DNA of 64,000 bases from Melioribacter roseus (GTDB lineage: Bacteria; Bacteroidota; Ignavibacteria; Ignavibacteriales; Melioribacteraceae), in NCBI GenBank assembly GCA_020722065.1, contig DYLK01000005.1, positions 62,001 through 126,000 on the forward strand. The letters are read 5' to 3'. Shown piece by piece: positions 1-64,000 of the stretch. Made by a program: the position numbers and the translations under genes. The notes under the pieces are model-generated. The model saw only the letters and a program-made list of their open reading frames with translations. It was not told where the DNA came from and searched no databases. Position 1 is the first letter of the stretch. Every line of letters begins with the position of its first letter.

Positions 1-1
1 A

Positions 2-595
2 ACTCAATTGCTTGCTCACGGATTTAGTACTTACCTTGAAACAACAAATCTTTCTGAAGAACATAACGCAATACTAAGTTCAAGTTTAGCCTTTTTGTTT
101 GAAATTTATGTCGAAATTGAAGATGGCTACGGTCCCAATTGGGGATTTTCTCCAGGTGATGCAACAATGGATTTTCTTGGAGCAAGTTACTATTCGGCAC
201 AATATTATTTCCCTTTACTTAATAATTTTCAGCCACGAATAAGCTATTATCCAACAAAAAAAGTTCTTGAAGGAAACACAAATGCAATAATTATTGATGA
301 TTACGAAGGACAAACTTTTTGGATTGCAACTCGGATTGAAAAATTACTACCCAAAAACTACAGAGATTTTTGGCCTAATTGGCTTATGCTTTCTGTTGGA
401 ACTTCAGCACGGAATCTTGATGGCGCTGGCGGTGGAATTAATGAATTTTACTTGGCTTTAGATTATGACCCGCTTGAATTACCAATTCACGGGAAATTTG
501 CTAATTTTATTAAAAATTCGTTAAATTACGTGCATTTCCCAATGCCTGGAATTCGTATTTCACCAAATTTTGCAGGATTTGCAATTGTTTATTAA
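2..595 (+). CDS. DUF2279 (YfiM-like) protein, 5'-truncated
   Basis: The reading frame is open to the left edge of the window, so the true start lies upstream and only the C-terminal ~198 residues are seen. The segment with DGYGPNWGFSPGDATMDFLG resembles the DUF2279/YfiM family, whose members are short envelope-associated proteins of unknown function found often in Bacteroidota. It has aromatic-rich stretches (SYYSAQYYFP) and a conserved-looking Gly-rich GAGGG turn but no catalytic motif I recognise. It ends inside the start region of the next gene, a glycosyltransferase, so the two are probably co-transcribed. The family assignment comes from motif resemblance only. Confidence 0.6.
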   Translation, partial: TQLLAHGFSTYLETTNLSEEHNAILSSSLAFLFEIYVEIEDGYGPNWGFSPGDATMDFLGASYYSAQYYFPLLNNFQPRISYYPTKKVLEGNTNAIIIDDYEGQTFWIATRIEKLLPKNYRDFWPNWLMLSVGTSARNLDGAGGGINEFYLALDYDPLELPIHGKFANFIKNSLNYVHFPMPGIRISPNFAGFAIVY

Positions 596-1331
596 TCAAA
601 AAATAAAGTATTCATTTATAATTCCCACTTTGAATGAAGAAAAACTGATTGGGGATTTACTTTCATCCTTGAAAGATTACCAAAAAACTTCAAATTATCC
701 TTTCGAAATAATTATTTCAGATGGCGGAAGCAAAGACAAAACAACCGAAATCGCTCGAAAATACACAAACAAAGTGTTTATTCATTCTGAAAATTGCCGA
801 CAAAAAATTTCAGAAGGAAGAAATGTTGGGGCTCAAAATGCTGATGGCGAAATTCTAATTTTCATCAATTGTGATGTGAGAATTGAAAATTATGATAAAT
901 TTTTCGAAATAATTGAACGAAAATTTATAAATCAAAATTTTATCGCACTAACATTTGCAGTAAAAGTTTTTCCAGAAGAAGAGAAATTATCTGACAAAAT
1001 ATTTTTATCATTTTATAATCGATATTTTCACTTACTTAATTATTTGGGAATGGGAATGGGTAGGGGAGAATGCCAAATTGTTAAAAAACAAGACTTTATC
1101 GCAATTGGCGGTTACGACGAAAATAAAGTTGCGGGTGAAGATTTTGACCTTTTTATGAGATTACGCCGAAAAGGTAAAATTCTATTTTATCAAAAGTTTA
1201 AAATATTTGAATCGCCACGGAGATATCGCAAATTTGGACATTGGCGAATTCTACTTTCTTGGTTTATAAATGCAATTGCCGTACTTTTGTTTAATAAATC
1301 AATTTCGAAGCAATGGGAAGAAGTAAGATGA
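585..1331 (+). CDS. Family 2 glycosyltransferase
   Basis: Predicted GT-A fold enzyme that transfers a sugar from a nucleotide-sugar donor. The N-terminus reads FIIPTLNEE followed by SDGGSKDKT, the usual nucleotide-binding start of GT2 proteins, and the metal-binding acidic motif is in INCDVRI about 100 residues in. A GEDFDLFMRLRRKGK stretch matches the acceptor-side ED-x-D/RxxRKG region. Only a weak hydrophobic segment near the C-terminus suggests membrane association. I favour the TTG at 585 because AGGA sits 7 bases upstream; TTG at 570 or 579 are alternatives. The stop overlaps the ATG of the next gene (ATGA at 1328), suggesting translational coupling with the outer-membrane protein. Acceptor unknown. 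Confidence 0.8.
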   Translation: MFINQKIKYSFIIPTLNEEKLIGDLLSSLKDYQKTSNYPFEIIISDGGSKDKTTEIARKYTNKVFIHSENCRQKISEGRNVGAQNADGEILIFINCDVRIENYDKFFEIIERKFINQNFIALTFAVKVFPEEEKLSDKIFLSFYNRYFHLLNYLGMGMGRGECQIVKKQDFIAIGGYDENKVAGEDFDLFMRLRRKGKILFYQKFKIFESPRRYRKFGHWRILLSWFINAIAVLLFNKSISKQWEEVR

Positions 1332-2962
1332 GAAAAATTGTATTTCTATTTTTGGTTGTTGCCCAAATTTCATATTCACAAGTGAATTTTGTCCCAGTTG
1401 ACCACAAAATATACTCTTTTTTAGAAAGGATGTCGGTCGCAAATTTTATTACTAATTACAATTCATTTGAAATTCCAAAAAGTGGAAAAGAAATTGGCAG
1501 TTATTTATCAGAAATTGATAAGACAAAATTAAGTGCGATTGACAAAGCTAAATTAGATGATTTTTTAGATGAATTCCAACTTGAGATTACGGGTGAAACT
1601 AATAATATTCAATCAATTATTGAAAATCCGAATTCTTCATTAACACGTAAAACAAGATTTTTTTATTTCAATTCAGATAATTCCAACAATAATTTATATG
1701 TCAAATTACTCGGCGAAACAAAATTCATCTCACAAATTGATGATAAAAAGGTAGTTTCCGCCACTCCATTCAAATTTGGAGGAGAAATTGGAGGTACGTT
1801 TTCCAACAATTTTGGATTCCAAATTCAAGGAATAAATGGCTCGTTTTTCGGGGAAAAATCAATTTTGTTAAAAGATTCTGAATATAATGATAATTATAAA
1901 TTCAATTTACCAGATTCACAAGCTGGTAGCAGTTTTTATGATGAAACTCGTGGGAGTTTAATATATCAGGATCAAAATTTTATTTTTAGATTTGGAAGAG
2001 ACCGAATTAAACTTGGTTATGGAAATGAAAAATCGGTTTTAGGTGAAAATGCTCCAATTTTTGATTTCGCACAAATGCAAATAAAATACAATATTTTCAA
2101 CTTTTCTTATTTACACGCAAAGCTAATCCAAGATGAAAATCCACAAAATGAGACGAAAAGAGATGTTTTGGAAAAATATTTCGTATTTCATCGGCTTTCA
2201 GCTCAAATCACAAAAAACACAAATTTCAGTTTAGGAGAACTTGCAATTTATAGCAACCGTGGAATAGATTTAAGTTATGTTAATCCGTTTGTATTCTTCA
2301 AAAGTATTGAACATTACAATCAAGATAGAGATAATACAATTCTATTTACTGATATAAAAATTGACAATTTATTAAATTTTATGTCATTTTACGGTTCACT
2401 TTTTGTTGATGATATGGATTTTGGCAAAATTGGAAGTGGTTGGTACGGTAATAAAACAATGTGGGATTTTGGCATTTCTTTCATTCCATCGGTTTTTGAA
2501 AGTGATTTCTTTTCGGCACAATATATTCATATCGAGCCCTATTTTTACACTCATCATCTTTTTGGCAATAATTTCACTCATTTTGATAAACTTCTCAACG
2601 ACAATTTAATGCCAAACAGCGAACTTTTTGGATTACTTTACCAATTTTCTGTAACTCGTGATTTAGATTTTGAGATAAATTATAAATTTTATCAAAATGG
2701 GAAAAATACATTAGATGAAAATGGAGAAGTTGAAGAGAATGTTGGTGGAGATATCAATTTTGGACATCGAACTGAAGATGCAACTAAAATCCATTTTTTA
2801 CAAGGTGATGTTTTAACAAGAAATTCTATCAAAATTACCTCATTGTATAATTTTTTAAGATATTACGAATTCCTAATTTCAGCAGAATATTTTAATGAAG
2901 ATTTTCTAATTGAGAATTCAAATTATGTAGAATTGCGTACTTCATTAAAAATACTTTTATAA
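1328..2962 (+). CDS. Outer-membrane beta-barrel protein, Wzi/capsule-assembly-like
   Basis: A 544-residue secreted protein. The start at 1328 gives a clean signal peptide (MRKIVFLFLVVAQISYSQ); an in-frame ATG 15 bases upstream would put a charged leader before it. The mature part has alternating hydrophobic/aromatic beta-strand patterns, FRFGRDRIKLGYG and many Phe/Tyr-ended strands, as in outer-membrane barrels of the Wzi-like group annotated in Chlorobi and Bacteroidota. Wzi-family proteins help attach or export surface polysaccharide. Its ATGA overlap with the glycosyltransferase supports a surface-glycan role. The exact family is an inference from size, N-terminal layout and context. Confidence 0.6.
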   Translation: MRKIVFLFLVVAQISYSQVNFVPVDHKIYSFLERMSVANFITNYNSFEIPKSGKEIGSYLSEIDKTKLSAIDKAKLDDFLDEFQLEITGETNNIQSIIENPNSSLTRKTRFFYFNSDNSNNNLYVKLLGETKFISQIDDKKVVSATPFKFGGEIGGTFSNNFGFQIQGINGSFFGEKSILLKDSEYNDNYKFNLPDSQAGSSFYDETRGSLIYQDQNFIFRFGRDRIKLGYGNEKSVLGENAPIFDFAQMQIKYNIFNFSYLHAKLIQDENPQNETKRDVLEKYFVFHRLSAQITKNTNFSLGELAIYSNRGIDLSYVNPFVFFKSIEHYNQDRDNTILFTDIKIDNLLNFMSFYGSLFVDDMDFGKIGSGWYGNKTMWDFGISFIPSVFESDFFSAQYIHIEPYFYTHHLFGNNFTHFDKLLNDNLMPNSELFGLLYQFSVTRDLDFEINYKFYQNGKNTLDENGEVEENVGGDINFGHRTEDATKIHFLQGDVLTRNSIKITSLYNFLRYYEFLISAEYFNEDFLIENSNYVELRTSLKILL

Positions 2963-3026
2963 TGTGATTTTTATCAATTGATTATCAAAATAGAATTATT
3001 ATTTTTTATTGAAAATATTTTTTGTT

Positions 3027-3596
3027 ATGGACCAAAATTTTAAATACTTAAACAAAGAACACTTTTTATACTCCTATAAAGAATTTTCTCCAAAAATCCA
3101 TTCATCGGTTTTTGTTGGACCTGGAGTGAAAATTGTTGGGAATGTAGAGATTGGGGAAAATTCTTCAATCTGGCATAATTCAGTTATTCGTGGCGATGTA
3201 AATTGGGTAAAAATTGGAAAAATGACAAATATACAAGATTTATCTATGTTACATGTAACCGTAAATGAATTCCCATTAAGTATTGGAAATAAAGTTACAA
3301 TTGGACATGCTGTTAAGTTACACGGTTGTACAATTGAAGATTTGACATTAATCGGAATTGGGGCAGTTGTTTTAGATGGTGCGATTGTAAAAGAAAATTC
3401 AATTGTGGCAGCTGGTTCAGTTGTACGTCCAAATTTCATTGTGCCAAGCGGAGTTTTAGTTGCTGGCGTTCCCGCCAAAATTGTGAGAGATTTGACTAAA
3501 GATGAAATTGATTATTTCGAAATATCTGCACAGCATTATATTGATTATACAGAAATAACAATGCAATCTTTTAGAGAGAAACAAAATGAAAATTAA
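3027..3596 (+). CDS. Gamma-carbonic anhydrase-like hexapeptide protein
   Basis: A 189-residue left-handed beta-helix protein built from hexapeptide repeats (IGENSSIWHNSVIRGDV, IGKMTNIQD, IGNKVTIG, VKENSIVAAGSVV). The three zinc-ligand histidines of the gamma-carbonic anhydrase family are present: H76 in LSMLHVT and H94 and H99 in IGHAVKLHG. The RGDVNWVKIG and NIQD motifs typical of YrdA/PaaY/CamH-type proteins are intact. Many bacterial members have not been shown to hydrate CO2, so activity is uncertain. ATG at 3027 is preferred over TTG at 3009. It overlaps the next gene by 11 bases. Confidence 0.88.
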   Translation: MDQNFKYLNKEHFLYSYKEFSPKIHSSVFVGPGVKIVGNVEIGENSSIWHNSVIRGDVNWVKIGKMTNIQDLSMLHVTVNEFPLSIGNKVTIGHAVKLHGCTIEDLTLIGIGAVVLDGAIVKENSIVAAGSVVRPNFIVPSGVLVAGVPAKIVRDLTKDEIDYFEISAQHYIDYTEITMQSFREKQNEN

Positions 3597-4467
3597 ATTT
3601 TGGGGTGTACGCGGTTCTGTTCCAGTGTCAGATAGAAAATTTTCCAAATTTGGTGGAAATACAACTTGCATAGAAATAATTAACGAACAAATCCCAGATG
3701 AAATTACAATTATTGATGCAGGAACTGGTATTTTCCCACTTGGGAATGATATTCAGAAACGAAAAGAAATTAAGAGGATAAACATACTTTTCACTCACTA
3801 TCATTGGGACCATATACAAGGTTTGCCATTTTTTGCTCCACTTAACAACAAAGATTGTAAGATTACGATATATTACAATAATGGAACAATTTCAGAAGGG
3901 AAAGAACTTTTCACAAAACAAATGATTTCTCCCTTTTTCCCCATAAGTTTTGAGGATGCAATAAAACATGAGCTAAATTTTGTAAATATATCAAAGAAAA
4001 GTTCTTTTACTATTAATGGAATAAATTATTCAAAAATTCAAAATCATCATTCTGAAGGTACTTTTTCATATAAAATGGAACACAACGGGAAAACTGCAGT
4101 ATTTATGACAGACAACGAAATTTATTGCAAAGAAGATGAATTCCATCCAAATATTGATTCAATTTCTGAATTAAATAAAGAATTATTACAATTTTGTTCA
4201 AATTCAGATGTATTGATTCACGATTCGCAGTTTTTTGAACATGGTTTTTCTAATTATTTAGGTTGGGGTCATTCGAATAATGCATCAGTTACATACTTTT
4301 CGCATATAGCAAAAGTTAAGAAATTATTTCTTTTCCACTTTGATCCACATTTGGATGATAAACAACTTGAATTAATGCTAAGTTTTAGCAAAAAAATCGC
4401 AAAAACTCAATTAAAATCCAAAACAAAGGTTTTTGCTTCAAAGGAAAGATTGGAAATTTCACTCTAA
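3586..4467 (+). CDS. MBL-fold metal-dependent hydrolase
   Basis: Metallo-beta-lactamase-fold protein of the RNase Z/PhnP-like branch. The N-terminus MKIKFWGVRGSVPVS and GGNTTC match the 'WGVRGSxP...GGNTxC' signature of a widespread bacterial group. The metal-binding motif is THYHWDH (HxHxDH) near residue 68, with later ligands likely in NHHSEGTFSYK, MTDNE and IHDSQF, and HFDPHL near the end. Substrate unknown; cyclic-nucleotide phosphodiesterases and PhnP are the nearest characterised types. The start codon lies inside the preceding gamma-carbonic anhydrase-like gene, suggesting coupled translation. Confidence 0.85.
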   Translation: MKIKFWGVRGSVPVSDRKFSKFGGNTTCIEIINEQIPDEITIIDAGTGIFPLGNDIQKRKEIKRINILFTHYHWDHIQGLPFFAPLNNKDCKITIYYNNGTISEGKELFTKQMISPFFPISFEDAIKHELNFVNISKKSSFTINGINYSKIQNHHSEGTFSYKMEHNGKTAVFMTDNEIYCKEDEFHPNIDSISELNKELLQFCSNSDVLIHDSQFFEHGFSNYLGWGHSNNASVTYFSHIAKVKKLFLFHFDPHLDDKQLELMLSFSKKIAKTQLKSKTKVFASKERLEISL

Positions 4468-4506
4468 TTTTTTATATTCACCATTGAATTTATAGAGGAA
4501 ATCTTG

Positions 4507-4944
4507 GTGAAATCTTTGCAAATAAGCACAACAACTAAGTTCAAAATCGATAAACGGAAAATCCACCAAATAATAAAATATTTAGCTAATTATTTCAAGT
4601 TTGAAATTATAAATCTCGAGATACATTTTGTTAATTCTCAATCTATTTTGGCTATTAATACTGAATACTTAAATCACAATTACGTTACGGATATTGTTAC
4701 ACTCGATTATTCACAGAATCCGAAGGAGATTGATGCTGAACTTTATATTTCTTACGAAGTTGCTAATGAAAATGCTCTTATTTATAATAATTCATTAAAT
4801 GTTGAAATCATTAGATTAATTGTACATGGAATTTTACATCTTCAAGATTATAATGACACAGATGCAATTTCAAAGAAAAAAATGAAAAAAATTGAAAATA
4901 AACTAGTAAGTGAACTTTTTGCTATAGAATTAATTAAGGAATAA
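4507..4944 (+). CDS. ybeY: Endoribonuclease YbeY (rRNA maturation)
   Basis: UPF0054 family, the zinc-dependent endoribonuclease involved in 16S rRNA 3'-end maturation and late 70S quality control. The metal site is VHGILHLQDYND: two histidines as usual, while the third ligand position, His in E. coli, is Asp. An Asp here is my recollection for Bacteroidota YbeY, so I read it as lineage variation and not loss. The substrate-side motif VTDIVTLDY corresponds to the family's TDVLSFP region. About 145 residues, normal length. I favour GTG 4507, which has better spacing from AGAGGA than TTG 4504. The next gene starts 1 base after the stop. Confidence 0.9.
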   Translation: MKSLQISTTTKFKIDKRKIHQIIKYLANYFKFEIINLEIHFVNSQSILAINTEYLNHNYVTDIVTLDYSQNPKEIDAELYISYEVANENALIYNNSLNVEIIRLIVHGILHLQDYNDTDAISKKKMKKIENKLVSELFAIELIKE

Positions 4945-4945
4945 G

Positions 4946-5407
4946 TTGAATAAAGAAATATTAAATATTTTACTAACGATTATTGAAGAACTTCAAATAA
5001 GAAAAAATTTGGACGAAGTTATTGATATTTTAAATAACTCCAAAAAATTTGATGAAAAGCAAGTTTATGCTGCATTTAGTATTTTATTTGAAAAAATGAT
5101 TCATCTTAAAGCTGAAAGTTTATTAAATCCACCTACTGGTTATAGATTTTTGGATGAAACTGAACTGAATCATATCGGGATGGAAAAATATAATTATTTG
5201 CTAAAACTTATGAATTTGGGAATTATTAATTCTATAGACTTTGAAAATATTATTAACGCAATGATGTTTATTCCAGAAGTTGAATTTGACAAAAATGAAT
5301 TTAAAATTTTAATTTTAGCCTCGATAGCAAACAATAACCAAAATCCAGATTTAGGTCAATTCCCAAATTCACAATCCGCACTTTTTATTTCAGATAAAAT
5401 TAATTAG
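4946..5407 (+). CDS. DUF494 / Smg-like protein
   Basis: A 153-residue mostly helical protein. The segment YRFLDETELNHIGMEKYNYL followed by LMNLGIINS and an acidic FDKNEFKILILASIANN resembles the DUF494 (Smg) family, in which 'fL..eE...l...a...L..Le..GIl' is followed by a hydrophobic 'lK.l.l..l..q' helix. The molecular role of Smg is unknown to me; in E. coli it lies near the topA/fmt region. Here it sits between ybeY and a Xer recombinase with 1-base gaps on both sides, so it is part of the same transcript. The start is TTG. Confidence 0.7.
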   Translation: MNKEILNILLTIIEELQIRKNLDEVIDILNNSKKFDEKQVYAAFSILFEKMIHLKAESLLNPPTGYRFLDETELNHIGMEKYNYLLKLMNLGIINSIDFENIINAMMFIPEVEFDKNEFKILILASIANNNQNPDLGQFPNSQSALFISDKIN

Positions 5408-5408
5408 C

Positions 5409-6299
5409 GTGTTGATATCCAATTTAAAAAAATATTCTGAAGATTATCTATTAGAGTTAGTTGGAGTTAAAAGAGCTTCACTTAAAACAATAGAAGCATA
5501 TAAAATAGACATTCTTCAATTTATTAAGTTCATTGAAAAAAATAGTGTAACCCAATATTCTCAAATTAATGAAAGATTTATTCGTAGATACCTTTTTTAT
5601 CTAAATGATCAAAAGATGAAAACCACTTCTGTTCGTAGAAAATTAAGTGCCTTACGAAGATTCTTTAACTATTTGTTAAAAAGGGAATTTATTGAAAAAA
5701 ATTCATTCGTAAATATTAGTTCCCCCAAAAAGGCAAGAAAATTACCTAATACATTATCTGAAAAGATGTTTTACGAAATTATTGCTCAAATAGAGAAAGA
5801 AAATTCCGATAATAAATCAGAAGTTATACTTATGTTTGAGTTACTTTATGGAGATGCTTTGAGAGTATCAGAATTGTGCAATTTGAATATTTCAGATATA
5901 GATTTTGCAAATAATCACATCAGAATTTTTGGGAAAGGTTCTAAAACAAGATTTGTTCCAATAAGTAGAAAAATTCGTGAAAAATTGATAACTCAAATTA
6001 AACAAAGAAATTCCAACAAAAATTCACCACTTTTTGTAACAAAAAAAGGTTTGAGAGTAACACCACGACAAATTCAATTCTTGGTTAAACATTATGTAAA
6101 AGATTCTACTTCATCTGAAAAACAAACTCCGCACACTTTTCGTCATAGTGCAGCAACTCACATGTTAGATAATGGGGCGGATTTACTTGCAGTAAAAGAA
6201 TTACTTGGTCATGAAAATTTATCCACAACTCAAATCTATACACACGTAAGTGTTGAACATTTGAAAAAAGTATATAAACAATCACATCCAAAATCATAG
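5409..6299 (+). CDS. Tyrosine recombinase XerC/XerD
   Basis: A 296-residue site-specific recombinase of the type that resolves chromosome dimers at dif. The N-terminal SAM-like core-binding domain spans about residues 1-100 and the catalytic domain about 110-296. Catalytic residues are visible: Arg in ALRVSELCNL, Lys in FGKGSKTRFVP, His-x-x-Arg in HTFRHSAATHML, His in LLGHENLSTTQ and the nucleophile Tyr in IYTHVS. Length and the HLKKVYKQSHP tail fit a host Xer protein and not a phage or transposon integrase. XerC or XerD cannot be decided without an alignment. One substitution stands out: LYGDALRVSEL has Asp where most Xer proteins have Thr/Ser-Gly. GTG start. Confidence 0.92.
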   Translation: MLISNLKKYSEDYLLELVGVKRASLKTIEAYKIDILQFIKFIEKNSVTQYSQINERFIRRYLFYLNDQKMKTTSVRRKLSALRRFFNYLLKREFIEKNSFVNISSPKKARKLPNTLSEKMFYEIIAQIEKENSDNKSEVILMFELLYGDALRVSELCNLNISDIDFANNHIRIFGKGSKTRFVPISRKIREKLITQIKQRNSNKNSPLFVTKKGLRVTPRQIQFLVKHYVKDSTSSEKQTPHTFRHSAATHMLDNGADLLAVKELLGHENLSTTQIYTHVSVEHLKKVYKQSHPKS

Positions 6300-6309
6300 G
6301 AGAGAAGTT

Positions 6310-6606
6310 ATGAATATCCAAATAACCTCGAGAAAATTCAAAGCTTCAGAATCATTGAAAGAATACATTACTTCTGAAGTAAACTCTCTAACCAAAATTT
6401 ATGATACTATTATGGCAGCTGAAGTTATTCTTAGCTACACACACTTAAAAGATAGTATCAAAAAAGTTGAGTTAATTTATCAAATTCCAGGGAAAACTCT
6501 CAATGTATCAGAAGAATCAGATGATTTCAAGAAATCAGTAGCAAATGCTATTAGCAAAGCCAAAAGGCAAATCAGAAAATACAAATCAATTCAGATAGAA
6601 CACTAA
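6310..6606 (+). CDS. hpf: Ribosome hibernation promoting factor (short HPF/RaiA type)
   Basis: A 98-residue protein matching the short HPF/YfiA family, which binds the 30S decoding centre and silences or dimerises ribosomes in stationary phase. The pattern MNIQITSRKFKASESLKEYI, then a basic, charged C-terminal helix (ISKAKRQIRKYK), is characteristic. It lacks the C-terminal dimerisation domain of long HPF. A strong GGAGAGAAG Shine-Dalgarno precedes the ATG. The stop overlaps the ATG of hprK (TAATG). Pairing of hpf with hprK echoes the sigma54-linked hpf/PTS clusters of Proteobacteria, though no PTS gene is present here. Confidence 0.9.
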   Translation: MNIQITSRKFKASESLKEYITSEVNSLTKIYDTIMAAEVILSYTHLKDSIKKVELIYQIPGKTLNVSEESDDFKKSVANAISKAKRQIRKYKSIQIEH

Positions 6607-7619
6607 TGAAAATAGATAAAAAAAGTATTGCACAAAAAGAATCAATTTCAGTTGAATTCTTCTATAATAATACTAAAAAATTATTTAATATGAAGTTGCT
6701 TACACCTCCAGAAATTGGAATGACAAAGCAAATTCGTGAACCAAATTTACACAGACCCGGTTTAGCATTAGCCGGGTTTGTTGATTTGTTTACATATAAC
6801 CGAGTTCAATTAATTGGGAATACTGAAAATCGGTATTGCAACAAACTTTCGGAAGAAAAGAGATTCTCAACTTTACAAAAACTTTTAACTTTTGATATAC
6901 CTTGTTTTGTAATTACAAACGGGAACCAACCTTGTCAAGAACTTATAGACTTAGCAATTGAACGAGATATTGCAGTTTTCCAAATGTCTTCAAATTCTAC
7001 TAAATCAGCTTATTTTATTAGTGATTTTTTAGAAGACCAATTTTCAAAAAGAATTACAATTCATGGTTCTTTTGTTGACGTTTATGGAGTAGGAATTTTG
7101 ATTGTTGGAAAATCTGGGATAGGGAAAAGTGAAGTCGCTTTAGATTTAGTAGAAAGAGGACACAGATTAGTTGCAGATGATATTGTGATTTTTACAAAAA
7201 AAGGAGAAAATATCTTAATTGGAGCTGGTACTGATCTTATCAAACATTCAATGGAAATACGTGGAATAGGAATACTTGACGTGGAAAGGATGTTTGGAGT
7301 TCGTTCAATTCGCTTTCAAAAAAGATTAGAAGTTGTAATTGAATTAGAAGTTTGGGATGAAAAAGAAGTTTATACACGGACTGGTCTTGATAAAATGGAA
7401 GTTATTATTGATGATGTTAAGATTTTGTATGTAAAATTACCTATCTTTCCTGGGAAAAATATTACAGTTATTGCTGAAACAATAGCAATGAATTACTTAC
7501 TTAAACATTACGGATTTGACGCGGCAGAAGAATTGCAGAATAGATTACATAATAAAATTCGTGATAAACAACAGAAAGGTGAACGAATTGTTAATTATTT
7601 TGAACATGACTTTGAGTAG
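6606..7619 (+). CDS. hprK: HPr kinase/phosphorylase
   Basis: Bifunctional enzyme that phosphorylates or dephosphorylates HPr at a regulatory serine, linking carbon status to transport and gene control. A 337-residue protein with the N-terminal HprK domain to about residue 145 and the C-terminal kinase domain after it. Walker A is GKSGIGKS at 168-175, followed by RGHRLVADD, and the K/P-loop signature EIRGIGILDV plus VELEVWD lie downstream. All catalytic motifs look intact. HprK occurs in Chlorobi and many Gram-negatives that lack sugar-transporting PTS, where its role is regulatory. No HPr or EI gene is in the window. Confidence 0.93.
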   Translation: MKIDKKSIAQKESISVEFFYNNTKKLFNMKLLTPPEIGMTKQIREPNLHRPGLALAGFVDLFTYNRVQLIGNTENRYCNKLSEEKRFSTLQKLLTFDIPCFVITNGNQPCQELIDLAIERDIAVFQMSSNSTKSAYFISDFLEDQFSKRITIHGSFVDVYGVGILIVGKSGIGKSEVALDLVERGHRLVADDIVIFTKKGENILIGAGTDLIKHSMEIRGIGILDVERMFGVRSIRFQKRLEVVIELEVWDEKEVYTRTGLDKMEVIIDDVKILYVKLPIFPGKNITVIAETIAMNYLLKHYGFDAAEELQNRLHNKIRDKQQKGERIVNYFEHDFE

Positions 7620-7641
7620 TCAATTTTAATCCAAAATAATT

Positions 7642-7671
7642 TTGTGAGCACTATTTTTTTTACTATTTTCG
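7642..7671 (+). promoter_or_regulatory. Possible Bacteroidota-type promoter before the M23 peptidase
   Basis: TTG at 7642-7644 and TATTTTCG at 7664-7671 are separated by 19 bases, close to the Bacteroidota consensus of TTG, 19-20 bases, TAnnTTTG. The element ends only 6 bases before the ATG, so a transcript from here would be nearly leaderless. The -7 box has one mismatch. Sequence match only. Confidence 0.3.
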
Positions 7672-7677
7672 CAAGTC

Positions 7678-8631
7678 ATGAAAAGATATTATTATTTCTC
7701 GCATACTAAACTAAAATTTGAAGAAATTAAGAAGTTCAAAGGTAAAGTAGCAATTGGTTTACTAATTGCCTCAATATTTTTTGGAGCAGTAATTTCTACA
7801 AGTATTTATTTCGTTTTTCGTTTGAATAATCCTGAAATGCAAATAGAATATCTTAAAAAGCAAAACAAACTTCTTGTTGATAAATTAGAAACATACGAAG
7901 AAAAGATTCTTCAATTTGATGAAGAATTTAATAATTTACAAAAAACAAATAAACAATTACGATTACGTGCCAATCTTGAACCTTTAGATGAAATTGATTA
8001 CGAAGTTGGAATCGGAGGAAGCCGTTCAGAGAATTATTCTGAATTTTCTTCTGTTGATGTTGCAGATTTAGTTAGCAATCTTGATAATTTGGTTAACTCA
8101 CTTTCACATAAACTAACTATTGAAAAGAAAAATTATAATGAAATTGTGAGCAAATTTGAATTTGACAACGAACTTTATGATGCAATTCCTGCAATCGCTC
8201 CAATTAATGCTCAATATGGCGATCGGTTCGGATTACGTTTTCATCCAATACTTAAAATCACAAGAATGCATAACGGTCTTGATTTTATTGCAGATGTTGG
8301 GACAAATGTTTATGCACCTGGAAATGCAATTGTTACATTTGCTGGGCAAAAAGAAGGTTATGGTAATACATTGATTTTAAATCATGGTTTTGGATATACA
8401 ACAGTTTATGCGCATTTGAACTCAATTGATGTAAAAGAAGGACAAAAGGTAAAAAGGGGAGATTTAATTGCAACTTCTGGAAATAGTGGTCAATTAACAA
8501 CAGGACCTCATCTTCACTACGAAGTTAGACACAATGGAATTGCATTAAATCCAAGAAATTTTATTTACGATGATATTAAATTATTTGATTATTTATCAAT
8601 TCGAAAAAATTCAGAGGTTACTAAAAGATGA
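7678..8631 (+). CDS. M23 (LytM-type) peptidase, membrane-anchored
   Basis: Periplasmic peptidoglycan hydrolase or hydrolase regulator. Residues about 20-48 form a single membrane anchor, followed by a coiled coil (EIQ..KKQNKLLVDKLETYEEK region, about 55-100) and a C-terminal M23 domain from about 175. The zinc ligands are visible in RMHNGLDF (His, Asp) and in GPHLHYEV (HxH); the intermediate AHLNS motif is also present. This layout matches the membrane-tethered, coiled-coil M23 proteins common in Bacteroidota/Chlorobi. All metal ligands are retained, which argues for an active enzyme and not an EnvC-like degenerate one. The stop overlaps the next ATG (ATGA). Confidence 0.9.
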   Translation: MKRYYYFSHTKLKFEEIKKFKGKVAIGLLIASIFFGAVISTSIYFVFRLNNPEMQIEYLKKQNKLLVDKLETYEEKILQFDEEFNNLQKTNKQLRLRANLEPLDEIDYEVGIGGSRSENYSEFSSVDVADLVSNLDNLVNSLSHKLTIEKKNYNEIVSKFEFDNELYDAIPAIAPINAQYGDRFGLRFHPILKITRMHNGLDFIADVGTNVYAPGNAIVTFAGQKEGYGNTLILNHGFGYTTVYAHLNSIDVKEGQKVKRGDLIATSGNSGQLTTGPHLHYEVRHNGIALNPRNFIYDDIKLFDYLSIRKNSEVTKR

Positions 8632-8852
8632 TTTGGACTGTAGAATTAGCTGCTTATTTAGATGATGCTCCTTGGCCTGCAACAAAAGAGGAATTAATAG
8701 ATTTTGCTGACAGAATTGGAGCTCCCTATGAAGTAATTGAAAACCTTAATGAACTTGAAGACGATGGAGAAATTTACGAAACAATAGAAGATATTTGGCC
8801 TGATTATCCATCCGATGAAGAGTTTTTTTTCGACGAAGACGAATATTCTTGA
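8628..8852 (+). CDS. DUF2795 small acidic protein
   Basis: A 74-residue, strongly acidic protein. The first half (LAAYLDDAPWPATKEELIDFADRIGAPYEVIENLNEL) matches the DUF2795 pattern of 'yL....yPatkeeLv..A...gap..vi..L..L'; the second half reads EIYETIEDIWPDYPS, and the tail is almost all Asp/Glu/Phe. In Bacteroidota and Chlorobi such proteins are short standalone genes of unknown function. It overlaps the preceding peptidase by 4 bases and the following holB open frame by up to 38 bases. Family match by motif. Confidence 0.8.
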   Translation: MIWTVELAAYLDDAPWPATKEELIDFADRIGAPYEVIENLNELEDDGEIYETIEDIWPDYPSDEEFFFDEDEYS

Positions 8853-9963
8853 TAATATCTTGAAGTACGAACTATTTAAGAATATTCCAGGAAACAAAAA
8901 CAATAAAATAAAACTCCAAAAACTATTTAATACCAACATTAAACCGAATGGATTGTTGTTTTCTGGGCAACATGGAATTGGAAAATTTGCTTTTGCTATT
9001 GATATTGCAAGATATTTAAATGTTTATACTTCCGAAAATTCACAAAAAATTATTGGGCTTGTTAATCAATTTGTAAAACCTTATATAAATTATATTTTCC
9101 CAATTCCAAATAAGCAATCTGATGATGATGGGGACAAGAAAAACATCCCCGAAAACATTTTGAAACTAATCAAAACACAAATAACAAAGAAATCTGAAAA
9201 TCCTTTCCACCCAATTTCTTTTAAAGAAAAGACTAATATTTCAATTGATACAATTCGAGACTTAAAAAAAGATTTGTCTATTACAAGAAATGAAAATGGG
9301 ACTAATGTTGTAATTATTGATTATGCCGAACAAATGTCTGTCGAAGCGCAGAATAGTTTACTCAAAATTTTAGAAGAACCTCCAGAATCTACGTTATTTA
9401 TCATTTTAGTTGAAGATAAAAATAAAATTGTAAGTACAATTTTATCACGTTGTTGGGTTTTTGATTTTAATCCACTTTCTGATGAAGAATTATTTAATAT
9501 TTTAACAAATAATTTTCAGATTGAAATAGAAAAAGCAAATTCAGTAATTCCATTTTCTAAGGGTTCTTATGTTTCTTCCCTTGATTTATTACAATTAAAA
9601 AATATTGACTTGTCTGATTTATTAACAAATTTCTTTAGATTTGCTATCACAAAAAAATATTTTACAGCTTTCAATTATTTAACACAGATTTATGAAAACG
9701 TGAACGAAAAGTTAGATTTTGTTATATATTTATTAAAAATATGGTTAAATGATGCTGAAAAAAATATGTTAAATTATAATCAATATACTTTCTCAAATCT
9801 GTATGAGACCTATTCAAAGATGAATAGCAGCCAAACTAAATATAATTTTTATGTTGTTCAACAAAATCTTGATAAATACATTTCATACACAAAAGCTAAC
9901 ATTAATTCAAAGATTCTATTTATGAATTTAATCTTTGAAATATCAACAATAAGTAATAGGTAA
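8815..9963 (+). CDS. holB: DNA polymerase III delta' subunit
   Basis: Clamp-loader AAA+ protein. The Walker A-like motif is SGQHGIGKFAF, the Walker B-like segment is VVIIDYAEQMSVEAQNSLLK, followed by LEEPPESTLFIILVED and the SRC sensor motif ILSRCWVF, all diagnostic of delta'/DnaX-family clamp-loader subunits. The P-loop Ser/Thr after GK is Phe, and the four-Cys zinc module is absent, consistent with a non-ATP-hydrolysing delta'. Two starts are possible: ATG 8815, overlapping DUF2795 by 38 bases, or TTG 8860, which gives the usual ~29-residue lead to GLLFSG; the second may be the real one. The C-terminal third is weakly conserved. Confidence 0.85.
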   Translation: MKSFFSTKTNILDNILKYELFKNIPGNKNNKIKLQKLFNTNIKPNGLLFSGQHGIGKFAFAIDIARYLNVYTSENSQKIIGLVNQFVKPYINYIFPIPNKQSDDDGDKKNIPENILKLIKTQITKKSENPFHPISFKEKTNISIDTIRDLKKDLSITRNENGTNVVIIDYAEQMSVEAQNSLLKILEEPPESTLFIILVEDKNKIVSTILSRCWVFDFNPLSDEELFNILTNNFQIEIEKANSVIPFSKGSYVSSLDLLQLKNIDLSDLLTNFFRFAITKKYFTAFNYLTQIYENVNEKLDFVIYLLKIWLNDAEKNMLNYNQYTFSNLYETYSKMNSSQTKYNFYVVQQNLDKYISYTKANINSKILFMNLIFEISTISNR

Positions 9964-9965
9964 AA

Positions 9966-10817
9966 ATGATACATATAGATTTATCCTTCCAAAAAAATGC
10001 TACTAAAACTACTAAAGATAAGGAAATTTTAGAAAGCAAAGTTAACGATCATTTTAAGTATAAAATATTCGATCTGTTTACAAATTCCATTATAAATAGC
10101 GATGCTTGCTCTAATTGCAAAGTTAGCATAAATCAATTCCACACTTGGGATGAAAGAAATATTATTGAAGTAGAATCTGAAGGAATTTGGGGAAGTCATT
10201 TCTGCGAAATTCCAGAATCTTTTGAAAAAAATGTTCGAGTTGGCGAATATTTAATAGAAACCGATGGAACTTCATTTGACATTTGCAAAGTGAAGGAAGT
10301 AGGGAAGTTAGTAAATATGAAAAGAAATCTCTTCAATTTATCAAATGAATTTATCCCCATTGTTTCGAGATTAGTTAGTAAAAAAGATTTGGAAAAAAAA
10401 GAAGAAAATGAAAGGGAAGCCAAAGAATCAAAAACAATTTTTAGAGAATTAGCTGCAAAATATCAATTAGAGATGAAACTTGTTAAAGTACATTTTCAAT
10501 TTGATAGGAAAAAATTGTACTTTTTTTATACTGCCGATGGAAGAGTAGATTTTAGATTATTAGCAAAAGATTTAGCCAATCATTTTAAAACAAGAATTGA
10601 ATTGCGACAAATTGGTGTTCGTGATGAAGCCCAAATTGTTGGTGGACTTGGTACTTGTGGAAGAGTTTATTGCTGTTCTACTTTTTTAAACAATTTTAAG
10701 AAAATTCAAACAAATATGATAAATGATCAAAATATCTGCACAAATTCATCAAAATTAACTGGACCTTGTACTAAATTGAAATGCTGTCTTTCATTTGAGA
10801 TGGTTGAAAACAATTAA
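9966..10817 (+). CDS. PSP1-domain protein (RicT/YaaT-like)
   Basis: PSP1 C-terminal domain protein. The hallmark cysteine pattern is present: GGLGTCGRVYCC followed about 40 residues later by GPCTKLKCCL, as in B. subtilis RicT (YaaT), where conserved Cys residues belong to an Fe-S-binding complex with RicA and RicF that affects RNase Y-dependent RNA processing and phosphorelay control. Here an N-terminal SNCKVSINQ Cys pair adds to the cysteines. No RicA or RicF homologue is nearby. Pairing of holB and a PSP1 gene is common in many bacteria, which supports both calls. Starts 2 bases after the holB stop. Confidence 0.88.
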   Translation: MIHIDLSFQKNATKTTKDKEILESKVNDHFKYKIFDLFTNSIINSDACSNCKVSINQFHTWDERNIIEVESEGIWGSHFCEIPESFEKNVRVGEYLIETDGTSFDICKVKEVGKLVNMKRNLFNLSNEFIPIVSRLVSKKDLEKKEENEREAKESKTIFRELAAKYQLEMKLVKVHFQFDRKKLYFFYTADGRVDFRLLAKDLANHFKTRIELRQIGVRDEAQIVGGLGTCGRVYCCSTFLNNFKKIQTNMINDQNICTNSSKLTGPCTKLKCCLSFEMVENN

Positions 10818-10835
10818 CTACAAAAAGGAGATCGT

Positions 10836-12170
10836 ATGAATTACGACGAAAAAATAACAAATGTTTCTATTTTGGGGGCTGCAGGCAAAATGGGAAGTGG
10901 AATTCTTTTATTAACTGCAGTTGAAATTACAGATTTGAGTTTCAAAAAAGAAAATCAAGACAAAGTATTTGTTCTAAACGCAATTGATATCTCGAACAAG
11001 GCACTATCAGGATTAATTGAATACGTTAGAGTTCAAGTGAGAAAAATTGCGGAAAAAAAAATCAATCAACTTCGGGAAATGTATAAAGATAATTCTGAAC
11101 TTGTTAATAATTCCCAAATAATTGACGACTACATTGGCAAAGTATTGGCTAATATTAGAACAACAACAAGAATGGAATCTGCTTACGACTCCGAAATAAT
11201 ATTTGAAGCTGTAAATGAAAATCCCGAATTGAAAATTAAATTATTCACACAAATTGATAATAATTCAAAAAATCTACCATGGTTTTTCACAAACACTTCG
11301 TCAGTACCAATTTCATATCTTAATGAAAAAGCAAAACTCGGTGGTAGAATAATTGGTTTCCATTTTTATAATCCGCCAGCAATTCAAAAGTTGGTTGAAT
11401 TGATAAATTCAGAAGCGACACTACCAGAAATCACTGAATTTGCTCAAATTTATGCCAAAAATTTGAAAAAGTTTGTCGTAAATTCAAATGATATTGCTGG
11501 ATTTATTGGAAATGGACATTTTATGCGAGATGCACTTTTCGGAATAAAAATGGTTGAGGAATTACAAGAAAAATACGGTTTTGCAAAATCAGTTTACATC
11601 GTCAATAAAATAACGCAAGATTATATGATTCGTCCAATGGGAATTTTTCAACTTATCGATTATGTCGGAATTGATGTTTGTGTTTATATTATGAATGTTA
11701 TGAACCCATATTTTGTTGATGAAGAAATACATAGCGAATTATTAGACAAACTATTTGAAATGAATATTCGAGGTGGACAAAATTCTGATGGAACTCAAAA
11801 AGATGGATTTTTCAAATATCAAAAAGGAAAAATGACAAGAATATTTGATTTATCAAGCAATACTTATATTAATATTGAAGATGTAATTCTTGCAGATGAA
11901 ATTCTTGGACCACTTCCTGAAAAACATCTTACTTGGAAAAAAGCTGTTAAAATCAAGGAAAATGAAAATCTGATTTCTGAACATTTTTCTAATTTGAAAA
12001 ATACTAATACTTTGGGAGCCGAATTGACTGTTAAATATATGAAAGCAACTAAAGCAATCGGAGAAAAACTTGTAACACTTAATGTTGCAAAAACTGAAAA
12101 AGATGTTAATGATGTTATGAAAACTGGGTTTTTCCATGTTTATGGACCAATTAACAATTATTTAGATTAG
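10836..12170 (+). CDS. 3-hydroxyacyl-CoA dehydrogenase family protein
   Basis: NAD-dependent dehydrogenase of fatty acid/beta-hydroxyacyl-CoA metabolism. The Rossmann motif is ILGAAGKMGSG (GxxGxxG near residue 14), followed by SEIIFEAVNEN and the family motif FFTNTSSVPISYLNE ('NTSsl.i'), then GFHFYNPPAIQKLVEL and an NDIAGFIGNGHFMRDAL region that corresponds to the 'D.pGFi.NRi' segment. At 444 residues it is longer than the ~290-residue stand-alone enzyme because of an expanded helical C-terminal half. An AAGGAG Shine-Dalgarno precedes the ATG. It is 8 bases upstream of the thiolase, indicating a two-step beta-oxidation or butyrate-type module. Confidence 0.85.
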   Translation: MNYDEKITNVSILGAAGKMGSGILLLTAVEITDLSFKKENQDKVFVLNAIDISNKALSGLIEYVRVQVRKIAEKKINQLREMYKDNSELVNNSQIIDDYIGKVLANIRTTTRMESAYDSEIIFEAVNENPELKIKLFTQIDNNSKNLPWFFTNTSSVPISYLNEKAKLGGRIIGFHFYNPPAIQKLVELINSEATLPEITEFAQIYAKNLKKFVVNSNDIAGFIGNGHFMRDALFGIKMVEELQEKYGFAKSVYIVNKITQDYMIRPMGIFQLIDYVGIDVCVYIMNVMNPYFVDEEIHSELLDKLFEMNIRGGQNSDGTQKDGFFKYQKGKMTRIFDLSSNTYINIEDVILADEILGPLPEKHLTWKKAVKIKENENLISEHFSNLKNTNTLGAELTVKYMKATKAIGEKLVTLNVAKTEKDVNDVMKTGFFHVYGPINNYLD

Positions 12171-12178
12171 GAGATTTG

Positions 12179-13414
12179 ATGAAAAAGAAAATATATTTAA
12201 CTGCTGGATACAACACAATTTCAATGGGAACTGGAAGAAAAGAATTTAATCCAAAATACTCAAGACCTGGAATTGAACACTATATTAAAGAAGCTGGACA
12301 ATCAACTATAAAAATGATTAACGGAGCCGAAAATATAGATGAAATTGTCATTAGTAATTTTGCCTCCTCTTTATATAATAATCAAGGAAATTTGCCAGGT
12401 TATGCTCCATTTATAGATGAGAAATTAAAATATAAACCCTCTACACGAGTTGAAGGAGCATGTGGGTCAGGTGGATTAGCACTTGCAACAGCAATCAAAT
12501 TTTTATTTTCTGGTGAATCTGAAGTTATTTTAGCACTTGGTTTTGAAGTTCAGAATACAATGAAAGCTGTTTATGGAGCTGATGTTTTAGCAACTGCTGG
12601 TTGGTGGGGTCATCGAAAAGAGGGACATGCACATTTTTTCCCTGGACAATTTAGCGACCGTGCAGGAGCTTATTATGAAAAATACGGTAAAGAGATAACA
12701 AGAAAAGCAATGGTTAAATGGTATCAGAATGCTATCGAAAATGCTCGTTTGGATAGTACTGCACAAGAATTTCATAATTCTGATACAGATTTAGAGAAAA
12801 CAGCCTCTATTGAACCTAATAAAAAGAATTTTGTTGAACATTTAACAGTATTTGATTGTTCTAAAGTATCTGATGGAGCTTCAGCAATAGCTTTAATGAC
12901 AGAAGAAGGATTAAAAAGATGTAATATTCCAAAATCTGACACAATAGAAGTAGTTTCATTCGCTCAAGCTGAAGATAATATTACAACAAAACCAGAAGAT
13001 CCAACAAAGTTACTTACAACGCAAAAAGCAGTTCAAAAAGCATTATTAAAAGCTGGTATTTCAAAAGATGAAATTGGTACGGTTGAAGCACATGATTGTT
13101 TTTCAATTGCTGGAATAATGGCTATTGAAGCAATCGGTTTTGCTGAATTTGGAAAAGGTCCAGAATTTGTAATTAGTGGCAAAACTTCTAGAGATGGTCA
13201 AGTACCATTCAATACTACTGGAGGTTTAATTGGTTGGGGACATCCTGTTGGAGCAACAGGAATTCATCAAGCAGTTACAATTTGGCAGCAATTAACGGGA
13301 AATGCTGGAAATTCACAGATTAAAATAAATCAAAATAAACCTTATGGAATGACAATTAATATGGGTGGTGATGATAAAACTGTAACATGCATAATATACA
13401 AGAAATCTGAATAA
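12179..13414 (+). CDS. SCP2/SCPx-type thiolase family acetyl-CoA acyltransferase
   Basis: Thiolase-fold enzyme expected to cleave 3-ketoacyl-CoA or condense acyl-CoAs. The nucleophile Cys is in EGACGSGGLAL (C95 from the ATG), the catalytic His in GWGHPVGATG near 355, and HDCF occurs at about 305-308. The second catalytic Cys of classical thiolases, in a C-terminal CxGGG motif, is absent: the position reads NMGGDDKT. In SCP2-type thiolases the Cys of HDCF takes over that role, so this looks like a functional SCP2-type enzyme. The ATG at 12179 is preferred to the TTG at 12176; GGAG precedes it. It follows the dehydrogenase as the last gene before a strong terminator. Confidence 0.87.
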   Translation: MKKKIYLTAGYNTISMGTGRKEFNPKYSRPGIEHYIKEAGQSTIKMINGAENIDEIVISNFASSLYNNQGNLPGYAPFIDEKLKYKPSTRVEGACGSGGLALATAIKFLFSGESEVILALGFEVQNTMKAVYGADVLATAGWWGHRKEGHAHFFPGQFSDRAGAYYEKYGKEITRKAMVKWYQNAIENARLDSTAQEFHNSDTDLEKTASIEPNKKNFVEHLTVFDCSKVSDGASAIALMTEEGLKRCNIPKSDTIEVVSFAQAEDNITTKPEDPTKLLTTQKAVQKALLKAGISKDEIGTVEAHDCFSIAGIMAIEAIGFAEFGKGPEFVISGKTSRDGQVPFNTTGGLIGWGHPVGATGIHQAVTIWQQLTGNAGNSQIKINQNKPYGMTINMGGDDKTVTCIIYKKSE

Positions 13415-13428
13415 ATTATATTTTTAGT

Positions 13429-13459
13429 AAAGCCTTATACTTAAATAAGATAAGGCTTT
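13429..13459 (+). terminator. Rho-independent terminator after the thiolase gene
   Basis: A perfect 10-base inverted repeat (AAAGCCTTAT / ATAAGGCTTT) with an 11-base loop is followed by a T-rich run. It lies 15 bases after the thiolase stop and closes the plus-strand run. Confidence 0.85.
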
Positions 13460-13575
13460 TTATTTACATTAATAATACGCATAATATATATTATGTAAAG
13501 TTGTTCTTTGGTTTTTAATTTCAATTTCAACACATTCTATCTTCTGATTTTTATTATTTTGATTTTTTAGTTAGA

Positions 13576-13601
13576 AAAAGGCAAGAATCATCTTGCCTTT
13601 T
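13576..13601 (-). terminator. Rho-independent terminator after atpC
   Basis: A perfect 11-base stem (AAAAGGCAAGA / TCTTGCCTTTT) with a 4-base ATCA loop and a T-run when read on the minus strand. It lies 10 bases beyond the atpC stop. The remaining bases between the two terminators (13460-13575) show nothing else. Confidence 0.85.
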
Positions 13602-13610
13602 AAGGTAAGT

Positions 13611-14017
13611 TTATTTAGATATTTTAAGTCTGTTAATTGCTCGAGCTAATGATAATTCTGCACGTTTTACGTCAATATCATTTGATAATTTATTCTTTAG
13701 TCTTTCTTCAGCTCGTTCTTTAGATTTATTAGCTCGGTTTTTATCTATTTCATCTTCAAATTCAGCTGAGTTAGCAAGTACTACTACTGAATTATTTTTA
13801 ACCTCAACACTTCCCCCAGAAGTTGCTAATTTTCTTTTGTTTCCGTTGGCATCTTCAATTTTAATTATTCCAATTGACAATGAACTTAAAATTGCAGCAT
13901 GATTATATAATACTTGAAAATTCCCTTCTGTCCCAGGTAAAGTAATACTTTTAACTTCTCCCTTAAATATTGGTTTTGAAGGTGATACTATTTCGATATT
14001 TAACAGTTTTTCTTTCA

Positions 14018-14018
<1 letters not shown>
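13611..14018 (-). CDS. atpC: F-type ATP synthase epsilon subunit
   Basis: A 135-residue subunit of the F1 central stalk, which couples rotor to catalytic hexamer and inhibits hydrolysis. The N-terminal beta-sandwich has the expected LNIEIVSPSKPIFKGEVKSI, LPGTEGNFQVLYNHAAIL and LATSGGSVEVKNNSVVVLAN motifs; the C-terminal ~45 residues form the helical hairpin (RANKSKERAEERLKN, AELSLARAINRLKIS). Its start overlaps the atpD stop (TAATG). The pair is separate from the other ATP synthase genes, a layout known from green sulfur bacteria and relatives. Confidence 0.95.
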
Positions 14019-15433
<1,415 letters not shown>

Positions 15434-15463
15434 TCACCTTGATTTCTCTAAAATTTTAAGTTA

Positions 15464-15494
15464 CAAACTTAACTATTAAAGTCTATTTTTACAA
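15464..15494 (-). promoter_or_regulatory. Bacteroidota-type promoter of atpDC
   Basis: Read on the minus strand: TTG (15492-15494), a 20-base spacer, then TAAGTTTG (15464-15471), a perfect fit to the Bacteroidota -33/-7 consensus TTG / TAnnTTTG. It lies about 33 bases upstream of the atpD ATG. This is the best promoter match I found in the window. Confidence 0.55.
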
Positions 15495-15553
15495 TTCTTT
15501 TTTGGTTGTTCTTACAATAAACATTAATTTTACTCGTTAAATAAAGAGGATTT

Positions 15554-17692
15554 ATGAAATTCAGATTTCTATTATTATTTGTTTTATTCGGTTTTTTTAC
15601 ATTTAATGCACAAAAAAAGGATTTTTCAATTGAAGATGTTGTACTAAATTCGTACTCAACTCTTGCTCCAGAAAATCTTCAAAAATTAAATTGGTTTACG
15701 GATATTAATAGATATTTTTGGATTGAAAAAGACGTAATTATATTTGAAGATGTTGATGGGAAAAAAGATAAACTAACCCTTGATAAAATCAACCAAATAT
15801 TAATTTCTAAAGGTTTTGAGAAATTGAATTCTTTACATAGCTTGTATTCCCTTTCTAAAGAGGAAGTATCATTTTCAGAGCCAAATAGATTTGTCAAAAT
15901 TCAATTAAATTCAGGAAATGTTGCCGAAATTAAATTCTCAAATCACGAATTTGATTCTTGGGAAATATCTAAAAATCAGCAATTTGCTGTAGCTAATCTG
16001 AAAAATAATATTTGGTTTGTCGATCAATTCAACTCATTTCCCATAACAAATGAAGAAAATCCTGATATAATTTCTGGACAAACAGTTAGCAGAAATGAAT
16101 TTGGCATATCTGGTGGAATCTTTTTTTCACCAAATAATCAAAAAATTGCTTTTTACCAAAAAGATGTTTCAAATGTTACTGATTACCCAATTGTAGATTT
16201 TACTGATGTTGCTAATAGACCTGCTAAATTACACAATATCAAATATCCAATGAATGGAATGCCGAGTGAAATTCTAAAAATTGGAGTTTTTGATGTAAAG
16301 ACAAAAAATGTAATCTATCTGAATACAAATGGTGAAAAGGAACAATATCTGACTTCGGTTACTTGGAGTCCAGATGAGAAATATTTGTTTGTTGCACATC
16401 TAAATCGATTACAAAATCATCTTAAATTATTTAGATACAATGCTTCAACGGGTGAACAAGAAAAATTACTTTTCGAAGAAAAGTCTGATAAATATGTTGA
16501 ACCCGAAAATACACTTTACTTTTTGCCAGGTTCAAATGATAAATTTCTTTGGTTTTCTGAAAGAAACAACTGGAATCATTTGTACTTATACGATATTGAT
16601 GGAAACTTGATTAAACAAGTTACAAATGGCAATTGGATTGTTCAGTCAATTGATAAAATGATAAGTAACAATGAGTTTGTAATTACTGCCACAAAAGATT
16701 CTCCAATCGAAAAAAACCAGTATTTAGTGAATATTAGAAATGGAAATATTAGTAAGATTGTAAAAGAAAATGGCACTCATAATTTACTTTTTTCAGAAAA
16801 TGGAAAGTATTTTATTGATAAATTTTCTTCATTTACCATACCAAAAGAAATAACACTAAATAAATTATCTGGAGAAATTGTTAAGATTCTTTTGAAATCA
16901 AAAAATCCGTTAGAAAACTACAATTTGGGAAAACAAAAAATATTTACATTAAAAGCTTCTGATGGAACAGACTTATTCTCAAGATTAATTTACCCCGTAA
17001 ATTTTGATTCCACAAAAAAATATCCAGTTATTTTCTATGTTTATGGTGGACCTCACGTTCAATTAATTCAAAATACTTTCACTTTTGGCAGATATGATTT
17101 GTGGTTTCATCTAATGGCACAAAAGGGATATTTCATTTTTACAATTGATAATCGCGGTTCAGATAATCGTGGTTTGCTGTTTGAACAAGCAACTTGGCAC
17201 AGAAACGGTTCAATCGAAGTTGAAGATCAGCTAGTTGGTGTAAATTATCTAAAATCTCTTCCATATATTGATTCAGAAAGATTTGGCGTTTTTGGTTGGA
17301 GTTACGGTGGGTTTATGACAACATCGCTCATGTTGCGTAGTAATAATGCTTTTAAAGTTGGTGTTGCTGGCGGAGCTGTAATAGATTGGCGTTTTTATGA
17401 AATTATGTATGGCGAGCGTTATATGGGAACAGAGGCAACAAATAAAGCTGGAATGGAAGAAACAAGTTTGTTGAATTATATTCCTAATTTGAATGGTAAA
17501 CTTTTACTAGTCCATGGTACTTCGGACGATGTTGTCGTTTGGCAACAAACTCTTTCATTTTTGGCTAAAGCAACAACGTTAAATAAACGAGTTGATTATT
17601 ATCCTTATATCGGTTCAAAACATGGAGTTGGTGGAAAAGATGCTATCAACTTGTATCAAAAAATAACTGAATACTTTTTAGAAAACTTATAG
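15554..17692 (+). CDS. S9 family peptidase (dipeptidyl peptidase IV type)
   Basis: Exported serine peptidase that trims dipeptides, often after proline. A signal peptide (MKFRFLLLFVLFGFFTFNAQ) is followed by a beta-propeller domain to about residue 460, including DPP4-like WFSERNNWNHLYLYD, and a C-terminal alpha/beta-hydrolase domain. The catalytic Ser is S583 in GWSYGGFM; Asp lies in HGTSDDVVV and His is H690 in SKHGVGG. The sequence YVYGGPHVQLI and DNRGSDNRG are typical of DPP4. Length (712) is normal. The following arcA gene starts 11 bases later on the same strand; peptide breakdown plus arginine deimination suggests amino-acid use. Confidence 0.92.
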   Translation: MKFRFLLLFVLFGFFTFNAQKKDFSIEDVVLNSYSTLAPENLQKLNWFTDINRYFWIEKDVIIFEDVDGKKDKLTLDKINQILISKGFEKLNSLHSLYSLSKEEVSFSEPNRFVKIQLNSGNVAEIKFSNHEFDSWEISKNQQFAVANLKNNIWFVDQFNSFPITNEENPDIISGQTVSRNEFGISGGIFFSPNNQKIAFYQKDVSNVTDYPIVDFTDVANRPAKLHNIKYPMNGMPSEILKIGVFDVKTKNVIYLNTNGEKEQYLTSVTWSPDEKYLFVAHLNRLQNHLKLFRYNASTGEQEKLLFEEKSDKYVEPENTLYFLPGSNDKFLWFSERNNWNHLYLYDIDGNLIKQVTNGNWIVQSIDKMISNNEFVITATKDSPIEKNQYLVNIRNGNISKIVKENGTHNLLFSENGKYFIDKFSSFTIPKEITLNKLSGEIVKILLKSKNPLENYNLGKQKIFTLKASDGTDLFSRLIYPVNFDSTKKYPVIFYVYGGPHVQLIQNTFTFGRYDLWFHLMAQKGYFIFTIDNRGSDNRGLLFEQATWHRNGSIEVEDQLVGVNYLKSLPYIDSERFGVFGWSYGGFMTTSLMLRSNNAFKVGVAGGAVIDWRFYEIMYGERYMGTEATNKAGMEETSLLNYIPNLNGKLLLVHGTSDDVVVWQQTLSFLAKATTLNKRVDYYPYIGSKHGVGGKDAINLYQKITEYFLENL

Positions 17693-17703
17693 AGATATAT
17701 TTT

Positions 17704-18948
17704 ATGGCACAAATTAATTCTGAAATTGGAAAATTAGAAGAAGTAATAATTCATACTCCCGGTTCTGAAGTTGAAAACATGACACCTGAAAATGCAGAAA
17801 GAGCATTATATAGCGATATTCTTAATCCTACAATTGCAGAAAAAGAATATGGAAAATTTCGTGATGTGTTGAATAAAGTTAGTAAAACATACGAAGTTAT
17901 GGATTTACTTGAAGAGGTTTTATCGCACAAAAAAGCAAAAGAAAAACTAATAAGTGACATTATTACACTAGAAAATAAGATAGAATTAGAAGATCATCTT
18001 TATAAAATTTCGAACAAAGAACTTGCCCGACAACTGATTGAAGGTGTTCCTATTTCAAGAAATACTTATTCAAGATATGTTAGCGATGATAGATTTTCAC
18101 TAGCACCACTACATAATTTCTTCTTCACCCGAGATGCTTCAATGGCTTTTGGTGAAAATGTTTTAATTGGAAGTATGTCTAGTGCAGTACGCGAACGCGA
18201 AGCAATGATAATGAAATGTATTTTTGATTATCATCCAGATTTGATGAGCAAAACAATCAGATTAAAACCGCATACGGAAAATCAAAAATTTTCAATTGAA
18301 GGTGGAGATTTCCTTATTCCACGAGAAAATGTATTTTTAATTGGAAATAGTTCGCGAACAACTGCAACAGCAATAGATTCTTTTATAGATTTTATTGCTA
18401 ATACACGAAACGATAAAATTAGAATGATAATTCAAGAATTACCACCAAAACCCGAATCATTTATCCATCTTGATATGGTTTTTACATTTTTAGACAAAGA
18501 CTTTGCTTTAGTTTATGAACCTGTTATTTACAATCAACACGATTACCGAACAACACTTGTCTCAATTGAAAATGGAAAAGTAACCTTCCGAGATATTAAA
18601 AATGTAATGTCAGGCTTAAAAACTGTTGGAATTGAAGTTGATACAATTGCTTGCGGCGGTGAAGATGATTTGTGGATTCAAGAACGCGAACAATGGCATA
18701 GTGGAACAAATTTCTTCTGTTTTGAACCAGGAAAAGTAATTGGTTATGGACGTAATCAATATACATTAGAAGAAATGAACAATGAAGGTTTTGAAATTGT
18801 TCATTCAACAGAATTCCTAAAACAAGATTTTGATCATACTAAATATAAGAAGCTTGTGGTTACTATCGATGGTGCGGAATTAGCACGTGGTGGTGGAGGA
18901 AGTAGATGTATGACAATGCCTTTTACTCGGCAGGAAGTAGATTGGTAG
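17704..18948 (+). CDS. arcA: Arginine deiminase
   Basis: Converts arginine to citrulline and ammonia, the first step of the arginine deiminase pathway. A 414-residue protein with the family motifs in order: FFTRDASMAFGENVLIG, EGGDFLI, the His/Glu-rich IQEREQWHSGTN, and the nucleophile Cys near 402 in RGGGGSRCMTMP. GIEVDTIACGGEDDLWIQE is also typical. All catalytic residues look present. No ornithine carbamoyltransferase (arcB), carbamate kinase (arcC) or antiporter is adjacent, so ATP yield depends on genes elsewhere. It lies 11 bases downstream of the S9 peptidase and is followed by a bidirectional terminator. Confidence 0.94.
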   Translation: MAQINSEIGKLEEVIIHTPGSEVENMTPENAERALYSDILNPTIAEKEYGKFRDVLNKVSKTYEVMDLLEEVLSHKKAKEKLISDIITLENKIELEDHLYKISNKELARQLIEGVPISRNTYSRYVSDDRFSLAPLHNFFFTRDASMAFGENVLIGSMSSAVREREAMIMKCIFDYHPDLMSKTIRLKPHTENQKFSIEGGDFLIPRENVFLIGNSSRTTATAIDSFIDFIANTRNDKIRMIIQELPPKPESFIHLDMVFTFLDKDFALVYEPVIYNQHDYRTTLVSIENGKVTFRDIKNVMSGLKTVGIEVDTIACGGEDDLWIQEREQWHSGTNFFCFEPGKVIGYGRNQYTLEEMNNEGFEIVHSTEFLKQDFDHTKYKKLVVTIDGAELARGGGGSRCMTMPFTRQEVDW

Positions 18949-18995
18949 TAAATTTTAAGGAAAAAGTATAGAAAGTATAGTTTATATTTTTAAAT

Positions 18996-19031
18996 AAAAA
19001 AGTTCCTCCTGAATTTAGAAGGAACTTTTTT
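18996..19031. terminator. Bidirectional terminator between arcA and glgC
   Basis: A 12-base inverted repeat (AAAAAAGTTCCT / AGGAACTTTTTT) separated by 12 bases has A-runs and T-runs on its two sides, so it can end transcription from both convergent genes. Confidence 0.85.
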
Positions 19032-19051
19032 GTAGAAAATCATTATTACAA

Positions 19052-20287
19052 TTAAAATTTATAATTTTTTGGAATTACTACAATTCCTGTTTCAGAAACA
19101 GTAAATTTTTTTGCATCTTCTTCAGTATCAAATCCAATTTCAATTCCAGCTGGAACTTGTACATTTTTGTCAATTATTGCACGACGAATTTTGGCATGTC
19201 TTCCTATATCACAATTATCAAAAATTATTGAATCTGTAACGTAAGCATAACTATTTACTCGAACATTTGACCCAATAATCGATCTTTCCACTAAACCACC
19301 AGAAATAATTGTCCCGTCATTTACTATTGAATTTAATGCTCTACCGATTCTTTCACCTTCATGCGAAACAGTTTTTGCTGGAGGAAATTGCAATTGTTTT
19401 GTTCTCATTGGCCAATCAAAATCATAAAAATTGAATAATGGTTGTACCGAAATTAAATCCATACTTGCAGCATAGTAACTATCGATAGTTCCAACATCTA
19501 CCCAATATGGAGTTTCCTTTTTATTCTCATCAACAAATCTATATGAACGAACGTTATAACCTTCTTGGATCATATATGGAATTACGTGTTTCCCAAAATC
19601 ATCATCAGGAAGATTTGCGGCTTTCATCTTATCGAATACTTCAATCAATTTTGTGGTGTTAAAGATATAAATTCCCATATTGACAAATGTAAAACCAGGT
19701 TTGTCTGGTGCTTCTGGTGGATTTGATGGTTTTTCAACAAAATTTATAACTTTATAATTTTCATCGATATCTAAAACCCCAAATCTATTTGCTTGATCTT
19801 GTGGCACATACATCGATGCAATTGATAAGTCAGCTTCTTTTTCCATGTGATATTCGACCATTTTCAGATAATCCATTTTGTAAATGTGGTCACCTGAAAG
19901 AATTAACACATTTTTTGCTCGAGTTGGAGATATTAAATTCATATTTTGAAGAATTGCATTAGCCGTTCCCGTGTACCAATTGTTCCCAATTTTTTGTTGT
20001 GGTGGAACTGAATATACATATTCCCCCAATTCACTATTAAAAATATTCCAACCTTCATATAAATGCTGATTAAGTGAGTCAGATTTATATTGAGTAAGTA
20101 CGTAAATTTTTCGTAAACCAGAATTCAAACAATTTGATAGTGTAAAATCAATGATTCGATATTTTCCACCAAATGGAACTGATGGTTTTGTTCTATATTT
20201 TGTTAATGGGCTTAATCTTTCCCCTTGCCCACCAGCAAGAATCATTGTAATTGTTGCTCTAATTAAAGATGAACCTTTGAATGCCAT
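19052..20287 (-). CDS. glgC: Glucose-1-phosphate adenylyltransferase
   Basis: Makes ADP-glucose from glucose 1-phosphate and ATP, the committed step in bacterial glycogen synthesis. A 411-residue protein with the nucleotidyltransferase motif LAGGQGERLSPLTKYRTKP, FTLSNCLNSG, LSGDHIYKMDY with the catalytic Asp, VEKP and YWVDVGTIDSYY, then a C-terminal left-handed beta-helix (IVNDGTIISGGLVERSIIGS). All match glgC. No other glycogen genes are adjacent. A weak promoter-like TTG and TATTTTTG pair lies upstream with a 17-base spacer. Confidence 0.96.
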   Translation of the reverse strand: MAFKGSSLIRATITMILAGGQGERLSPLTKYRTKPSVPFGGKYRIIDFTLSNCLNSGLRKIYVLTQYKSDSLNQHLYEGWNIFNSELGEYVYSVPPQQKIGNNWYTGTANAILQNMNLISPTRAKNVLILSGDHIYKMDYLKMVEYHMEKEADLSIASMYVPQDQANRFGVLDIDENYKVINFVEKPSNPPEAPDKPGFTFVNMGIYIFNTTKLIEVFDKMKAANLPDDDFGKHVIPYMIQEGYNVRSYRFVDENKKETPYWVDVGTIDSYYAASMDLISVQPLFNFYDFDWPMRTKQLQFPPAKTVSHEGERIGRALNSIVNDGTIISGGLVERSIIGSNVRVNSYAYVTDSIIFDNCDIGRHAKIRRAIIDKNVQVPAGIEIGFDTEEDAKKFTVSETGIVVIPKNYKF

Positions 20288-20450
20288 TACAAACCTCTAT
20301 AAATTGTTTCTTCAAAAATAATTGAAATTTGTGATTTCAAATAAAATAAAATTAAATATTAAAATATTGAAAAAACTATGGATAATTAAAATTCAGCGGG
20401 AATTTCTTAAATTGAGTTCATTATTTTTACAAATAAAAGAAGAGTTTTTT

Positions 20451-21179
20451 TTGGACAAAAAAGTAATTTTTATTTCTGATGTACATTTGGGATTAGAGAA
20501 TAAAATGCGTGAAAATTATAAGGAAGAAATTCTTGTTGATTTTATAAGTAAATTGGAAAATGTTTCGCATTTTATAATTCTTGGTGATTTGTTTGATTAT
20601 TGGTTCGAATACAAAAAAGTTGTTCAAAAAGGATATTATCAATTATTTACTGCTCTAAAAAAATTATCAGAAAAAGGGACGAAAATTATTTATCTAATTG
20701 GAAATCACGATTTTATGCACTTGAATTTTTTCCAAACTGAATTTGGGACTGAACTAATTGAAAATTCGAAAGAAATTATGTTTTTTGGGAAAAAATTCTA
20801 TCTTGCTCACGGAGATGGACTCAATCCAAATGATAAAGGTTATCTTTTTCTAAAAAAGATTTTTAGAAACAAATTTGCTCAGAAAGTTTTTAGCTATTTA
20901 CATCCAGATTTTGCATTAAAATTAGTTAGTAAAACAAGTAAAAAAAGTAGAGATTATACTTCAAGAATTGATTTGAATGAAAATGAAGAATTGATTAAGT
21001 TTGCGAAAAATAAAATTGATTCTGGGTTTGATTTTGTTCTTTTAGGGCATTCGCACAAACAAACATTCTTCCAATACAAAAGCGGTTTTTATATAAATCT
21101 TGGAACTTGGTTAATAGAGCCTAATTACGGAATTTATGATGGTGAAAAATTTGAAATTATTAAGTTGGAAATAAAATGA
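20451..21179 (+). CDS. lpxH: UDP-2,3-diacylglucosamine diphosphatase
   Basis: Membrane-surface hydrolase of lipid A synthesis that releases UMP from UDP-2,3-diacylglucosamine; it implies an outer membrane with lipid A. Calcineurin-like metallophosphatase motifs are in order: ISDVHLG, LGDLFDYWFEY, GNHDF, AHGDGL and LGHSHKQ. I chose the TTG at 20451 (LDKKVIFISDVHLG) because AAGAAG sits before it and the normal start is a few residues before the first motif. The frame is open upstream to 20322 but that part looks non-coding. Its stop overlaps the PBP1A start (ATGA). Confidence 0.9.
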   Translation: MDKKVIFISDVHLGLENKMRENYKEEILVDFISKLENVSHFIILGDLFDYWFEYKKVVQKGYYQLFTALKKLSEKGTKIIYLIGNHDFMHLNFFQTEFGTELIENSKEIMFFGKKFYLAHGDGLNPNDKGYLFLKKIFRNKFAQKVFSYLHPDFALKLVSKTSKKSRDYTSRIDLNENEELIKFAKNKIDSGFDFVLLGHSHKQTFFQYKSGFYINLGTWLIEPNYGIYDGEKFEIIKLEIK

Positions 21180-23458
21180 AAGATTTGATGAAGAAAAACA
21201 AGAATAAATTTATTAGCAAAAAAATTATTATTTCTTCAGTAGGAATATTTTTGATTATAGCATTTGTTTTTATTCAATATGTTATTTCAGAATTACCTTC
21301 TGTGGAACAATTGGAAAGTCCTGAACAAGAACTTTCGAGCAATGTTTTTAGCGAAGATGGAAAAATTATCGGTCAATTTTTCATTCAAAACCGAGTTGAG
21401 ACAGAATTCGATTCTATACCACCGGTTATAATTCAAGCACTAATTGCTACTGAAGACAGAAAATTCTATGATCATTGGGGCGTTGACGCACAAAGATTTG
21501 TTCAAGCAATGATAAAAAGTCTTTTCCTTGGTAAAAAACAAGGTGGAAGTACAGTAACTCAACAACTTGCAAAAAATTTGTATAAGTTCAAAACTTCTGA
21601 TGAATCTTTGTTTGAAACTGGAATACGAAAAATAAGGGAATGGATAACCGCTGTACAAATTGAAAAAAACTATACAAAACAAGAAATTCTTACAATGTAT
21701 TTTAACAACTCTTATTTTGGCAATGGTGCTTATGGAATCGAAACCGCTTCTGCTATTTATTTCAACAAAAAGCCGATGAAGTTAACTATTCCAGAAGCTG
21801 CTTTGCTAATTGCTCAGTTGAAATCCCCCGCATATTATAATCCCGTAACCCATTTTGAGGCAGCAACTAACAGAAGAAATCTTATTTTGCATAATATGTA
21901 CGTTGTCGATTTTATTACAGAAGCTGAGTACGAACGATTTATAAAGCAACCAATTAAAATCTCGATGGAAAAAATTAAACGAGGTTTTAAAAGCGAATTT
22001 GCACCTCATTTTGTTGAAATGATTCGACAAAACGTTTCAAAATTAGCCAAATCAAAAGATTTGAATCTATATAAAGATGGATTAAATATTCACACAACTT
22101 TAGATAGTAGAATGCAACAACTGGCTCGAGAAGCAGTTGATGAACACTTAAATGAATTTCAAAGACAATTTGATAAAAGTTGGAATTGGAAATATCACCA
22201 AGAATTATATAACACAATTTTAGAAGAAGAAATTAAAAAAACGCCTGAATATCGTTCTGGAAAAAATGAACAAGAAAAGACAAAAATTTATCATTCATTA
22301 AAGAACAATAAAAGTTTTGCAGATTCAGTAATGCGCCAAAAAACAAAAATTCAAGTTGCTTTGATTGCAATTGACCAACGAACTGGAAAAATTAAAGCAT
22401 TAATTGGCGGAAGAGATAATAACGATTATTACGGATTAAATCGAGCAACTCAAATAAAACGACAACCTGGCTCAAGTTTTAAACCAATAATTTATGCTAC
22501 TGCAATTGAGAATGGTTTATATCCTGCCTACCCTATTCTTAATCAAAGATTCGATTATAACGGTTGGTCCCCAAGTAATTATTCAAATGACGTTGGTGGA
22601 TTTATGACTTTACGCGATGGTTTGAAGTTATCTAAAAATATTGTTACTGCACGACTAATTGTTGAAGGACATGTGAAACTTTGGCAAATTGGAAATCTTG
22701 CAAAAAGATTAGGAATTAAAAGCAAATTGGAACTTTATCCTGCTATTTCACTTGGAGCAACTGAAGTTACACCGCTCGAAATGGTGAATGTTTTCTCAAC
22801 TTTTGCAAATCATGGAATTTATATCGAACCATTTTCAATTGATAGAGTTACAGATAAAAATGGAATAATTCTTACGCAAAATACTCCAAAAACTCACGAA
22901 GCACTTTCCGAAACAAATAATTATATTATTACAAACATGTTGCAATCTGTTGTTGAAAGTGGTACTGGGGCTGGAATTAGAAGTAGATTCCAATTCCTTG
23001 AAACTTCTGCAGGAAAAACTGGAACAACACAAAATTGGGCTGATGCTTGGTTTATTGGATTTACAAAAGACATTGTCGCAGGTGTTTGGGTTGGTTTTGA
23101 CGACCACCGAATTACTCTTGAAGTTGTTCGAGGAGATGGAGCAAAATCAGCTCTACCGATTTGGGCTTTGTTTATGAAAAAAATCTACAATGAATTCAAA
23201 TTCACAAACAGCGGTTCAAACTTTGTTATGCCTTCAAATGGTTCTGTAATTTATGCTGATTTTTGTAAAGAATCTATTTATGAATATGGAAATCCAAAAT
23301 TAAGCTCAAGTGATTGTAAACAAGGAGTAATTACTGATTTAATAAAAGTAGATGATTTACCACAACCTTTTAATGCTGCTGAAGACACAGAAATAAAAAA
23401 CGATCCTAATTTAGTGCCTAGAAATGAGGAAAATTTAGATAATTCAGGAGGTAATTGA
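21176..23458 (+). CDS. Penicillin-binding protein 1A (bifunctional transglycosylase/transpeptidase)
   Basis: Peptidoglycan synthase with a single N-terminal membrane anchor (about 17-38). The GT51 domain has the catalytic Glu near 93 in ATEDRKFYDHWGVD and GGSTVTQQLAKNLY near 123. The transpeptidase domain has SSFK (433-436, nucleophile Ser433), a SKN triad in LKLSKN and KTGT in AGKTGTTQNWADAWF. Domain order and ~760 residues fit class A PBPs. The C-terminus is acidic and Asn-rich. It shares an ATGA with lpxH, so outer-membrane and wall genes are coupled here. Confidence 0.94.
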   Translation: MKDLMKKNKNKFISKKIIISSVGIFLIIAFVFIQYVISELPSVEQLESPEQELSSNVFSEDGKIIGQFFIQNRVETEFDSIPPVIIQALIATEDRKFYDHWGVDAQRFVQAMIKSLFLGKKQGGSTVTQQLAKNLYKFKTSDESLFETGIRKIREWITAVQIEKNYTKQEILTMYFNNSYFGNGAYGIETASAIYFNKKPMKLTIPEAALLIAQLKSPAYYNPVTHFEAATNRRNLILHNMYVVDFITEAEYERFIKQPIKISMEKIKRGFKSEFAPHFVEMIRQNVSKLAKSKDLNLYKDGLNIHTTLDSRMQQLAREAVDEHLNEFQRQFDKSWNWKYHQELYNTILEEEIKKTPEYRSGKNEQEKTKIYHSLKNNKSFADSVMRQKTKIQVALIAIDQRTGKIKALIGGRDNNDYYGLNRATQIKRQPGSSFKPIIYATAIENGLYPAYPILNQRFDYNGWSPSNYSNDVGGFMTLRDGLKLSKNIVTARLIVEGHVKLWQIGNLAKRLGIKSKLELYPAISLGATEVTPLEMVNVFSTFANHGIYIEPFSIDRVTDKNGIILTQNTPKTHEALSETNNYIITNMLQSVVESGTGAGIRSRFQFLETSAGKTGTTQNWADAWFIGFTKDIVAGVWVGFDDHRITLEVVRGDGAKSALPIWALFMKKIYNEFKFTNSGSNFVMPSNGSVIYADFCKESIYEYGNPKLSSSDCKQGVITDLIKVDDLPQPFNAAEDTEIKNDPNLVPRNEENLDNSGGN

Positions 23459-23485
23459 TTGTTGCACAAGCTAGTAAATTATAAA

Positions 23486-23516
23486 ATTGCAGTATTTTTT
23501 AGAAAAATACTGCAAT
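23486..23516. terminator. Inverted repeat/likely terminator between convergent genes
   Basis: A perfect 14-base inverted repeat (ATTGCAGTATTTTT / AAAAATACTGCAAT) with a 3-base loop. It overlaps the end of the minus-strand zinc-ribbon gene, whose stop codon lies around the loop. On the minus strand a short T-rich stretch follows. The plus side lacks a clear U-tract, so it may work better for the minus transcript. Confidence 0.55.
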
Positions 23517-24206
23517 AGAAAAAACTAAAATCAAATAAAAAAATAAATTGATTAATATCGCCCATAATTTTGATTTAAGTAAAAATAATTGACTTCTGAA
23601 GAATAAAAACATACTCCAAAATAGAAATAATCCTTCAAAACTTAGAATAAAGTATGCTGGAAATGGTTTAATATTCCAAGGTAATGGATTGAATGTAAAC
23701 CAAAACTCGCCAAATAAACCTAATTTAACTAATAGAAGTACGAAGAAAGACAAAATCCAAGGTGTAAAAGAATAAATTATTAAAGCCAAATTATCCTTTA
23801 TCCTTGTATAATAATTAAATTTGAGCAATAAGTGTTTGCTTGCAATTGCCCAAATCAGAATAGAAAACAACAAAATTCCCAAAACTGCGGCGTAGAATTT
23901 TAAATAATTGTCAGTTAATTCTGTCTGATAATTTATAAAATTGAAAAATATTGAAATCCATGAAAATAATGCCCAAGCGAAAATCGGCAAAATTGCCCAA
24001 ATTCCATTCTTTTTCCGTGTGAAAATAATATCTCTTATCGTTCTATTTGGTTCAACAAAAAGCGACCAAATTGTTTTCCAAATATCAATTGTATTAATTC
24101 TATCGCGAATAAATGCTCCACAATTTGAACAAACTTCAGCATAAATTGGATTTTTTTCAGAACAATTAGGACAAGTTGTTGAATTATTAATTTTTTCAAA
24201 TTTCAC
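23499..24206 (-). CDS. Zinc-ribbon membrane protein, Yip1-like
   Basis: A 235-residue protein with an N-terminal zinc ribbon, CPNCSEKNPIYAEVCSNCGA (two CxxC pairs), then about five predicted membrane segments. The hydrophobic part (WSLFVEPNRTIRDII...) with an Arg/Asp-rich cytosolic turn resembles Yip1-like or DUF-type membrane proteins in Bacteroidota. No catalytic motif is visible. It is the last gene of the minus-strand operon and its start overlaps the DUF5683 stop by 4 bases. Function unknown. Confidence 0.7.
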   Translation of the reverse strand: MKFEKINNSTTCPNCSEKNPIYAEVCSNCGAFIRDRINTIDIWKTIWSLFVEPNRTIRDIIFTRKKNGIWAILPIFAWALFSWISIFFNFINYQTELTDNYLKFYAAVLGILLFSILIWAIASKHLLLKFNYYTRIKDNLALIIYSFTPWILSFFVLLLVKLGLFGEFWFTFNPLPWNIKPFPAYFILSFEGLFLFWSMFLFFRSQLFLLKSKLWAILINLFFYLILVFSIAVFF

Positions 24207-24706
24207 AATTTTACTCGCAAGTTGATTACTGTTGATTTTGTTTGATAATCACTTGTAACGTATGAAAAATCAAATAGATGTGCATCAATATATGCATCAA
24301 CAATATTTAATAAATATGTTAATCCCATAAATAAAGCGTACATATCTCTTTGATCTCGATAAAATTCTCGCGATTGAAAATCGGAATAATCTTTTGAAGT
24401 TTGATATAAATCATCATATTTGTTGAATTCTTTGTTGTTCAAAACCCAACTTGAAATAAAAATTGCTGAAGTTCCCCAAATAATTGGAATTTTAAGATAC
24501 GATTCATTGTAAAATTGTCCCCAACCTGGTAAAATTGCACTTCGTAACATTGCAGAAGTTGGATTTTTCTTCATCTCGAATGGAGTTTGGTCGGTAATCT
24601 CAAAATTCTTTTGCTCAACTTTTGTCGAATCTGTAACAATTTGAGCAGAATTTGCTGTAAAAAGAATAAGGACAAGTGAGATTATATTAAAGTAAAATCT
24701 TATCAT
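24203..24706 (-). CDS. DUF5683 membrane protein
   Basis: A 167-residue protein with a signal peptide (MIRFYFNIISLVLILFTANSAQ), a MLRSAILPGWGQFYN motif, and a hydrophobic segment in IPIIWGTSAIFISSW, then a charged linker and LLNIVDAYIDAHLF. The 'lPGwGQ.yn...' and 'vDAyidahL' motifs are the DUF5683 signature. In Bacteroidota this domain often occurs next to parB, as here, with an ATGA overlap. Its function is not known to me; localisation in the envelope is inferred from the signal peptide. Confidence 0.8.
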   Translation of the reverse strand: MIRFYFNIISLVLILFTANSAQIVTDSTKVEQKNFEITDQTPFEMKKNPTSAMLRSAILPGWGQFYNESYLKIPIIWGTSAIFISSWVLNNKEFNKYDDLYQTSKDYSDFQSREFYRDQRDMYALFMGLTYLLNIVDAYIDAHLFDFSYVTSDYQTKSTVINLRVKL

Positions 24707-25644
24707 TTTAATAATTCAAACAATTCAAAAAGTCTATCCAATTCATCATTTGAATAAAAATTAATTTCAATTGAGCCAGAGCCATCTTTTTTCTGCTTGC
24801 AACTAACTTTTGTGGCAAAAATTGAACGCAATTTCCCTTCCAAATCTTCTCGAATAATAATGTCTCTTTCCGAAGGTTGCAACTTTTCAGTTTCATTTTT
24901 TTTAGGTTCTCTTTTCCCTTCTGAAAGTTCTCTTACTAATTTTTCGACTTGACGAACAGAAAGATTATTTCGCTTGATTTTATTAAAAATTGACAATCTA
25001 TCTTCTTCGTTTGAAACATTAATTAAAGCTCTTGCATGCCCAAAAGTGATTTCATTCTGCGATATGCTATCTTGAATAATTTGCGGGAGTTTAAGTAATC
25101 TGATTGAATTTGTTATTGCTGAACGAGTTTTACCAACTTTTTGTGCAATTTCTTCTTGAGATAAATTACATTCTATTACTAATCTTTGATATGCTTTTGC
25201 TACTTCTAATGGATTTAATTCTTCTCTTTGGATATTTTCAATTAAAGCAAGTGCTAACATTCCTTCAATTGTATCAACTTTAATAATGTAAGCGGGAATA
25301 TCCTTAAATCCGATTTCTTTACAAGCTCTAAATCTTCTTTCGCCCGAAATTAATTCATAATTACCTTCTACTCTTCTTACAGTTATCGGTTGAATTAATC
25401 CATTTTCCAAAATTGAATTTTTGAGCTCATTTAATGCTTCGGGTTCAAACTCGGTTCGAGGTTGATATTGATTTGGGACAATTTTGTGAATTGGGATTTT
25501 TGCAAGTATGTCAAAATCTTTCCCGTTATCAATCCCAATTTCCTTATTTGAAATTGTTAGCGGTTCTTCAATTCCCTCTTTTGCTTTCGGATTTATTAAA
25601 GCATCAAGTCCACGTCCCAACTTAATATTTGATTTATTCAACAT
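24703..25644 (-). CDS. parB: Chromosome partitioning protein ParB
   Basis: CTPase-type DNA clamp that binds parS and loads onto the origin region. The N-terminal arm is MLNKSNIKLGRGLDALI, followed by VPNQYQPRTEFEPEALNELKNSI and the GERRFRACKEIG box (CTP/parS switch), then the HTH (SQEEIAQKVGKTRSAITNSIRLLKLP region) and the LSVRQVEKLV C-terminal domain. I start at 25644, because the frame extended upstream would give a basic, non-homologous leader. It overlaps parA by 11 bases. No parS-like site was searched for systematically; any would need a consensus search. Confidence 0.95.
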   Translation of the reverse strand: MLNKSNIKLGRGLDALINPKAKEGIEEPLTISNKEIGIDNGKDFDILAKIPIHKIVPNQYQPRTEFEPEALNELKNSILENGLIQPITVRRVEGNYELISGERRFRACKEIGFKDIPAYIIKVDTIEGMLALALIENIQREELNPLEVAKAYQRLVIECNLSQEEIAQKVGKTRSAITNSIRLLKLPQIIQDSISQNEITFGHARALINVSNEEDRLSIFNKIKRNNLSVRQVEKLVRELSEGKREPKKNETEKLQPSERDIIIREDLEGKLRSIFATKVSCKQKKDGSGSIEINFYSNDELDRLFELFELLK

Positions 25645-26419
25645 CTTGTAATTCCTCTTTATTCCTATTATTATTAATGAATTCTGTTGCCAATGCAATA
25701 TAATTTTGGGAACCTGAAGAAGTTGCATCATATAACATAACTGGCTTTTCAAAACTTGGAGCTTCAGAAAGTCTTACATTTCGATGTATAATCGTTTTAA
25801 ACACACGTTTTCCGAAGTATTTTACTACTTCTTCAGCAACTTGTTGAGAAAGTTTAAGCCTTTGGTCATACATTGTTAATAAAACACCTTCAATAAATAA
25901 ATCTTTATTAAAATTTTTCTTAACGATATTTATTGTGTTTAATAACTGTCCCAAACCTTCCAAAGCAAAATATTCTGTTTGAACTGGTATAATTACAGAA
26001 TCTGAAGCTGTTAGAGCGTTCAAAGTTAATAACCCAAGCGAAGGTGGACAATCAATAAATATAAAATCATAAGAATCTTTAACAGAATCTATGAATTGTT
26101 TAAGCAAATATTCTCGATTCTCAATTCCAACCATTTCAACTTCTGCCCCAACAAGATTAATACTTGCAGGAATCAAATCAAGAAATGTTAAATATGTTTT
26201 TTGAATTACTTCATTTTTTTCAGCCAAACCACTTATTGCTTCATAAATAGATTTTTCAACATTATGAAAACCCAAGCCTGAAGATGAATTTGCTTGCGGG
26301 TCAATATCAATAAGCAAAGTTTTTTTCTCAAATGCTGAAACTGAAGCAGATAAATTGATTGAAGTTGTTGTTTTTCCAACTCCACCTTTTTGATTTGTAA
26401 TAGCTACTACTTTTCCCAT
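25634..26419 (-). CDS. parA: Chromosome partitioning ATPase ParA (Soj)
   Basis: Deviant Walker-type ATPase that positions ParB-bound origins. The N-terminus is KVVAITNQKGGVGKTTTSINL (KGGVGKTT P-loop), followed by IDIDPQANSSSGLG and FIDCPPSLGLLTLNAL. The 261-residue length fits a chromosomal Soj without an N-terminal DNA-binding domain. It has the order parA-parB used near chromosome origins, although no dnaA, gidA or other origin marker is in this window. Upstream it overlaps the MBL hydrolase gene. Confidence 0.96.
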   Translation of the reverse strand: MGKVVAITNQKGGVGKTTTSINLSASVSAFEKKTLLIDIDPQANSSSGLGFHNVEKSIYEAISGLAEKNEVIQKTYLTFLDLIPASINLVGAEVEMVGIENREYLLKQFIDSVKDSYDFIFIDCPPSLGLLTLNALTASDSVIIPVQTEYFALEGLGQLLNTINIVKKNFNKDLFIEGVLLTMYDQRLKLSQQVAEEVVKYFGKRVFKTIIHRNVRLSEAPSFEKPVMLYDATSSGSQNYIALATEFINNNRNKEELQDVE

Positions 26420-27102
26420 AAAGCCTGCAATTGTATTTCTTCTCCAAAATTTAAGACTTTGGCGGAATAACCTTTTTCTTCTACTTTGGATTTGAAAGTT
26501 TGTGGATCTGAATTAATTACTGAAAATGTATTATAATGAATTGGAATTACGCATTTTGGATTTACAAATTCAACCGATTTGACCGCATCTTCAATTCCCA
26601 TCGTAAAATTATCTCCAATTGGAGCAAGCATATAATCTATTTTATTCATTTCACCAATTAATTTCATATCATAAAATAAGGCTGTATCGCCAGTGTGATA
26701 AATCGTAATTCCATCAATTGTAAGTAAAATTCCAGCAGGTTCGCCAGCGTAAAACCCTTCTGGTGTGCTTGAACCGTGATGAGCAATTGTAAATTTCACT
26801 CTACCAAATTCAAAATTGTAACTTCCGCCGATGTGCATGTTGTGAGCTTTTACACCTTTCCCCGCAACGTAATTAGCGAGTTCGTTTACAGCAATTACAA
26901 GAGAATTACTTTTCTTAGCAATTTTGATTGTATCGCCAAGATGATCGCCGTGTGCGTGCGTAAGAATTATATAATCAGCAAATATTTCATCTGAAGTAAC
27001 CGGCGATGTCGGATTTCCATCAAGAAATGGGTCAATTAATATTATTTTATTTGAATCAGTTGTAATCTGAAAAGCGGAATGGGAAAAATATCGCAACTTC
27101 AT
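26407..27102 (-). CDS. UPF0173-type MBL-fold hydrolase
   Basis: A metallo-beta-lactamase-fold protein of ~231 residues that matches the UPF0173 group. The metal motif is THAHGDHLGD, later ligands sit in AHHGSSTPEG (HHGS) and YHTGDTALF, and the C-terminal PIHYNTF is conserved in UPF0173. I start at 27102 (MKLRYFSHS), where GGAGGAAAT is a good Shine-Dalgarno; the open frame continues 11 codons upstream. It is in the same transcript as parAB with a 13-base overlap with parA. Substrate unknown. Confidence 0.9.
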   Translation of the reverse strand: MKLRYFSHSAFQITTDSNKIILIDPFLDGNPTSPVTSDEIFADYIILTHAHGDHLGDTIKIAKKSNSLVIAVNELANYVAGKGVKAHNMHIGGSYNFEFGRVKFTIAHHGSSTPEGFYAGEPAGILLTIDGITIYHTGDTALFYDMKLIGEMNKIDYMLAPIGDNFTMGIEDAVKSVEFVNPKCVIPIHYNTFSVINSDPQTFKSKVEEKGYSAKVLNFGEEIQLQALWEK

Positions 27103-27135
27103 ATTTCCTCCAAAAAGTTTTATTTTGCGAAACAA

Positions 27136-27798
27136 TTATATGAATAACACTTTAATAAATCCAATTATTGCCTGTATTGATTTCATTTTACTTTGATTGT
27201 CGTTGTAAATTGTTGCAATATCAACAAAACCAATTAAGGCTTTTTGTCTGCCTGCCTTAACAAGCATTTCGCTTTCAGCTTCAAATCCAGAAAAATTTGG
27301 TAAAATTTTCTGAAGAATTGATCTTTTGAAAATTCTGAAACCAGATTGGCTATCTAATATTTTCGTACCAATTTTTTTTGAAAGTAAAAATGATGTTAAA
27401 AAATTACTCATTCTTCTGTGAATTGGCATTGTTTTAAGATTGTGTAATCTGTTGCCAATTACAATATCATAACCTGATATTTTTTGGATAAATTTTAGTA
27501 TTTCTTCTGGTTGATGTTGTAAATCTCCATCCAAAGTTAAGATAAAGTCAAATTCAGATTGAATCGCGTTCTCAAAACCAGTTCTTAACGCTTTTCCCTT
27601 TCCGTAATTAAATTTATGACTGATAATTTTAACGTTTTCAAGGTTTTTTATTTTTTCAATTGAATTATCTGTACTACCATCATCAACCACTATTACTGTA
27701 TTTACAAATTGTAGTGTTTCTTTGACAACTTGATAAATGTATTTTCCCTCATTATAAACAGGAATAACAGCACAAATTTTATTTTCTAATTTCTTCAA
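27136..27798 (-). CDS. Family 2 glycosyltransferase (DPM1/dolichol-phosphate-type)
   Basis: A 220-residue GT2 enzyme without membrane segments. ICAVIPVYNEGKYIYQVVKE is the N-terminal nucleotide-binding start, VDDGSTDNS and LTLDGDLQHQPEEI give the acidic metal and donor motifs, and QSGFRIFKRS is the acceptor-side loop. This is the pattern of the DPM1/polyprenyl-phosphate glycosyltransferase subgroup. The start is TTG at 27798, inside the end of cdaA (20-base overlap), so it is translated from that operon. A product such as polyprenyl-phosphate sugar is likely but unproven. Confidence 0.85.
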   Translation of the reverse strand: MKKLENKICAVIPVYNEGKYIYQVVKETLQFVNTVIVVDDGSTDNSIEKIKNLENVKIISHKFNYGKGKALRTGFENAIQSEFDFILTLDGDLQHQPEEILKFIQKISGYDIVIGNRLHNLKTMPIHRRMSNFLTSFLLSKKIGTKILDSQSGFRIFKRSILQKILPNFSGFEAESEMLVKAGRQKALIGFVDIATIYNDNQSKMKSIQAIIGFIKVLFI

Positions 27799-28600
27799 AT
27801 AACTGCTTAATTTTTGATGATTTTGTTAAATGCAATTTCTCAGTAAGCAATTTTCGTAATTTATCTTTTGAAAGTCCACGAATTAACTTGCCATTTTCGG
27901 CAACCGAAATACTTCCAGTTTCTTCTGAAACGACAATTACAAGAACATCAGCTTGTTCAGTAATACCAAGTGCGGCTTTGTGTCGCATTCCCAATTGAAC
28001 TCCATCAACTACAGAAATATTGGAAAGTGGCAAGGTACATCTTGCGGCTTTTATTTGGTCGCCACCAATTACAACTGCTCCATCGTGCAAAGGCGAACGT
28101 GGGAAAAATATATTTTTAAGTAAATCTTTTGAAACAATTGCATGAATTGGTTGCCCAGTTTCGATAATTGCTTTTGCTTCAGCATCTTTCTCAAATACGA
28201 TTAAAGCTCCGTGTTGAACTTGTGCCATTTCAAAAACTGATTGTGTAATTTCATCTGCCAAATCAACTTCATTTTTATTTTTTTGCGAGCGAAAAATCTG
28301 AAGTAACTTTGTTTTGCTTAAAGCAACTAAAAATCTTCTAATTTCTGGTTGAAATAGTACGATGAATGCAAAAACCCAAATATCTGTAACAAGTCGTAAA
28401 ATCCAAGTCATTGTTCTCATACCAGAAACTTGAGCAACAAATGAAAGAGAAATAATAAAAATTAAACCGCTAAATATTTGCGATGCAACTGTTCCTTTTA
28501 TCATTTTGTAAATTTGATAAATTATAAAAGAAACAAGCGAAATGTCCAACAAATCGATTAACGTAATTGAAATAAAGCCAATTTTAATTATTTCAATCAT
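27779..28600 (-). CDS. cdaA: Diadenylate cyclase (CdaA/DacA type)
   Basis: Membrane-anchored c-di-AMP synthase. Residues about 5-90 contain three predicted membrane helices, then a DisA_N catalytic domain. The active-site motifs are SPLHDGAVVIGG (DGA) and GMRHKAALGITE, in which the usual RHR is RHK. A GSISVAENGKLIRGL segment follows. Length (273) and layout fit CdaA. c-di-AMP controls potassium and osmotic balance and wall homeostasis in many bacteria. It overlaps folP upstream by 8 bases and the glycosyltransferase downstream. The Lys in place of the second Arg is conservative and probably tolerated. Confidence 0.93.
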   Translation of the reverse strand: MIEIIKIGFISITLIDLLDISLVSFIIYQIYKMIKGTVASQIFSGLIFIISLSFVAQVSGMRTMTWILRLVTDIWVFAFIVLFQPEIRRFLVALSKTKLLQIFRSQKNKNEVDLADEITQSVFEMAQVQHGALIVFEKDAEAKAIIETGQPIHAIVSKDLLKNIFFPRSPLHDGAVVIGGDQIKAARCTLPLSNISVVDGVQLGMRHKAALGITEQADVLVIVVSEETGSISVAENGKLIRGLSKDKLRKLLTEKLHLTKSSKIKQLFEEIRK

Positions 28601-29738
28601 AAACAGAAGTAATATTTGGATATTTATAGAATTGGAATAATTTTTTCATTTCCGTAACATTTTGAACGTTATGAGTTCGGATAATTCTTGCTCCATTCAA
28701 AACCGCCATATATTCTGAAATTGAAGTAGCATTTTCTCGCGAATTTATATCAAGATTCAAAGATTTTCCTAGAAAAGATTTCTTTGATAAACCTACCATT
28801 ATTGGCTTTCCTAATGTTTTGAATTCATCTAATCTTTCTATTAATTTGAAATTATCTGAGACGCGCTTTCCAAAACCAATTCCCGGGTCAATAATAACTT
28901 TCTCTAGTTCCAACTCGTTTAATAAATCTAACTTTCTTGCTAAGAAATTATATATTTCAGAAACTGGTTCTTCATAAAACGGGTTATTCTGCATATTTTG
29001 TGGATTTCCTTTGATATGCATTAAAATATAAGTAGCATTAAAATTGTAAACAACTTCCAAAATTCTTTCATCAAACGAAAAAGCACTGATGTCATTTACA
29101 ATTGTTGCACCAGCCTGCAAAGCAGCGTGTGCGACTTCTGCTTTTGTTGTATCAATTGAAATTGGAATATTTTTTTCCAATCTATGAATTTCTTCAATTA
29201 CTGGAATTACACGCTTAATTTCTTCATCAATACTCACCTTTTCGGCACCTGGACGTGAAGATTCACCACCAATATCAATAATTTCCGTTCCTAAATTTAT
29301 CATTTCAATTGCGTGTTCAATTGCTTTTGAATGATTTAAATATTTTCCACCATCTGAAAAAGAATCGGGTGTTACATTCAAAATTCCCATTGTTAAAGGA
29401 TATGTTAATTCATATTTTACGTTGTTCAAAATCAAGAATTGATTCTCAAAATTGAAATAATTATCAATTTGTCTGATAATTTGGACTGACAATTCTGGGT
29501 TTTCAACCGAAATTCCATTTGCGAAATCATTCAATTCTTCAATTCTACCTGGAATTAGTAATTTATCTTCAACTTGAAAAATGTGAAAATCGTAAAATGA
29601 AGTAAAATATGTTTCATTGCAATTAGTTAAAAGAATTGCAAAAATTCCGCTTTGATTATAAGAATTATTTAATCCAAAGTATTTTGAGAAAAATTCCCAA
29701 GCTGATTGTTTTGATAGATTTAGTAATTGAACTTGCAT
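28593..29738 (-). CDS. folP: Dihydropteroate synthase with N-terminal extension
   Basis: Folate pathway enzyme joining 6-hydroxymethyl-7,8-dihydropterin pyrophosphate and pABA. The catalytic core begins near residue 112 with YPLTMGILNVTPDSFSDGG, and has GTEIIDIGGESSRPGAEKVS, ISIDTTKAEVA, GATIVNDISAF, IIDPGIGFGKRVSDNF and RTHNVQ. These match DHPS completely. The first ~110 residues are an extra, mixed helical/strand region without a motif I recognise; most bacterial FolP proteins are ~280 residues. The next gene, cdaA, starts inside its 3' end by 8 bases. Confidence 0.93.
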   Translation of the reverse strand: MQVQLLNLSKQSAWEFFSKYFGLNNSYNQSGIFAILLTNCNETYFTSFYDFHIFQVEDKLLIPGRIEELNDFANGISVENPELSVQIIRQIDNYFNFENQFLILNNVKYELTYPLTMGILNVTPDSFSDGGKYLNHSKAIEHAIEMINLGTEIIDIGGESSRPGAEKVSIDEEIKRVIPVIEEIHRLEKNIPISIDTTKAEVAHAALQAGATIVNDISAFSFDERILEVVYNFNATYILMHIKGNPQNMQNNPFYEEPVSEIYNFLARKLDLLNELELEKVIIDPGIGFGKRVSDNFKLIERLDEFKTLGKPIMVGLSKKSFLGKSLNLDINSRENATSISEYMAVLNGARIIRTHNVQNVTEMKKLFQFYKYPNITSVYD

Positions 29739-29741
29739 AAT

Positions 29742-30464
29742 TTATTTTGTTATAACCAAATTTACAGGATCACCAGAATTTAAAAGTGTTTCTTCACTTG
29801 GATTTTGGTCAATTACTGTGTTTGGAAGTAGTTTGCTGGATTTTTTGTAAGTAATTTCTCCAACAGAAAGATTACTACTTTTCAGAATAGATTCTGCTTC
29901 TCGATAACTTTTTGCAATTAAACCTGGAACTCGCACCATTCCCATACTCGGACCAACGCTTATTTCTATATCAATTCGTGAACCTTTTTTAATCATAACG
30001 CCAGGATGATATGCTTGCGAAATTACAGTATTGCTTGGCAATTCTGATTCAGTTTGCACAATTTCACCTACTTTAAATTGCAATCTTTCCAAGATAATAG
30101 AAGCATCACGTAAAGTTCTTCCTATAATATTGGGTACTTTTACTTGTAGTTCGCCACTACTTACCCAATAATAAATATGTCTGCCTTCTTTTACCGACTT
30201 TCCCGCTTCTGGTTTTTGCATTACAACCATATCTTTCGGTATTTTCCCGTCGTACTTTTCACCTTGTTTTATTGGAATTAAATCTTGGTCTGTAAGTATA
30301 TCTATTGCTTGCGAACGAGATTTCCCAACAATATTAGGCACTTCAACTTCAGGGACGCTTACCATCAAAGGCATAAAAATGGAATCTATAAAAATTATGA
30401 CTCCAGTAAAAATGATGAGTACTATTGTACTCCAAACCGATAATTTTATTATTGAATTTTTCAT
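29742..30464 (-). CDS. PASTA-domain membrane protein (no kinase domain)
   Basis: A ~240-residue bitopic protein with one membrane helix (WSTIVLIIFTGVIIFI) and three PASTA repeats: PEVEVPNIVGKSRSQAI, VPNIIGRTLRDASIIL and VPGLIAKSYREAESIL. PASTA domains bind muropeptides or peptidoglycan stems. In Firmicutes and Actinobacteria they usually sit behind a Ser/Thr kinase or in PBPs; here there is none. Start choice is uncertain: in-frame ATGs at 30464, 30503 and 30539 have no clear Shine-Dalgarno, and I chose 30464 because it leaves a short cytosolic arm before the helix. folP starts 4 bases downstream. Confidence 0.85.
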   Translation of the reverse strand: MKNSIIKLSVWSTIVLIIFTGVIIFIDSIFMPLMVSVPEVEVPNIVGKSRSQAIDILTDQDLIPIKQGEKYDGKIPKDMVVMQKPEAGKSVKEGRHIYYWVSSGELQVKVPNIIGRTLRDASIILERLQFKVGEIVQTESELPSNTVISQAYHPGVMIKKGSRIDIEISVGPSMGMVRVPGLIAKSYREAESILKSSNLSVGEITYKKSSKLLPNTVIDQNPSEETLLNSGDPVNLVITK

Positions 30465-30576
30465 TATATCAATATATTGAATCAGAATTTTTTTGACAAA
30501 CATATTTTCATTACTGCATTTTTTTTTATAACTTTTCATTCATTTTGTTAATTCATAATAACCAAACGGAGAATAT

Positions 30577-32082
30577 ATGTTCAAAAATCACCCGAAAGGG
30601 TTACCAGTTCTTTTCTTTACAGAAATGTGGGAAAGATTTGGTTTCTACACAATGATTGCAATTTTTGTTTTTTATTTGCAAGCTAATTTTGGTTGGGATC
30701 AAGCAACAGTTACAAACATTTATGGCATTTTTTTAGCGGGAGTTTATTTTACTCCAATTTTTGGCGGTTGGATTGCTGATAATGTACTTGGTTACGGTAA
30801 AACAATTACAATTGGTGCTATAACTATGGGAATTGGATATGCCGTTCTGGCAATTCCAACAAATCAAGTTATACTACCTATGCTTGGTTTATCAATTATT
30901 GCAATTGGTAACGGACTTTTTAAAGCTAACATTTCAGTATTAGTTGGGAATTTGTATTCTCATTCAGAAAACTCACTGAAAGATTCTGGTTTTAATATTT
31001 TTTATATGGGAATTAATATTGGTGCGTTTTATGCTCCATTTGCCGCTGCGGGGATTAAAAATTATTTAATGGAAAGCTATGGAGCAACTTTATCACAAGG
31101 TTACAACGGTGGCTTTGCAATAGCTGCCATTGGAATGGTAATCTCATTAATAATTTTTACCGTTTTCAAAAAATATTATCAAGATGGTGATTATCAATCT
31201 AAAAACGTTGTTAATCACGAAAGAGATTTACAACTTACTCCAAAACAAGAAAAAGATAGAGTTTTAGCACTTTTAACTGTTTTTGGAATTGTAATTTTCT
31301 TCTGGATGGCTTTCCATCAAAATGGAGCGGCTCTTTCTCTTTTTGCTCGCGATTATACTAATTCACAAGTACAAAAATCAATTTACTTATTGTTTGATGT
31401 AATTGCACTACACGGAATTTTGGCTATCATACTCGGAACTGCTAATGCTTTAAAAAAATCCGCTACAGCCAAAGTTAGAATTATTTCATTATTTTTTGTT
31501 GTACTTGGGGCTTCTGTGGTTTATTATAAATATCTAACCTTACCAGAAAATGGTACAATCTCCCCAGAACAATTCCAAGCATTTAATCCGATGTTTATTG
31601 TTTTAATGACGCCAGTTGTAGTTGGTTACTTTGCTTTCTTAAATAAACGTGGAAAAGAACCATCTTCACCAGCTAAAATTGGTATTGGAATGTTTTTATC
31701 GGCTATTGCTTATTCTATAATGGTACTCGCCTCAATTGGAATGCCAGCAGTCCATACATTAAATGCTGGAGTTTCGCCCAATACAGTTTCTCCTTTCTTT
31801 TTAATATCTACATATTTTGTCCTAACAATGGCTGAATTACATTTATCGCCAATGGGACTTTCATTTGTATCAAAAGTTGCACCTCCGCGTATGAAAGGTT
31901 TATTGATGGGCGGTTGGTTTGGAGCTACAGCAATTGGAAATTATTTTGCTGGGTTTATTGGTCGATTTTATCAACATTGGGAATTATGGCAATTCTTCAC
32001 TTTATTGATAATTTTTTCTCTTCTTGCTGCATTAATGGTTGTTTTTACCCTTAAAAAATTGAATCAAGCAATTAATAACTAA
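30577..32082 (+). CDS. POT-family peptide transporter (proton-coupled)
   Basis: A 501-residue major-facilitator protein of the POT/PTR2 family, importing di- and tripeptides with protons. The family signature ExxERFxxY is at FFTEMWERFGFYT (residues 14-25). Other motifs are GIFLAGVYFTPIFGGWIADNVLG, the cytosolic GNGLFKANISVLVGNLY and the FNIFYMGINIGAFYAP motif, and the C-terminal FVSKVAPPRMKGLLMG. About 14 membrane segments are apparent. GGAGAA precedes the ATG. Divergent from the PASTA protein, followed by a terminator. It fits the S9 peptidase and arginine deiminase in suggesting peptide use. Confidence 0.93.
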   Translation: MFKNHPKGLPVLFFTEMWERFGFYTMIAIFVFYLQANFGWDQATVTNIYGIFLAGVYFTPIFGGWIADNVLGYGKTITIGAITMGIGYAVLAIPTNQVILPMLGLSIIAIGNGLFKANISVLVGNLYSHSENSLKDSGFNIFYMGINIGAFYAPFAAAGIKNYLMESYGATLSQGYNGGFAIAAIGMVISLIIFTVFKKYYQDGDYQSKNVVNHERDLQLTPKQEKDRVLALLTVFGIVIFFWMAFHQNGAALSLFARDYTNSQVQKSIYLLFDVIALHGILAIILGTANALKKSATAKVRIISLFFVVLGASVVYYKYLTLPENGTISPEQFQAFNPMFIVLMTPVVVGYFAFLNKRGKEPSSPAKIGIGMFLSAIAYSIMVLASIGMPAVHTLNAGVSPNTVSPFFLISTYFVLTMAELHLSPMGLSFVSKVAPPRMKGLLMGGWFGATAIGNYFAGFIGRFYQHWELWQFFTLLIIFSLLAALMVVFTLKKLNQAINN

Positions 32083-32093
32083 CCTATTTTTCT

Positions 32094-32131
32094 AACTATC
32101 CGCAAAGGAATTTTTTCCCTTTCGGATAGTT
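32094..32131 (+). terminator. Terminator after the POT transporter
   Basis: Inverted repeat AACTATCCG(C)AAAGG / CCTTTCGGATAGTT with one bulged base and an 8-9 base loop, followed by a T-rich run (TTGTTTTT). It lies 12 bases after the transporter stop. Confidence 0.8.
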
Positions 32132-32153
32132 CTTGTTTTTAATAAATCTTAAT

Positions 32154-32183
32154 AGTAATCAGTTATGAGTGAAGAGTAATCAG
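32154..32183. repeat. Short direct-repeat motif in the intergenic region
   Basis: AGTAATCAG occurs at 32154-32162 and again at 32175-32183. This AT-rich pattern resembles the 'cagtaatcag' style dispersed sequences found in many intergenic regions, but it cannot be confirmed without other copies from the genome. Confidence 0.4.
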
Positions 32184-32241
32184 ATTGATTGGTTGTGGTA
32201 GGTTAACAAAATAGTTTAAGTTTATGAAATTTTGGATAAGA

Positions 32242-32271
32242 AAGGTGAACTCCACCTTCTATTTTGAGTTC
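32242..32271. other. Two overlapping, mutually exclusive small hairpins
   Basis: AAGGTG (32242-32247) pairs with CACCTT (32253-32258), while GAACTC (32247-32252) pairs with GAGTTC (32266-32271). The two pairings share bases and cannot both form. Stems are only six bases, so the signal is weak. Confidence 0.3.
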
Positions 32272-32305
32272 ATCTAAAAATTTGTCTTTGAGTTTTAATC
32301 ATAAT

Positions 32306-32339
32306 AATCCATTAATCTGTTTAATCTGCGATCCAGACA
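32306..32339. repeat. TTAATCTG direct repeat with conserved-looking flank
   Basis: TTAATCTG is present at 32312-32319 and 32321-32328, followed by CGATCCAGACA. Sequences of this form recur as intergenic elements in several bacterial genomes as I recall; single copy here. Confidence 0.4.
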
Positions 32340-32355
32340 TTTTCAATTTGTAATT

Positions 32356-32380
32356 GTAAGACGAGGACGTCTGACCTACC
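32356..32380. repeat. Small palindrome with outer GTA/TAC pairing
   Basis: AGACG (32359-32363) and CGTCT (32368-32372) flank AGGA, with GTA and TAC further out. The string GACGAGGACGTCTGACC looks like known dispersed intergenic palindromes in the Chlorobi/Ignavibacteria group, by recollection only. Confidence 0.4.
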
Positions 32381-32384
32381 GATA

Positions 32385-32500
32385 GGGAATGATTTTCTCT
32401 ATGTCATACTGAGCGAATGCGAAGTATCTTGAGAAAGTGATTAAAGATTTTTCACTATTTTCTGAGTATTAGTCGGGCGATTCGCATAAATCATTCTCCC
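32385..32500. repeat. 116-bp MITE-like element with imperfect terminal inverted repeats
   Basis: GGGAATGATTT at 32385-32395 is mirrored by AAATCATTCTCCC at 32488-32500, with a two-base insertion in the second arm. Between them lies GTCATACTGAGCGAATGCGA (32403-32422), a variant of the GTCATnCTGAGCG-type repeat known from many bacterial intergenic regions, and a GGGCGATTCGC stretch. No coding potential is evident. It could be a small non-autonomous mobile element or a nested cluster of dispersed repeats. Direct flanking duplications are not visible. Confidence 0.4.
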
Positions 32501-32506
32501 CTCGCT

Positions 32507-33415
32507 TTAATCAACTAATTCTGCATGTTTTTCAGCATGGTATGAACTTCGCACAAGTGGCGCTGATTCAACTGCCAAGAAACCGAGAGTTTTTCCATAA
32601 TTTCTATATTCAGCAAATTCTTCTAATGAAACATATCTATCAACTGGAAGATGTTCTTTTGTTGGCTGTAAGTATTGTCCGATTGTCATAATATCGCAAC
32701 CATTTCCTTTTAGATCTCTCATAATTCCAAAAACTTCTTCTTTTGTTTCGCCGATCCCGACCATAATTCCACTTTTTGTACGCAAACCTTTGGACTTAAA
32801 CCATTTTATCAATTCCAAACTTCGTGCATATTTTGCTTGTGGTCTTACTGCGTGATATAATCTATTAACAGTTTCAAGATTGTGATTTAAAATATTTGGC
32901 GGATTTTTCATTATTATTTCAAAAGCTGATTCTTCACCTTTGAAATCTGGAATCAGAATTTCGATTGTGGTTTTAGGTGATAATTCCCTAATTAACCGAA
33001 TTGATTCGGAAAATATTTCCGCCCCACCATTTTTTAATTCATCACGATTTACGGAAGTAATTACTGCATGTTTCAAACCAAGTTCAACAACTGATTCTGC
33101 AACTCTGCGAGGTTCATCTCTATCCAAATGTGATGGAATTCCCATTTTCACATTGCAAAATCCACAACTTCTCGTGCAAGTATCGCCTAAAATCATAAAT
33201 GTAGCAGTTCTGTGACTCCAACATTCTGCCAAATTTGGACAGCGAGCCTCTTCACAAACTGTGTTTAAGTGCGATTTTTTCATCAGATTTAGAACTTCAG
33301 TATAGTTTTTCCCACTTGGTAAACGTACTTTTAACCAATCTGGTCTTTTCCCTAAATCGCCAATTTCCTTTTCTTTAGCTTCTTTAAATTCTTTTTGATG
33401 TTGATTTATTTTCAT
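32507..33415 (-). CDS. lipA: Lipoyl synthase
   Basis: Radical SAM enzyme inserting sulfur into octanoyl groups to form lipoate for 2-oxoacid dehydrogenases and the glycine cleavage system. The auxiliary cluster ligands are C54, C59 and C65 in TVCEEARCPNLAEC. The radical SAM motif CTRSCGFC gives C80, C84 and C87. The C-terminal RSSYHAEK contains the conserved Ser ligand. Length 302 is typical. No lipB or dehydrogenase gene is nearby. It faces away from the nuo operon, with a 285-base non-coding stretch between. Confidence 0.97.
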   Translation of the reverse strand: MKINQHQKEFKEAKEKEIGDLGKRPDWLKVRLPSGKNYTEVLNLMKKSHLNTVCEEARCPNLAECWSHRTATFMILGDTCTRSCGFCNVKMGIPSHLDRDEPRRVAESVVELGLKHAVITSVNRDELKNGGAEIFSESIRLIRELSPKTTIEILIPDFKGEESAFEIIMKNPPNILNHNLETVNRLYHAVRPQAKYARSLELIKWFKSKGLRTKSGIMVGIGETKEEVFGIMRDLKGNGCDIMTIGQYLQPTKEHLPVDRYVSLEEFAEYRNYGKTLGFLAVESAPLVRSSYHAEKHAELVD

Positions 33416-33500
33416 AAAACTTTGCCTTTCGATAATAATCTTTTATGTAAAATTAAGATTTTTTGTCCAATTAAAGAATTACATTTTGATAACCATTTAT

Positions 33501-33512
33501 GCAAAATTTTGC
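33501..33512. promoter_or_regulatory. Perfect 12-base palindrome in the lipA-nuoA gap
   Basis: GCAAAATTTTGC is perfectly self-complementary and sits in the divergent region between lipA and nuoA. It could be a binding site for a dimeric regulator of either gene, but no regulator is known to me for it and AT-rich sequence makes such palindromes common by chance. Confidence 0.3.
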
Positions 33513-33642
33513 AAATGTCTTCCTTCTCCATTATTATCAAAAACGAATAATGCAATAAGGAATTAGAAACCAAAAAAAAATTATGCGAATTTCATGTTCT
33601 AAAAAACTTAAATAATACAACTTTGTGTTTTTTATTTTTTTT

Positions 33643-33674
33643 TTGCTTTCTTTGTATAAAAACTTTAATTTTTG
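33643..33674 (+). promoter_or_regulatory. Possible promoter of the nuo operon
   Basis: TTG at 33643-33645 and TAATTTTTG at 33666-33674 are separated by 20 bases; the second box has one extra base relative to TAnnTTTG. It lies 27 bases before the nuoA ATG. The rest of the 33416-33700 gap shows only the palindrome at 33501 and A/T runs. Confidence 0.3.
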
Positions 33675-33700
33675 CAATTCAAAAATCAAAGTTAGTTATT

Positions 33701-34129
33701 ATGCCTACTGATTCAATAATGTTAACAGAGTTCGGGAAAATTCTAATTTTCATGATACTCTCGGTTGTTTTTGTTGCGATTGGACTTTTTGCCGCAAAAC
33801 TTATAAGACCCTCAAGACCTACTAAAGAAAAATCTACAATTTATGAATGTGGAGAAGAAACTGTAGGTTCTCCATACGTAAAATTCAATATCCGTTTTTA
33901 TGTTGTTGCTCTTATTTTCATCATTTTTGATGTGGAAGTTGTTCTTCTTTTCCCTTGGGCATTAGCATATAAAAATTTCGGAGTACCAGGATTCTTAGTT
34001 GGAATTTCTTTTTTAATAATTCTTGTACTTGGAATGGCTTACGAATGGCGAAAAGGAGATTTGGAATGGGACAGACCTCGACCAAATATCCCTAATTTAA
34101 TTAACGATAAAGCTGGATTTGATAAATAA
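33701..34129 (+). CDS. nuoA: NADH-quinone oxidoreductase subunit A
   Basis: Small membrane subunit of complex I (142 residues after the chosen start). It has three predicted membrane helices and the family motif KSTIYECGEETVGSPYVKFNIRFYVVALIFIIFDVEVVLLFPWA, in which YECG contains the conserved Cys and FDVE the conserved Asp/Glu. I start at ATG 33701 because the in-frame upstream codons encode a Phe/Cys-rich segment unlike NuoA. First gene of an 11-gene nuo run. Confidence 0.95.
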   Translation: MPTDSIMLTEFGKILIFMILSVVFVAIGLFAAKLIRPSRPTKEKSTIYECGEETVGSPYVKFNIRFYVVALIFIIFDVEVVLLFPWALAYKNFGVPGFLVGISFLIILVLGMAYEWRKGDLEWDRPRPNIPNLINDKAGFDK

Positions 34130-34149
34130 TATAGAAGATTGGTAAAACA

Positions 34150-34641
34150 ATGGGATTATTAGATAAAGAATTTAATGATGGTAATATAGTAATAACAAAA
34201 ACTGAAGATCTGCTAAATTGGGCGAGACTTTCTTCGCTTTGGCAATTATCTTTTGGTTTAGCTTGTTGTGCTATCGAGATGATGGCTGCTTCGGCATCGC
34301 ATTACGATTTAGATAGATTTGGTATTATACCACGTCCTACACCAAGACAAGCTGATGTTATTATTATTTCAGGAACCGTAACTCTAAAAATGGCAAGTAG
34401 AGTTAAAAGACTTTACGAACAAATGCCCGATCCAAAATATGTTGTTTCGATGGGAAGTTGTTCAAATAGTGGAGGTCCATATTGGAATTATGGTTACCAC
34501 GTATTAAAAGGAGTAGATAGAGTAATTCCTGTTGATGTTTATGTGCCCGGTTGTCCACCTCGCCCAGAAGCATTATTGGAAGGATTATTAAAACTACAAG
34601 AAAAAATTAGACATGAAAAACTAACAAAGCAAACAGCATGA
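34150..34641 (+). CDS. nuoB: NADH-quinone oxidoreductase subunit B
   Basis: Peripheral-arm subunit carrying cluster N2, the last iron-sulfur centre before quinone. The four ligands are visible: C39-C40 in [11 protein letters not shown]104 in [11 protein letters not shown] and C135 in VPGCPPRPE. Length 163 is normal. The following nuoC ATG overlaps its stop (ATGA). N2 retention shows that the quinone-reducing end is intact. Confidence 0.97.
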
Positions 34642-35171
34642 AAACTTCAGAAGAAATATATAATATATTAAAAGAAAAATTTGGTGAAGAAGTAATTCTA
34701 AATTTTAATACTGCTGAACCAATAGATGCGATAATTGAAGTAAATCCATCTAAAATTAACGAAGTTTCTAAGTTCCTACGTGATAGTGAAGAATTAAAAT
34801 TTGATACATTAATGCTTTTATCTGGAGTTGATGACGCAAACGGGACAAAAGTAAAAGATGAAAATGAAATAGAAACTATCCAAGGTGGCACATTATCGGT
34901 TTATTATCACTGCCATAGTATGGAAATAGGACATAAAGTGACACTTCGCGTTTCAACTCCAAGAGAAAATCCTCAAGTTCAATCAGTTGAAAGAATTTGG
35001 AGAGCTGCTGATTGGCATGAACGTGAAGCATTTGATATGTTCGGAATTAAATTCCTTAATCATCATGATTTAAGAAGAATTTTAATGCCCGACGATTGGG
35101 GTGAAAGATACCCATTAAGAAAAGATTATGTAGATCCAGAATATTATAATGGCATTAAAATTCCTTATTAA
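34638..35171 (+). CDS. nuoC: NADH-quinone oxidoreductase subunit C
   Basis: A 177-residue structural subunit of the Q module. The C-terminal signature [18 protein letters not shown] and [24 protein letters not shown] is the 30-kDa subunit motif. The N-terminal 90 residues vary, as usual. Separate from nuoD, unlike the E. coli fused NuoCD. Overlaps nuoB by 4 bases. Confidence 0.96.
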
Positions 35172-35183
35172 AAAAGGTAGAAA

Positions 35184-36299
35184 ATGGCTGTAAAAACAGA
35201 AGAATTAGTATTAAATATGGGTCCTCAACATCCTTCAACTCACGGGGTGTTAAGACTTTTAGTTGAACTCGACGGTGAACTTGTTACTGATGTAAAACCA
35301 ATTATTGGTTATTTGCACCGTTGTTTTGAAAAACATTGTGAGCACCTTACTTATCCGCAAATAATTCCATATACTGATAGAATGGATTATCTTGCTTCGA
35401 TGTACAACAATTTTGGTTATGTTACTGCTGTAGAAAAACTTGCTGGTATTCAAGTCCCTGAAAGAGTAGAATATATTCGAGTAATTATGGGTGAATTGCA
35501 AAGAATTGCTTCGCATCTAATTGCTCTTGGAACTTACGGTTTGGATATTGGAGCGTTTACTCCTTTTCTATTCTTATTCCGCGACCGTGAGAAGATTTTA
35601 GACTTATTTGAAATGACTTGTGGAGCTCGCCTTCTATATAATTATATGTGGGTTGGCGGTGTTTCACACGATATTCCTTCCGATTTTGTGCCCGCAGTTA
35701 AAAAATTTATCAAAGAATTCCGCCCAACAATTGTTGAATTAAATGATTTATTAACTTACAATAAGATATTTGTAGAAAGAACTGCAAATATTGGAATATT
35801 ACCTGCTGAAACTGCAATAAATTATGGAATTACTGGTCCAAACTTACGAGCTTCAGGTGTTAAATGGGATTTACGCAAAAATGATACTTATTCCATTTAT
35901 AATAAATTTGATTTTGAAATACCAGTTGGTGAAGGCAAAGTAGGCACCGTAGGTGATTCGTGGGATAGATATTATGTACGGGTCCTTGAAGTTGAACAAA
36001 GTTTGAGAATTATTGAACAAGCAATCGATAACATACCTGATGGCGATGTATTCGAAGCAGTACCAAAACGAATCAAAATGCCAAAAGGTAATGTTTATCA
36101 TAGAGTTGAAAATCCAAAAGGTGAACTTGGTTACTTTATAATGAGCGACGGTAAAAATAATCCTACTCGAGTTAAAGTACGTCCACCATCTTTTGTAAAT
36201 CTTGCCGTTTTAGGTGAATTAAGTAGAGGTCATTTAGTGGCGGACTTAATTGCAATTTTAGGAAGTTTAGACATAGTACTTGGAGAAATAGATAGATAA
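35184..36299 (+). CDS. nuoD: NADH-quinone oxidoreductase subunit D
   Basis: 49-kDa subunit that forms the quinone pocket with Nuo[21 protein letters not shown] carries the conserved His/Thr of the quinone site, followed by [25 protein letters not shown]. The C-terminal region reads [36 protein letters not shown], which is diagnostic. Length 371 is slightly short but complete. An intact quinone-binding region. The stop overlaps the nuoH ATG (TAATG). Confidence 0.97.
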
Positions 36300-37369
36300 T
36301 GTATAATTTTTTAACAGATTTACTTGGTAATGAAATATTAGCTTACGCTTTAGGCTCTACAATACCTCTTTTATTTATCTTGGTATTTGTGATTTTTGCC
36401 GTACTTGGTGAACGAAAAGTTGCTGGTCACATGCAAGATAGACTTGGACCGATGCGTGTTGGTTGGCATGGTATCTTGCAAACAGTTGCTGATTTGGTAA
36501 AATTATTGCAAAAAGAAGATATAATGGCAAAAGGAGCTGATAAAGTATTATTCAATTTAGCACCCGCATTAGTATTTTTGGGAAGTTATGCAGCCTATGT
36601 TGCAATTCCTTTTTCAAGTCAATATATTGGCTCAAGTGCTGAGGTTGGTATTTTCTTTATTACTGCTGTTTCTGGTTTAGTTGTTGCTGGATTAATTTTA
36701 GCTGGTTGGTCATCTGATAATAAATATTCACTTTATGGGGCAATACGTTCGGCTGCTCAAATTGTTAGCTACGAAATACCCTCTGCCATTGTGATTTTAA
36801 CAATGGTAATGCTTGCTGGAACTTTAAGTTTAATGGAATTCAGCGATATGCAAACGGAATACTTCTGGAATTGGTGGATTTTTGGCGGACCTATTGAAGG
36901 TTGGGTTAAATTTTTATTAATACCTTTTACTTTTGCAGGATTTCTTTTATTCTATATAAGTTCACTTGCAGAAGTAAATAGAACGCCTTTTGATATGCCC
37001 GAAGCAGAATCAGAATTAGTTTCTGGCTACCACACTGAATATTCAGGAATGAAGTTTGCAATGTTCTTTTTAGCCGAATATGCCAATATGTTTGCTGTTT
37101 CTGCAATTGCTGTAACATTATTCTTTGGAGGTTATCAATCTCCTTTTGGTTATTTGGGTAATATTATAAATATACCTGCATTAATTCCTTTCGAGCAATT
37201 CTTCTGGTTCGCTTTTAAGGGAATTCTCTTAGTTTTTGTTCAAATGTGGTTAAGATGGACTTTACCAAGAGTTCGTGTTGACCAATTAATGGTAATTTGC
37301 TGGAAATACTTAATTCCTTACGCAGTTGCTAATTTAATTATAGTTGGATTGTTAACATTATTATTATAG
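36299..37369 (+). CDS. nuoH: NADH-quinone oxidoreductase subunit H
   Basis: Membrane subunit next to the quinone channel, with eight or so helices. AVLGERKVAGHMQDRLGPMRVGWHG and LQTVADLVKLLQKEDI are the conserved entry-side motifs; FDMPEAESELVSGYHTEYSGMKFA and WLRWTLPRVRVDQLM are also family signatures. Glu/Asp residues for proton coupling are present. Follows nuoD directly, with nuoE, F and G absent from the gap. Confidence 0.97.
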   Translation: MYNFLTDLLGNEILAYALGSTIPLLFILVFVIFAVLGERKVAGHMQDRLGPMRVGWHGILQTVADLVKLLQKEDIMAKGADKVLFNLAPALVFLGSYAAYVAIPFSSQYIGSSAEVGIFFITAVSGLVVAGLILAGWSSDNKYSLYGAIRSAAQIVSYEIPSAIVILTMVMLAGTLSLMEFSDMQTEYFWNWWIFGGPIEGWVKFLLIPFTFAGFLLFYISSLAEVNRTPFDMPEAESELVSGYHTEYSGMKFAMFFLAEYANMFAVSAIAVTLFFGGYQSPFGYLGNIINIPALIPFEQFFWFAFKGILLVFVQMWLRWTLPRVRVDQLMVICWKYLIPYAVANLIIVGLLTLLL

Positions 37370-37381
37370 ACTTGAAGAATT

Positions 37382-37996
37382 ATGAAACAATATCTTAAAA
37401 ATACTTGGGAAGCACTTTGGACGATATTAATCGGTATGAAAATTACTTGGCAACATTTATTTGTGCCTGCAGTAACTATTCAATATCCAGATGAACACAG
37501 ATATATCCCCGATAGAGCGAGAAACAGACTTTATGTAAATATTGATGATTGCATTGGCTGTATGCAATGTGAACGTGCTTGTCCCGTAAATTGTATTAAT
37601 ATCGAGACAGTAAAATCTGTTCCTACTGATGAACTCGGCTTAACTTCAAAAGGTACCAAAAAAGCACTTTGGGTAACTAAATTTGAAATCGATTTCGCAA
37701 AATGTATGTACTGTCAATTGTGCGTTTTCCCTTGCCCAACTGAATGTATTACAATGACAAAGGCATACGAATTTTCTGAACAATATCGTGAAGATTTAGT
37801 TTATAATTTTTCTAACTTATCTATTACAGACATTGCTCAAAAACAAATTAATTATGATAAGTTTTTAGCAGAAAAAGAAGCTGAAAAACTTGCTTTGGCA
37901 AAAGCTAAAGAAGAAGCTGCAGCTAAAGCAAAAGCCGAAAACGAAAATCAAGTAAATAAAAATAACTTAACTTCAAACGAAGAGAACAATAAATAA
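37382..37996 (+). CDS. nuoI: NADH-quinone oxidoreductase subunit I
   Basis: Ferredoxin-like subunit that holds two [4Fe-4S] clusters (N6a/N6b). The first motif is CIGCMQCERACPVNC (C57, C60, C63, C67 and later C71) and the second is CMYCQLCVFPCPTEC (C108, C111, C114, C118 onward). Residues after about 160 form a lysine/alanine/glutamate-rich tail (LALAKAKEEAAAKAKAENEN) that extends past the usual end and is probably disordered. Overall 204 residues. Donors for complexes without NuoEFG dock here, so the tail is of interest. Confidence 0.96.
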   Translation: MKQYLKNTWEALWTILIGMKITWQHLFVPAVTIQYPDEHRYIPDRARNRLYVNIDDCIGCMQCERACPVNCINIETVKSVPTDELGLTSKGTKKALWVTKFEIDFAKCMYCQLCVFPCPTECITMTKAYEFSEQYREDLVYNFSNLSITDIAQKQINYDKFLAEKEAEKLALAKAKEEAAAKAKAENENQVNKNNLTSNEENNK

Positions 37997-37997
37997 T

Positions 37998-38501
37998 ATG
38001 GAATTATACGATATAATATTTTACTTCTTTGCTGCAATGATTCTGGTAAGCGGTTTCGTTGTAGTTGGTTCAAAAAATATAGTTTATTCGGCTTATTCGC
38101 TACTTTTTGTATTAGTTGGAATAGCTGCATTCTATATTCTTTTGGGTGCTGATTTTCTTGGAGTGGTTCAACTGATGGTTTACGTCGGTGGAATCTTGAT
38201 CTTACTTCTTTTTGGTATTATGCTTACTAATAAAGTTAAAGGCGTTGAAATCAAATCAGATAGCAATTTTGTTATTCCTTCATTAATCACAATTGCTGTT
38301 TTTACTGCCTTTTTACTTTTTGTTATTACAGAAACCAATTGGTTAGAAATCACACCAGAATTTGTTCAAACAACTGTAAAATCTCTCGGAATTGAGTTAA
38401 TACAAAATTATTCACTCGTATTCGAAATTCTTGCAGTAGTACTTTTAATTGCTCTAATTGGAGCAGCAACCTTAGCACGTAACGACAACAAGGAGAATTA
38501 A
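37998..38501 (+). CDS. nuoJ: NADH-quinone oxidoreductase subunit J
   Basis: A 167-residue membrane subunit with five predicted helices. SAYSLLFVLVGIAAFYILLGADFLGVVQLMVYVGGILILLLFGIML is the conserved central region with the pi-bulge helix. It starts one base after nuoI. The C-terminal helix EILAVVLLIALIGAATLAR is typical. Confidence 0.93.
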   Translation: MELYDIIFYFFAAMILVSGFVVVGSKNIVYSAYSLLFVLVGIAAFYILLGADFLGVVQLMVYVGGILILLLFGIMLTNKVKGVEIKSDSNFVIPSLITIAVFTAFLLFVITETNWLEITPEFVQTTVKSLGIELIQNYSLVFEILAVVLLIALIGAATLARNDNKEN

Positions 38502-38502
38502 A

Positions 38503-38814
38503 TTGCCTCACGTTGGATTAACACATTTTTTAGTCATTAGTTCTATCTTATTCTCATTAGGGTTATATGCAGTTATTGTACGTAAAAATGCAATCCTTGT
38601 GCTTATGGGAATTGAATTAATGCTGAATTCAGCAAACATTAATTTTGTTGCATTCGCTCATTTTGGTAATCTTGGTTTGGATGGACAGATGATGGCATTA
38701 TTTGTTATTGTTTTGGCAGCTGCCGAAGCCGCTATTGCTCTTGCCATTGTTCTGAACATTTACAAAACATTTTTACATATCAATGTTGATGAAGTTGATA
38801 AACTTAAAGAATAG
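38503..38814 (+). CDS. nuoK: NADH-quinone oxidoreductase subunit K
   Basis: A 103-residue subunit with three membrane helices. GIELMLNSANINFVAF holds the conserved Glu used in proton translocation, with a second Glu in VLAAAEAAIALAIVLNIY. The start is TTG at 38503 after a good AGGAGAA Shine-Dalgarno, overlapping nothing and 1 base beyond the nuoJ stop. Confidence 0.95.
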   Translation: MPHVGLTHFLVISSILFSLGLYAVIVRKNAILVLMGIELMLNSANINFVAFAHFGNLGLDGQMMALFVIVLAAAEAAIALAIVLNIYKTFLHINVDEVDKLKE

Positions 38815-38820
38815 GAAATT

Positions 38821-40923
38821 ATGCCAGGTTCAAATTTAATATCGTTATCACTCATAATTTTATTCCTGCCATTAATTGGTTTTATTACCGTTTTACTTTT
38901 TGGGAAAAGATTTTCGAAACTATACAATTTAGAAATAGGGATACTTGCTACAAACCTTATACTTACAATTTTTGTGATGTTTCAAAAATTGATGTATTTC
39001 CCAGAAAAAATTGCTAATCGCTTCACTTGGATTAACTTTGGGAATGTACCTTTTGTTGGTGAACTTAAAGTAGAATTAGGAATAGAATTAACAAACGTTA
39101 CCGTCCTTATGCTTTTTGTAGTAAACTTGATTAGTTTTCTTGTTCACGTTTATTCTACAAAATATATGGAAGGTGACATTCGCTTTTCTAGATATTATTC
39201 ATATCTCGGAATTTTCACTTTCTCCATGCTCGGGATTGTTCTTGCCGATAACTTCTTGATGATGTATATCTTTTGGGAACTTGTGGGACTTTCATCCTAC
39301 TTACTTATTGGTTTTTGGTATGAAAAAGATTCAGCTGCAGATGCTGGGAAAAAAGCTTTTCTAACAAACAGAATTGGTGATATGGGAATGTGGCTTGGTA
39401 TTCTGATACTTTTCACTAACTATCACACTTTTACTTTCGACATTATTTTTGAAGCAATTAATGCTGGAAATATTCCTTTTGCTGATAATGGATGGTTAAC
39501 TGCTGCAGGTATTTTAATCTTTATGGGTGCTATAGGAAAATCTGCACAATTCCCTCTCCATGTTTGGCTACCTGATGCAATGGAAGGTCCGACACCAGTT
39601 TCTGCTTTAATTCACGCCGCTACAATGGTTGCTGCTGGTGTTTATATGATTGTTAAAGTATTTGCAATTTTTACAGCAGATGCTCTTTTAGTAATTGCAG
39701 TTATTGGTGCTTTAACATCATTCATATCAGCAACAATTGCATTAACTCAAAATGATATCAAAAAAGTTTTAGCTTATTCTACCGTTTCTCAGCTTGGCTA
39801 CATGGTTATGGCAGTTGGAGTTGGTGCTTATCATTACGCTTTCTTTCACCTTGTAACACACGCATTTTTTAAAGCTTTGTTATTCCTTGGTTCAGGTTCA
39901 GTTATTTACGCGATGCACCACGAACAAGATATGCGTAAAATGGGTGGTCTGAAAAAGAAAATGCCAATTACTTATTACACATTTTTAATTGCAACTCTTG
40001 CTATTTCAGGTGTCCCATTTTTCAGTGGCTTTTTAAGTAAAGATGGAATTCTTGCAGGGACTTATGCATTCGGAAGTTTGACTGGGCATTGGTTAATTCC
40101 AGTGCTTGGATTTTTAGTTGCTGGAATGACTGCTTTTTATATGTTTAGATTAGTATTAATGACATTCCACGGAGAACCACGTGACCATCATAAATATGAC
40201 CACGCACACGAAAGTCCTTGGGCAATGACAATTCCATTAATTACTCTTGCAGTTTTGTCCTTCTGGATTACATACACTCCAAATCCTGTAAGTTCAGATG
40301 CAGGTTGGTTTCTAAATAAAATTGAAAACCAATCTACAGTTGTACCACAAGATACAAGATTTGAATTTATGCAAACCGAAGATGTCCCTAATGAAGAAAA
40401 TCATAATAATCATACAGAACAAGCAGTAATCCATTCAGAACATTATATGCATGCCATGCACGAAGCTCATTATCCAGCAATGATTTTATCTTTAGTTTTA
40501 GCTTCGCTTGGAATTTTATTTGCTTTTGTGGTTTACTATTGGAACAAAGTTAGTGCTGATAAAATGGCAAATGCTGTTCCTTTCCTATACAAATTTTCAT
40601 TAAATAAGTGGTTTTTTGATGAATTCTATCATTCCACATTCATTCGAGGAACTATAGAAACTTCAAAAGGTTTGTCAGTATTTGATGGAAAAGTTATTGA
40701 TGGAGCAGTAAATGGTTCAGCAACAATAACTCGTGGATTTTCTAAAATATCTGGTCTTTTCGATCAATATGTAGTAGATGGATTAGTAAATTTGACAGCT
40801 TTTAAGATAGGTTTCTTTGGATTTATTTTCAAGAAAACTCAAACTGGTAGAGTTCAAAACTATATTCTACTTGCAATTTTAAGTTTAATAGTTCTATTTA
40901 TAATTTTTTTACCGTTTTTCTAA
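38821..40923 (+). CDS. nuoL: NADH-quinone oxidoreductase subunit L
   Basis: Antiporter-like proton pump subunit, 700 residues with about 16 helices. Conserved motifs are FWELVGLSSYLLIGFWYEKDSAADAGKKAFLTNRIGD, HVWLPDAMEGPTPVSALIHAATMVAAGVYM and KKVLAYSTVSQLGYMV, with key Glu/Lys/His residues visible. A hydrophilic His-rich loop follows (HGEPRDHHKYDHAHES and HNNHTEQAVIHSEHYMHAMH, about 450-560), longer than in E. coli. The C-terminal piston-like helix region is present. Confidence 0.96.
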   Translation: MPGSNLISLSLIILFLPLIGFITVLLFGKRFSKLYNLEIGILATNLILTIFVMFQKLMYFPEKIANRFTWINFGNVPFVGELKVELGIELTNVTVLMLFVVNLISFLVHVYSTKYMEGDIRFSRYYSYLGIFTFSMLGIVLADNFLMMYIFWELVGLSSYLLIGFWYEKDSAADAGKKAFLTNRIGDMGMWLGILILFTNYHTFTFDIIFEAINAGNIPFADNGWLTAAGILIFMGAIGKSAQFPLHVWLPDAMEGPTPVSALIHAATMVAAGVYMIVKVFAIFTADALLVIAVIGALTSFISATIALTQNDIKKVLAYSTVSQLGYMVMAVGVGAYHYAFFHLVTHAFFKALLFLGSGSVIYAMHHEQDMRKMGGLKKKMPITYYTFLIATLAISGVPFFSGFLSKDGILAGTYAFGSLTGHWLIPVLGFLVAGMTAFYMFRLVLMTFHGEPRDHHKYDHAHESPWAMTIPLITLAVLSFWITYTPNPVSSDAGWFLNKIENQSTVVPQDTRFEFMQTEDVPNEENHNNHTEQAVIHSEHYMHAMHEAHYPAMILSLVLASLGILFAFVVYYWNKVSADKMANAVPFLYKFSLNKWFFDEFYHSTFIRGTIETSKGLSVFDGKVIDGAVNGSATITRGFSKISGLFDQYVVDGLVNLTAFKIGFFGFIFKKTQTGRVQNYILLAILSLIVLFIIFLPFF

Positions 40924-40958
40924 AATTTGAATAATAAATAAAAGGTTAGTATAAAAAG

Positions 40959-42533
40959 ATGGATTTTCCGATTTTAACCCTTATCACATTTCTCCCTATC
41001 ATTGGGATGATTGTTATTCTGTTCCTAAAGAGCGAACAAAAAGATGCAATTCGTTATACTGCATTAATCTCTACTGCTCTACAATTACTTTTGGCAGTCT
41101 TTTTATTGATGAATTTCAATTACCAAGCAGTTGGAATTAATGATGAATCTTCTTTTCAATTTGTTGAAAAAGTAAGATGGATTACTATTCCAAATATTTC
41201 TTGGCTTGGTACAATTAAAATTGATTACTTCCTTGGGATTGATGGTTTAAGTATCTTAATGGTATTTTTAACAGCTTTTGTGTCATTTATTGCTACAATT
41301 TCTTCTTGGAATATTCCAAAGCAAATTAAAGGATATATGGCAATGTTTCTATTGCTTGATACTGGAATGATGGGAGTTTTCGTTGCTCTTGATTTCTTCC
41401 TTTTCTATGTATTTTGGGAAGTTATGCTTCTCCCAATGTACTTTTTAATTGGTATTTGGGGTGGTCCTCGAAAAGAATATGCAGCAATTAAGTTCTTTAT
41501 CTATACTTTATTTGGTAGTATTTTTATACTTCTTACTATGATTGGCTTGTATTTTAGTGCTACTGAAATGGTTGATGGCGTAAGATTACATACTTTCAAT
41601 TTAATAGAACTTACAAAAGCCGCTTCATATTCTGCTGATGGAATTTTATCATCAGCTAACCCAAACAACTATCGCTTTATTGCCTACATTCTTCTTTTTA
41701 TTGGATTTGCAATAAAAATTCCAATGTTCCCTTTCCACACTTGGTTGCCCGATGCACACGTTGAAGCACCAACACCAATTTCTGTAATTCTTGCTGGAAT
41801 TCTTCTAAAACTTGGGACTTATGGAATCCTACGAATTAATTATTCAATTTTTCCAGAAATAACAGTTCAACTTGCTTGGTGGATTGGTTTATTTGGAGTA
41901 ATAAATATTATTTATGGTGCATTAGTTGCACTTGCTCAAAAGGATTTCAAAAAACTTATTGCATATTCATCCATTTCACACATGGGTTACGTTTTACTTG
42001 GAATGGCTTCGCTTTCGGTTACTGGAATTTCCGGTGCTATTTTCCAAATGTTTAACCATGGAACTATTACATCAATGCTATTCTTGATTGTTGGGGTTAT
42101 TTATGATAGAGCTCATACACGTGGACTTGAAGAGTTTGGTGGTTTAGCAAACAAAATGCCGGTTTATACAGGTTTTGTTTCAGTAGCTTTCTTTGCAGCT
42201 ATTGGTTTGCCTGGCTTAAGCGGTTTTATTTCTGAATCGTTAGTTTTCATTGGTGCGTTTGGTTATGGCACAACAAGAATTCTAACAATTGTGGCTTTAT
42301 TGGGTATTTTGCTTGGAGCTGCTTATATGCTTTGGACTTTGCAAAGACTTTTCTTTGGGAAATTCAACGAAAAATGGCAAGCATTAACTGATATTAACTC
42401 TCGCGAGTACATAATGTTTATTCCATTAACAATAGTAATTATTTATCTTGGTATTCAACCATCATTGGCATTAGATTTTATGAACACTTCTGTTAAAGCA
42501 TTTGTTCAATTTATTAACACTGCTGGATTTTAG
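40959..42533 (+). CDS. nuoM: NADH-quinone oxidoreductase subunit M
   Basis: Antiporter-like pump subunit of 524 residues with about 14 helices. FFLFYVFWEVMLLPMYFLIGIWGGPRKEYAAIKFFIYT and FPFHTWLPDAHVEAPTPISVILAGILLKLGTYGILR are the family signatures; KKLIAYSSISHMGYVLLGM follows. Key Glu, Lys and His for proton transfer are in place. A 35-base gap separates it from nuoL, the largest inside the operon. Confidence 0.96.
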   Translation: MDFPILTLITFLPIIGMIVILFLKSEQKDAIRYTALISTALQLLLAVFLLMNFNYQAVGINDESSFQFVEKVRWITIPNISWLGTIKIDYFLGIDGLSILMVFLTAFVSFIATISSWNIPKQIKGYMAMFLLLDTGMMGVFVALDFFLFYVFWEVMLLPMYFLIGIWGGPRKEYAAIKFFIYTLFGSIFILLTMIGLYFSATEMVDGVRLHTFNLIELTKAASYSADGILSSANPNNYRFIAYILLFIGFAIKIPMFPFHTWLPDAHVEAPTPISVILAGILLKLGTYGILRINYSIFPEITVQLAWWIGLFGVINIIYGALVALAQKDFKKLIAYSSISHMGYVLLGMASLSVTGISGAIFQMFNHGTITSMLFLIVGVIYDRAHTRGLEEFGGLANKMPVYTGFVSVAFFAAIGLPGLSGFISESLVFIGAFGYGTTRILTIVALLGILLGAAYMLWTLQRLFFGKFNEKWQALTDINSREYIMFIPLTIVIIYLGIQPSLALDFMNTSVKAFVQFINTAGF

Positions 42534-42560
42534 AAAGATATAAGGAAATTGATATAAATT

Positions 42561-44069
42561 ATGGATTTATCTTATTTTATAACTTCATTAACAACAATAC
42601 AGCCTGAGTTAATGGTTTCAGCCACACTTTTGGTCGTACTTGTTTTTGATTTGATTTTTAAGCAAAAGAAAACCTTTATCCCATATATTGCTTTAGCTGG
42701 GTTAGTAGCTACTTTCTTTTTTCTAATAAATCAATTCGGAATTTCACAAACAGCATTTATTACATCAGCAGAAAAACAATATGGAATATTTTCACTTGAT
42801 CCTTTTGGAACTTTCTTTAAATTTATTATTGTTGTTTCATCTTTCCTTGTAATTTTGATGTCAATCTCTTCTTCCGAAATCAAAAATGTTAATTCCCGAT
42901 CTGGTGAATATTACACATTAATTTTCGGGATGATTCTTGGAATGATGTTCCTTGCCTCAGCAAACGATTTGATTTTGATTTATATTTCTTTGGAATTATT
43001 ATCATTATCGTCTTACGTTCTTGCAGGTTTCCTCAAAAAAGAAAGAAGACCATCTGAAGCTGCAATGAAATATTTGCTCTTTGGAGCAATTTCTTCTGCA
43101 ATTATGCTCTTCGGCATGTCTTTATTTTATGGATTATTTGCAACCACCAATTTGAATGTAATTGCTTCTTTAGGAAGCGTAAGTGGAATGGAAACAATAA
43201 CTTTAACCATTTCAACTATTTTCATTTTTGCTGGAATTGGTTATAAAATCTCATCTGTTCCTTTTCATTTCTGGACACCAGATGTTTACGAAGGAGCTCC
43301 AATTCCGATTACAGCTTATTTATCAGTTGCAAGTAAGTCTGCTGGTTTTGCTCTTCTTGTAAGATTTGTTAGAGTTGGTTTTACAAATACTACTTTAGAA
43401 AACGGTTTTTGGATACTTTTAGAAGGTTTTGATTGGCAATTATTCCTAACTATTATCGCAATTGCTACAATGACGATAGGTAACTTAATTGCTTTATGGC
43501 AAGATAATCTCAAAAGAATGTTAGCTTATTCAAGTATTGCACACGCTGGTTATCTTATAGCTGCTTTAGTAGCTTTTAATAACGAAAGTTTATTAGCAAT
43601 ACTTGTCTATTTTGTATTCTATTTACTGATGAATTTCGGAGCTTTCTATGTAGTTATGGTCGTTAAAAATAAACATAACACTGAAGATATTAATGATTAT
43701 GACGGATTTGGGACTACTTCTCCATTCCTTGCAGTAGTAATGTCATTTTTCTTATTTTCACTTGCTGGTGTTCCTCCTTTCGCTGGATTTATCGGGAAAC
43801 TTTATATTTTTATTGCTTTAGTTGATGCAAAATTACTTGTACTTGCTATTATTGCTTTGCTAAACTCAACAGTTTCAGTTTACTATTATATGCGAGTTTT
43901 GAAACACATGTTTTTAACTAAAAAAACAGATAATTCTAAAACTGTCGAAGTTGATCTTTTTGATAAAGTAGTTTTATTAGCTTTAGCAATTCCAACTTTG
44001 GTATTGGGACTTTATTTTAGCGGTGTTGTTAATTTAGCTCAAAATTCAATTAATATCTTAGGGTTTTAA
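42561..44069 (+). CDS. nuoN: NADH-quinone oxidoreductase subunit N
   Basis: Third antiporter-like subunit, 502 residues. LIYISLELLSLSSYVLAGFLKKERRPSEAAMKYLLFGAIS and FHFWTPDVYEGAPIPITAYLSVASKSAGF are the NuoN motifs, followed by KRMLAYSSIAHAGYLIAALVAF. The key Glu and Lys residues are conserved. The next gene starts only 3 bases after its stop, so transcription continues. Confidence 0.96.
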   Translation: MDLSYFITSLTTIQPELMVSATLLVVLVFDLIFKQKKTFIPYIALAGLVATFFFLINQFGISQTAFITSAEKQYGIFSLDPFGTFFKFIIVVSSFLVILMSISSSEIKNVNSRSGEYYTLIFGMILGMMFLASANDLILIYISLELLSLSSYVLAGFLKKERRPSEAAMKYLLFGAISSAIMLFGMSLFYGLFATTNLNVIASLGSVSGMETITLTISTIFIFAGIGYKISSVPFHFWTPDVYEGAPIPITAYLSVASKSAGFALLVRFVRVGFTNTTLENGFWILLEGFDWQLFLTIIAIATMTIGNLIALWQDNLKRMLAYSSIAHAGYLIAALVAFNNESLLAILVYFVFYLLMNFGAFYVVMVVKNKHNTEDINDYDGFGTTSPFLAVVMSFFLFSLAGVPPFAGFIGKLYIFIALVDAKLLVLAIIALLNSTVSVYYYMRVLKHMFLTKKTDNSKTVEVDLFDKVVLLALAIPTLVLGLYFSGVVNLAQNSINILGF

Positions 44070-44072
44070 TAC

Positions 44073-44345
44073 ATGAAAAAAGATTACGCTTCAGAATTGT
44101 TTAATAATAAAGATACCTTTTTTAGGTTTATGTCAAATAAATATCCTGTAAAATATAAATCAAATATATTTTTAAGAGATGTTCAATTTGCTGTTAAAGA
44201 TTATTATGATATCAAAAAGGAGAAATTATCATATACTCAAACTGAAACTATAGCTAAAAGTTTGATGAATAAGTTGGAATCTGAAAACCTTGCTTCTAAA
44301 TTAACACATCAATCTTGGTATTTCCTTTTCTCTCCTCAAGAATAG
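44073..44345 (+). CDS. Small unknown protein at the end of the nuo operon
   Basis: A 90-residue soluble protein that I do not recognise. It is rich in Lys, Tyr, Phe and Asn, with no Cys and no membrane helix or signal peptide. Secondary structure looks mostly helical, with charged segments (KDYYDIKKEKLSYTQTETIAKSLMNKLESENLASKL). It begins 3 bases after the nuoN stop with ATG and ends 25 bases before a strong terminator, so it is the last cistron of the operon. Codon use and base composition match its neighbours, which favours a real gene. An assembly factor or accessory subunit is possible only by location. Confidence 0.7.
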   Translation: MKKDYASELFNNKDTFFRFMSNKYPVKYKSNIFLRDVQFAVKDYYDIKKEKLSYTQTETIAKSLMNKLESENLASKLTHQSWYFLFSPQE

Positions 44346-44370
44346 ATATTTACTAACAATTTTTCTTATA

Positions 44371-44398
44371 AAAAAAGCCACTAACAAGTGGCTTTTTT
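44371..44398. terminator. Terminator after the nuo operon
   Basis: A perfect 12-base stem (AAAAAAGCCACT / AGTGGCTTTTTT) with an AACA loop. T-rich on both readings, so it also serves the convergent nuclease gene. Confidence 0.92.
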
Positions 44399-44421
44399 AG
44401 TTTTAGTAATAATACAAAATA

Positions 44422-45762
44422 TTACTTTAATAAAACCATTTTCTTCGTATCATGAAAATTTCCTGCAGAAATAGAATAAAAATAAACACCTGAAACTAAA
44501 TCAGAAGCATCATAATTGATATTATAAACTCCACTTGGTTGAATTTCATTTACTAGACTTTTTACTTTCTCTCCTAAAATATTGTAAATATTCAATTCAA
44601 CTCTGCTTTCTTCCATAATTTTATAAGAAATAACAGTAGTGGGATTAAATGGATTTGGATAATTTTGGAAGAGTTTATATTCATTTGGTTCAAGGTTCTC
44701 GTTATGAATTCCTACTGCGGGATCAACATAAATTCTTGAAATAGAATTTGCATCTATAGTTTCACCATTTGTTGAAAGAAGATTATTTACTTTAATATAA
44801 TAATATAAACCTTCTGGATAATTTTCATCCATTGTAATTTGAACAAAATGATTATCTCCATTATAGCCAACAGAAGCTGAAACAATCGTATTTAATGATT
44901 TCATTAATTTATAATTTGCAATGTTTTGTGCAGATGTAGCGTCAACTTCTCTTGTGAATTTAACAATAAATTTTGCAGGTGCAATAGCTTGAGCATATTC
45001 TATTATAAAATCATTTGGTTTATAAATTCTATTTGCAAATTCAGGATGATCAATAAAAGGATTTCTATTATGTTGATAAGATTGAATTACATCATTTCTG
45101 TGGCGTTCAAAAGCACTTGGTGGTTCTGAAGCATTCCATTGCAACATTGTGCTCAGTTTTCCAAGTATTGGTTGACTAGATGTATTGGTATAATCAACTA
45201 ATTGTAAATCTAATGCTGGTGAACTATATCTTGTAGCTGAATAAAGTACTATTCTTGCAATATCGCCTTTCCTTGTATCACCAACTTCCCAAGAATCTGA
45301 ATCAGATCGGCAATCTGTTTGATAAGTTCCGCCATCGTAATAAATATTTCCTCCGTTATCAAAATCTTTATTTCCCCGAGCCGAATTTGTGGAAATATCA
45401 GCTGGTTTTAGATGGTGAATATCGGTATAAGCAGTATCTCCATCATTTGGGAAACCATGCGAATTTGGCCAAACGTGTTCCCTATTCCACCCACTTCCTC
45501 CATCATATTCTGAAGGTCCGTCCATAATGTATTGTGTATAAATAAGAATTACATTATTTGAATTTGTTGTATCAGCATCAGAAACGCGTAAAATACTCCA
45601 AACGTCAGTTGAAGAAGATGTATATGGAAATCTTATATGTCTTCTTGTTAATTTGTGAAGTTCATGTTCTAATTCTGAACCGAAAAGATTGTTGGTAGTT
45701 TGGTAATCATTCTGAGCAAAAGAAACCGTGAACAGAATGAAAAATAATATTAGTTTTTTCAT
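44422..45762 (-). CDS. Secreted endonuclease I-family nuclease with T9SS sorting domain
   Basis: An exported 446-residue nuclease. A signal peptide (MKKLILFFILFTVSFAQ) is followed by an endonuclease I domain to about 240, with GWNREHVWPNSHG carrying the catalytic His and DIHHLKPADISTNSARGN with metal ligands. Residues about 255-345 form an SbsA/Ig-like domain (APAKFIVKFTREVD...). The C-terminal ~85 residues (LFQNYPNPFNPTTVISYKI ... GVYFYSISAG, ending KKMVLLK) are a type A CTD recognised by the type IX secretion system. DNA scavenging outside the cell is the likely role. No T9SS core gene is in the window. Confidence 0.92.
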   Translation of the reverse strand: MKKLILFFILFTVSFAQNDYQTTNNLFGSELEHELHKLTRRHIRFPYTSSSTDVWSILRVSDADTTNSNNVILIYTQYIMDGPSEYDGGSGWNREHVWPNSHGFPNDGDTAYTDIHHLKPADISTNSARGNKDFDNGGNIYYDGGTYQTDCRSDSDSWEVGDTRKGDIARIVLYSATRYSSPALDLQLVDYTNTSSQPILGKLSTMLQWNASEPPSAFERHRNDVIQSYQHNRNPFIDHPEFANRIYKPNDFIIEYAQAIAPAKFIVKFTREVDATSAQNIANYKLMKSLNTIVSASVGYNGDNHFVQITMDENYPEGLYYYIKVNNLLSTNGETIDANSISRIYVDPAVGIHNENLEPNEYKLFQNYPNPFNPTTVISYKIMEESRVELNIYNILGEKVKSLVNEIQPSGVYNINYDASDLVSGVYFYSISAGNFHDTKKMVLLK

Positions 45763-45869
45763 TTATCTCTCGTGTATTAATCTTTAAAAAGCTAAAGTAA
45801 ATATAATAAAGGAAGATTGAATTATTATGAACAATTAGAATTAGAAAGTTTGATAAAATAATAATTGTG

Positions 45870-46502
45870 CTAAGATTTTCTACTTGGGCAATATTCGGCG
45901 ATTTTACAAATACTACATTGAGGGCGACGTGCAATGCAGACTTTCCTTCCGTGTTGAATTAACCAGTGTGTAAAATTTATCCAATCGTTTTCTGGTAGAA
46001 TTTTCTTTAAATCTAATTCAATTTTATCTGGATTTGTGCTTTTTGTTAAATCAAGCAAATTTGAAATACGTTTTACGTGTGTATCAACTGCAAGTGCTGG
46101 TATTCCGAAAGCATTTCCAATAACTACACTTGCTGTTTTTCTTCCGACACCAGGTAAATTGCAAAGCGCATCAAAATCTATTGGAACTTGTGAATTATAC
46201 TCTTCTACAAGAATTTTACAACAGTTTTGAATATTTCTGGCTTTATTTTTATAAAATCCAGTTGAAAATATATCTTTTTCCAATTCTATAACTTCAACTG
46301 AATAATAATCAATTGGTGATTTATATTTTTTAAAGAGATTTTTTGTAACGATATTTACTCTTTCATCAGTGCATTGAGCAGATAAAATTGTAGCAATTAA
46401 TAATTCAAATGGATTAGAATAATTTAATTGTGGTTTTGTATTTGGGTACTCTTTTTTAAGTATTTCGATAATCTTAGATAATCTATCTTTTTTTCTATTC
46501 AT
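45870..46502 (-). CDS. nth: Endonuclease III (DNA glycosylase/AP lyase)
   Basis: Base-excision repair enzyme for oxidised pyrimidines, 210 residues. The HhH motif is LCNLPGVGRKTASVV with catalytic K122, and D140 is in ALAVDTHVKR. The [4Fe-4S] cluster ligands C189, C196, C199 and C205 (C-x6-C-x2-C-x5-C) are all present. Start ATG at 46502. The nuclease gene lies 107 bases downstream in the same direction. Confidence 0.97.
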   Translation of the reverse strand: MNRKKDRLSKIIEILKKEYPNTKPQLNYSNPFELLIATILSAQCTDERVNIVTKNLFKKYKSPIDYYSVEVIELEKDIFSTGFYKNKARNIQNCCKILVEEYNSQVPIDFDALCNLPGVGRKTASVVIGNAFGIPALAVDTHVKRISNLLDLTKSTNPDKIELDLKKILPENDWINFTHWLIQHGRKVCIARRPQCSICKIAEYCPSRKS

Positions 46503-46665
46503 TTTAGTTAAAAAATATTTTTATTTGAATTATTTAAAAAAATCAATGTAAAAGTACAATTTATTATTAAATTAATATTACTTTATGTCGATTATAACAT
46601 CATATTGCTAAATTTTAATTACAATAAAAAAAATCATTCTATTAAATCTATTAAATGGAGTTAAT

Positions 46666-47046
46666 ATGCTTAAACAAATGAAGAAAATAGTTTTTCTATT
46701 TTTAATTTTTTTAGGAGCTTATAACATCAAATATGCTCAAGCTGATGCTTATTTAGCAACCGCAGAAGTTATGCCAGCACCAATTGGAGGACTACCAGCA
46801 ATTTATTCAAAAGTAAAATACCCTGAAATTGCTAAACAAGCAGGAATACAAGGAACAGTTTATGTGATGGCATTAGTAAACGAAAATGGTGGTGTTGACG
46901 ATGTTGTCGTTCTAAAAGCGATTGGTGGCGGATGTGCAGAAGCAGCAGTTGCCGCTGTAAAAAAAGCAAAATTTACACCTGGAGAAATTAAAGGGAAAAA
47001 AGTAAAAGTTAAAGTAGCCTTACCAATCATTTTCAAACTTAAGTAA
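46666..47046 (+). CDS. Secreted TonB C-terminal domain protein
   Basis: A 126-residue protein with a signal peptide ([20 protein letters not shown]) and one TonB_C-like domain: [38 protein letters not shown] and [14 protein letters not shown]. It lacks the membrane anchor and proline-rich linker of real TonB, so it does not look like an energy-coupling TonB. Stand-alone TonB_C proteins occur in Bacteroidota/Chlorobi with unknown roles. GGAG lies before the ATG. It is followed after 11 bases by a chemoreceptor gene on the same strand. Confidence 0.87.
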
Positions 47047-47057
47047 GAGAAAATTAC

Positions 47058-49121
47058 ATGAATGCGATAATGGATATTTTCAAAAACTTGAAACTTACAA
47101 GAAAAATTCAATTTGGATTTTTAATTGTAGCTTCTATCTCAACTCTTTTAGCAGTTAACGATTTTTTTCAATTTCAACAATTAGGACAACTAGGACAAAA
47201 TATTTTTAAAGATTATATAACACCATCTGAAAAAGCAAATCTTATAATTGATGATATAAATGAAATTCAGAAATGGATGCTCAAATTTTCCAATCCTAAG
47301 TTTGATGAAAAATTTAATGAAGGACTTCAGATTGTAAATGAAAAAAAAACAAATATTTCTTCAAAATTAGACGAATTATTAAAAGAATACAAAGGAACTG
47401 AACTCGAGAAACTTCTACAAAGTATTAAAATTAATTGGGGAAACTACGATATTATGGTAGTTGATGGAATAATTAGTAGCACATCAATGAAATTATATGA
47501 TATGTCGGCAGAAATAGCCACAACTATGGGAGAAAGTGAAAGTCAAAATCTAAACAACGAAATAAAAGTCTTTCAGAATAAAATGAAAGAAAAAGTTGAA
47601 ATTCTTAAACAAAATGGTGAGATACAAGTTGTAAATTCAACAATATTTTTAATTGTAGGAATGATTGTAGGAACATTATCCTTTCTATTTGTATTTTTTG
47701 TTTTGGGACCTTCAATTACAAAACCAATTATAAAACTTAAAGTTATTATTGAAGAGTATTCAATTGGTAAATTTGATAGCGAAATAGGAATTAATCAAAA
47801 AGATGAAGTTGGTGAATTAGCTCTAATGTTAAGAAATTTAAGAACTGCACAAGATGAAAAAATTCACGCCGCAAAAGAAATAGCACAAGGTAATTTTGTT
47901 AGAGTAAATCCATCTTCAGAATATGATGAACTTGCACACGCATTTAATTCCGAAGTAGAAATAATTGAAAAAATAATTGCACAAGTAAATTCAATTAGTT
48001 CAAAAAACGAAGTTGAGGGTGATTTGAAAGCACGTCTTCCAGAAAATCAGTTTGTTGGCGGATGGAAGCAAATTGCAAATTCAATAGATAATATGCTCGA
48101 TACAATATTAAAGCCTATTAGCGAAGCAAGTCAAGTTTTATCAAAAATGGCTGAAGGTGATTTCACCAGAAAAATGGCAGGAAATTACAAAGGCGATTAT
48201 TTAACAATAAAAAATGATGTTAATAAAGTTTCCGATTCGATGAATAATGCGCTAAGTAAATTCTTTGAAAGCGTAAATTATTTTTCTCGTAGTGTTACAG
48301 AAATTGGTGAAAACAGTTCACAACTTGCCCGTGGGGCTAAAGATCAAAGCATACAATCAGCCGATGTTGCAAGTGCCGTAGAAGAAATGACGAAAACTAT
48401 TTTAGAAAACTCAAGAAGTATAAATTTAATTGAACAAAAAACTCGACAAGCAGAACAAAAAGCTAAAGAAGGTGGAAATGCAGTTGAAAATACAGTAAAA
48501 GGTATTGAACAAGTAGCTGAAATTGTATTAAACGCATCTGAAACTATGAAACAACTTGGAGAAAGCAGCCAAAAAATTACTGAAGTGTTAAAAGTAATTT
48601 ATGATATCGCAGATCAAACAAATCTCCTTGCACTAAATGCTGCAATTGAAGCCGCAAGAGCTGGTGAACAAGGAAGGGGTTTTGCTGTTGTTGCAGATGA
48701 AGTAAGAAAATTAGCTGAACGTACTCAAAATGCAACAAAAGAAATTGGTTCTATGATTTCAGAAATTCAAAATAGAACCAATTCTGCAATTATTGCAATA
48801 AATAAAAGCACCCAAGTAGTTGAAGATGATAAAAGTCTTGCTCATCAAGCTGGTAGTTTATTACAAGAAATAATTGATAATTCCAACCAAATTGCCGATC
48901 TAATAACTCAATTAGCTACTGCAATTGAAGAACAATCATCTACTAGTGAAGAAATAAGTAAAAATATAACAACAATTGCAAGCGTCGCTGAAGAATCGGC
49001 TCAAAATACTTCGATTATAACAAATTCCTCTGAAGAATTATATAATTCAACAAATCAGCTTCAAGAATTGATAGCTCATTTTAAAATTGATAATACAATC
49101 TCAGAGAAATATTTAATTTAA
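47058..49121 (+). CDS. Methyl-accepting chemotaxis protein with several HAMP units
   Basis: A 687-residue chemoreceptor. TM1 is near 19-37 and TM2 near 193-222, enclosing a ~155-residue periplasmic helical sensor domain. A canonical HAMP follows ([18 protein letters not shown] ... [12 protein letters not shown]), then one or more divergent HAMP-like units and another at about 352-400 ([20 protein letters not shown]...). The signalling tip reads [20 protein letters not shown], typical of class 36H/40H MCPs. Linear poly-HAMP arrays act as signal converters. No che genes are near. Follows the TonB_C protein gene closely. Confidence 0.93.
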
Positions 49122-49140
49122 TTTTACCGAAGGGTATGAG

Positions 49141-49179
49141 AAAAAAGGTAACCTATCGCATTCGGGTTGCCTTTTTTTT
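49141..49179 (+). terminator. Terminator after the chemoreceptor
   Basis: AAAAAAGGTAACC pairs with GGTTGCCTTTTTTTT (one G-T pair), with an 11-base loop and a strong T-run, 20 bases past the stop. Confidence 0.85.
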
Positions 49180-49208
49180 ATTTTAAAATATTAAAATTTG
49201 GAGAATAA

Positions 49209-49982
49209 ATGGAAAGATTAAAAAATAAGATTGTTTTTATTACAGGCGCTTCTTCTGGAATAGGTAAATCAACTGCAATTGAATTTGCAAAAAATGGAGC
49301 AAATTTAATAATCACTGCTCGAAGAATTGAAAGAATAAATGAATTAGCTGATTTTATCCGAAAGGAATATGCTGTTAAAGTACTCCCCTTTCAATTGGAT
49401 GTAAGAAACTACAAATTAGTTAAAAATGTAATTTCTAATTTACCTTCTGAATGGCAAAATATTGATATTCTTGTAAACAACGCTGGAATGGGAAGAGGCT
49501 TAAATAAACTTTATGAAGATGATGTTAATGGTTGGGAAGAAATGATTGATACGAATATTAAAGGATTACTTTATGTATCTCGTGAAATTATTCCTTTAAT
49601 GGTTAAAAATCAAAACGGACATGTAATAAATATCGGGTCAATTGCTGGTCATGAGGCTTATGGTGGCGGAGCAGTTTATTGTGCAACTAAACATAGTGTT
49701 ACAGCAATAACCCGCTCAATGAGAATTGAATTGTTAGATAAGGGAATTAGAGTTTCAACAATCGACCCCGGAATGGTTGAAACAGAATTTAGTTTGGTGC
49801 GTTTCTATGGTGATTCTGAAAAAGCTAAGAATGTTTATAAAGGCTTAACACCACTTTCTGCCGATGATATTGCTGAAGCTGTTATATTTTGTGCAACAAG
49901 ACCAAAACATGCAAATATTAACGAAATGATTATTATGCCGAGTCAACAAGCAAATGCTTTTATCAACTTTCGGAAAGGCTAA
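49209..49982 (+). CDS. Short-chain dehydrogenase/reductase (YdfG-like)
   Basis: A 257-residue NADP-preferring oxidoreductase. TGASSGIG is the nucleotide motif and TARR is typical of NADP binding; NNAGMG, INIGSIAGHEAYGGGAVYCATK contains the catalytic Ser, Tyr and Lys; PGMVETEFSLVRFYGD is characteristic of the YdfG/L-allo-threonine dehydrogenase type (3-hydroxy acid dehydrogenase). It ends 4 bases inside the convergent apt gene. Substrate is an inference. Confidence 0.9.
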   Translation: MERLKNKIVFITGASSGIGKSTAIEFAKNGANLIITARRIERINELADFIRKEYAVKVLPFQLDVRNYKLVKNVISNLPSEWQNIDILVNNAGMGRGLNKLYEDDVNGWEEMIDTNIKGLLYVSREIIPLMVKNQNGHVINIGSIAGHEAYGGGAVYCATKHSVTAITRSMRIELLDKGIRVSTIDPGMVETEFSLVRFYGDSEKAKNVYKGLTPLSADDIAEAVIFCATRPKHANINEMIIMPSQQANAFINFRKG

Positions 49983-50491
49983 TATTCAATCAAATATTTT
50001 ACATCATAATTTCTAATTGAATCTAATCCATTTAGAAAACTAAGGTTAATAATAAACGATATTTGACTAACTTCTGCTCCGAATGATTCTATCAATTTAA
50101 TTGCTGCGTTTATTGTTCCACCAGTTGCAAGCAAATCATCGTGAATTAGAATTTTATCTGTTGGTAGAATAGCATCTTCGTGTATTTGAATTTTATCTAT
50201 TCCATATTCAAGTTGATATTCCATTGTTCGCGTTTTTGATGGAAGTTTACCAGGTTTTCGAATTGGGACAAAACCAACACCTAATTTTTCAGATAGAGCT
50301 CCACCTAAAATAAAACCACGAGATTCAATGCCAACTACTTTAGTTATCTCTTTGTTTTTAGCGAAGTTATATAATCCTTCTAATGCATAATTGAATGCTT
50401 TTGGTTCAATTAATAATGTAGTAATATCTTTAAAAAGAATACCTTCTATTGGAAAATCTTTAACATCTCTAATGTATTTTTTTAAATCCAT
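49979..50491 (-). CDS. apt: Adenine phosphoribosyltransferase
   Basis: Salvages adenine to AMP with PRPP. 170 residues: FPIEGILFKDITTLL, VVGIESRGFILGGALSEKLG and the PRPP-binding ILIHDDLLATGGTI are the family motifs. Typical length. Its stop overlaps that of the SDR gene by 4 bases on the opposite strand. Confidence 0.96.
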   Translation of the reverse strand: MDLKKYIRDVKDFPIEGILFKDITTLLIEPKAFNYALEGLYNFAKNKEITKVVGIESRGFILGGALSEKLGVGFVPIRKPGKLPSKTRTMEYQLEYGIDKIQIHEDAILPTDKILIHDDLLATGGTINAAIKLIESFGAEVSQISFIINLSFLNGLDSIRNYDVKYLIEY

Positions 50492-50500
50492 TTTGAACTC

Positions 50501-51079
50501 CTAAAATAAATATACAATATTTGTGATAATCAATCCTACAACAACTCCCGCAATTAATTGCATTGGAGTGTGAACTTTTAGAATTAAACGTGAAATAAAA
50601 ACAAGAAAAATGATAAATATAAATGGTAGCGAAAACTTGCTCCCAGAATAGAGTAAATAAGCAAAAGGAATTGATACACCCAAAGCATGTGCACTAATTT
50701 TCCAGTAAAAATTTATAGGAATTATAATTAATGATGAAAAAAGGTAAACTAACCACATTTTAGCTGCATTCGCAAAATTTCCAGTTAATTCCAAAACAAA
50801 ATAAGCAAATAGCGAAAATAAAATGCCTACAATGTAAGGAATTGTCCTTTGTGATTTATCTGTAGCGTCATCGTTTATAATTTTTCCTTTTCTTCGCATA
50901 AAAACGAAAAATAAAATCGGAAGAATAAATCCAAAAATTGCTGAACTAATAATAATTACTATTCTGTTAGGCTCGTTTGAAATATCGAATAAATACCAAA
51001 AAATGAACAAATTCATAACTGGTGGAATAAATATGTACGAAATTATTTTAGCTAATAATATTTTGTTCAATTTGATCAT
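50501..51079 (-). CDS. PAP2-like membrane phosphatase
   Basis: A 192-residue protein with about six membrane helices. The motifs are weak forms of the PAP2 set: TDKSQRTIPY (K..RT/RP box), KISAHALG (in place of PSGH) and SRLILKVHTPMQLIAG (SRxxxxxHxxxQ instead of D). In Bacteroidota such proteins are annotated as PAP2-family. The altered boxes leave the catalytic status open. It lies 9 bases from apt and overlaps dusB at its start. Confidence 0.62.
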   Translation of the reverse strand: MIKLNKILLAKIISYIFIPPVMNLFIFWYLFDISNEPNRIVIIISSAIFGFILPILFFVFMRRKGKIINDDATDKSQRTIPYIVGILFSLFAYFVLELTGNFANAAKMWLVYLFSSLIIIPINFYWKISAHALGVSIPFAYLLYSGSKFSLPFIFIIFLVFISRLILKVHTPMQLIAGVVVGLIITNIVYLF

Positions 51080-52046
51080 TTTTATCTAAATACTCTTTAT
51101 AATCTAAAAAAGTGTCTTCTATTTGTGAATATTGAGTTAGAGTCATCAATTTTTGTCTGATTTTTGATGCTCCAAAAAAACCTTTCAAATATCCAGAATA
51201 GAATTTTCGAAAAGAGATTGCCGCTCTTTCCCCTTTTAATGAAATCTCATATCTTAAATGTTTAAGTGCTATTTCAAATATTTCATTATGTGTAAATTTC
51301 GTTTTGACTTCTCCATATTTTAAGATTTCTTGTCCTTCTTTGAAAATCCATGGCTGACCAATTGCACCTCGAGCAATCATAAAGCCATCAGCATTTGTTT
51401 CTGAAATTGCTCGCATTAAATCAGAAGAATCCATTATTCCACCGTTTAGTATAACTGGAATTTCAACCACTTCTTTTATTTTATCTACCCAAAACCAGGC
51501 AGCTTCTCCAGAATGACCTTGAACTCGTGTTCTGCAATGAATAGTAAGCAATTTAGCACCAGCATCTTGGATTCTTTTTGCAACATCGCAAATTTGAATT
51601 GAATCATCATCCCAACCTAAACGTGTTTTAACAGTTACTGGAGTTTCAACTGAATTAACAATTTCTCTTACCATTTTTTCCATATAAATTGGATCTTTCA
51701 GTAAGCCTGCTCCAGCACCACGATTTGCTACTTTTTTTACCCAGCAACCAGCGTTAATGTCAATTACTGTTGGATTTAGACTTTCTGCAATTTTGGCAGA
51801 TTCTATCATTGGTTGGATTTCACCACCGTAAATTTGAATTCCAATTGGTCTTTCAGCTTCATCAAAATTCATTTTTTCACGTGTTTTTTTACTATTTCGT
51901 GTCAAACCGTCTGCATTTACAAACTCGGTGTAAACAATGTCAGCCCCTAGTTCTTTGCAAATTAATCGGAATGCTGAATTGGTAACATCTTCCATTGGTG
52001 CAAGTAAAAGTGGTTTATTAAAATGAATATTCGATAAACTAAACAT
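51048..52046 (-). CDS. dusB: tRNA-dihydrouridine synthase (DusB family)
   Basis: FMN enzyme that reduces uridines in the tRNA D-loop. 332 residues. The N-terminal LLLAPMEDVTNSAFR and the FVNADGL motif, IGIQIYGG, then DINAGCWVKKVANRGAGAGLL with the catalytic Cys (C101), VKTRLGWDD, IHCRTRVQGHSG, VILNGGI and FMIARGAIGQPWIF all match. In most DusB sequences the Cys is followed by Pro (GCPVKK); here it is Trp. Overlaps the MFS gene by 8 bases and the PAP2-like gene by 32 bases. Confidence 0.92.
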   Translation of the reverse strand: MFSLSNIHFNKPLLLAPMEDVTNSAFRLICKELGADIVYTEFVNADGLTRNSKKTREKMNFDEAERPIGIQIYGGEIQPMIESAKIAESLNPTVIDINAGCWVKKVANRGAGAGLLKDPIYMEKMVREIVNSVETPVTVKTRLGWDDDSIQICDVAKRIQDAGAKLLTIHCRTRVQGHSGEAAWFWVDKIKEVVEIPVILNGGIMDSSDLMRAISETNADGFMIARGAIGQPWIFKEGQEILKYGEVKTKFTHNEIFEIALKHLRYEISLKGERAAISFRKFYSGYLKGFFGASKIRQKLMTLTQYSQIEDTFLDYKEYLDKNDQIEQNIIS

Positions 52047-53214
52047 CTGTTTCTTCTTTGAATATTTTGTTAAAGATTAATAATGTGATTAAAGTAACCA
52101 AAGCTCCAGTATAAAATGGGAAAGAAAAACTAACATATTCAAAACTCCATCCGCCCCAAAGTGGTCCTAAAACTCTTGCAAATGCTGAAATTGATTGACT
52201 TACTCCAAGTACCTCACCTTGCTTATGCTCCGGTGCATATTTAGATATCATACTTGAAAGAATTGGTTGAAGAAGTCCGGTTCCAATAGACATAATTGCA
52301 ATGATAACAGCGACACCAATAAAGTTAATCCCATGTGGAATTAACAAAAGTCCAATTCCCATTAAAAATATACCCCACGAAAGCAATTCCTTTTCTCTAA
52401 AATTTTTTGAGAGTATTTTCAAACCACGAACTTGAATTAAAGCGCCTACAAGTCCTGAAATTCCAAATAATATTCCATTTTGTTGATCAGAGAATCCATA
52501 GTATTTAAAACCTATTAATGCAAATGTGCCATAAATATTAGCAATTGCAAAAATTAAACTTGAAAAAAGAAATATTAAAAATCCCACTTTTTGAATTTTA
52601 AGAACAGAAACCGCGCTTTTCCAATCAAATAGTTTAATTCTAATTTTGTCAGATTTGGCAACCCATTTTGTTTCAGGTAAATAAATAAAAGCGACTAAAA
52701 ATGCTAAAAATGAAAACGATGCCGAAACATATCCTATTATTGAATATCCAAATTCTGATAAAAATCCACCAATTAATGGACCAAAAACGAAACCAAGTCC
52801 AAATGCTCCGCCAATCATTCCCATCCCTTTCGAACGATTTTCTTTAGTAGTGATATCCGCAATATACGCTTGTGCAACACCAATATTACTTCCTCCAATT
52901 CCTGCAAGCATTCTTGAAATGATTAGCAAAAAGAAGGAATCAGTTATTGAAAAAATTAAATAAGAAAAGGAAGTTAGTAGTAATGAACTTACAATGATTA
53001 GTTTTCTACCGATTTTATCTGATAAACTTCCTAAAATTGGATTGAAAATAAACTGCATTAATGAAAAAATAGCTACAATCACTCCGATTTGGAATTCAGA
53101 GATACCAATTTCTTTTGTAGCAAAAGTTGGAAGTATTGGAATTAAAACACCAAACCCAAGTAAATCAATAAATACAGTAATAAAAATTATTGATAATGTC
53201 TTTTTGTTGGTCAT
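52039..53214 (-). CDS. Major facilitator superfamily drug/efflux-type transporter
   Basis: A 391-residue protein with 12 predicted helices. The motif A-like loop GSLSDKIGRKLIIVSSLLLT, FGVLIPILPTFA in helix 1 and RMLAGIGGSNIGVAQAYIADITTKENRSKGMGMIG match the TetA/DHA1 efflux group. No regulator is adjacent. Substrate cannot be told. Upstream overlap of 4 bases with the CapA-like gene. Confidence 0.9.
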   Translation of the reverse strand: MTNKKTLSIIFITVFIDLLGFGVLIPILPTFATKEIGISEFQIGVIVAIFSLMQFIFNPILGSLSDKIGRKLIIVSSLLLTSFSYLIFSITDSFFLLIISRMLAGIGGSNIGVAQAYIADITTKENRSKGMGMIGGAFGLGFVFGPLIGGFLSEFGYSIIGYVSASFSFLAFLVAFIYLPETKWVAKSDKIRIKLFDWKSAVSVLKIQKVGFLIFLFSSLIFAIANIYGTFALIGFKYYGFSDQQNGILFGISGLVGALIQVRGLKILSKNFREKELLSWGIFLMGIGLLLIPHGINFIGVAVIIAIMSIGTGLLQPILSSMISKYAPEHKQGEVLGVSQSISAFARVLGPLWGGWSFEYVSFSFPFYTGALVTLITLLIFNKIFKEETDV

Positions 53215-54323
53215 TTTATATCTGTTTCTCCAGATAAGATTCTTTTAGAATCGTCAAAACTTTGTTCCATTAATTTAATTTTCTCACTATCAAAAATTAA
53301 GGAATTCTCTTGCAATTCTGGAATAATTAGAAAATCAACCTCTTTTTTATCAGTTTTTCCTTTATAAACCCAAGTTGGAATGTAATACAGATCTTCTACA
53401 TAAGTAATATTAGTTTTATTATTCTTCACAATAGAAAAATTTAGAATTACTCCCGAATCTGAAAAACGCCACTGCTGATTTGAAATAAAATTTCCTAAAG
53501 AAAATGCTACAAAGCCGTTTTCCAACTTACTCTTTGAGGTAAAAACAATTGGTTGAAGTACATGTGGATGACTTCCAATCACTATATCAGCCCCGTTATC
53601 GAATGCAAAATTTACAAATTCCTTTTGATAACTTGAAGGACTTTTTTCATATTCATTCCCAAAATGAAAGTAAACTAAAATCACATCAAGATTTTTCTTC
53701 TTTAATTCACCAAGTTCTTCTTTCAAAAATTTTTTCGAGATTTCGTTCACTTCCCATTCAGAATTTTTTGGCAGACTAAACCCATTTGTTCCGTATGTTG
53801 CCGCTAAAATTCCAAGTTTAATCCCATTTTTTTCAATTATTTGATATCTTTTTTCCCCCTTCTTCTGACTTCCGATACTAGTTATTCCCGCTTTCTTTAT
53901 GATTTCTAACGTTCGGCGAACACCCAACTCAGATTGATCAATCGCATGATTATTTGTTGTAAAAAGATAATCAAAACCTGTTGCTTTCAATTCATAAACA
54001 AATTCATCAGGTGTGTTAAAAGTTGGATAGCCTTGATATTTTATCTTTTTACCAGCAGTTACTGTTTCCAAATTTCCAAAAGTAATATCTGATTGCGAAA
54101 GCAAACCTTTCACATTTTCGTAAACAGAAGTAAATTCATAAGTGTTTGTTTCTTCAATAAATGCAGAATTTATTTGAGGTCCATGACACATTAAATCACC
54201 AACAAATGTTAATGTAAGTTTTGAATTTAATGAGTCTTCAGGGAAAAGTGAATTTGGATTTAAGATTTGGGAGAATAAAGTTGTGCTAAAAAATAATAAA
54301 AAAAAGAGCTGTTTAAACAACAT
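53211..54323 (-). CDS. CapA-family (PGA capsule) secreted protein
   Basis: A ~370-residue metallophosphatase-like protein of the PGA_cap group, related to B. anthracis CapA. LTFVGDLMCHGPQINSAF, FGNLETVTAGKKI, TTNNHAIDQSELGVRRTLE, YFHFGNEYE and VIGSHPHVLQPI mark the fold. The ATG at 54323 gives the signal peptide MLFKQLFFLLFFSTTLFSQ; the frame is open to TTG 54353. CapA-type proteins take part in poly-gamma-glutamate or other surface polymer handling, though many members have unrelated roles. Its start lies inside a terminator hairpin (see the separate entry). Confidence 0.87.
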   Translation of the reverse strand: MLFKQLFFLLFFSTTLFSQILNPNSLFPEDSLNSKLTLTFVGDLMCHGPQINSAFIEETNTYEFTSVYENVKGLLSQSDITFGNLETVTAGKKIKYQGYPTFNTPDEFVYELKATGFDYLFTTNNHAIDQSELGVRRTLEIIKKAGITSIGSQKKGEKRYQIIEKNGIKLGILAATYGTNGFSLPKNSEWEVNEISKKFLKEELGELKKKNLDVILVYFHFGNEYEKSPSSYQKEFVNFAFDNGADIVIGSHPHVLQPIVFTSKSKLENGFVAFSLGNFISNQQWRFSDSGVILNFSIVKNNKTNITYVEDLYYIPTWVYKGKTDKKEVDFLIIPELQENSLIFDSEKIKLMEQSFDDSKRILSGETDIK

Positions 54324-54350
54324 TTTATAAATCATCTTTTTAAACAGCTC
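54298..54350 (-). terminator. Terminator-like hairpin overlapping the CapA start
   Basis: On the minus strand GAGCTGTTTAAA and TTTAAACAGCTC form a perfect 12-base stem with a 21-base loop, followed by a T8 run (54298-54305). This is a strong Rho-independent terminator for the histone-like gene that ends just upstream. The CapA ATG (54321-54323) is in the loop, and the 3' arm and T-run encode part of its signal peptide. Confidence 0.75.
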
Positions 54351-54358
54351 CAAAATAA

Positions 54359-54544
54359 TTATTTCGCTTTGCTTTCTTTTATTTGTTGAATTTCATTTCG
54401 CATATCTTGCGCCATTTTTTTCAACTCATTTAAGCCTTTACGAACTCGTGTACCAGCTGCTGATTGTCCTTTTACGTAGAACTTTTCAACATCAGCTTCC
54501 ATAGATTTTAAGTGTTCAAGAATAACTTTGTACTTGTCACTCAT
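54359..54544 (-). CDS. Histone H1-like DNA-associated protein (Hc1 type)
   Basis: A 61-residue protein closely resembling bacterial histone H1-like proteins of Bacteroidota: EADVEKFYVKGQSAAGTRVRKGLNELKKMAQDMRNEI. The AAGTRVRKGL stretch is the hallmark. It is Lys-rich and helical. These small proteins are thought to bind DNA or compact the nucleoid; direct data are few. It starts after GGAGG and lies 17 bases after the Hdr-like gene, with the terminator immediately behind it. Confidence 0.85.
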   Translation of the reverse strand: MSDKYKVILEHLKSMEADVEKFYVKGQSAAGTRVRKGLNELKKMAQDMRNEIQQIKESKAK

Positions 54545-54561
54545 ATTTAACCTCCTGTATT

Positions 54562-56553
54562 TTAGTTAATTTTTAAGTTTTCAAACATAATTTCAGCAAT
54601 ATCTTTAACTTTTACGTCATCGGATTTACCATTAGCTTTAACGCCATCATTCATCATCGTCATACAAAAAGGACATGCAGACGCAACAGTTTCAGCACCT
54701 GTGGAAATTGCTTCAGCTGCTCTGTTTTCATTAATACGAGTTCCTTCTTTTTCTTCTAAAAACATTCTTCCACCACCAGCTCCGCAACAAAATCCTGAAT
54801 CGCGATTTCTTTCCATTTCTACAATTTCAATTCCGCCAATTTTACTAATCGTACGTGGTTCATCGTAAATATTGTTATATCTTCCCAAATAGCAAGAATC
54901 ATGATAAGTGATTTTTTCAGATTCTTTTTTATCCTCAAATTCCAATTTCCCTTCTGATACTAATTTATTTAATAATTCAGAATGATGGAGGACTTCGAAA
55001 TTACCTCCAAATTGAGGATATTCATTTTTAATTGAATTGAAACAATGCGGACAAGCGGTTACAATTTTCTTAACACCATAAGCATTTAGTGTTTCAATAT
55101 TTTCTTTCATTAACATTTGTGCAAGATACTCATTCCCCAATCTTCGTGCAGTATCTCCATTACATTTCTCTTCTGTTCCAAGTATTCGAAAATCAACTCC
55201 CGCATTTTGCATTAATTTAGCAAAAGCTTGAGATACTTTCTGATAACGTGGATCGTAAGAGCCTGCACAACCAACCCAGAATAAATATTCTCCATTAGCA
55301 TCTTCAGATAAAGTTTTTATGTTCAAACCTTCAGCCCATTTTGCTCTATCTTGCGGATTATATGCCCACGGGGTAAAATTAGTCTCAAGATTTTTAAAAA
55401 CTGGATTTAATTCAGATGGAAATTCTGATTCCATTAAAACAAGATTTCTTCTCATATCTACAATTGCTGGAACATGTTCATTCATTACAGGACATTCGTA
55501 AACGCAAGCACTGCAAGTTGTACAAGCCCATAATTCTTCATGAGAAATATAACCTCCAACCAATTTTTTTCCATTCGCGGTATTTTCTGTATCATTTGAA
55601 ATTAACAGAGGAGCTTTTTCTTCTGTTCTGTGGCGAATATCAACAATTATTTTCTTTGGTGAGAGCAATTTGCCTGTATTTGCTGCTGGACAAACGGCTT
55701 CACATCTTCCACATTCAGTACAAGTAAAACCATCAAGCATTTGCTTCCAAGAAAGATGTTCAATATCAGCAACACCAAACTGATCAGCATTTTCATCTTC
55801 AAGATCTATTGGTTTAATTTCAAATCTTTTATGACCTAAATTTGATAAATAAACGTTTGGAATTGCTGTATAAACGTGAAAATGTTTAGAGTATGGCAAA
55901 TAATTCATAAATCCAAATACTGCTAAAATGTGCATCCACCAAAATATTTCGTACCAAATTGATGCTGTTTCTTTGTTGAAAATTCCAGCTAAATAGAAAG
56001 AAATAGGACTAATTTGGGTTGCATCGAGTATAAAATTTTCTTTTGCAATTTGTGCACTAGTTTCTCCGAACATACTGATTACAACAAGTGAAATCATAGA
56101 AAGAACAATAATTGCATCTTTTTTTTCTTTTTTACCACCTTGTAGTCTTGGAACTTTAATGGCAAATCTTCGGATAAATGAAAGTGCTATTGCAGAAAGC
56201 ACTAATAGACCAAAAATATCTTTTGATGCTGTAATAAATTTGTTAAATCCACCTAGAATATTCCAAGTGAAGTTTGAGTAAAATCCTTGAATTATTCCTT
56301 CTAATACTGCAAAAAGAAATAAAATAAAACCCCAAAAAATCAGAAAATGAAGAATTCCTGCTTTTGGGTCACGAAGTAATTTAGATTGTCCGAAAGCAAT
56401 TTTAATTACATTAAGTATTCTTTCATTTGGATTATCAAAACGATTATCTTCCTTACCAACCAAAAGATAGCTGATAATTCTTTTTAGGTTGTAAGCAAGA
56501 AAACCGAATGAAATGAAGAATACAACGACGAAGATGAAGTTTTTTAATTCCAT
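54562..56553 (-). CDS. Fused membrane iron-sulfur oxidoreductase, HdrE/HdrD-like
   Basis: A 663-residue fusion. The N-terminal ~230 residues have about six hydrophobic helices with histidines (H69, H208, H224/H226) that may bind haem b as in NarI/HdrE. Two [4Fe-4S] motifs follow: CTECGRCEAVC (C278-C288) and CTTCSACVYEC (C344-C354). The rest contains two CCG domains, the first with GCAGSYDPRYQ ... EEKCNGD ... TACPHCFNS and the second HDSCYLGRYN ... SGFCCGAGGGRMF ... ASACPFCMTMM. Proteins of this type pass electrons between quinones and a soluble partner. Here bioY is upstream; no etf or hdr partner is near. Confidence 0.9.
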   Translation of the reverse strand: MELKNFIFVVVFFISFGFLAYNLKRIISYLLVGKEDNRFDNPNERILNVIKIAFGQSKLLRDPKAGILHFLIFWGFILFLFAVLEGIIQGFYSNFTWNILGGFNKFITASKDIFGLLVLSAIALSFIRRFAIKVPRLQGGKKEKKDAIIVLSMISLVVISMFGETSAQIAKENFILDATQISPISFYLAGIFNKETASIWYEIFWWMHILAVFGFMNYLPYSKHFHVYTAIPNVYLSNLGHKRFEIKPIDLEDENADQFGVADIEHLSWKQMLDGFTCTECGRCEAVCPAANTGKLLSPKKIIVDIRHRTEEKAPLLISNDTENTANGKKLVGGYISHEELWACTTCSACVYECPVMNEHVPAIVDMRRNLVLMESEFPSELNPVFKNLETNFTPWAYNPQDRAKWAEGLNIKTLSEDANGEYLFWVGCAGSYDPRYQKVSQAFAKLMQNAGVDFRILGTEEKCNGDTARRLGNEYLAQMLMKENIETLNAYGVKKIVTACPHCFNSIKNEYPQFGGNFEVLHHSELLNKLVSEGKLEFEDKKESEKITYHDSCYLGRYNNIYDEPRTISKIGGIEIVEMERNRDSGFCCGAGGGRMFLEEKEGTRINENRAAEAISTGAETVASACPFCMTMMNDGVKANGKSDDVKVKDIAEIMFENLKIN

Positions 56554-56580
56554 TGTACCTTATATAATTATTGGTTAAAA

Positions 56581-57150
56581 TTAACCTTGTCTTGTGCGGT
56601 AGGAATAAAAAATAGCAATAGCTAATATAGTTTTTGCAAAGCCCCAAACTGAGAAACCTAATGCTCCAATTGTAAATGAAGTCTTTAAATCTCCATTAAA
56701 GAAAAGTGATAAATAAAGTGAACCAAATATTAAAATCAACATTGTTCCGAAAAACATTGTTAATGAAATGGCTACTAAGTTTTTTGAATTTTGGATAAAC
56801 AATCCAACCAAAAATGCAACTATTGGAAAAGACCATAAATATCCACCAGTTAATCCAAATAATATTGGAAATCCGCCAGAAAAATTAGCGAAAACTGGAA
56901 TCCCAAATGCACCCATAAATAAATATGTTAATTGTGCAAGTCCTCCATTAATCGGACCTAAAAATGCTCCAGATAATAAAACAAGTAAAGTTTGCAAAGT
57001 AAATGGAACTGGTTGTGTTGGGATTGAAATTTGTGCAGAAATTGCTGTGAGTACGGAAAAAGAAATTACACGTACAAAATCGGAATTTTTAACAAAAGAA
57101 TAAAATTCGCTTAATTGGATATTTCGTAAGATTTGTTTTACTTGTAGCAT
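56581..57150 (-). CDS. bioY: Biotin transporter BioY (S component)
   Basis: Substrate-binding ECF transporter component, 189 residues with about six helices. AISAQISIPTQPVPFTLQTLLVLLSGAFLGP and GGFPILFGLTGGYLWSFP are the BioY signature. No EcfA or EcfT is nearby; BioY can work alone in some bacteria. The start is ATG 57150. The Hdr-like gene follows 27 bases downstream. Confidence 0.94.
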   Translation of the reverse strand: MLQVKQILRNIQLSEFYSFVKNSDFVRVISFSVLTAISAQISIPTQPVPFTLQTLLVLLSGAFLGPINGGLAQLTYLFMGAFGIPVFANFSGGFPILFGLTGGYLWSFPIVAFLVGLFIQNSKNLVAISLTMFFGTMLILIFGSLYLSLFFNGDLKTSFTIGALGFSVWGFAKTILAIAIFYSYRTRQG

Positions 57151-57224
57151 TTTTCACCAATAATTAAGATTTAACATAAAACTAATAAGCAAATATCTTT
57201 CTTTGCTTTGCAAAAGTCAAGCAT

Positions 57225-57986
57225 TCATTGGTGATTTATCAATTCAAAGTCTATTTTTTTTAACCAACCTTTTTTACCATCAACAAGTTTAATTTCAGAC
57301 CAATCGCTCAGGTTATCTACAATTAAAACTTTAAGTCCTTCGTGTATTACAAAAGTTGCTTTACTTTCATCATTTGGGGAAGATTTTACAGTTACTTCAC
57401 TATTTGTAATTATTGCGTAATTCTCGTTAGAAACTAAATCTACTTTGCTTACATAAAGTATTATAAAAAAAGCAATTAACAAGGTTGATGAGAATATTCC
57501 TAGTAAAGAAAGACGTTTACTAAATTCTGTTTGAAATCTGAATAAATAGATAAATGCGAACAATGTTAGTACAAAAAGTGAAAGTAAGAAAAGGATAGTA
57601 TTTACAGAGAAAAGAGAAATCAACCATTTCCAAAATGAGAACAAGAAAAAATCGGGGAGAACATCAATTCTATCCTGAATTCTACTATTTGCAATTTCTA
57701 AATTGTATTTAACATCTTCATTTTGAGTATCAAGCATAAAAGCACGTTCGAAATACAAAATTGCTTTTCCGTAAATTCCTTGTTTGAAATAAGAATTCCC
57801 TAAATTAAAGTACAATTCAAAACTTTCATAACCAGATTTTTCTATTTTTGAAAATAATTCAATTGCTGTCTGATAATCTTTTTTCATGTAGGCTGAATTT
57901 CCTTTTTGAAACCATTTTTGCAAATTTGTTTCTTGAGCAAAGGAAATAGTAACAAAAATCGAAAGAAAAATTAAAATCTTTTTCAT
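57225..57986 (-). CDS. batE: BatE-like TPR and SH3 protein
   Basis: A 253-residue membrane protein, last in the Bat operon. A signal peptide (MKKILIFLSIFVTISFAQ), TPR repeats (NLQKWFQKGNSAYMKKDYQTAIEL and FNLGNSYFKQGIYGKAILYFERA), two membrane helices near 122-170, and a C-terminal SH3-like domain (VTVKSSPNDESKATFVIHEGLKVLI ... GKKGWLKK). This matches BatE layout. Overlaps BatD by one base (TAATG). Confidence 0.88.
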   Translation of the reverse strand: MKKILIFLSIFVTISFAQETNLQKWFQKGNSAYMKKDYQTAIELFSKIEKSGYESFELYFNLGNSYFKQGIYGKAILYFERAFMLDTQNEDVKYNLEIANSRIQDRIDVLPDFFLFSFWKWLISLFSVNTILFLLSLFVLTLFAFIYLFRFQTEFSKRLSLLGIFSSTLLIAFFIILYVSKVDLVSNENYAIITNSEVTVKSSPNDESKATFVIHEGLKVLIVDNLSDWSEIKLVDGKKGWLKKIDFELINHQ

Positions 57987-59800
57987 TATTTGGTATCCTT
58001 TCTGAATTGTGCATCCAAATCAAGAATTAATTTCACGGAATTTTCATACAATTTGTTCATTTCATCATAATTCTGCTGCGAAATGGCAAATCGCATAAAT
58101 TCTGCATTTTCAATTATTCTTCTGAATTCTACAATCACTTCTTCAGTGAAATTCATATTTCTTAATTTATCTTCAACTTTCGAAATTGAAAAATCAGATT
58201 TTGGCATTTTCAGCTTAATTTCCAAATACTCATAAATTGATTCGGATAAATGGGCTAAAAATTCTGTGTAATTATTGTTTTGCAAAGATTTTTTTGCAGT
58301 TTCTAATCGTTTTCTAGCAGCTTTATCTGCTTTTTTGAAATTTATTAAATCAATATTTTCTAATTGAGCTTCTTCTTTCAATTTGTAGATTACAATTGCT
58401 ATAAATCCCAAAATTGATAATAAATTCCAAATTATAAAGAAAGTTGGAAGCAAATTAATTGGTTCTATTCGTTCAAAATCAGTTTGAGTTTTAATAAATC
58501 GTAAATCTTTATCTAAAAGCTGAATTTCTTCTTTTGTATAATTTGATAAACCATTTTGCGGAAAATTGCCAGAACCTTTTTTAATATGAATTTTAAACGG
58601 TCCAAATGTTTTTGTTATATATTTTCCAGAAGCGGGATTGAAGTAAGAGAATTGTATTGCATCGATTATTCTTTCACCTGAAGACCGCGAAATTAAAAGA
58701 TATTCTGCTGTTTTCTTTCCAGAAATTCTATCTCTTTTACTAATATTTTCTGTTGTTTTCGGGTCGTAAACTTCAAAACCATCAGGAATTTGCAACTTTG
58801 GCATTTCTGCTAAAACAATATTTCCACTGCCACTAAGTGATAAATTAATGGCTATTGGTTCATTTGCTTCGACTTCATTTTTAACTAAATTGGCAGAAAA
58901 GTCGAAATTCCCTACTGCACCAGAAAAACTTGATGGTTGTCCCGCAGGCAATTCCTTTGAGTTTATCATAATACTATTTGAAGCGACTTCCCTTTCAATT
59001 CTTTCAGTTCTATTAAAGAATGGGTCATTAAAAAAATCGTCAAACGAATTATTTCTTCTTGTTTGTCTTTTCTGAACGATAACTGGAATCTTCAACTTAA
59101 ATGGAGTGATTGTCAATTTTCCGCTTTTTGTTGGGAAAAGTGAAACTTTCTTGATTGTTGCAACTTGAAATCTTTCGCCATTATACATTTCATAATTCAA
59201 AGCCAAAGTAGATGGCATATCGAGTTCTTCTGTCCAAAAATCAGGATATTTTGGGAATTTTGAAACTTGTGGCGATGAAATACTTAATCTTGTGTAAAGT
59301 TTGTAAACAACAACAATTTCTTCGCCTTTATAAACATTAGTTTTTGAAGGAATTGCTCGAATAAACAAATTTTTACTAATATCTTCATCGGTAATTCCAC
59401 TCGAAGAAGATTCACTTTTAGATTCTTTACTAACTTTTATTTTTAATTTCTTTGTTCGTAAAACTTGTCCTTTATAATTTATCGAACTTTCCGAAATCTG
59501 ATATTCGCCCATTTTTTTTGCCACAAGAATAAAAGAATAAGTTAGTGACGAAGACATATTTCCATTTATAATTTGGATACTTGATGAACGATTTGGACCA
59601 CTTAAAATTGTTAATCCGCCAAAATCTGGTTGTCTGAAATCCTTTAAACTTTGCGAATCGCCACCTTCGAATGTAAATGATACTTCAAATCTTTCATTTT
59701 GTGCAACGACTGATTTTTCTGTCGAAGCTTCAAAAGTTTGAGCCCAATTGACAGAAAATAGTAATAAATATATTAAAAATAGTAATTTCAGAGTTTTCAT
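57986..59800 (-). CDS. batD: BatD-like oxygen-tolerance/secretion protein
   Basis: A 604-residue exported membrane protein. Signal peptide MKTLKLLFLIYLLLFSVNWAQ, then beta-rich domains (EVSFTFEGGDSQSL..., GLTILSGPNRSSS, NEPIAINLSLSGSGNIVLAEMPKL), a membrane helix near 455-475 (PTFFIIWNLLSILGFIAIVIY) and a C-terminal helical domain. The LSGSGNI motif is common in BatD. The Bat set was named for B. fragilis aerotolerance; its actual mechanism is not established. Confidence 0.9.
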   Translation of the reverse strand: MKTLKLLFLIYLLLFSVNWAQTFEASTEKSVVAQNERFEVSFTFEGGDSQSLKDFRQPDFGGLTILSGPNRSSSIQIINGNMSSSLTYSFILVAKKMGEYQISESSINYKGQVLRTKKLKIKVSKESKSESSSSGITDEDISKNLFIRAIPSKTNVYKGEEIVVVYKLYTRLSISSPQVSKFPKYPDFWTEELDMPSTLALNYEMYNGERFQVATIKKVSLFPTKSGKLTITPFKLKIPVIVQKRQTRRNNSFDDFFNDPFFNRTERIEREVASNSIMINSKELPAGQPSSFSGAVGNFDFSANLVKNEVEANEPIAINLSLSGSGNIVLAEMPKLQIPDGFEVYDPKTTENISKRDRISGKKTAEYLLISRSSGERIIDAIQFSYFNPASGKYITKTFGPFKIHIKKGSGNFPQNGLSNYTKEEIQLLDKDLRFIKTQTDFERIEPINLLPTFFIIWNLLSILGFIAIVIYKLKEEAQLENIDLINFKKADKAARKRLETAKKSLQNNNYTEFLAHLSESIYEYLEIKLKMPKSDFSISKVEDKLRNMNFTEEVIVEFRRIIENAEFMRFAISQQNYDEMNKLYENSVKLILDLDAQFRKDTK

Positions 59801-59803
59801 CTT

Positions 59804-60571
59804 TTACCAATCTTTTTCGGTTTGAATAGGTTTTCCTACTTTCTTACGTAATTTCTTTTGCAAATCTTTTTCGTTGTTTTTTAATGCTGATAAAATTTGT
59901 TCTGCTTGCTTTTTATTTATCTGATTTTTCTGGTTCTGCTGTTCATTTTGTTTATCATTTTGCTTGTTTTTATCGTTATCATTTTGGTTTTGGTCGTTTT
60001 TCTTGTCTTTATCTTGATTTTTATCTTTGTTCTTATCGTTCTGATTTTGCTTATTATCTTGATTTTTATCTTTATTATCTTTGTTCTGATTCTTATCGTT
60101 CTTGTTTTGCTGATTATCTTTATTTTTCTTAATCTGCTTCAAAGCATAAGAAAGATTGTACTTTGTTTCCTCATCATGTGGATTTTCTTTCAAAGCTGAA
60201 ATATATGATTTTACTGCATCTTCATATTTTTGATTTTGTGCTGCGATATTTCCCATATTGTGCAGTACCATACTTTTTTGTTCACCTGTTTTTGCTAAAG
60301 AAAGAGCTTTTTGATATGATTTTATAGCTTCATCGTATTCCTTTTTCTTGTAATGAGCATCACCAAGATTGAAATATCCTTCAAACAAACTGCCATCTTC
60401 GTTAATTGCTTTTTTGAATTTAATTTCAGAATTGTTAAAATCGTTTTTGTTATAAGAATCTATTCCATCGTTTATCAAACTTCTTTTTGATTGGGCATAA
60501 TTCCCCGAAAACAGCAATATTAATCCAAAAAGCAATATTTTTATATTAATTCTTTTCATTTTCATCATCAA
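59804..60571 (-). CDS. batC: BatC-like TPR protein with Lys/Asn/Gln/Asp-rich tail
   Basis: A 255-residue protein. Signal peptide (INIKILLFGLILLFSGNYAQ), three TPRs about 35-145 (FEGYFNLGDAHYKKKEYDEAI, VLHNMGNIAAQNQKYEDAV, HDEETKYNLSYALKQI), then a ~75-residue stretch of Lys, Asn, Gln and Asp only, then a KLRKKVGKPIQTEKDW tail. The low-complexity linker is unusually long. Translation starts inside the end of BatB. The role is presumably protein-protein scaffold in the Bat complex. Confidence 0.88.
   Translation of the reverse strand: MMMKMKRINIKILLFGLILLFSGNYAQSKRSLINDGIDSYNKNDFNNSEIKFKKAINEDGSLFEGYFNLGDAHYKKKEYDEAIKSYQKALSLAKTGEQKSMVLHNMGNIAAQNQKYEDAVKSYISALKENPHDEETKYNLSYALKQIKKNKDNQQNKNDKNQNKDNKDKNQDNKQNQNDKNKDKNQDKDKKNDQNQNDNDKNKQNDKQNEQQNQKNQINKKQAEQILSALKNNEKDLQKKLRKKVGKPIQTEKDW
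59935..60135. repeat. Low-complexity imperfect tandem repeats inside batC
   Basis: Runs of TTTTTATCTTTGTTCTTATC-like units repeat imperfectly on the plus strand, encoding Lys/Asn/Gln/Asp repeats on the minus strand. The opposite strand is open in two frames as a result. Confidence 0.75.
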
Positions 60572-61586
60572 TTTTTTGAAGAAACTTGAATTTTTTGGAA
60601 GTTAAAACTAACTCGGCAATCAACAATAACAAAGCTGGGAAAAGCATAAGGTAAAATCTGTCTTCATAATCTGTAATTTGTTTTGTCCCAAATTCTTTTC
60701 TTTCAATTCCCATTAAATCAGCATAAATTTCTTCTAATTCGTTTTCACCAGTTTGGCCACTATAAAATTTTCCATCAGTTTTTGTGGAAATATCAACAAG
60801 AGTTGATTCATCCAATTTTGTCATTACTATTTCGCCGTTATTATCTTCTTTGAAACCAACATTATTCCCAGAATTATCCAAAATTGGAATTGGAACTCCA
60901 TCTTTTGAACCAAGTCCAATCGAATAAATTGGCACATTTTTGTCATTTGCAATTGAAATTGCTGATTCAATATCACCTTCATGATCTTCACCATCAGTAA
61001 TCATTATAATTGCTTTCTTTGTTGGTGATTCTTTTTTGAATGAGTTCAAAGCCAAATTTATTGCTTCGCCAATATTTGTGCCTTGTTGTGGAACTGAATT
61101 AAAATCAACTGCGGAAAGGAATAAATTTGCAGCTGAATAATCTGTTGTTAAAGGAAATTGGACGTAAGCTCTTCCAGCAAAAATGATTAATCCAATTCTA
61201 TCGCCTTGCAATTTTGAAATTAGATTTTGTATATCAAATTTTGCTTTTTCTAACCGATTTGGACGAATATCTTCGGCTGCCATACTGTTTGAAACATCAA
61301 GTAAAATGTAAACATCAATTCCAACTTGTTTTACTTCTTCGATTTTCGTTCCAATTTGTGGATTTGCAATTGCAAGAATTAAAAATAGAAATGAAAAAAA
61401 CATTAAACCACTTTTCAAAAAGTATTTTAATCTACTTTTAGCTGGTGAAAGTGATTTCAATATTTTTTCATCAGCAAAGTTCTTCATCAGTTTTTTTCGA
61501 ATGATAAAATCGTAGTAAATTGCTATCACAAAAGGAATTAGCAATAGAAGTAGGTATAAATATTCGGGATTTGCAAATCTTAACAT
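60546..61586 (-). CDS. batB: BatB-like von Willebrand factor A protein
   Basis: A 346-residue membrane protein with helices near 8-27 and 58-75, a VWA domain, and a C-terminal helix. The MIDAS motif DVSNS is at 97-101 (VYILLDVSNSMAAED), with TTDYSAANLFL and ITDGEDHEGD completing the metal site. PNRLEKAKFDI and FAGRAYVQFPLT are BatB-type. Overlaps BatA by one base (TAATG) and BatC by up to 26 bases. Confidence 0.93.
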   Translation of the reverse strand: MLRFANPEYLYLLLLLIPFVIAIYYDFIIRKKLMKNFADEKILKSLSPAKSRLKYFLKSGLMFFSFLFLILAIANPQIGTKIEEVKQVGIDVYILLDVSNSMAAEDIRPNRLEKAKFDIQNLISKLQGDRIGLIIFAGRAYVQFPLTTDYSAANLFLSAVDFNSVPQQGTNIGEAINLALNSFKKESPTKKAIIMITDGEDHEGDIESAISIANDKNVPIYSIGLGSKDGVPIPILDNSGNNVGFKEDNNGEIVMTKLDESTLVDISTKTDGKFYSGQTGENELEEIYADLMGIERKEFGTKQITDYEDRFYLMLFPALLLLIAELVLTSKKFKFLQKIDDENEKN

Positions 61587-62584
61587 TATGGATTTACTCT
61601 CAAATAAAATTTTTGTAACAAAAACTCAAACAAAAGAAGAATTAGTGCTAATTCGGCAAAAATGTAGAATTTTTCGCTTGCATTTCTATATGAAACGATG
61701 TCGATTTTACTTCGCTCTAATTTATCAATTTCTTTATAGATTTCTTCCAATTTACGGTTGTTTGTTGCTCGGAAATATTTCCCATTAGTTATTCCAGCAA
61801 TTGTTGATAAAACTTGTTCATCTATTTCAACTGGAACTTGTTGATACTGAATTCCAAAAGGAGTTTGCACAGGATATGGTGCCGTTCCGCGAGTTCCCAA
61901 ACCGATTGTATAAATTCGTATTCCGAATTCTTTTGCAATTTGAGCTGCTGTAATTGGGTCAACTTCGCCACTATTATTTACACCGTCAGTGAGTAAAATC
62001 AGAACTTTACTTTTCGATTTAGAATCTTTTAATCTATTTACACCATTTGCAATTGCTGAGCCAATAGCAGTTCCATCTTCAAGCATTCCACTTTGAACAT
62101 CTCTCAAAAGTCCCAAAAGGACAGAATAATCGATTGTTAACGGACATTGAGTAAAACTTTCGCGGGAGAATATCACAAGTCCGATTCTGTCATTTTTCCT
62201 TTCTGCAATAAATTCACCAATAACATTTTTAGCGGCTTCCAATCTGTTCGGTTTCAAATCTTCTGCTAACATACTTCCTGAAATATCAAGCAACATCGAA
62301 ATGTCGATTCCTTCTGAATTAACCGTTTCCCCGCTCGAAAATTTCTGAGGTCGCGATAAAGCAATAAATATTAAACTAATTGCTAAAATTCTTAAAATAA
62401 AAGGAAGATGAATAAATTTTTCTTTAAATGTTGGTTTTAACTCAGAAAAAACGCTTGTTAATTGCGAAAATGCAATTGTAGGCTCTAATTTTCTTAACTT
62501 TTTAATGTAGAGGAAAATTAAAATTCCGACAACAAACGGAAGAATTATCAAAAATATTGGAAAAGCAAAAGTTAGTCCAAACAT
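61586..62584 (-). CDS. batA: BatA-like von Willebrand factor A protein
   Basis: A 332-residue paralogue of BatB. Helices near 8-27 and 60-77, VWA MIDAS DISGS at 100-104 (ISMLLDISGSMLAED), LTIDYSVLLGLL and LTDGVNNSGEVDP. The C-terminal helix AELALILLLFEFLL anchors it. All metal-ligand positions are present. It overlaps both neighbours by one base. In the known order DUF58-BatA-BatB-BatC-BatD-BatE. Confidence 0.94.
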   Translation of the reverse strand: MFGLTFAFPIFLIILPFVVGILIFLYIKKLRKLEPTIAFSQLTSVFSELKPTFKEKFIHLPFILRILAISLIFIALSRPQKFSSGETVNSEGIDISMLLDISGSMLAEDLKPNRLEAAKNVIGEFIAERKNDRIGLVIFSRESFTQCPLTIDYSVLLGLLRDVQSGMLEDGTAIGSAIANGVNRLKDSKSKSKVLILLTDGVNNSGEVDPITAAQIAKEFGIRIYTIGLGTRGTAPYPVQTPFGIQYQQVPVEIDEQVLSTIAGITNGKYFRATNNRKLEEIYKEIDKLERSKIDIVSYRNASEKFYIFAELALILLLFEFLLQKFYLRVNP

Positions 62585-63504
62585 TATTTTACTTCTCCGA
62601 TTTCAATTTCTTTTGGTTTCAGATTTTCAATTATTTCGAAAGCTTGCTTAGTCATAGTTTCATTTATATAAGGCAAAGGCTGAAATTTTGCAAATTTCAC
62701 CATATCGGCGTTGCTCAAAAATTCTGTAATTATTTTAATTTGTTCTGAATTTAGATTTCTATTTTCTAATTCTCGAATTGTTTCTTGCGATGTTATTTCT
62801 AACGAATTGAACTTAAATTCGGCTTCAAAATATTCTCGTATTATTTCTGTAATTTCGCTATGGAATTCTTTTATCTTTCCATTTTGCCATAATCTTTTGG
62901 CAACAAGCTCATTTAACTTATTAATTGCAATCTGAAATGGAGGCAGAATAATTATCTTTTCCGCTTCTACTTTCTCTTTTTTTAAATACTTTTTCCAAAC
63001 AAAGTATCCAATCAGAGATAGAATTGCAATTACAAAAACCCAAATAAAAATTGTTAATAAATCTAATGGCAAAGCAATTGGAGGTTTTACATCTTTAATT
63101 TCTTTTGATAAATCTACTTGTACAGCATTTACGATAATTCGCAATGGATTTGTCTTTAATTCAGCAATTCTCTCGTGTTTTTGATTGTAAATTATTACAG
63201 GGATTGGTTTTAAGTAAGTATCAATTGAATCGTAACCAGCAATATAAAAATGATAAGTTTCCTTTTTTCTGCCATTTTCAATAGATTTTTCAACATTTCC
63301 CTTTTTAACTAAAACAAGCGGCGAAAGACTATCGGCAAACTCTGGAATTTCAGTTATTGATTTTTCGGGTGAAGTGATTTCTATTTTGAAATCGATGAAA
63401 TCACCAATTTTATATTTTGTGGAATCGGTTTTTGCCGAAACAGTAATATTCTGAGCTTGCAGAAAAAAAGGAACTAAAAATAAAATCGCAAAATACTTTT
63501 TCAT
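62584..63504 (-). CDS. DUF4381-like membrane protein of the Bat operon
   Basis: A ~306-residue protein with a signal peptide (MKKYFAILFLVPFFLQAQ), a beta-rich periplasmic part to about 140, a membrane helix near 150-175 and a cytosolic helical domain (ITEIIREYFEAEFKFNSLEITSQETI). The 'eiI.eYle.rF...a.e.TtqE' region matches DUF4381-type proteins found between DUF58 and BatA genes. I start at ATG 63504, which overlaps the DUF58 stop (TGATG); a TTG precedes it. Precise role unknown. Confidence 0.8.
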   Translation of the reverse strand: MKKYFAILFLVPFFLQAQNITVSAKTDSTKYKIGDFIDFKIEITSPEKSITEIPEFADSLSPLVLVKKGNVEKSIENGRKKETYHFYIAGYDSIDTYLKPIPVIIYNQKHERIAELKTNPLRIIVNAVQVDLSKEIKDVKPPIALPLDLLTIFIWVFVIAILSLIGYFVWKKYLKKEKVEAEKIIILPPFQIAINKLNELVAKRLWQNGKIKEFHSEITEIIREYFEAEFKFNSLEITSQETIRELENRNLNSEQIKIITEFLSNADMVKFAKFQPLPYINETMTKQAFEIIENLKPKEIEIGEVK

Positions 63505-64000
63505 CAAATCTGTGCTTCTCTTTTCTTGAAAAATTTAACTAATGGTGGAATGTAAGATTCATTTGTTTGAATTTTGATGGAATCAATTCCGCCTAACTTG
63601 AAAATTCGGTTAATCTCATTTTCTCTTTTTAGATTCTTCTCAAAAATAAATTTCTGAACAAAATCATCTGATAAATCAATAAATCTTGTTTGATTAGTTT
63701 CTAAATCTAAGAATTTCACTAAGCCAATTTTTGGCAAATCTTTTTCGCGAATATCTTCAAGAATAATTCCCACCAAATCGTGTTTTCTTGCCACAATTTT
63801 AATGATTTTCTCATAATCTTTTGCAATAAAATCAGAAATAAGGAAGGAAATACTGCGTTTTTTAATTGTTGAATTAAAATATTCTAATGCTAACTTGATA
63901 TCAGTTTTATTCCCTTCTGGTTTATAAGATAGAATTTCTCGGATAATTCTTAAAACGTGCGAACGACCTTTTTTGGGCGGGACAAATTTCTCAATTCTAT
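63504..64000 (-). CDS. DUF58 protein, truncated by the window edge
   Basis: The C-terminal ~165 residues of a DUF58 protein; the frame stays open to the right edge. The visible motifs HVLRIIREILSYKPEGNKTD, LALEYFNSTIKKRSISFLIS and the following KHDLVGIILEDIREKD are characteristic. DUF58 proteins often follow a MoxR AAA+ ATPase, which should lie just beyond 64000. It is the first visible gene of the Bat operon and overlaps the DUF4381-like gene. Confidence 0.9.
   Translation of the reverse strand, partial: RIEKFVPPKKGRSHVLRIIREILSYKPEGNKTDIKLALEYFNSTIKKRSISFLISDFIAKDYEKIIKIVARKHDLVGIILEDIREKDLPKIGLVKFLDLETNQTRFIDLSDDFVQKFIFEKNLKRENEINRIFKLGGIDSIKIQTNESYIPPLVKFFKKREAQI

Follow-up and report, generated by a model that had tools for sequence, protein, structure and literature searches.

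A probable lineage-specific mosaic of REP-type palindromes and linker modules in the gap separating a POT transporter gene from lipA in Melioribacter

Results

Repeat modules in the gap

The window, by which we mean the whole 64,000-nucleotide stretch that was analysed, covers positions 62001-126000 of contig C59 in a host genome of 2.38 Mb and 69 contigs. It contains a 424-bp gap between a POT transporter gene (plus strand, ending at 32082) and the convergent lipA gene (minus strand, ending at 32507), both gene names being taken from the first-pass annotation and from the sequences. The LipA protein is 97% identical to its counterpart in the nearest named record, DYSW01000002.1 (a Melioribacter roseus MAG), and the remaining close matches were in Melioribacteraceae. 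A hairpin 3′ of the POT gene is shared with the sister genome, which is without the repeat block there; it is probably the POT terminator, possibly serving both strands, and we infer that it predates the mosaic. This hairpin was not listed by a simple terminator scan, whose sole terminator-like site (0.1 expected) was the left half of palindrome P2 (32242-32258, plus strand) with the T-rich run after it. No promoters were detected in 32000-32600, where shuffles predict 2.1. As the block lies between the lipA stop codon and the post-POT hairpin, lipA transcripts may carry it as a structured 3′ UTR, a role for the cell that is a candidate only.

Table 1. Features of the gap between the POT gene and lipA, in window coordinates; matches are given by contig (C) of the host genome.
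Feature	Position	Strand	Description	Matches elsewhere
Hairpin 3′ of POT gene	32094..32131	.	17-nt arms, 88% complementary	
M1	32145..32203	+	holds the AGTAATCAG pair	full or partial: C56, C48, C22, C46
M2	32206..32233	+		93%: C22 and C7
P2	32242..32275	.	decayed palindrome (GATGAACTCCACC type)	C11, C56, C7, C48, C37 (both strands at C11 and C56); better preserved P2 in C53
M4	32281..32345	+	holds the TTAATCTG pair	C19, C22, C56, C14, C7; partial: C46, C15, C11, C64
P3	32357..32380	-	GTAG-tagged REP palindrome; 18-nt stem-loop 32357-32374, GTAG tag 32376-32379 (minus strand); TAAGACGAGGACGTCTGA, one stem mismatch	
57-nt repeat unit around P5	32388..32444	+	outer fold stem TTCTC/GAGAA	49-58 nt, 87-96% identity: C56 (two places), C37, C22, C3, C11, C53, C19; 79% identity: C46
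P5	32403..32429	+	hairpin of the CGTC/TGTC-tagged REP kind; GTCATACTGAGCGAATGCGAAGTATC; ATACT-GA-GC-GAAT-GC-GA-AGTAT	
P6	32443..32471	-	decayed inverted partner hairpin (GTCATTCTGAACG type)	

From 32145 to 32445 the gap is almost fully covered by modules that are present elsewhere in the same genome (Table 1). When 32236-32506 was compared with the genome, 33 rows were obtained at E<=0.01, its own row counted. In a search of the rest of the window for more mosaic blocks the best E value was 0.017, which we took as no further block. Seven of the 33 rows are no more than 100 bp away from a contig end (0.19 expected), so the true copy numbers probably exceed those counted here. The first-pass annotation had placed its short motifs correctly (AGTAATCAG at 32154 and 32175, TTAATCTG at 32312 and 32321, GACGAGGACGTC at 32360, GTCATACTGAGCG at 32403). 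Judged by the gap alone these motifs are weak and near chance: in dinucleotide shuffles of the gap, at least one feature equal to the 9-nt direct repeat appeared in 73 of 500, and an equal of the 8-nt direct repeat in 154 of 500. The genome-wide search which that annotation had advised revealed their dispersal. The GTCATnCTGAGCG pattern of hairpin P5 (22 positions, at most three mismatches) was found at 12 places including that of the window, nine of them exact, while its reversed control gave none; the palindrome TCAGACG-N4-CGTCTGA was found at about two dozen. As a literal string, GTCATTCTGA was matched by 65 papers, and the 20 of these that were listed bore unrelated titles.

Beyond 32445 nothing was recognised except the relic of hairpin P6. 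It is identical to the P6 unit at 20 of 29 positions, which none of 2000 mononucleotide shuffles equalled, it is the sole such place in the window, and it sits near the commonest P5-P6 spacing.

Copies and flanks of the palindrome P3

Palindrome P3, the consensus of which is the TCAGACG-N4-CGTCTGA motif, was found with at most two mismatches at 26 places in the fetched DNA, two of them of the P4 type, and mostly once per locus. A GTAG-like tag (loose rule G[TG][AG]G) flanks one side at 23 of the 26 places, and the consensus folds as DNA at about -8.8 kcal/mol, a value equalled by 0 of 200 shuffles. P3 is multicopy, and it is extragenic in that none of its listed places with ORF context lies inside an ORF of at least 100 aa. 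Where both neighbouring ORFs of a repeat place are known (14 places), these are convergent in six cases, co-directional in seven and divergent in one; seven more places, each with one neighbouring ORF missing, stand outside this count.

In the window, 28 nt starting with CCTACC lead from P3 to hairpin P5. Among 13 P5 copies the spacing is 28 nt in eight, 27 nt in one and 30 nt in one, and the other three have no P3 within 60 nt. This fixed spacing of 27-30 nt in 10 of the 13 copies indicates that P3 and P5 travel as a compound. P5 and P6 face each other, with an outer length of 76-77 in five of the 13 P5 copies and of 93 and 130 in two others, and the P6 pattern search gave no match at the remaining six.

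We then compared the flanks of the 23 P3 copies that could be oriented by their tag, two P4-type copies and one without a clear tag being excluded. Upstream, M4 was found in seven, P8-P9-P10 in five, P4 in four and GGAATYTCTT in four, with three unassigned; downstream there were three classes, of P5 type, CCAATCA type and AACTTAAACTG type. A class could be assigned to both flanks of 18 of the 23 copies, and these 18 fill 11 of the 12 cells formed by four upstream and three downstream classes, a count that is descriptive, as the short patterns defining the classes were written after seeing the rows. Five of the filled cells hold a single copy, and the empty one is P4 with CCAATCA. A P4 row from C48 was set aside by hand as a downstream type of its own, and an M4 row from C46, unassigned downstream by pattern, is by eye of P5 type, with a short duplication of the P3 end in front of it. 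At this place (C46:4165-4200, locus L048) the right half of P3 and its tag (CGTCTGACCTACC) are partly duplicated in tandem, possibly a scar of slippage or strand transfer.

By eye, similarity between copies extends on the upstream side to the left edge of P3, and on the downstream side begins after CTACC. Such switching of modules at the P3 edges suggests that modules were shuffled about a hub and not inserted one by one, and P3 looks like the hub of the mosaic. Of the 40 clusters in DNA fetched with these repeats as bait, 29 contained more than one module family, a fraction that is thus not a genome-wide estimate.

Two other readings address the same arrangement. Several modules keep a preferred order (M4-P3-P5-P6 and P10-P9-P8-P3), as copies of one long ancestral element, whether a decayed IS or a long composite repeat, might do after losing different parts without any exchange at P3. 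We regard such an element as unlikely, because alternative modules share the position beside P3 and the 11 combinations are not readily given by deletion. The first-pass annotation had instead proposed a landing zone in which four kinds of small dispersed elements lie side by side. Its dispersed repeats were borne out, at least five module kinds adjoin in an order that varies between loci, and REPs are known as hot spots for some IS elements in the account of PMC1525189. Independent landing of unrelated elements is nevertheless improbable, since the P3-P5 compound has a fixed spacing and orientation and the same neighbour modules recur and switch at the P3 edges.

Comparison with the sister species and other relatives

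Assembly G004 was equated with the nearest named record (G001) on the basis of identical stretches (L130 = L239 and L138 = L240). This sister species, one of four congeners in which the block was not found, is about 92% identical in the flanks. Neither P3 nor the GTCAT-type pattern, which describes hairpins of the P5 kind, had a match in 89,302 bases of sister loci, and the GTCAT-type pattern had no match in the whole sister genome. The block gave no match at E<=0.001 in four congeners (two incomplete, at 77% and 85%) among the best 20 candidates at most per genome, and two of 34 more distant genomes gave a single weak match each at the same threshold, again among at most the best 20 candidates per genome.

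Seventeen mosaics were compared with the sister, and for five of them both flanks align in one sister locus. The sole clean empty site is on C3, where an insertion of 133 bp faces 4 bp in the sister and no target-site duplication was recognised. On either side of this P6-P5 insertion (C3:2779-2911, L005) stands an imperfect direct repeat of 20 nt, TGTCATTCCRATATTKTATG, which the sister does not have. At the window site 353 bp face 106 bp of different sequence, so this is not a clean empty site; to judge from its sequence, the orthologous gap of the sister is replaced or diverged. At another locus (L044, about 1243-1353; C22:41000-41110) a tRNA-like 3′ end has a second, partial copy of itself after it, into which a palindrome of about 18 nt (CCTGTCGGCAGACAGG core) is inserted, and the sister has a single copy. 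As the sister is without blocks where both flanks can be compared, it is possible to date the expansion and to read its junctions.

GTCAT-type hairpins in related genomes

With GTCAT, GA, GA and ATC fixed and any letters allowed in the stem, a pattern search gave matches in 20 of 39 genomes, the host's own among them; the reversed pattern gave 0-1 matches per strand per genome, so genomes with a single match may owe it to chance. Among the matches listed, 61 distinct 25-mers are Watson-Crick at the five free stem positions in 48-54 cases, compared with 20.7-37.4 in shuffles that ignore the relatedness of the sequences. The 17 distinct 26-mers listed are weaker, with two of the five positions near the shuffle level (8 vs 7.8 and 9 vs 6.3). 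Of the 78 distinct sequences among the matches listed, 39 have Watson-Crick letters at every one of the five pairs. The 32 25-mers with all five pairs have a GNA loop in 23 cases and a C-G closing pair in 30, and the other 29 25-mers include 18 with a GNA loop as well. When the stem was fixed and the GA letters were left free, 42 of 46 matches kept GA/GA (9 of 58 genomes, counted by eye), and the other four each differed by a single change from G to A.

As DNA, tandem GA pairs like these are stable. A literature search on such pairs returned nothing useful. In nearest-neighbour folds the difference between the two DNA strands was small (-2.6 vs -2.2, -1.9 vs -1.7 and -2.6 vs -2.0 kcal/mol), the DNA folds were not clearly better than those of shuffles, and the asymmetry between strands was larger as RNA. 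For mini-hairpins of the GNA and GNNA kind that contain at least two G-C pairs, PMC4686876 describes an unusual stability as DNA, and it is on these published data, rather than on our folds, that the idea of a DNA-specific stability rests. In one member of the family (G011) the genome holds 19 matches of GTCAT type and none to PF01797, so hairpins of this type do not depend on a Y1 transposase encoded alongside them. The same genome holds a dense GTCAT-type cluster, 12 rows in about 16 kb (C3:257142-272757).

The stem covariation of the GTCAT-type hairpins, together with a mostly 3′ location of the copies, would also suit a structured RNA or regulatory 3′ UTR maintained for its function. This is quite improbable, because the window has no Rfam match, the fold of 32376-32506 is little above that of shuffles (z -1.0 and -1.6), and the copies adjoin different genes. 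Conservation as a structured RNA in close relatives, which the first-pass annotation had named as evidence against dispersed elements, was not seen: the same site in the nearest relative is without the block. The ~116-bp MITE with terminal inverted repeats that the same annotation had suspected at 32385-32500, and that a DD(E/D) transposase would have moved, does have a perfect 9-nt inverted pair at its ends (32387-32395 and 32488-32496) but has next to no likelihood, as an equal pair 60-150 apart occurs in 104 of 500 dinucleotide shuffles and the unit has no second copy, genome matches stopping at 32444-32445 with none reaching 32500.

The Y1 transposase and its palindromes

The sole PF01797 gene found in the host genome (C56:81436-81732; 186 aa; 30.5 bits, cutoff 23) encodes a protein with NHYH (the HUH motif) and RYILKNP. 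On one side the gene is flanked by palindrome P1 (CCTTCGAGG-N8-CCTCGAAGG) and on the other by a variant whose stem letters are swapped, CCTCGAAGG-N8-CCTTCGAGG, with a like loop. The gene thus combines a Y1 domain with bounding inverted palindromes of a kind scattered through the genome, as RAYT and TIRYT genes do, and its activity is a predicted one. P1 was found at 18 places, of which three have three mismatches and two with unlike loops may be chance. In the fetched DNA, 11 of 16 P1 places share a cluster with other modules; the copy of the mosaic in the window is without P1.

No second PF01797 match was obtained in the host genome, and no RAYT flanked by a P3/GTAG palindrome was found there; as the assembly consists of 69 contigs, a REP-flanked Y1 gene could be missing from it. 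No enzyme predicted to fit P3 is seen in the host genome. For the locus of the transposase, the sister G004 gave only one weak 45-nt match among the best 40 of 226 candidates, and no empty site. A homologue in a congener (L244), 56% identical to the resident protein, has a diverged palindrome, AACCTTGAAGG, on both sides, and a contig-end fragment from another congener has one copy of AACCTTGAAGG. Other transposases in relatives (L245, L250, L252, L254 and L255) have GTAG-tagged palindromes in their flanks. The proteins L245, L252 and L254, with the similar L253, are 41-53% identical to one another and 24-29% identical to the resident Y1 protein. At L245 (G003, C2:140579-142872) the flanks of a Y1 gene contain four palindromes, GTAG-tagged and near-identical, of the form CTCAGATTGC...GCAATCTGAG, and module P7 of the host genome resembles this palindrome.

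Discussion

Copies of the block are dispersed and lineage-specific, the geometry of P3 and P5 is fixed, and the flanks of P3 are exchanged combinatorially. We therefore consider it probable that the gap between the POT gene and lipA holds a lineage-specific, BIME/NIME-like mosaic of REP-type palindromes and linker modules. Several observations count against this reading: the resident transposase is flanked by P1 and not by the hub P3, and is only distantly similar to the GTAG-flanked transposases of relatives; GTCAT-type hairpins abound in G011, where no PF01797 match was obtained; the copy in the window is without P1; the sister's orthologous gap is not a clean empty site; two of the four congeners are incomplete; and the copy numbers are low beside those of classical REPs.

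As to how such a mosaic would arise, a Y1 transposase of the RAYT/TIRYT type might cut and join single-stranded palindromes and so create new copies and junctions, and recombination or template switching between palindrome copies might act in addition or instead. That the transposase, rather than ordinary recombination, causes the shuffling seems to us to have somewhat less than an even chance. E. coli TnpA-REP processes REPs as single strands in vitro, as reported in PMC8266576. More doubtful is a bolder form of the idea, in which the GTAG palindrome would be an active joining point where a single-strand Y1 enzyme cuts intergenic modules and joins them anew, giving combinatorial 3′-end cassettes within one genome, and the GTCAT hairpins would be a second single-strand substrate, composed on only one of the strands of motifs with high stability as DNA (the C-GNA-G loop and tandem GA/GA) and handled by an enzyme not yet known.

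The mosaic can be compared with several described systems. NIMEs of Neisseria, with their dRS3 palindromes and RS modules, are similar in that short palindromes are interleaved with longer modules in intergenic arrays, and recombination between the palindromes has been proposed there (PMC3898611). The likeness is architectural only: the NIME palindrome is ATTCCC-N8-GGGAAT, whereas the hub described here is the GTAG-tagged TCAGACG-N4-CGTCTGA, and about 25 copies here stand against 646-725 there, in a different phylum. BIMEs and GTAG REPs with RAYTs share with the mosaic a species-specific and intergenic distribution, a GTAG tag with a palindrome and a composite build, as described in PMC2817692 and PMC3733652. 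In contrast to those systems, no GTAG-flanked RAYT is found here, and the neighbours of P3 belong to other families, CGTC-type hairpins included, and not to REPs only.

Hairpins P5 and P6 resemble the CGTC-tagged REPs of Di Nocera et al. 2013 (PMC3733652) in their TGTC tag, the AT start of the stem and the head-to-head dimers; according to that paper, no dedicated transposase is known for CGTC REPs. They differ in the tandem GA/GA that interrupts the stem, in loops of 3-4 nt and in their usual pairing with a GTAG REP at 28 nt. CGTC REPs are defined by a stem of 8-9 and a loop of 4-5, and only by counting the tandem GA/GA does the stem of P5/P6 reach 9; the published survey dropped any stem with two or more mismatches unless it was a dimer partner (PMC3733652). 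The resident gene, for its part, is like TIRtrons/TIRYT and the TnpA-Y1 subclass 2.6, whose self-complementary bounding repeats are found elsewhere in the genome (PMC3733652, PMC6006769), but its palindrome belongs to a multi-family mosaic. In another deep bacterial lineage, Caldithrix abyssi has a conserved, palindromic and intergenic REP-like motif of 18 nt; it is a single motif, and a mosaic is not mentioned in the account given in PMC5317091.

According to the survey in PMC3733652, Proteobacteria, Cyanobacteria, Chloroflexi and the PVC group carry GTAG repeats, groups that include Chlorobi and Bacteroidetes carry CGTC repeats, and most REPs occur unassociated with other repeats. Among the titles and abstracts listed in literature searches, none described REP mosaics in Ignavibacteriota or Melioribacter. 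Melioribacter offers a small and tractable case from Ignavibacteriota in which two REP superfamilies and the palindrome of a Y1 transposase meet in one mosaic and flanks are exchanged almost freely at one palindrome, P3, so that the question of how REP mosaics assemble, by transposase or by recombination, becomes testable on natural junctions. As far as PMC3898611, PMC2817692 and PMC3733652 go, a GTAG hub with exchangeable neighbours that include a CGTC-type hairpin is new.
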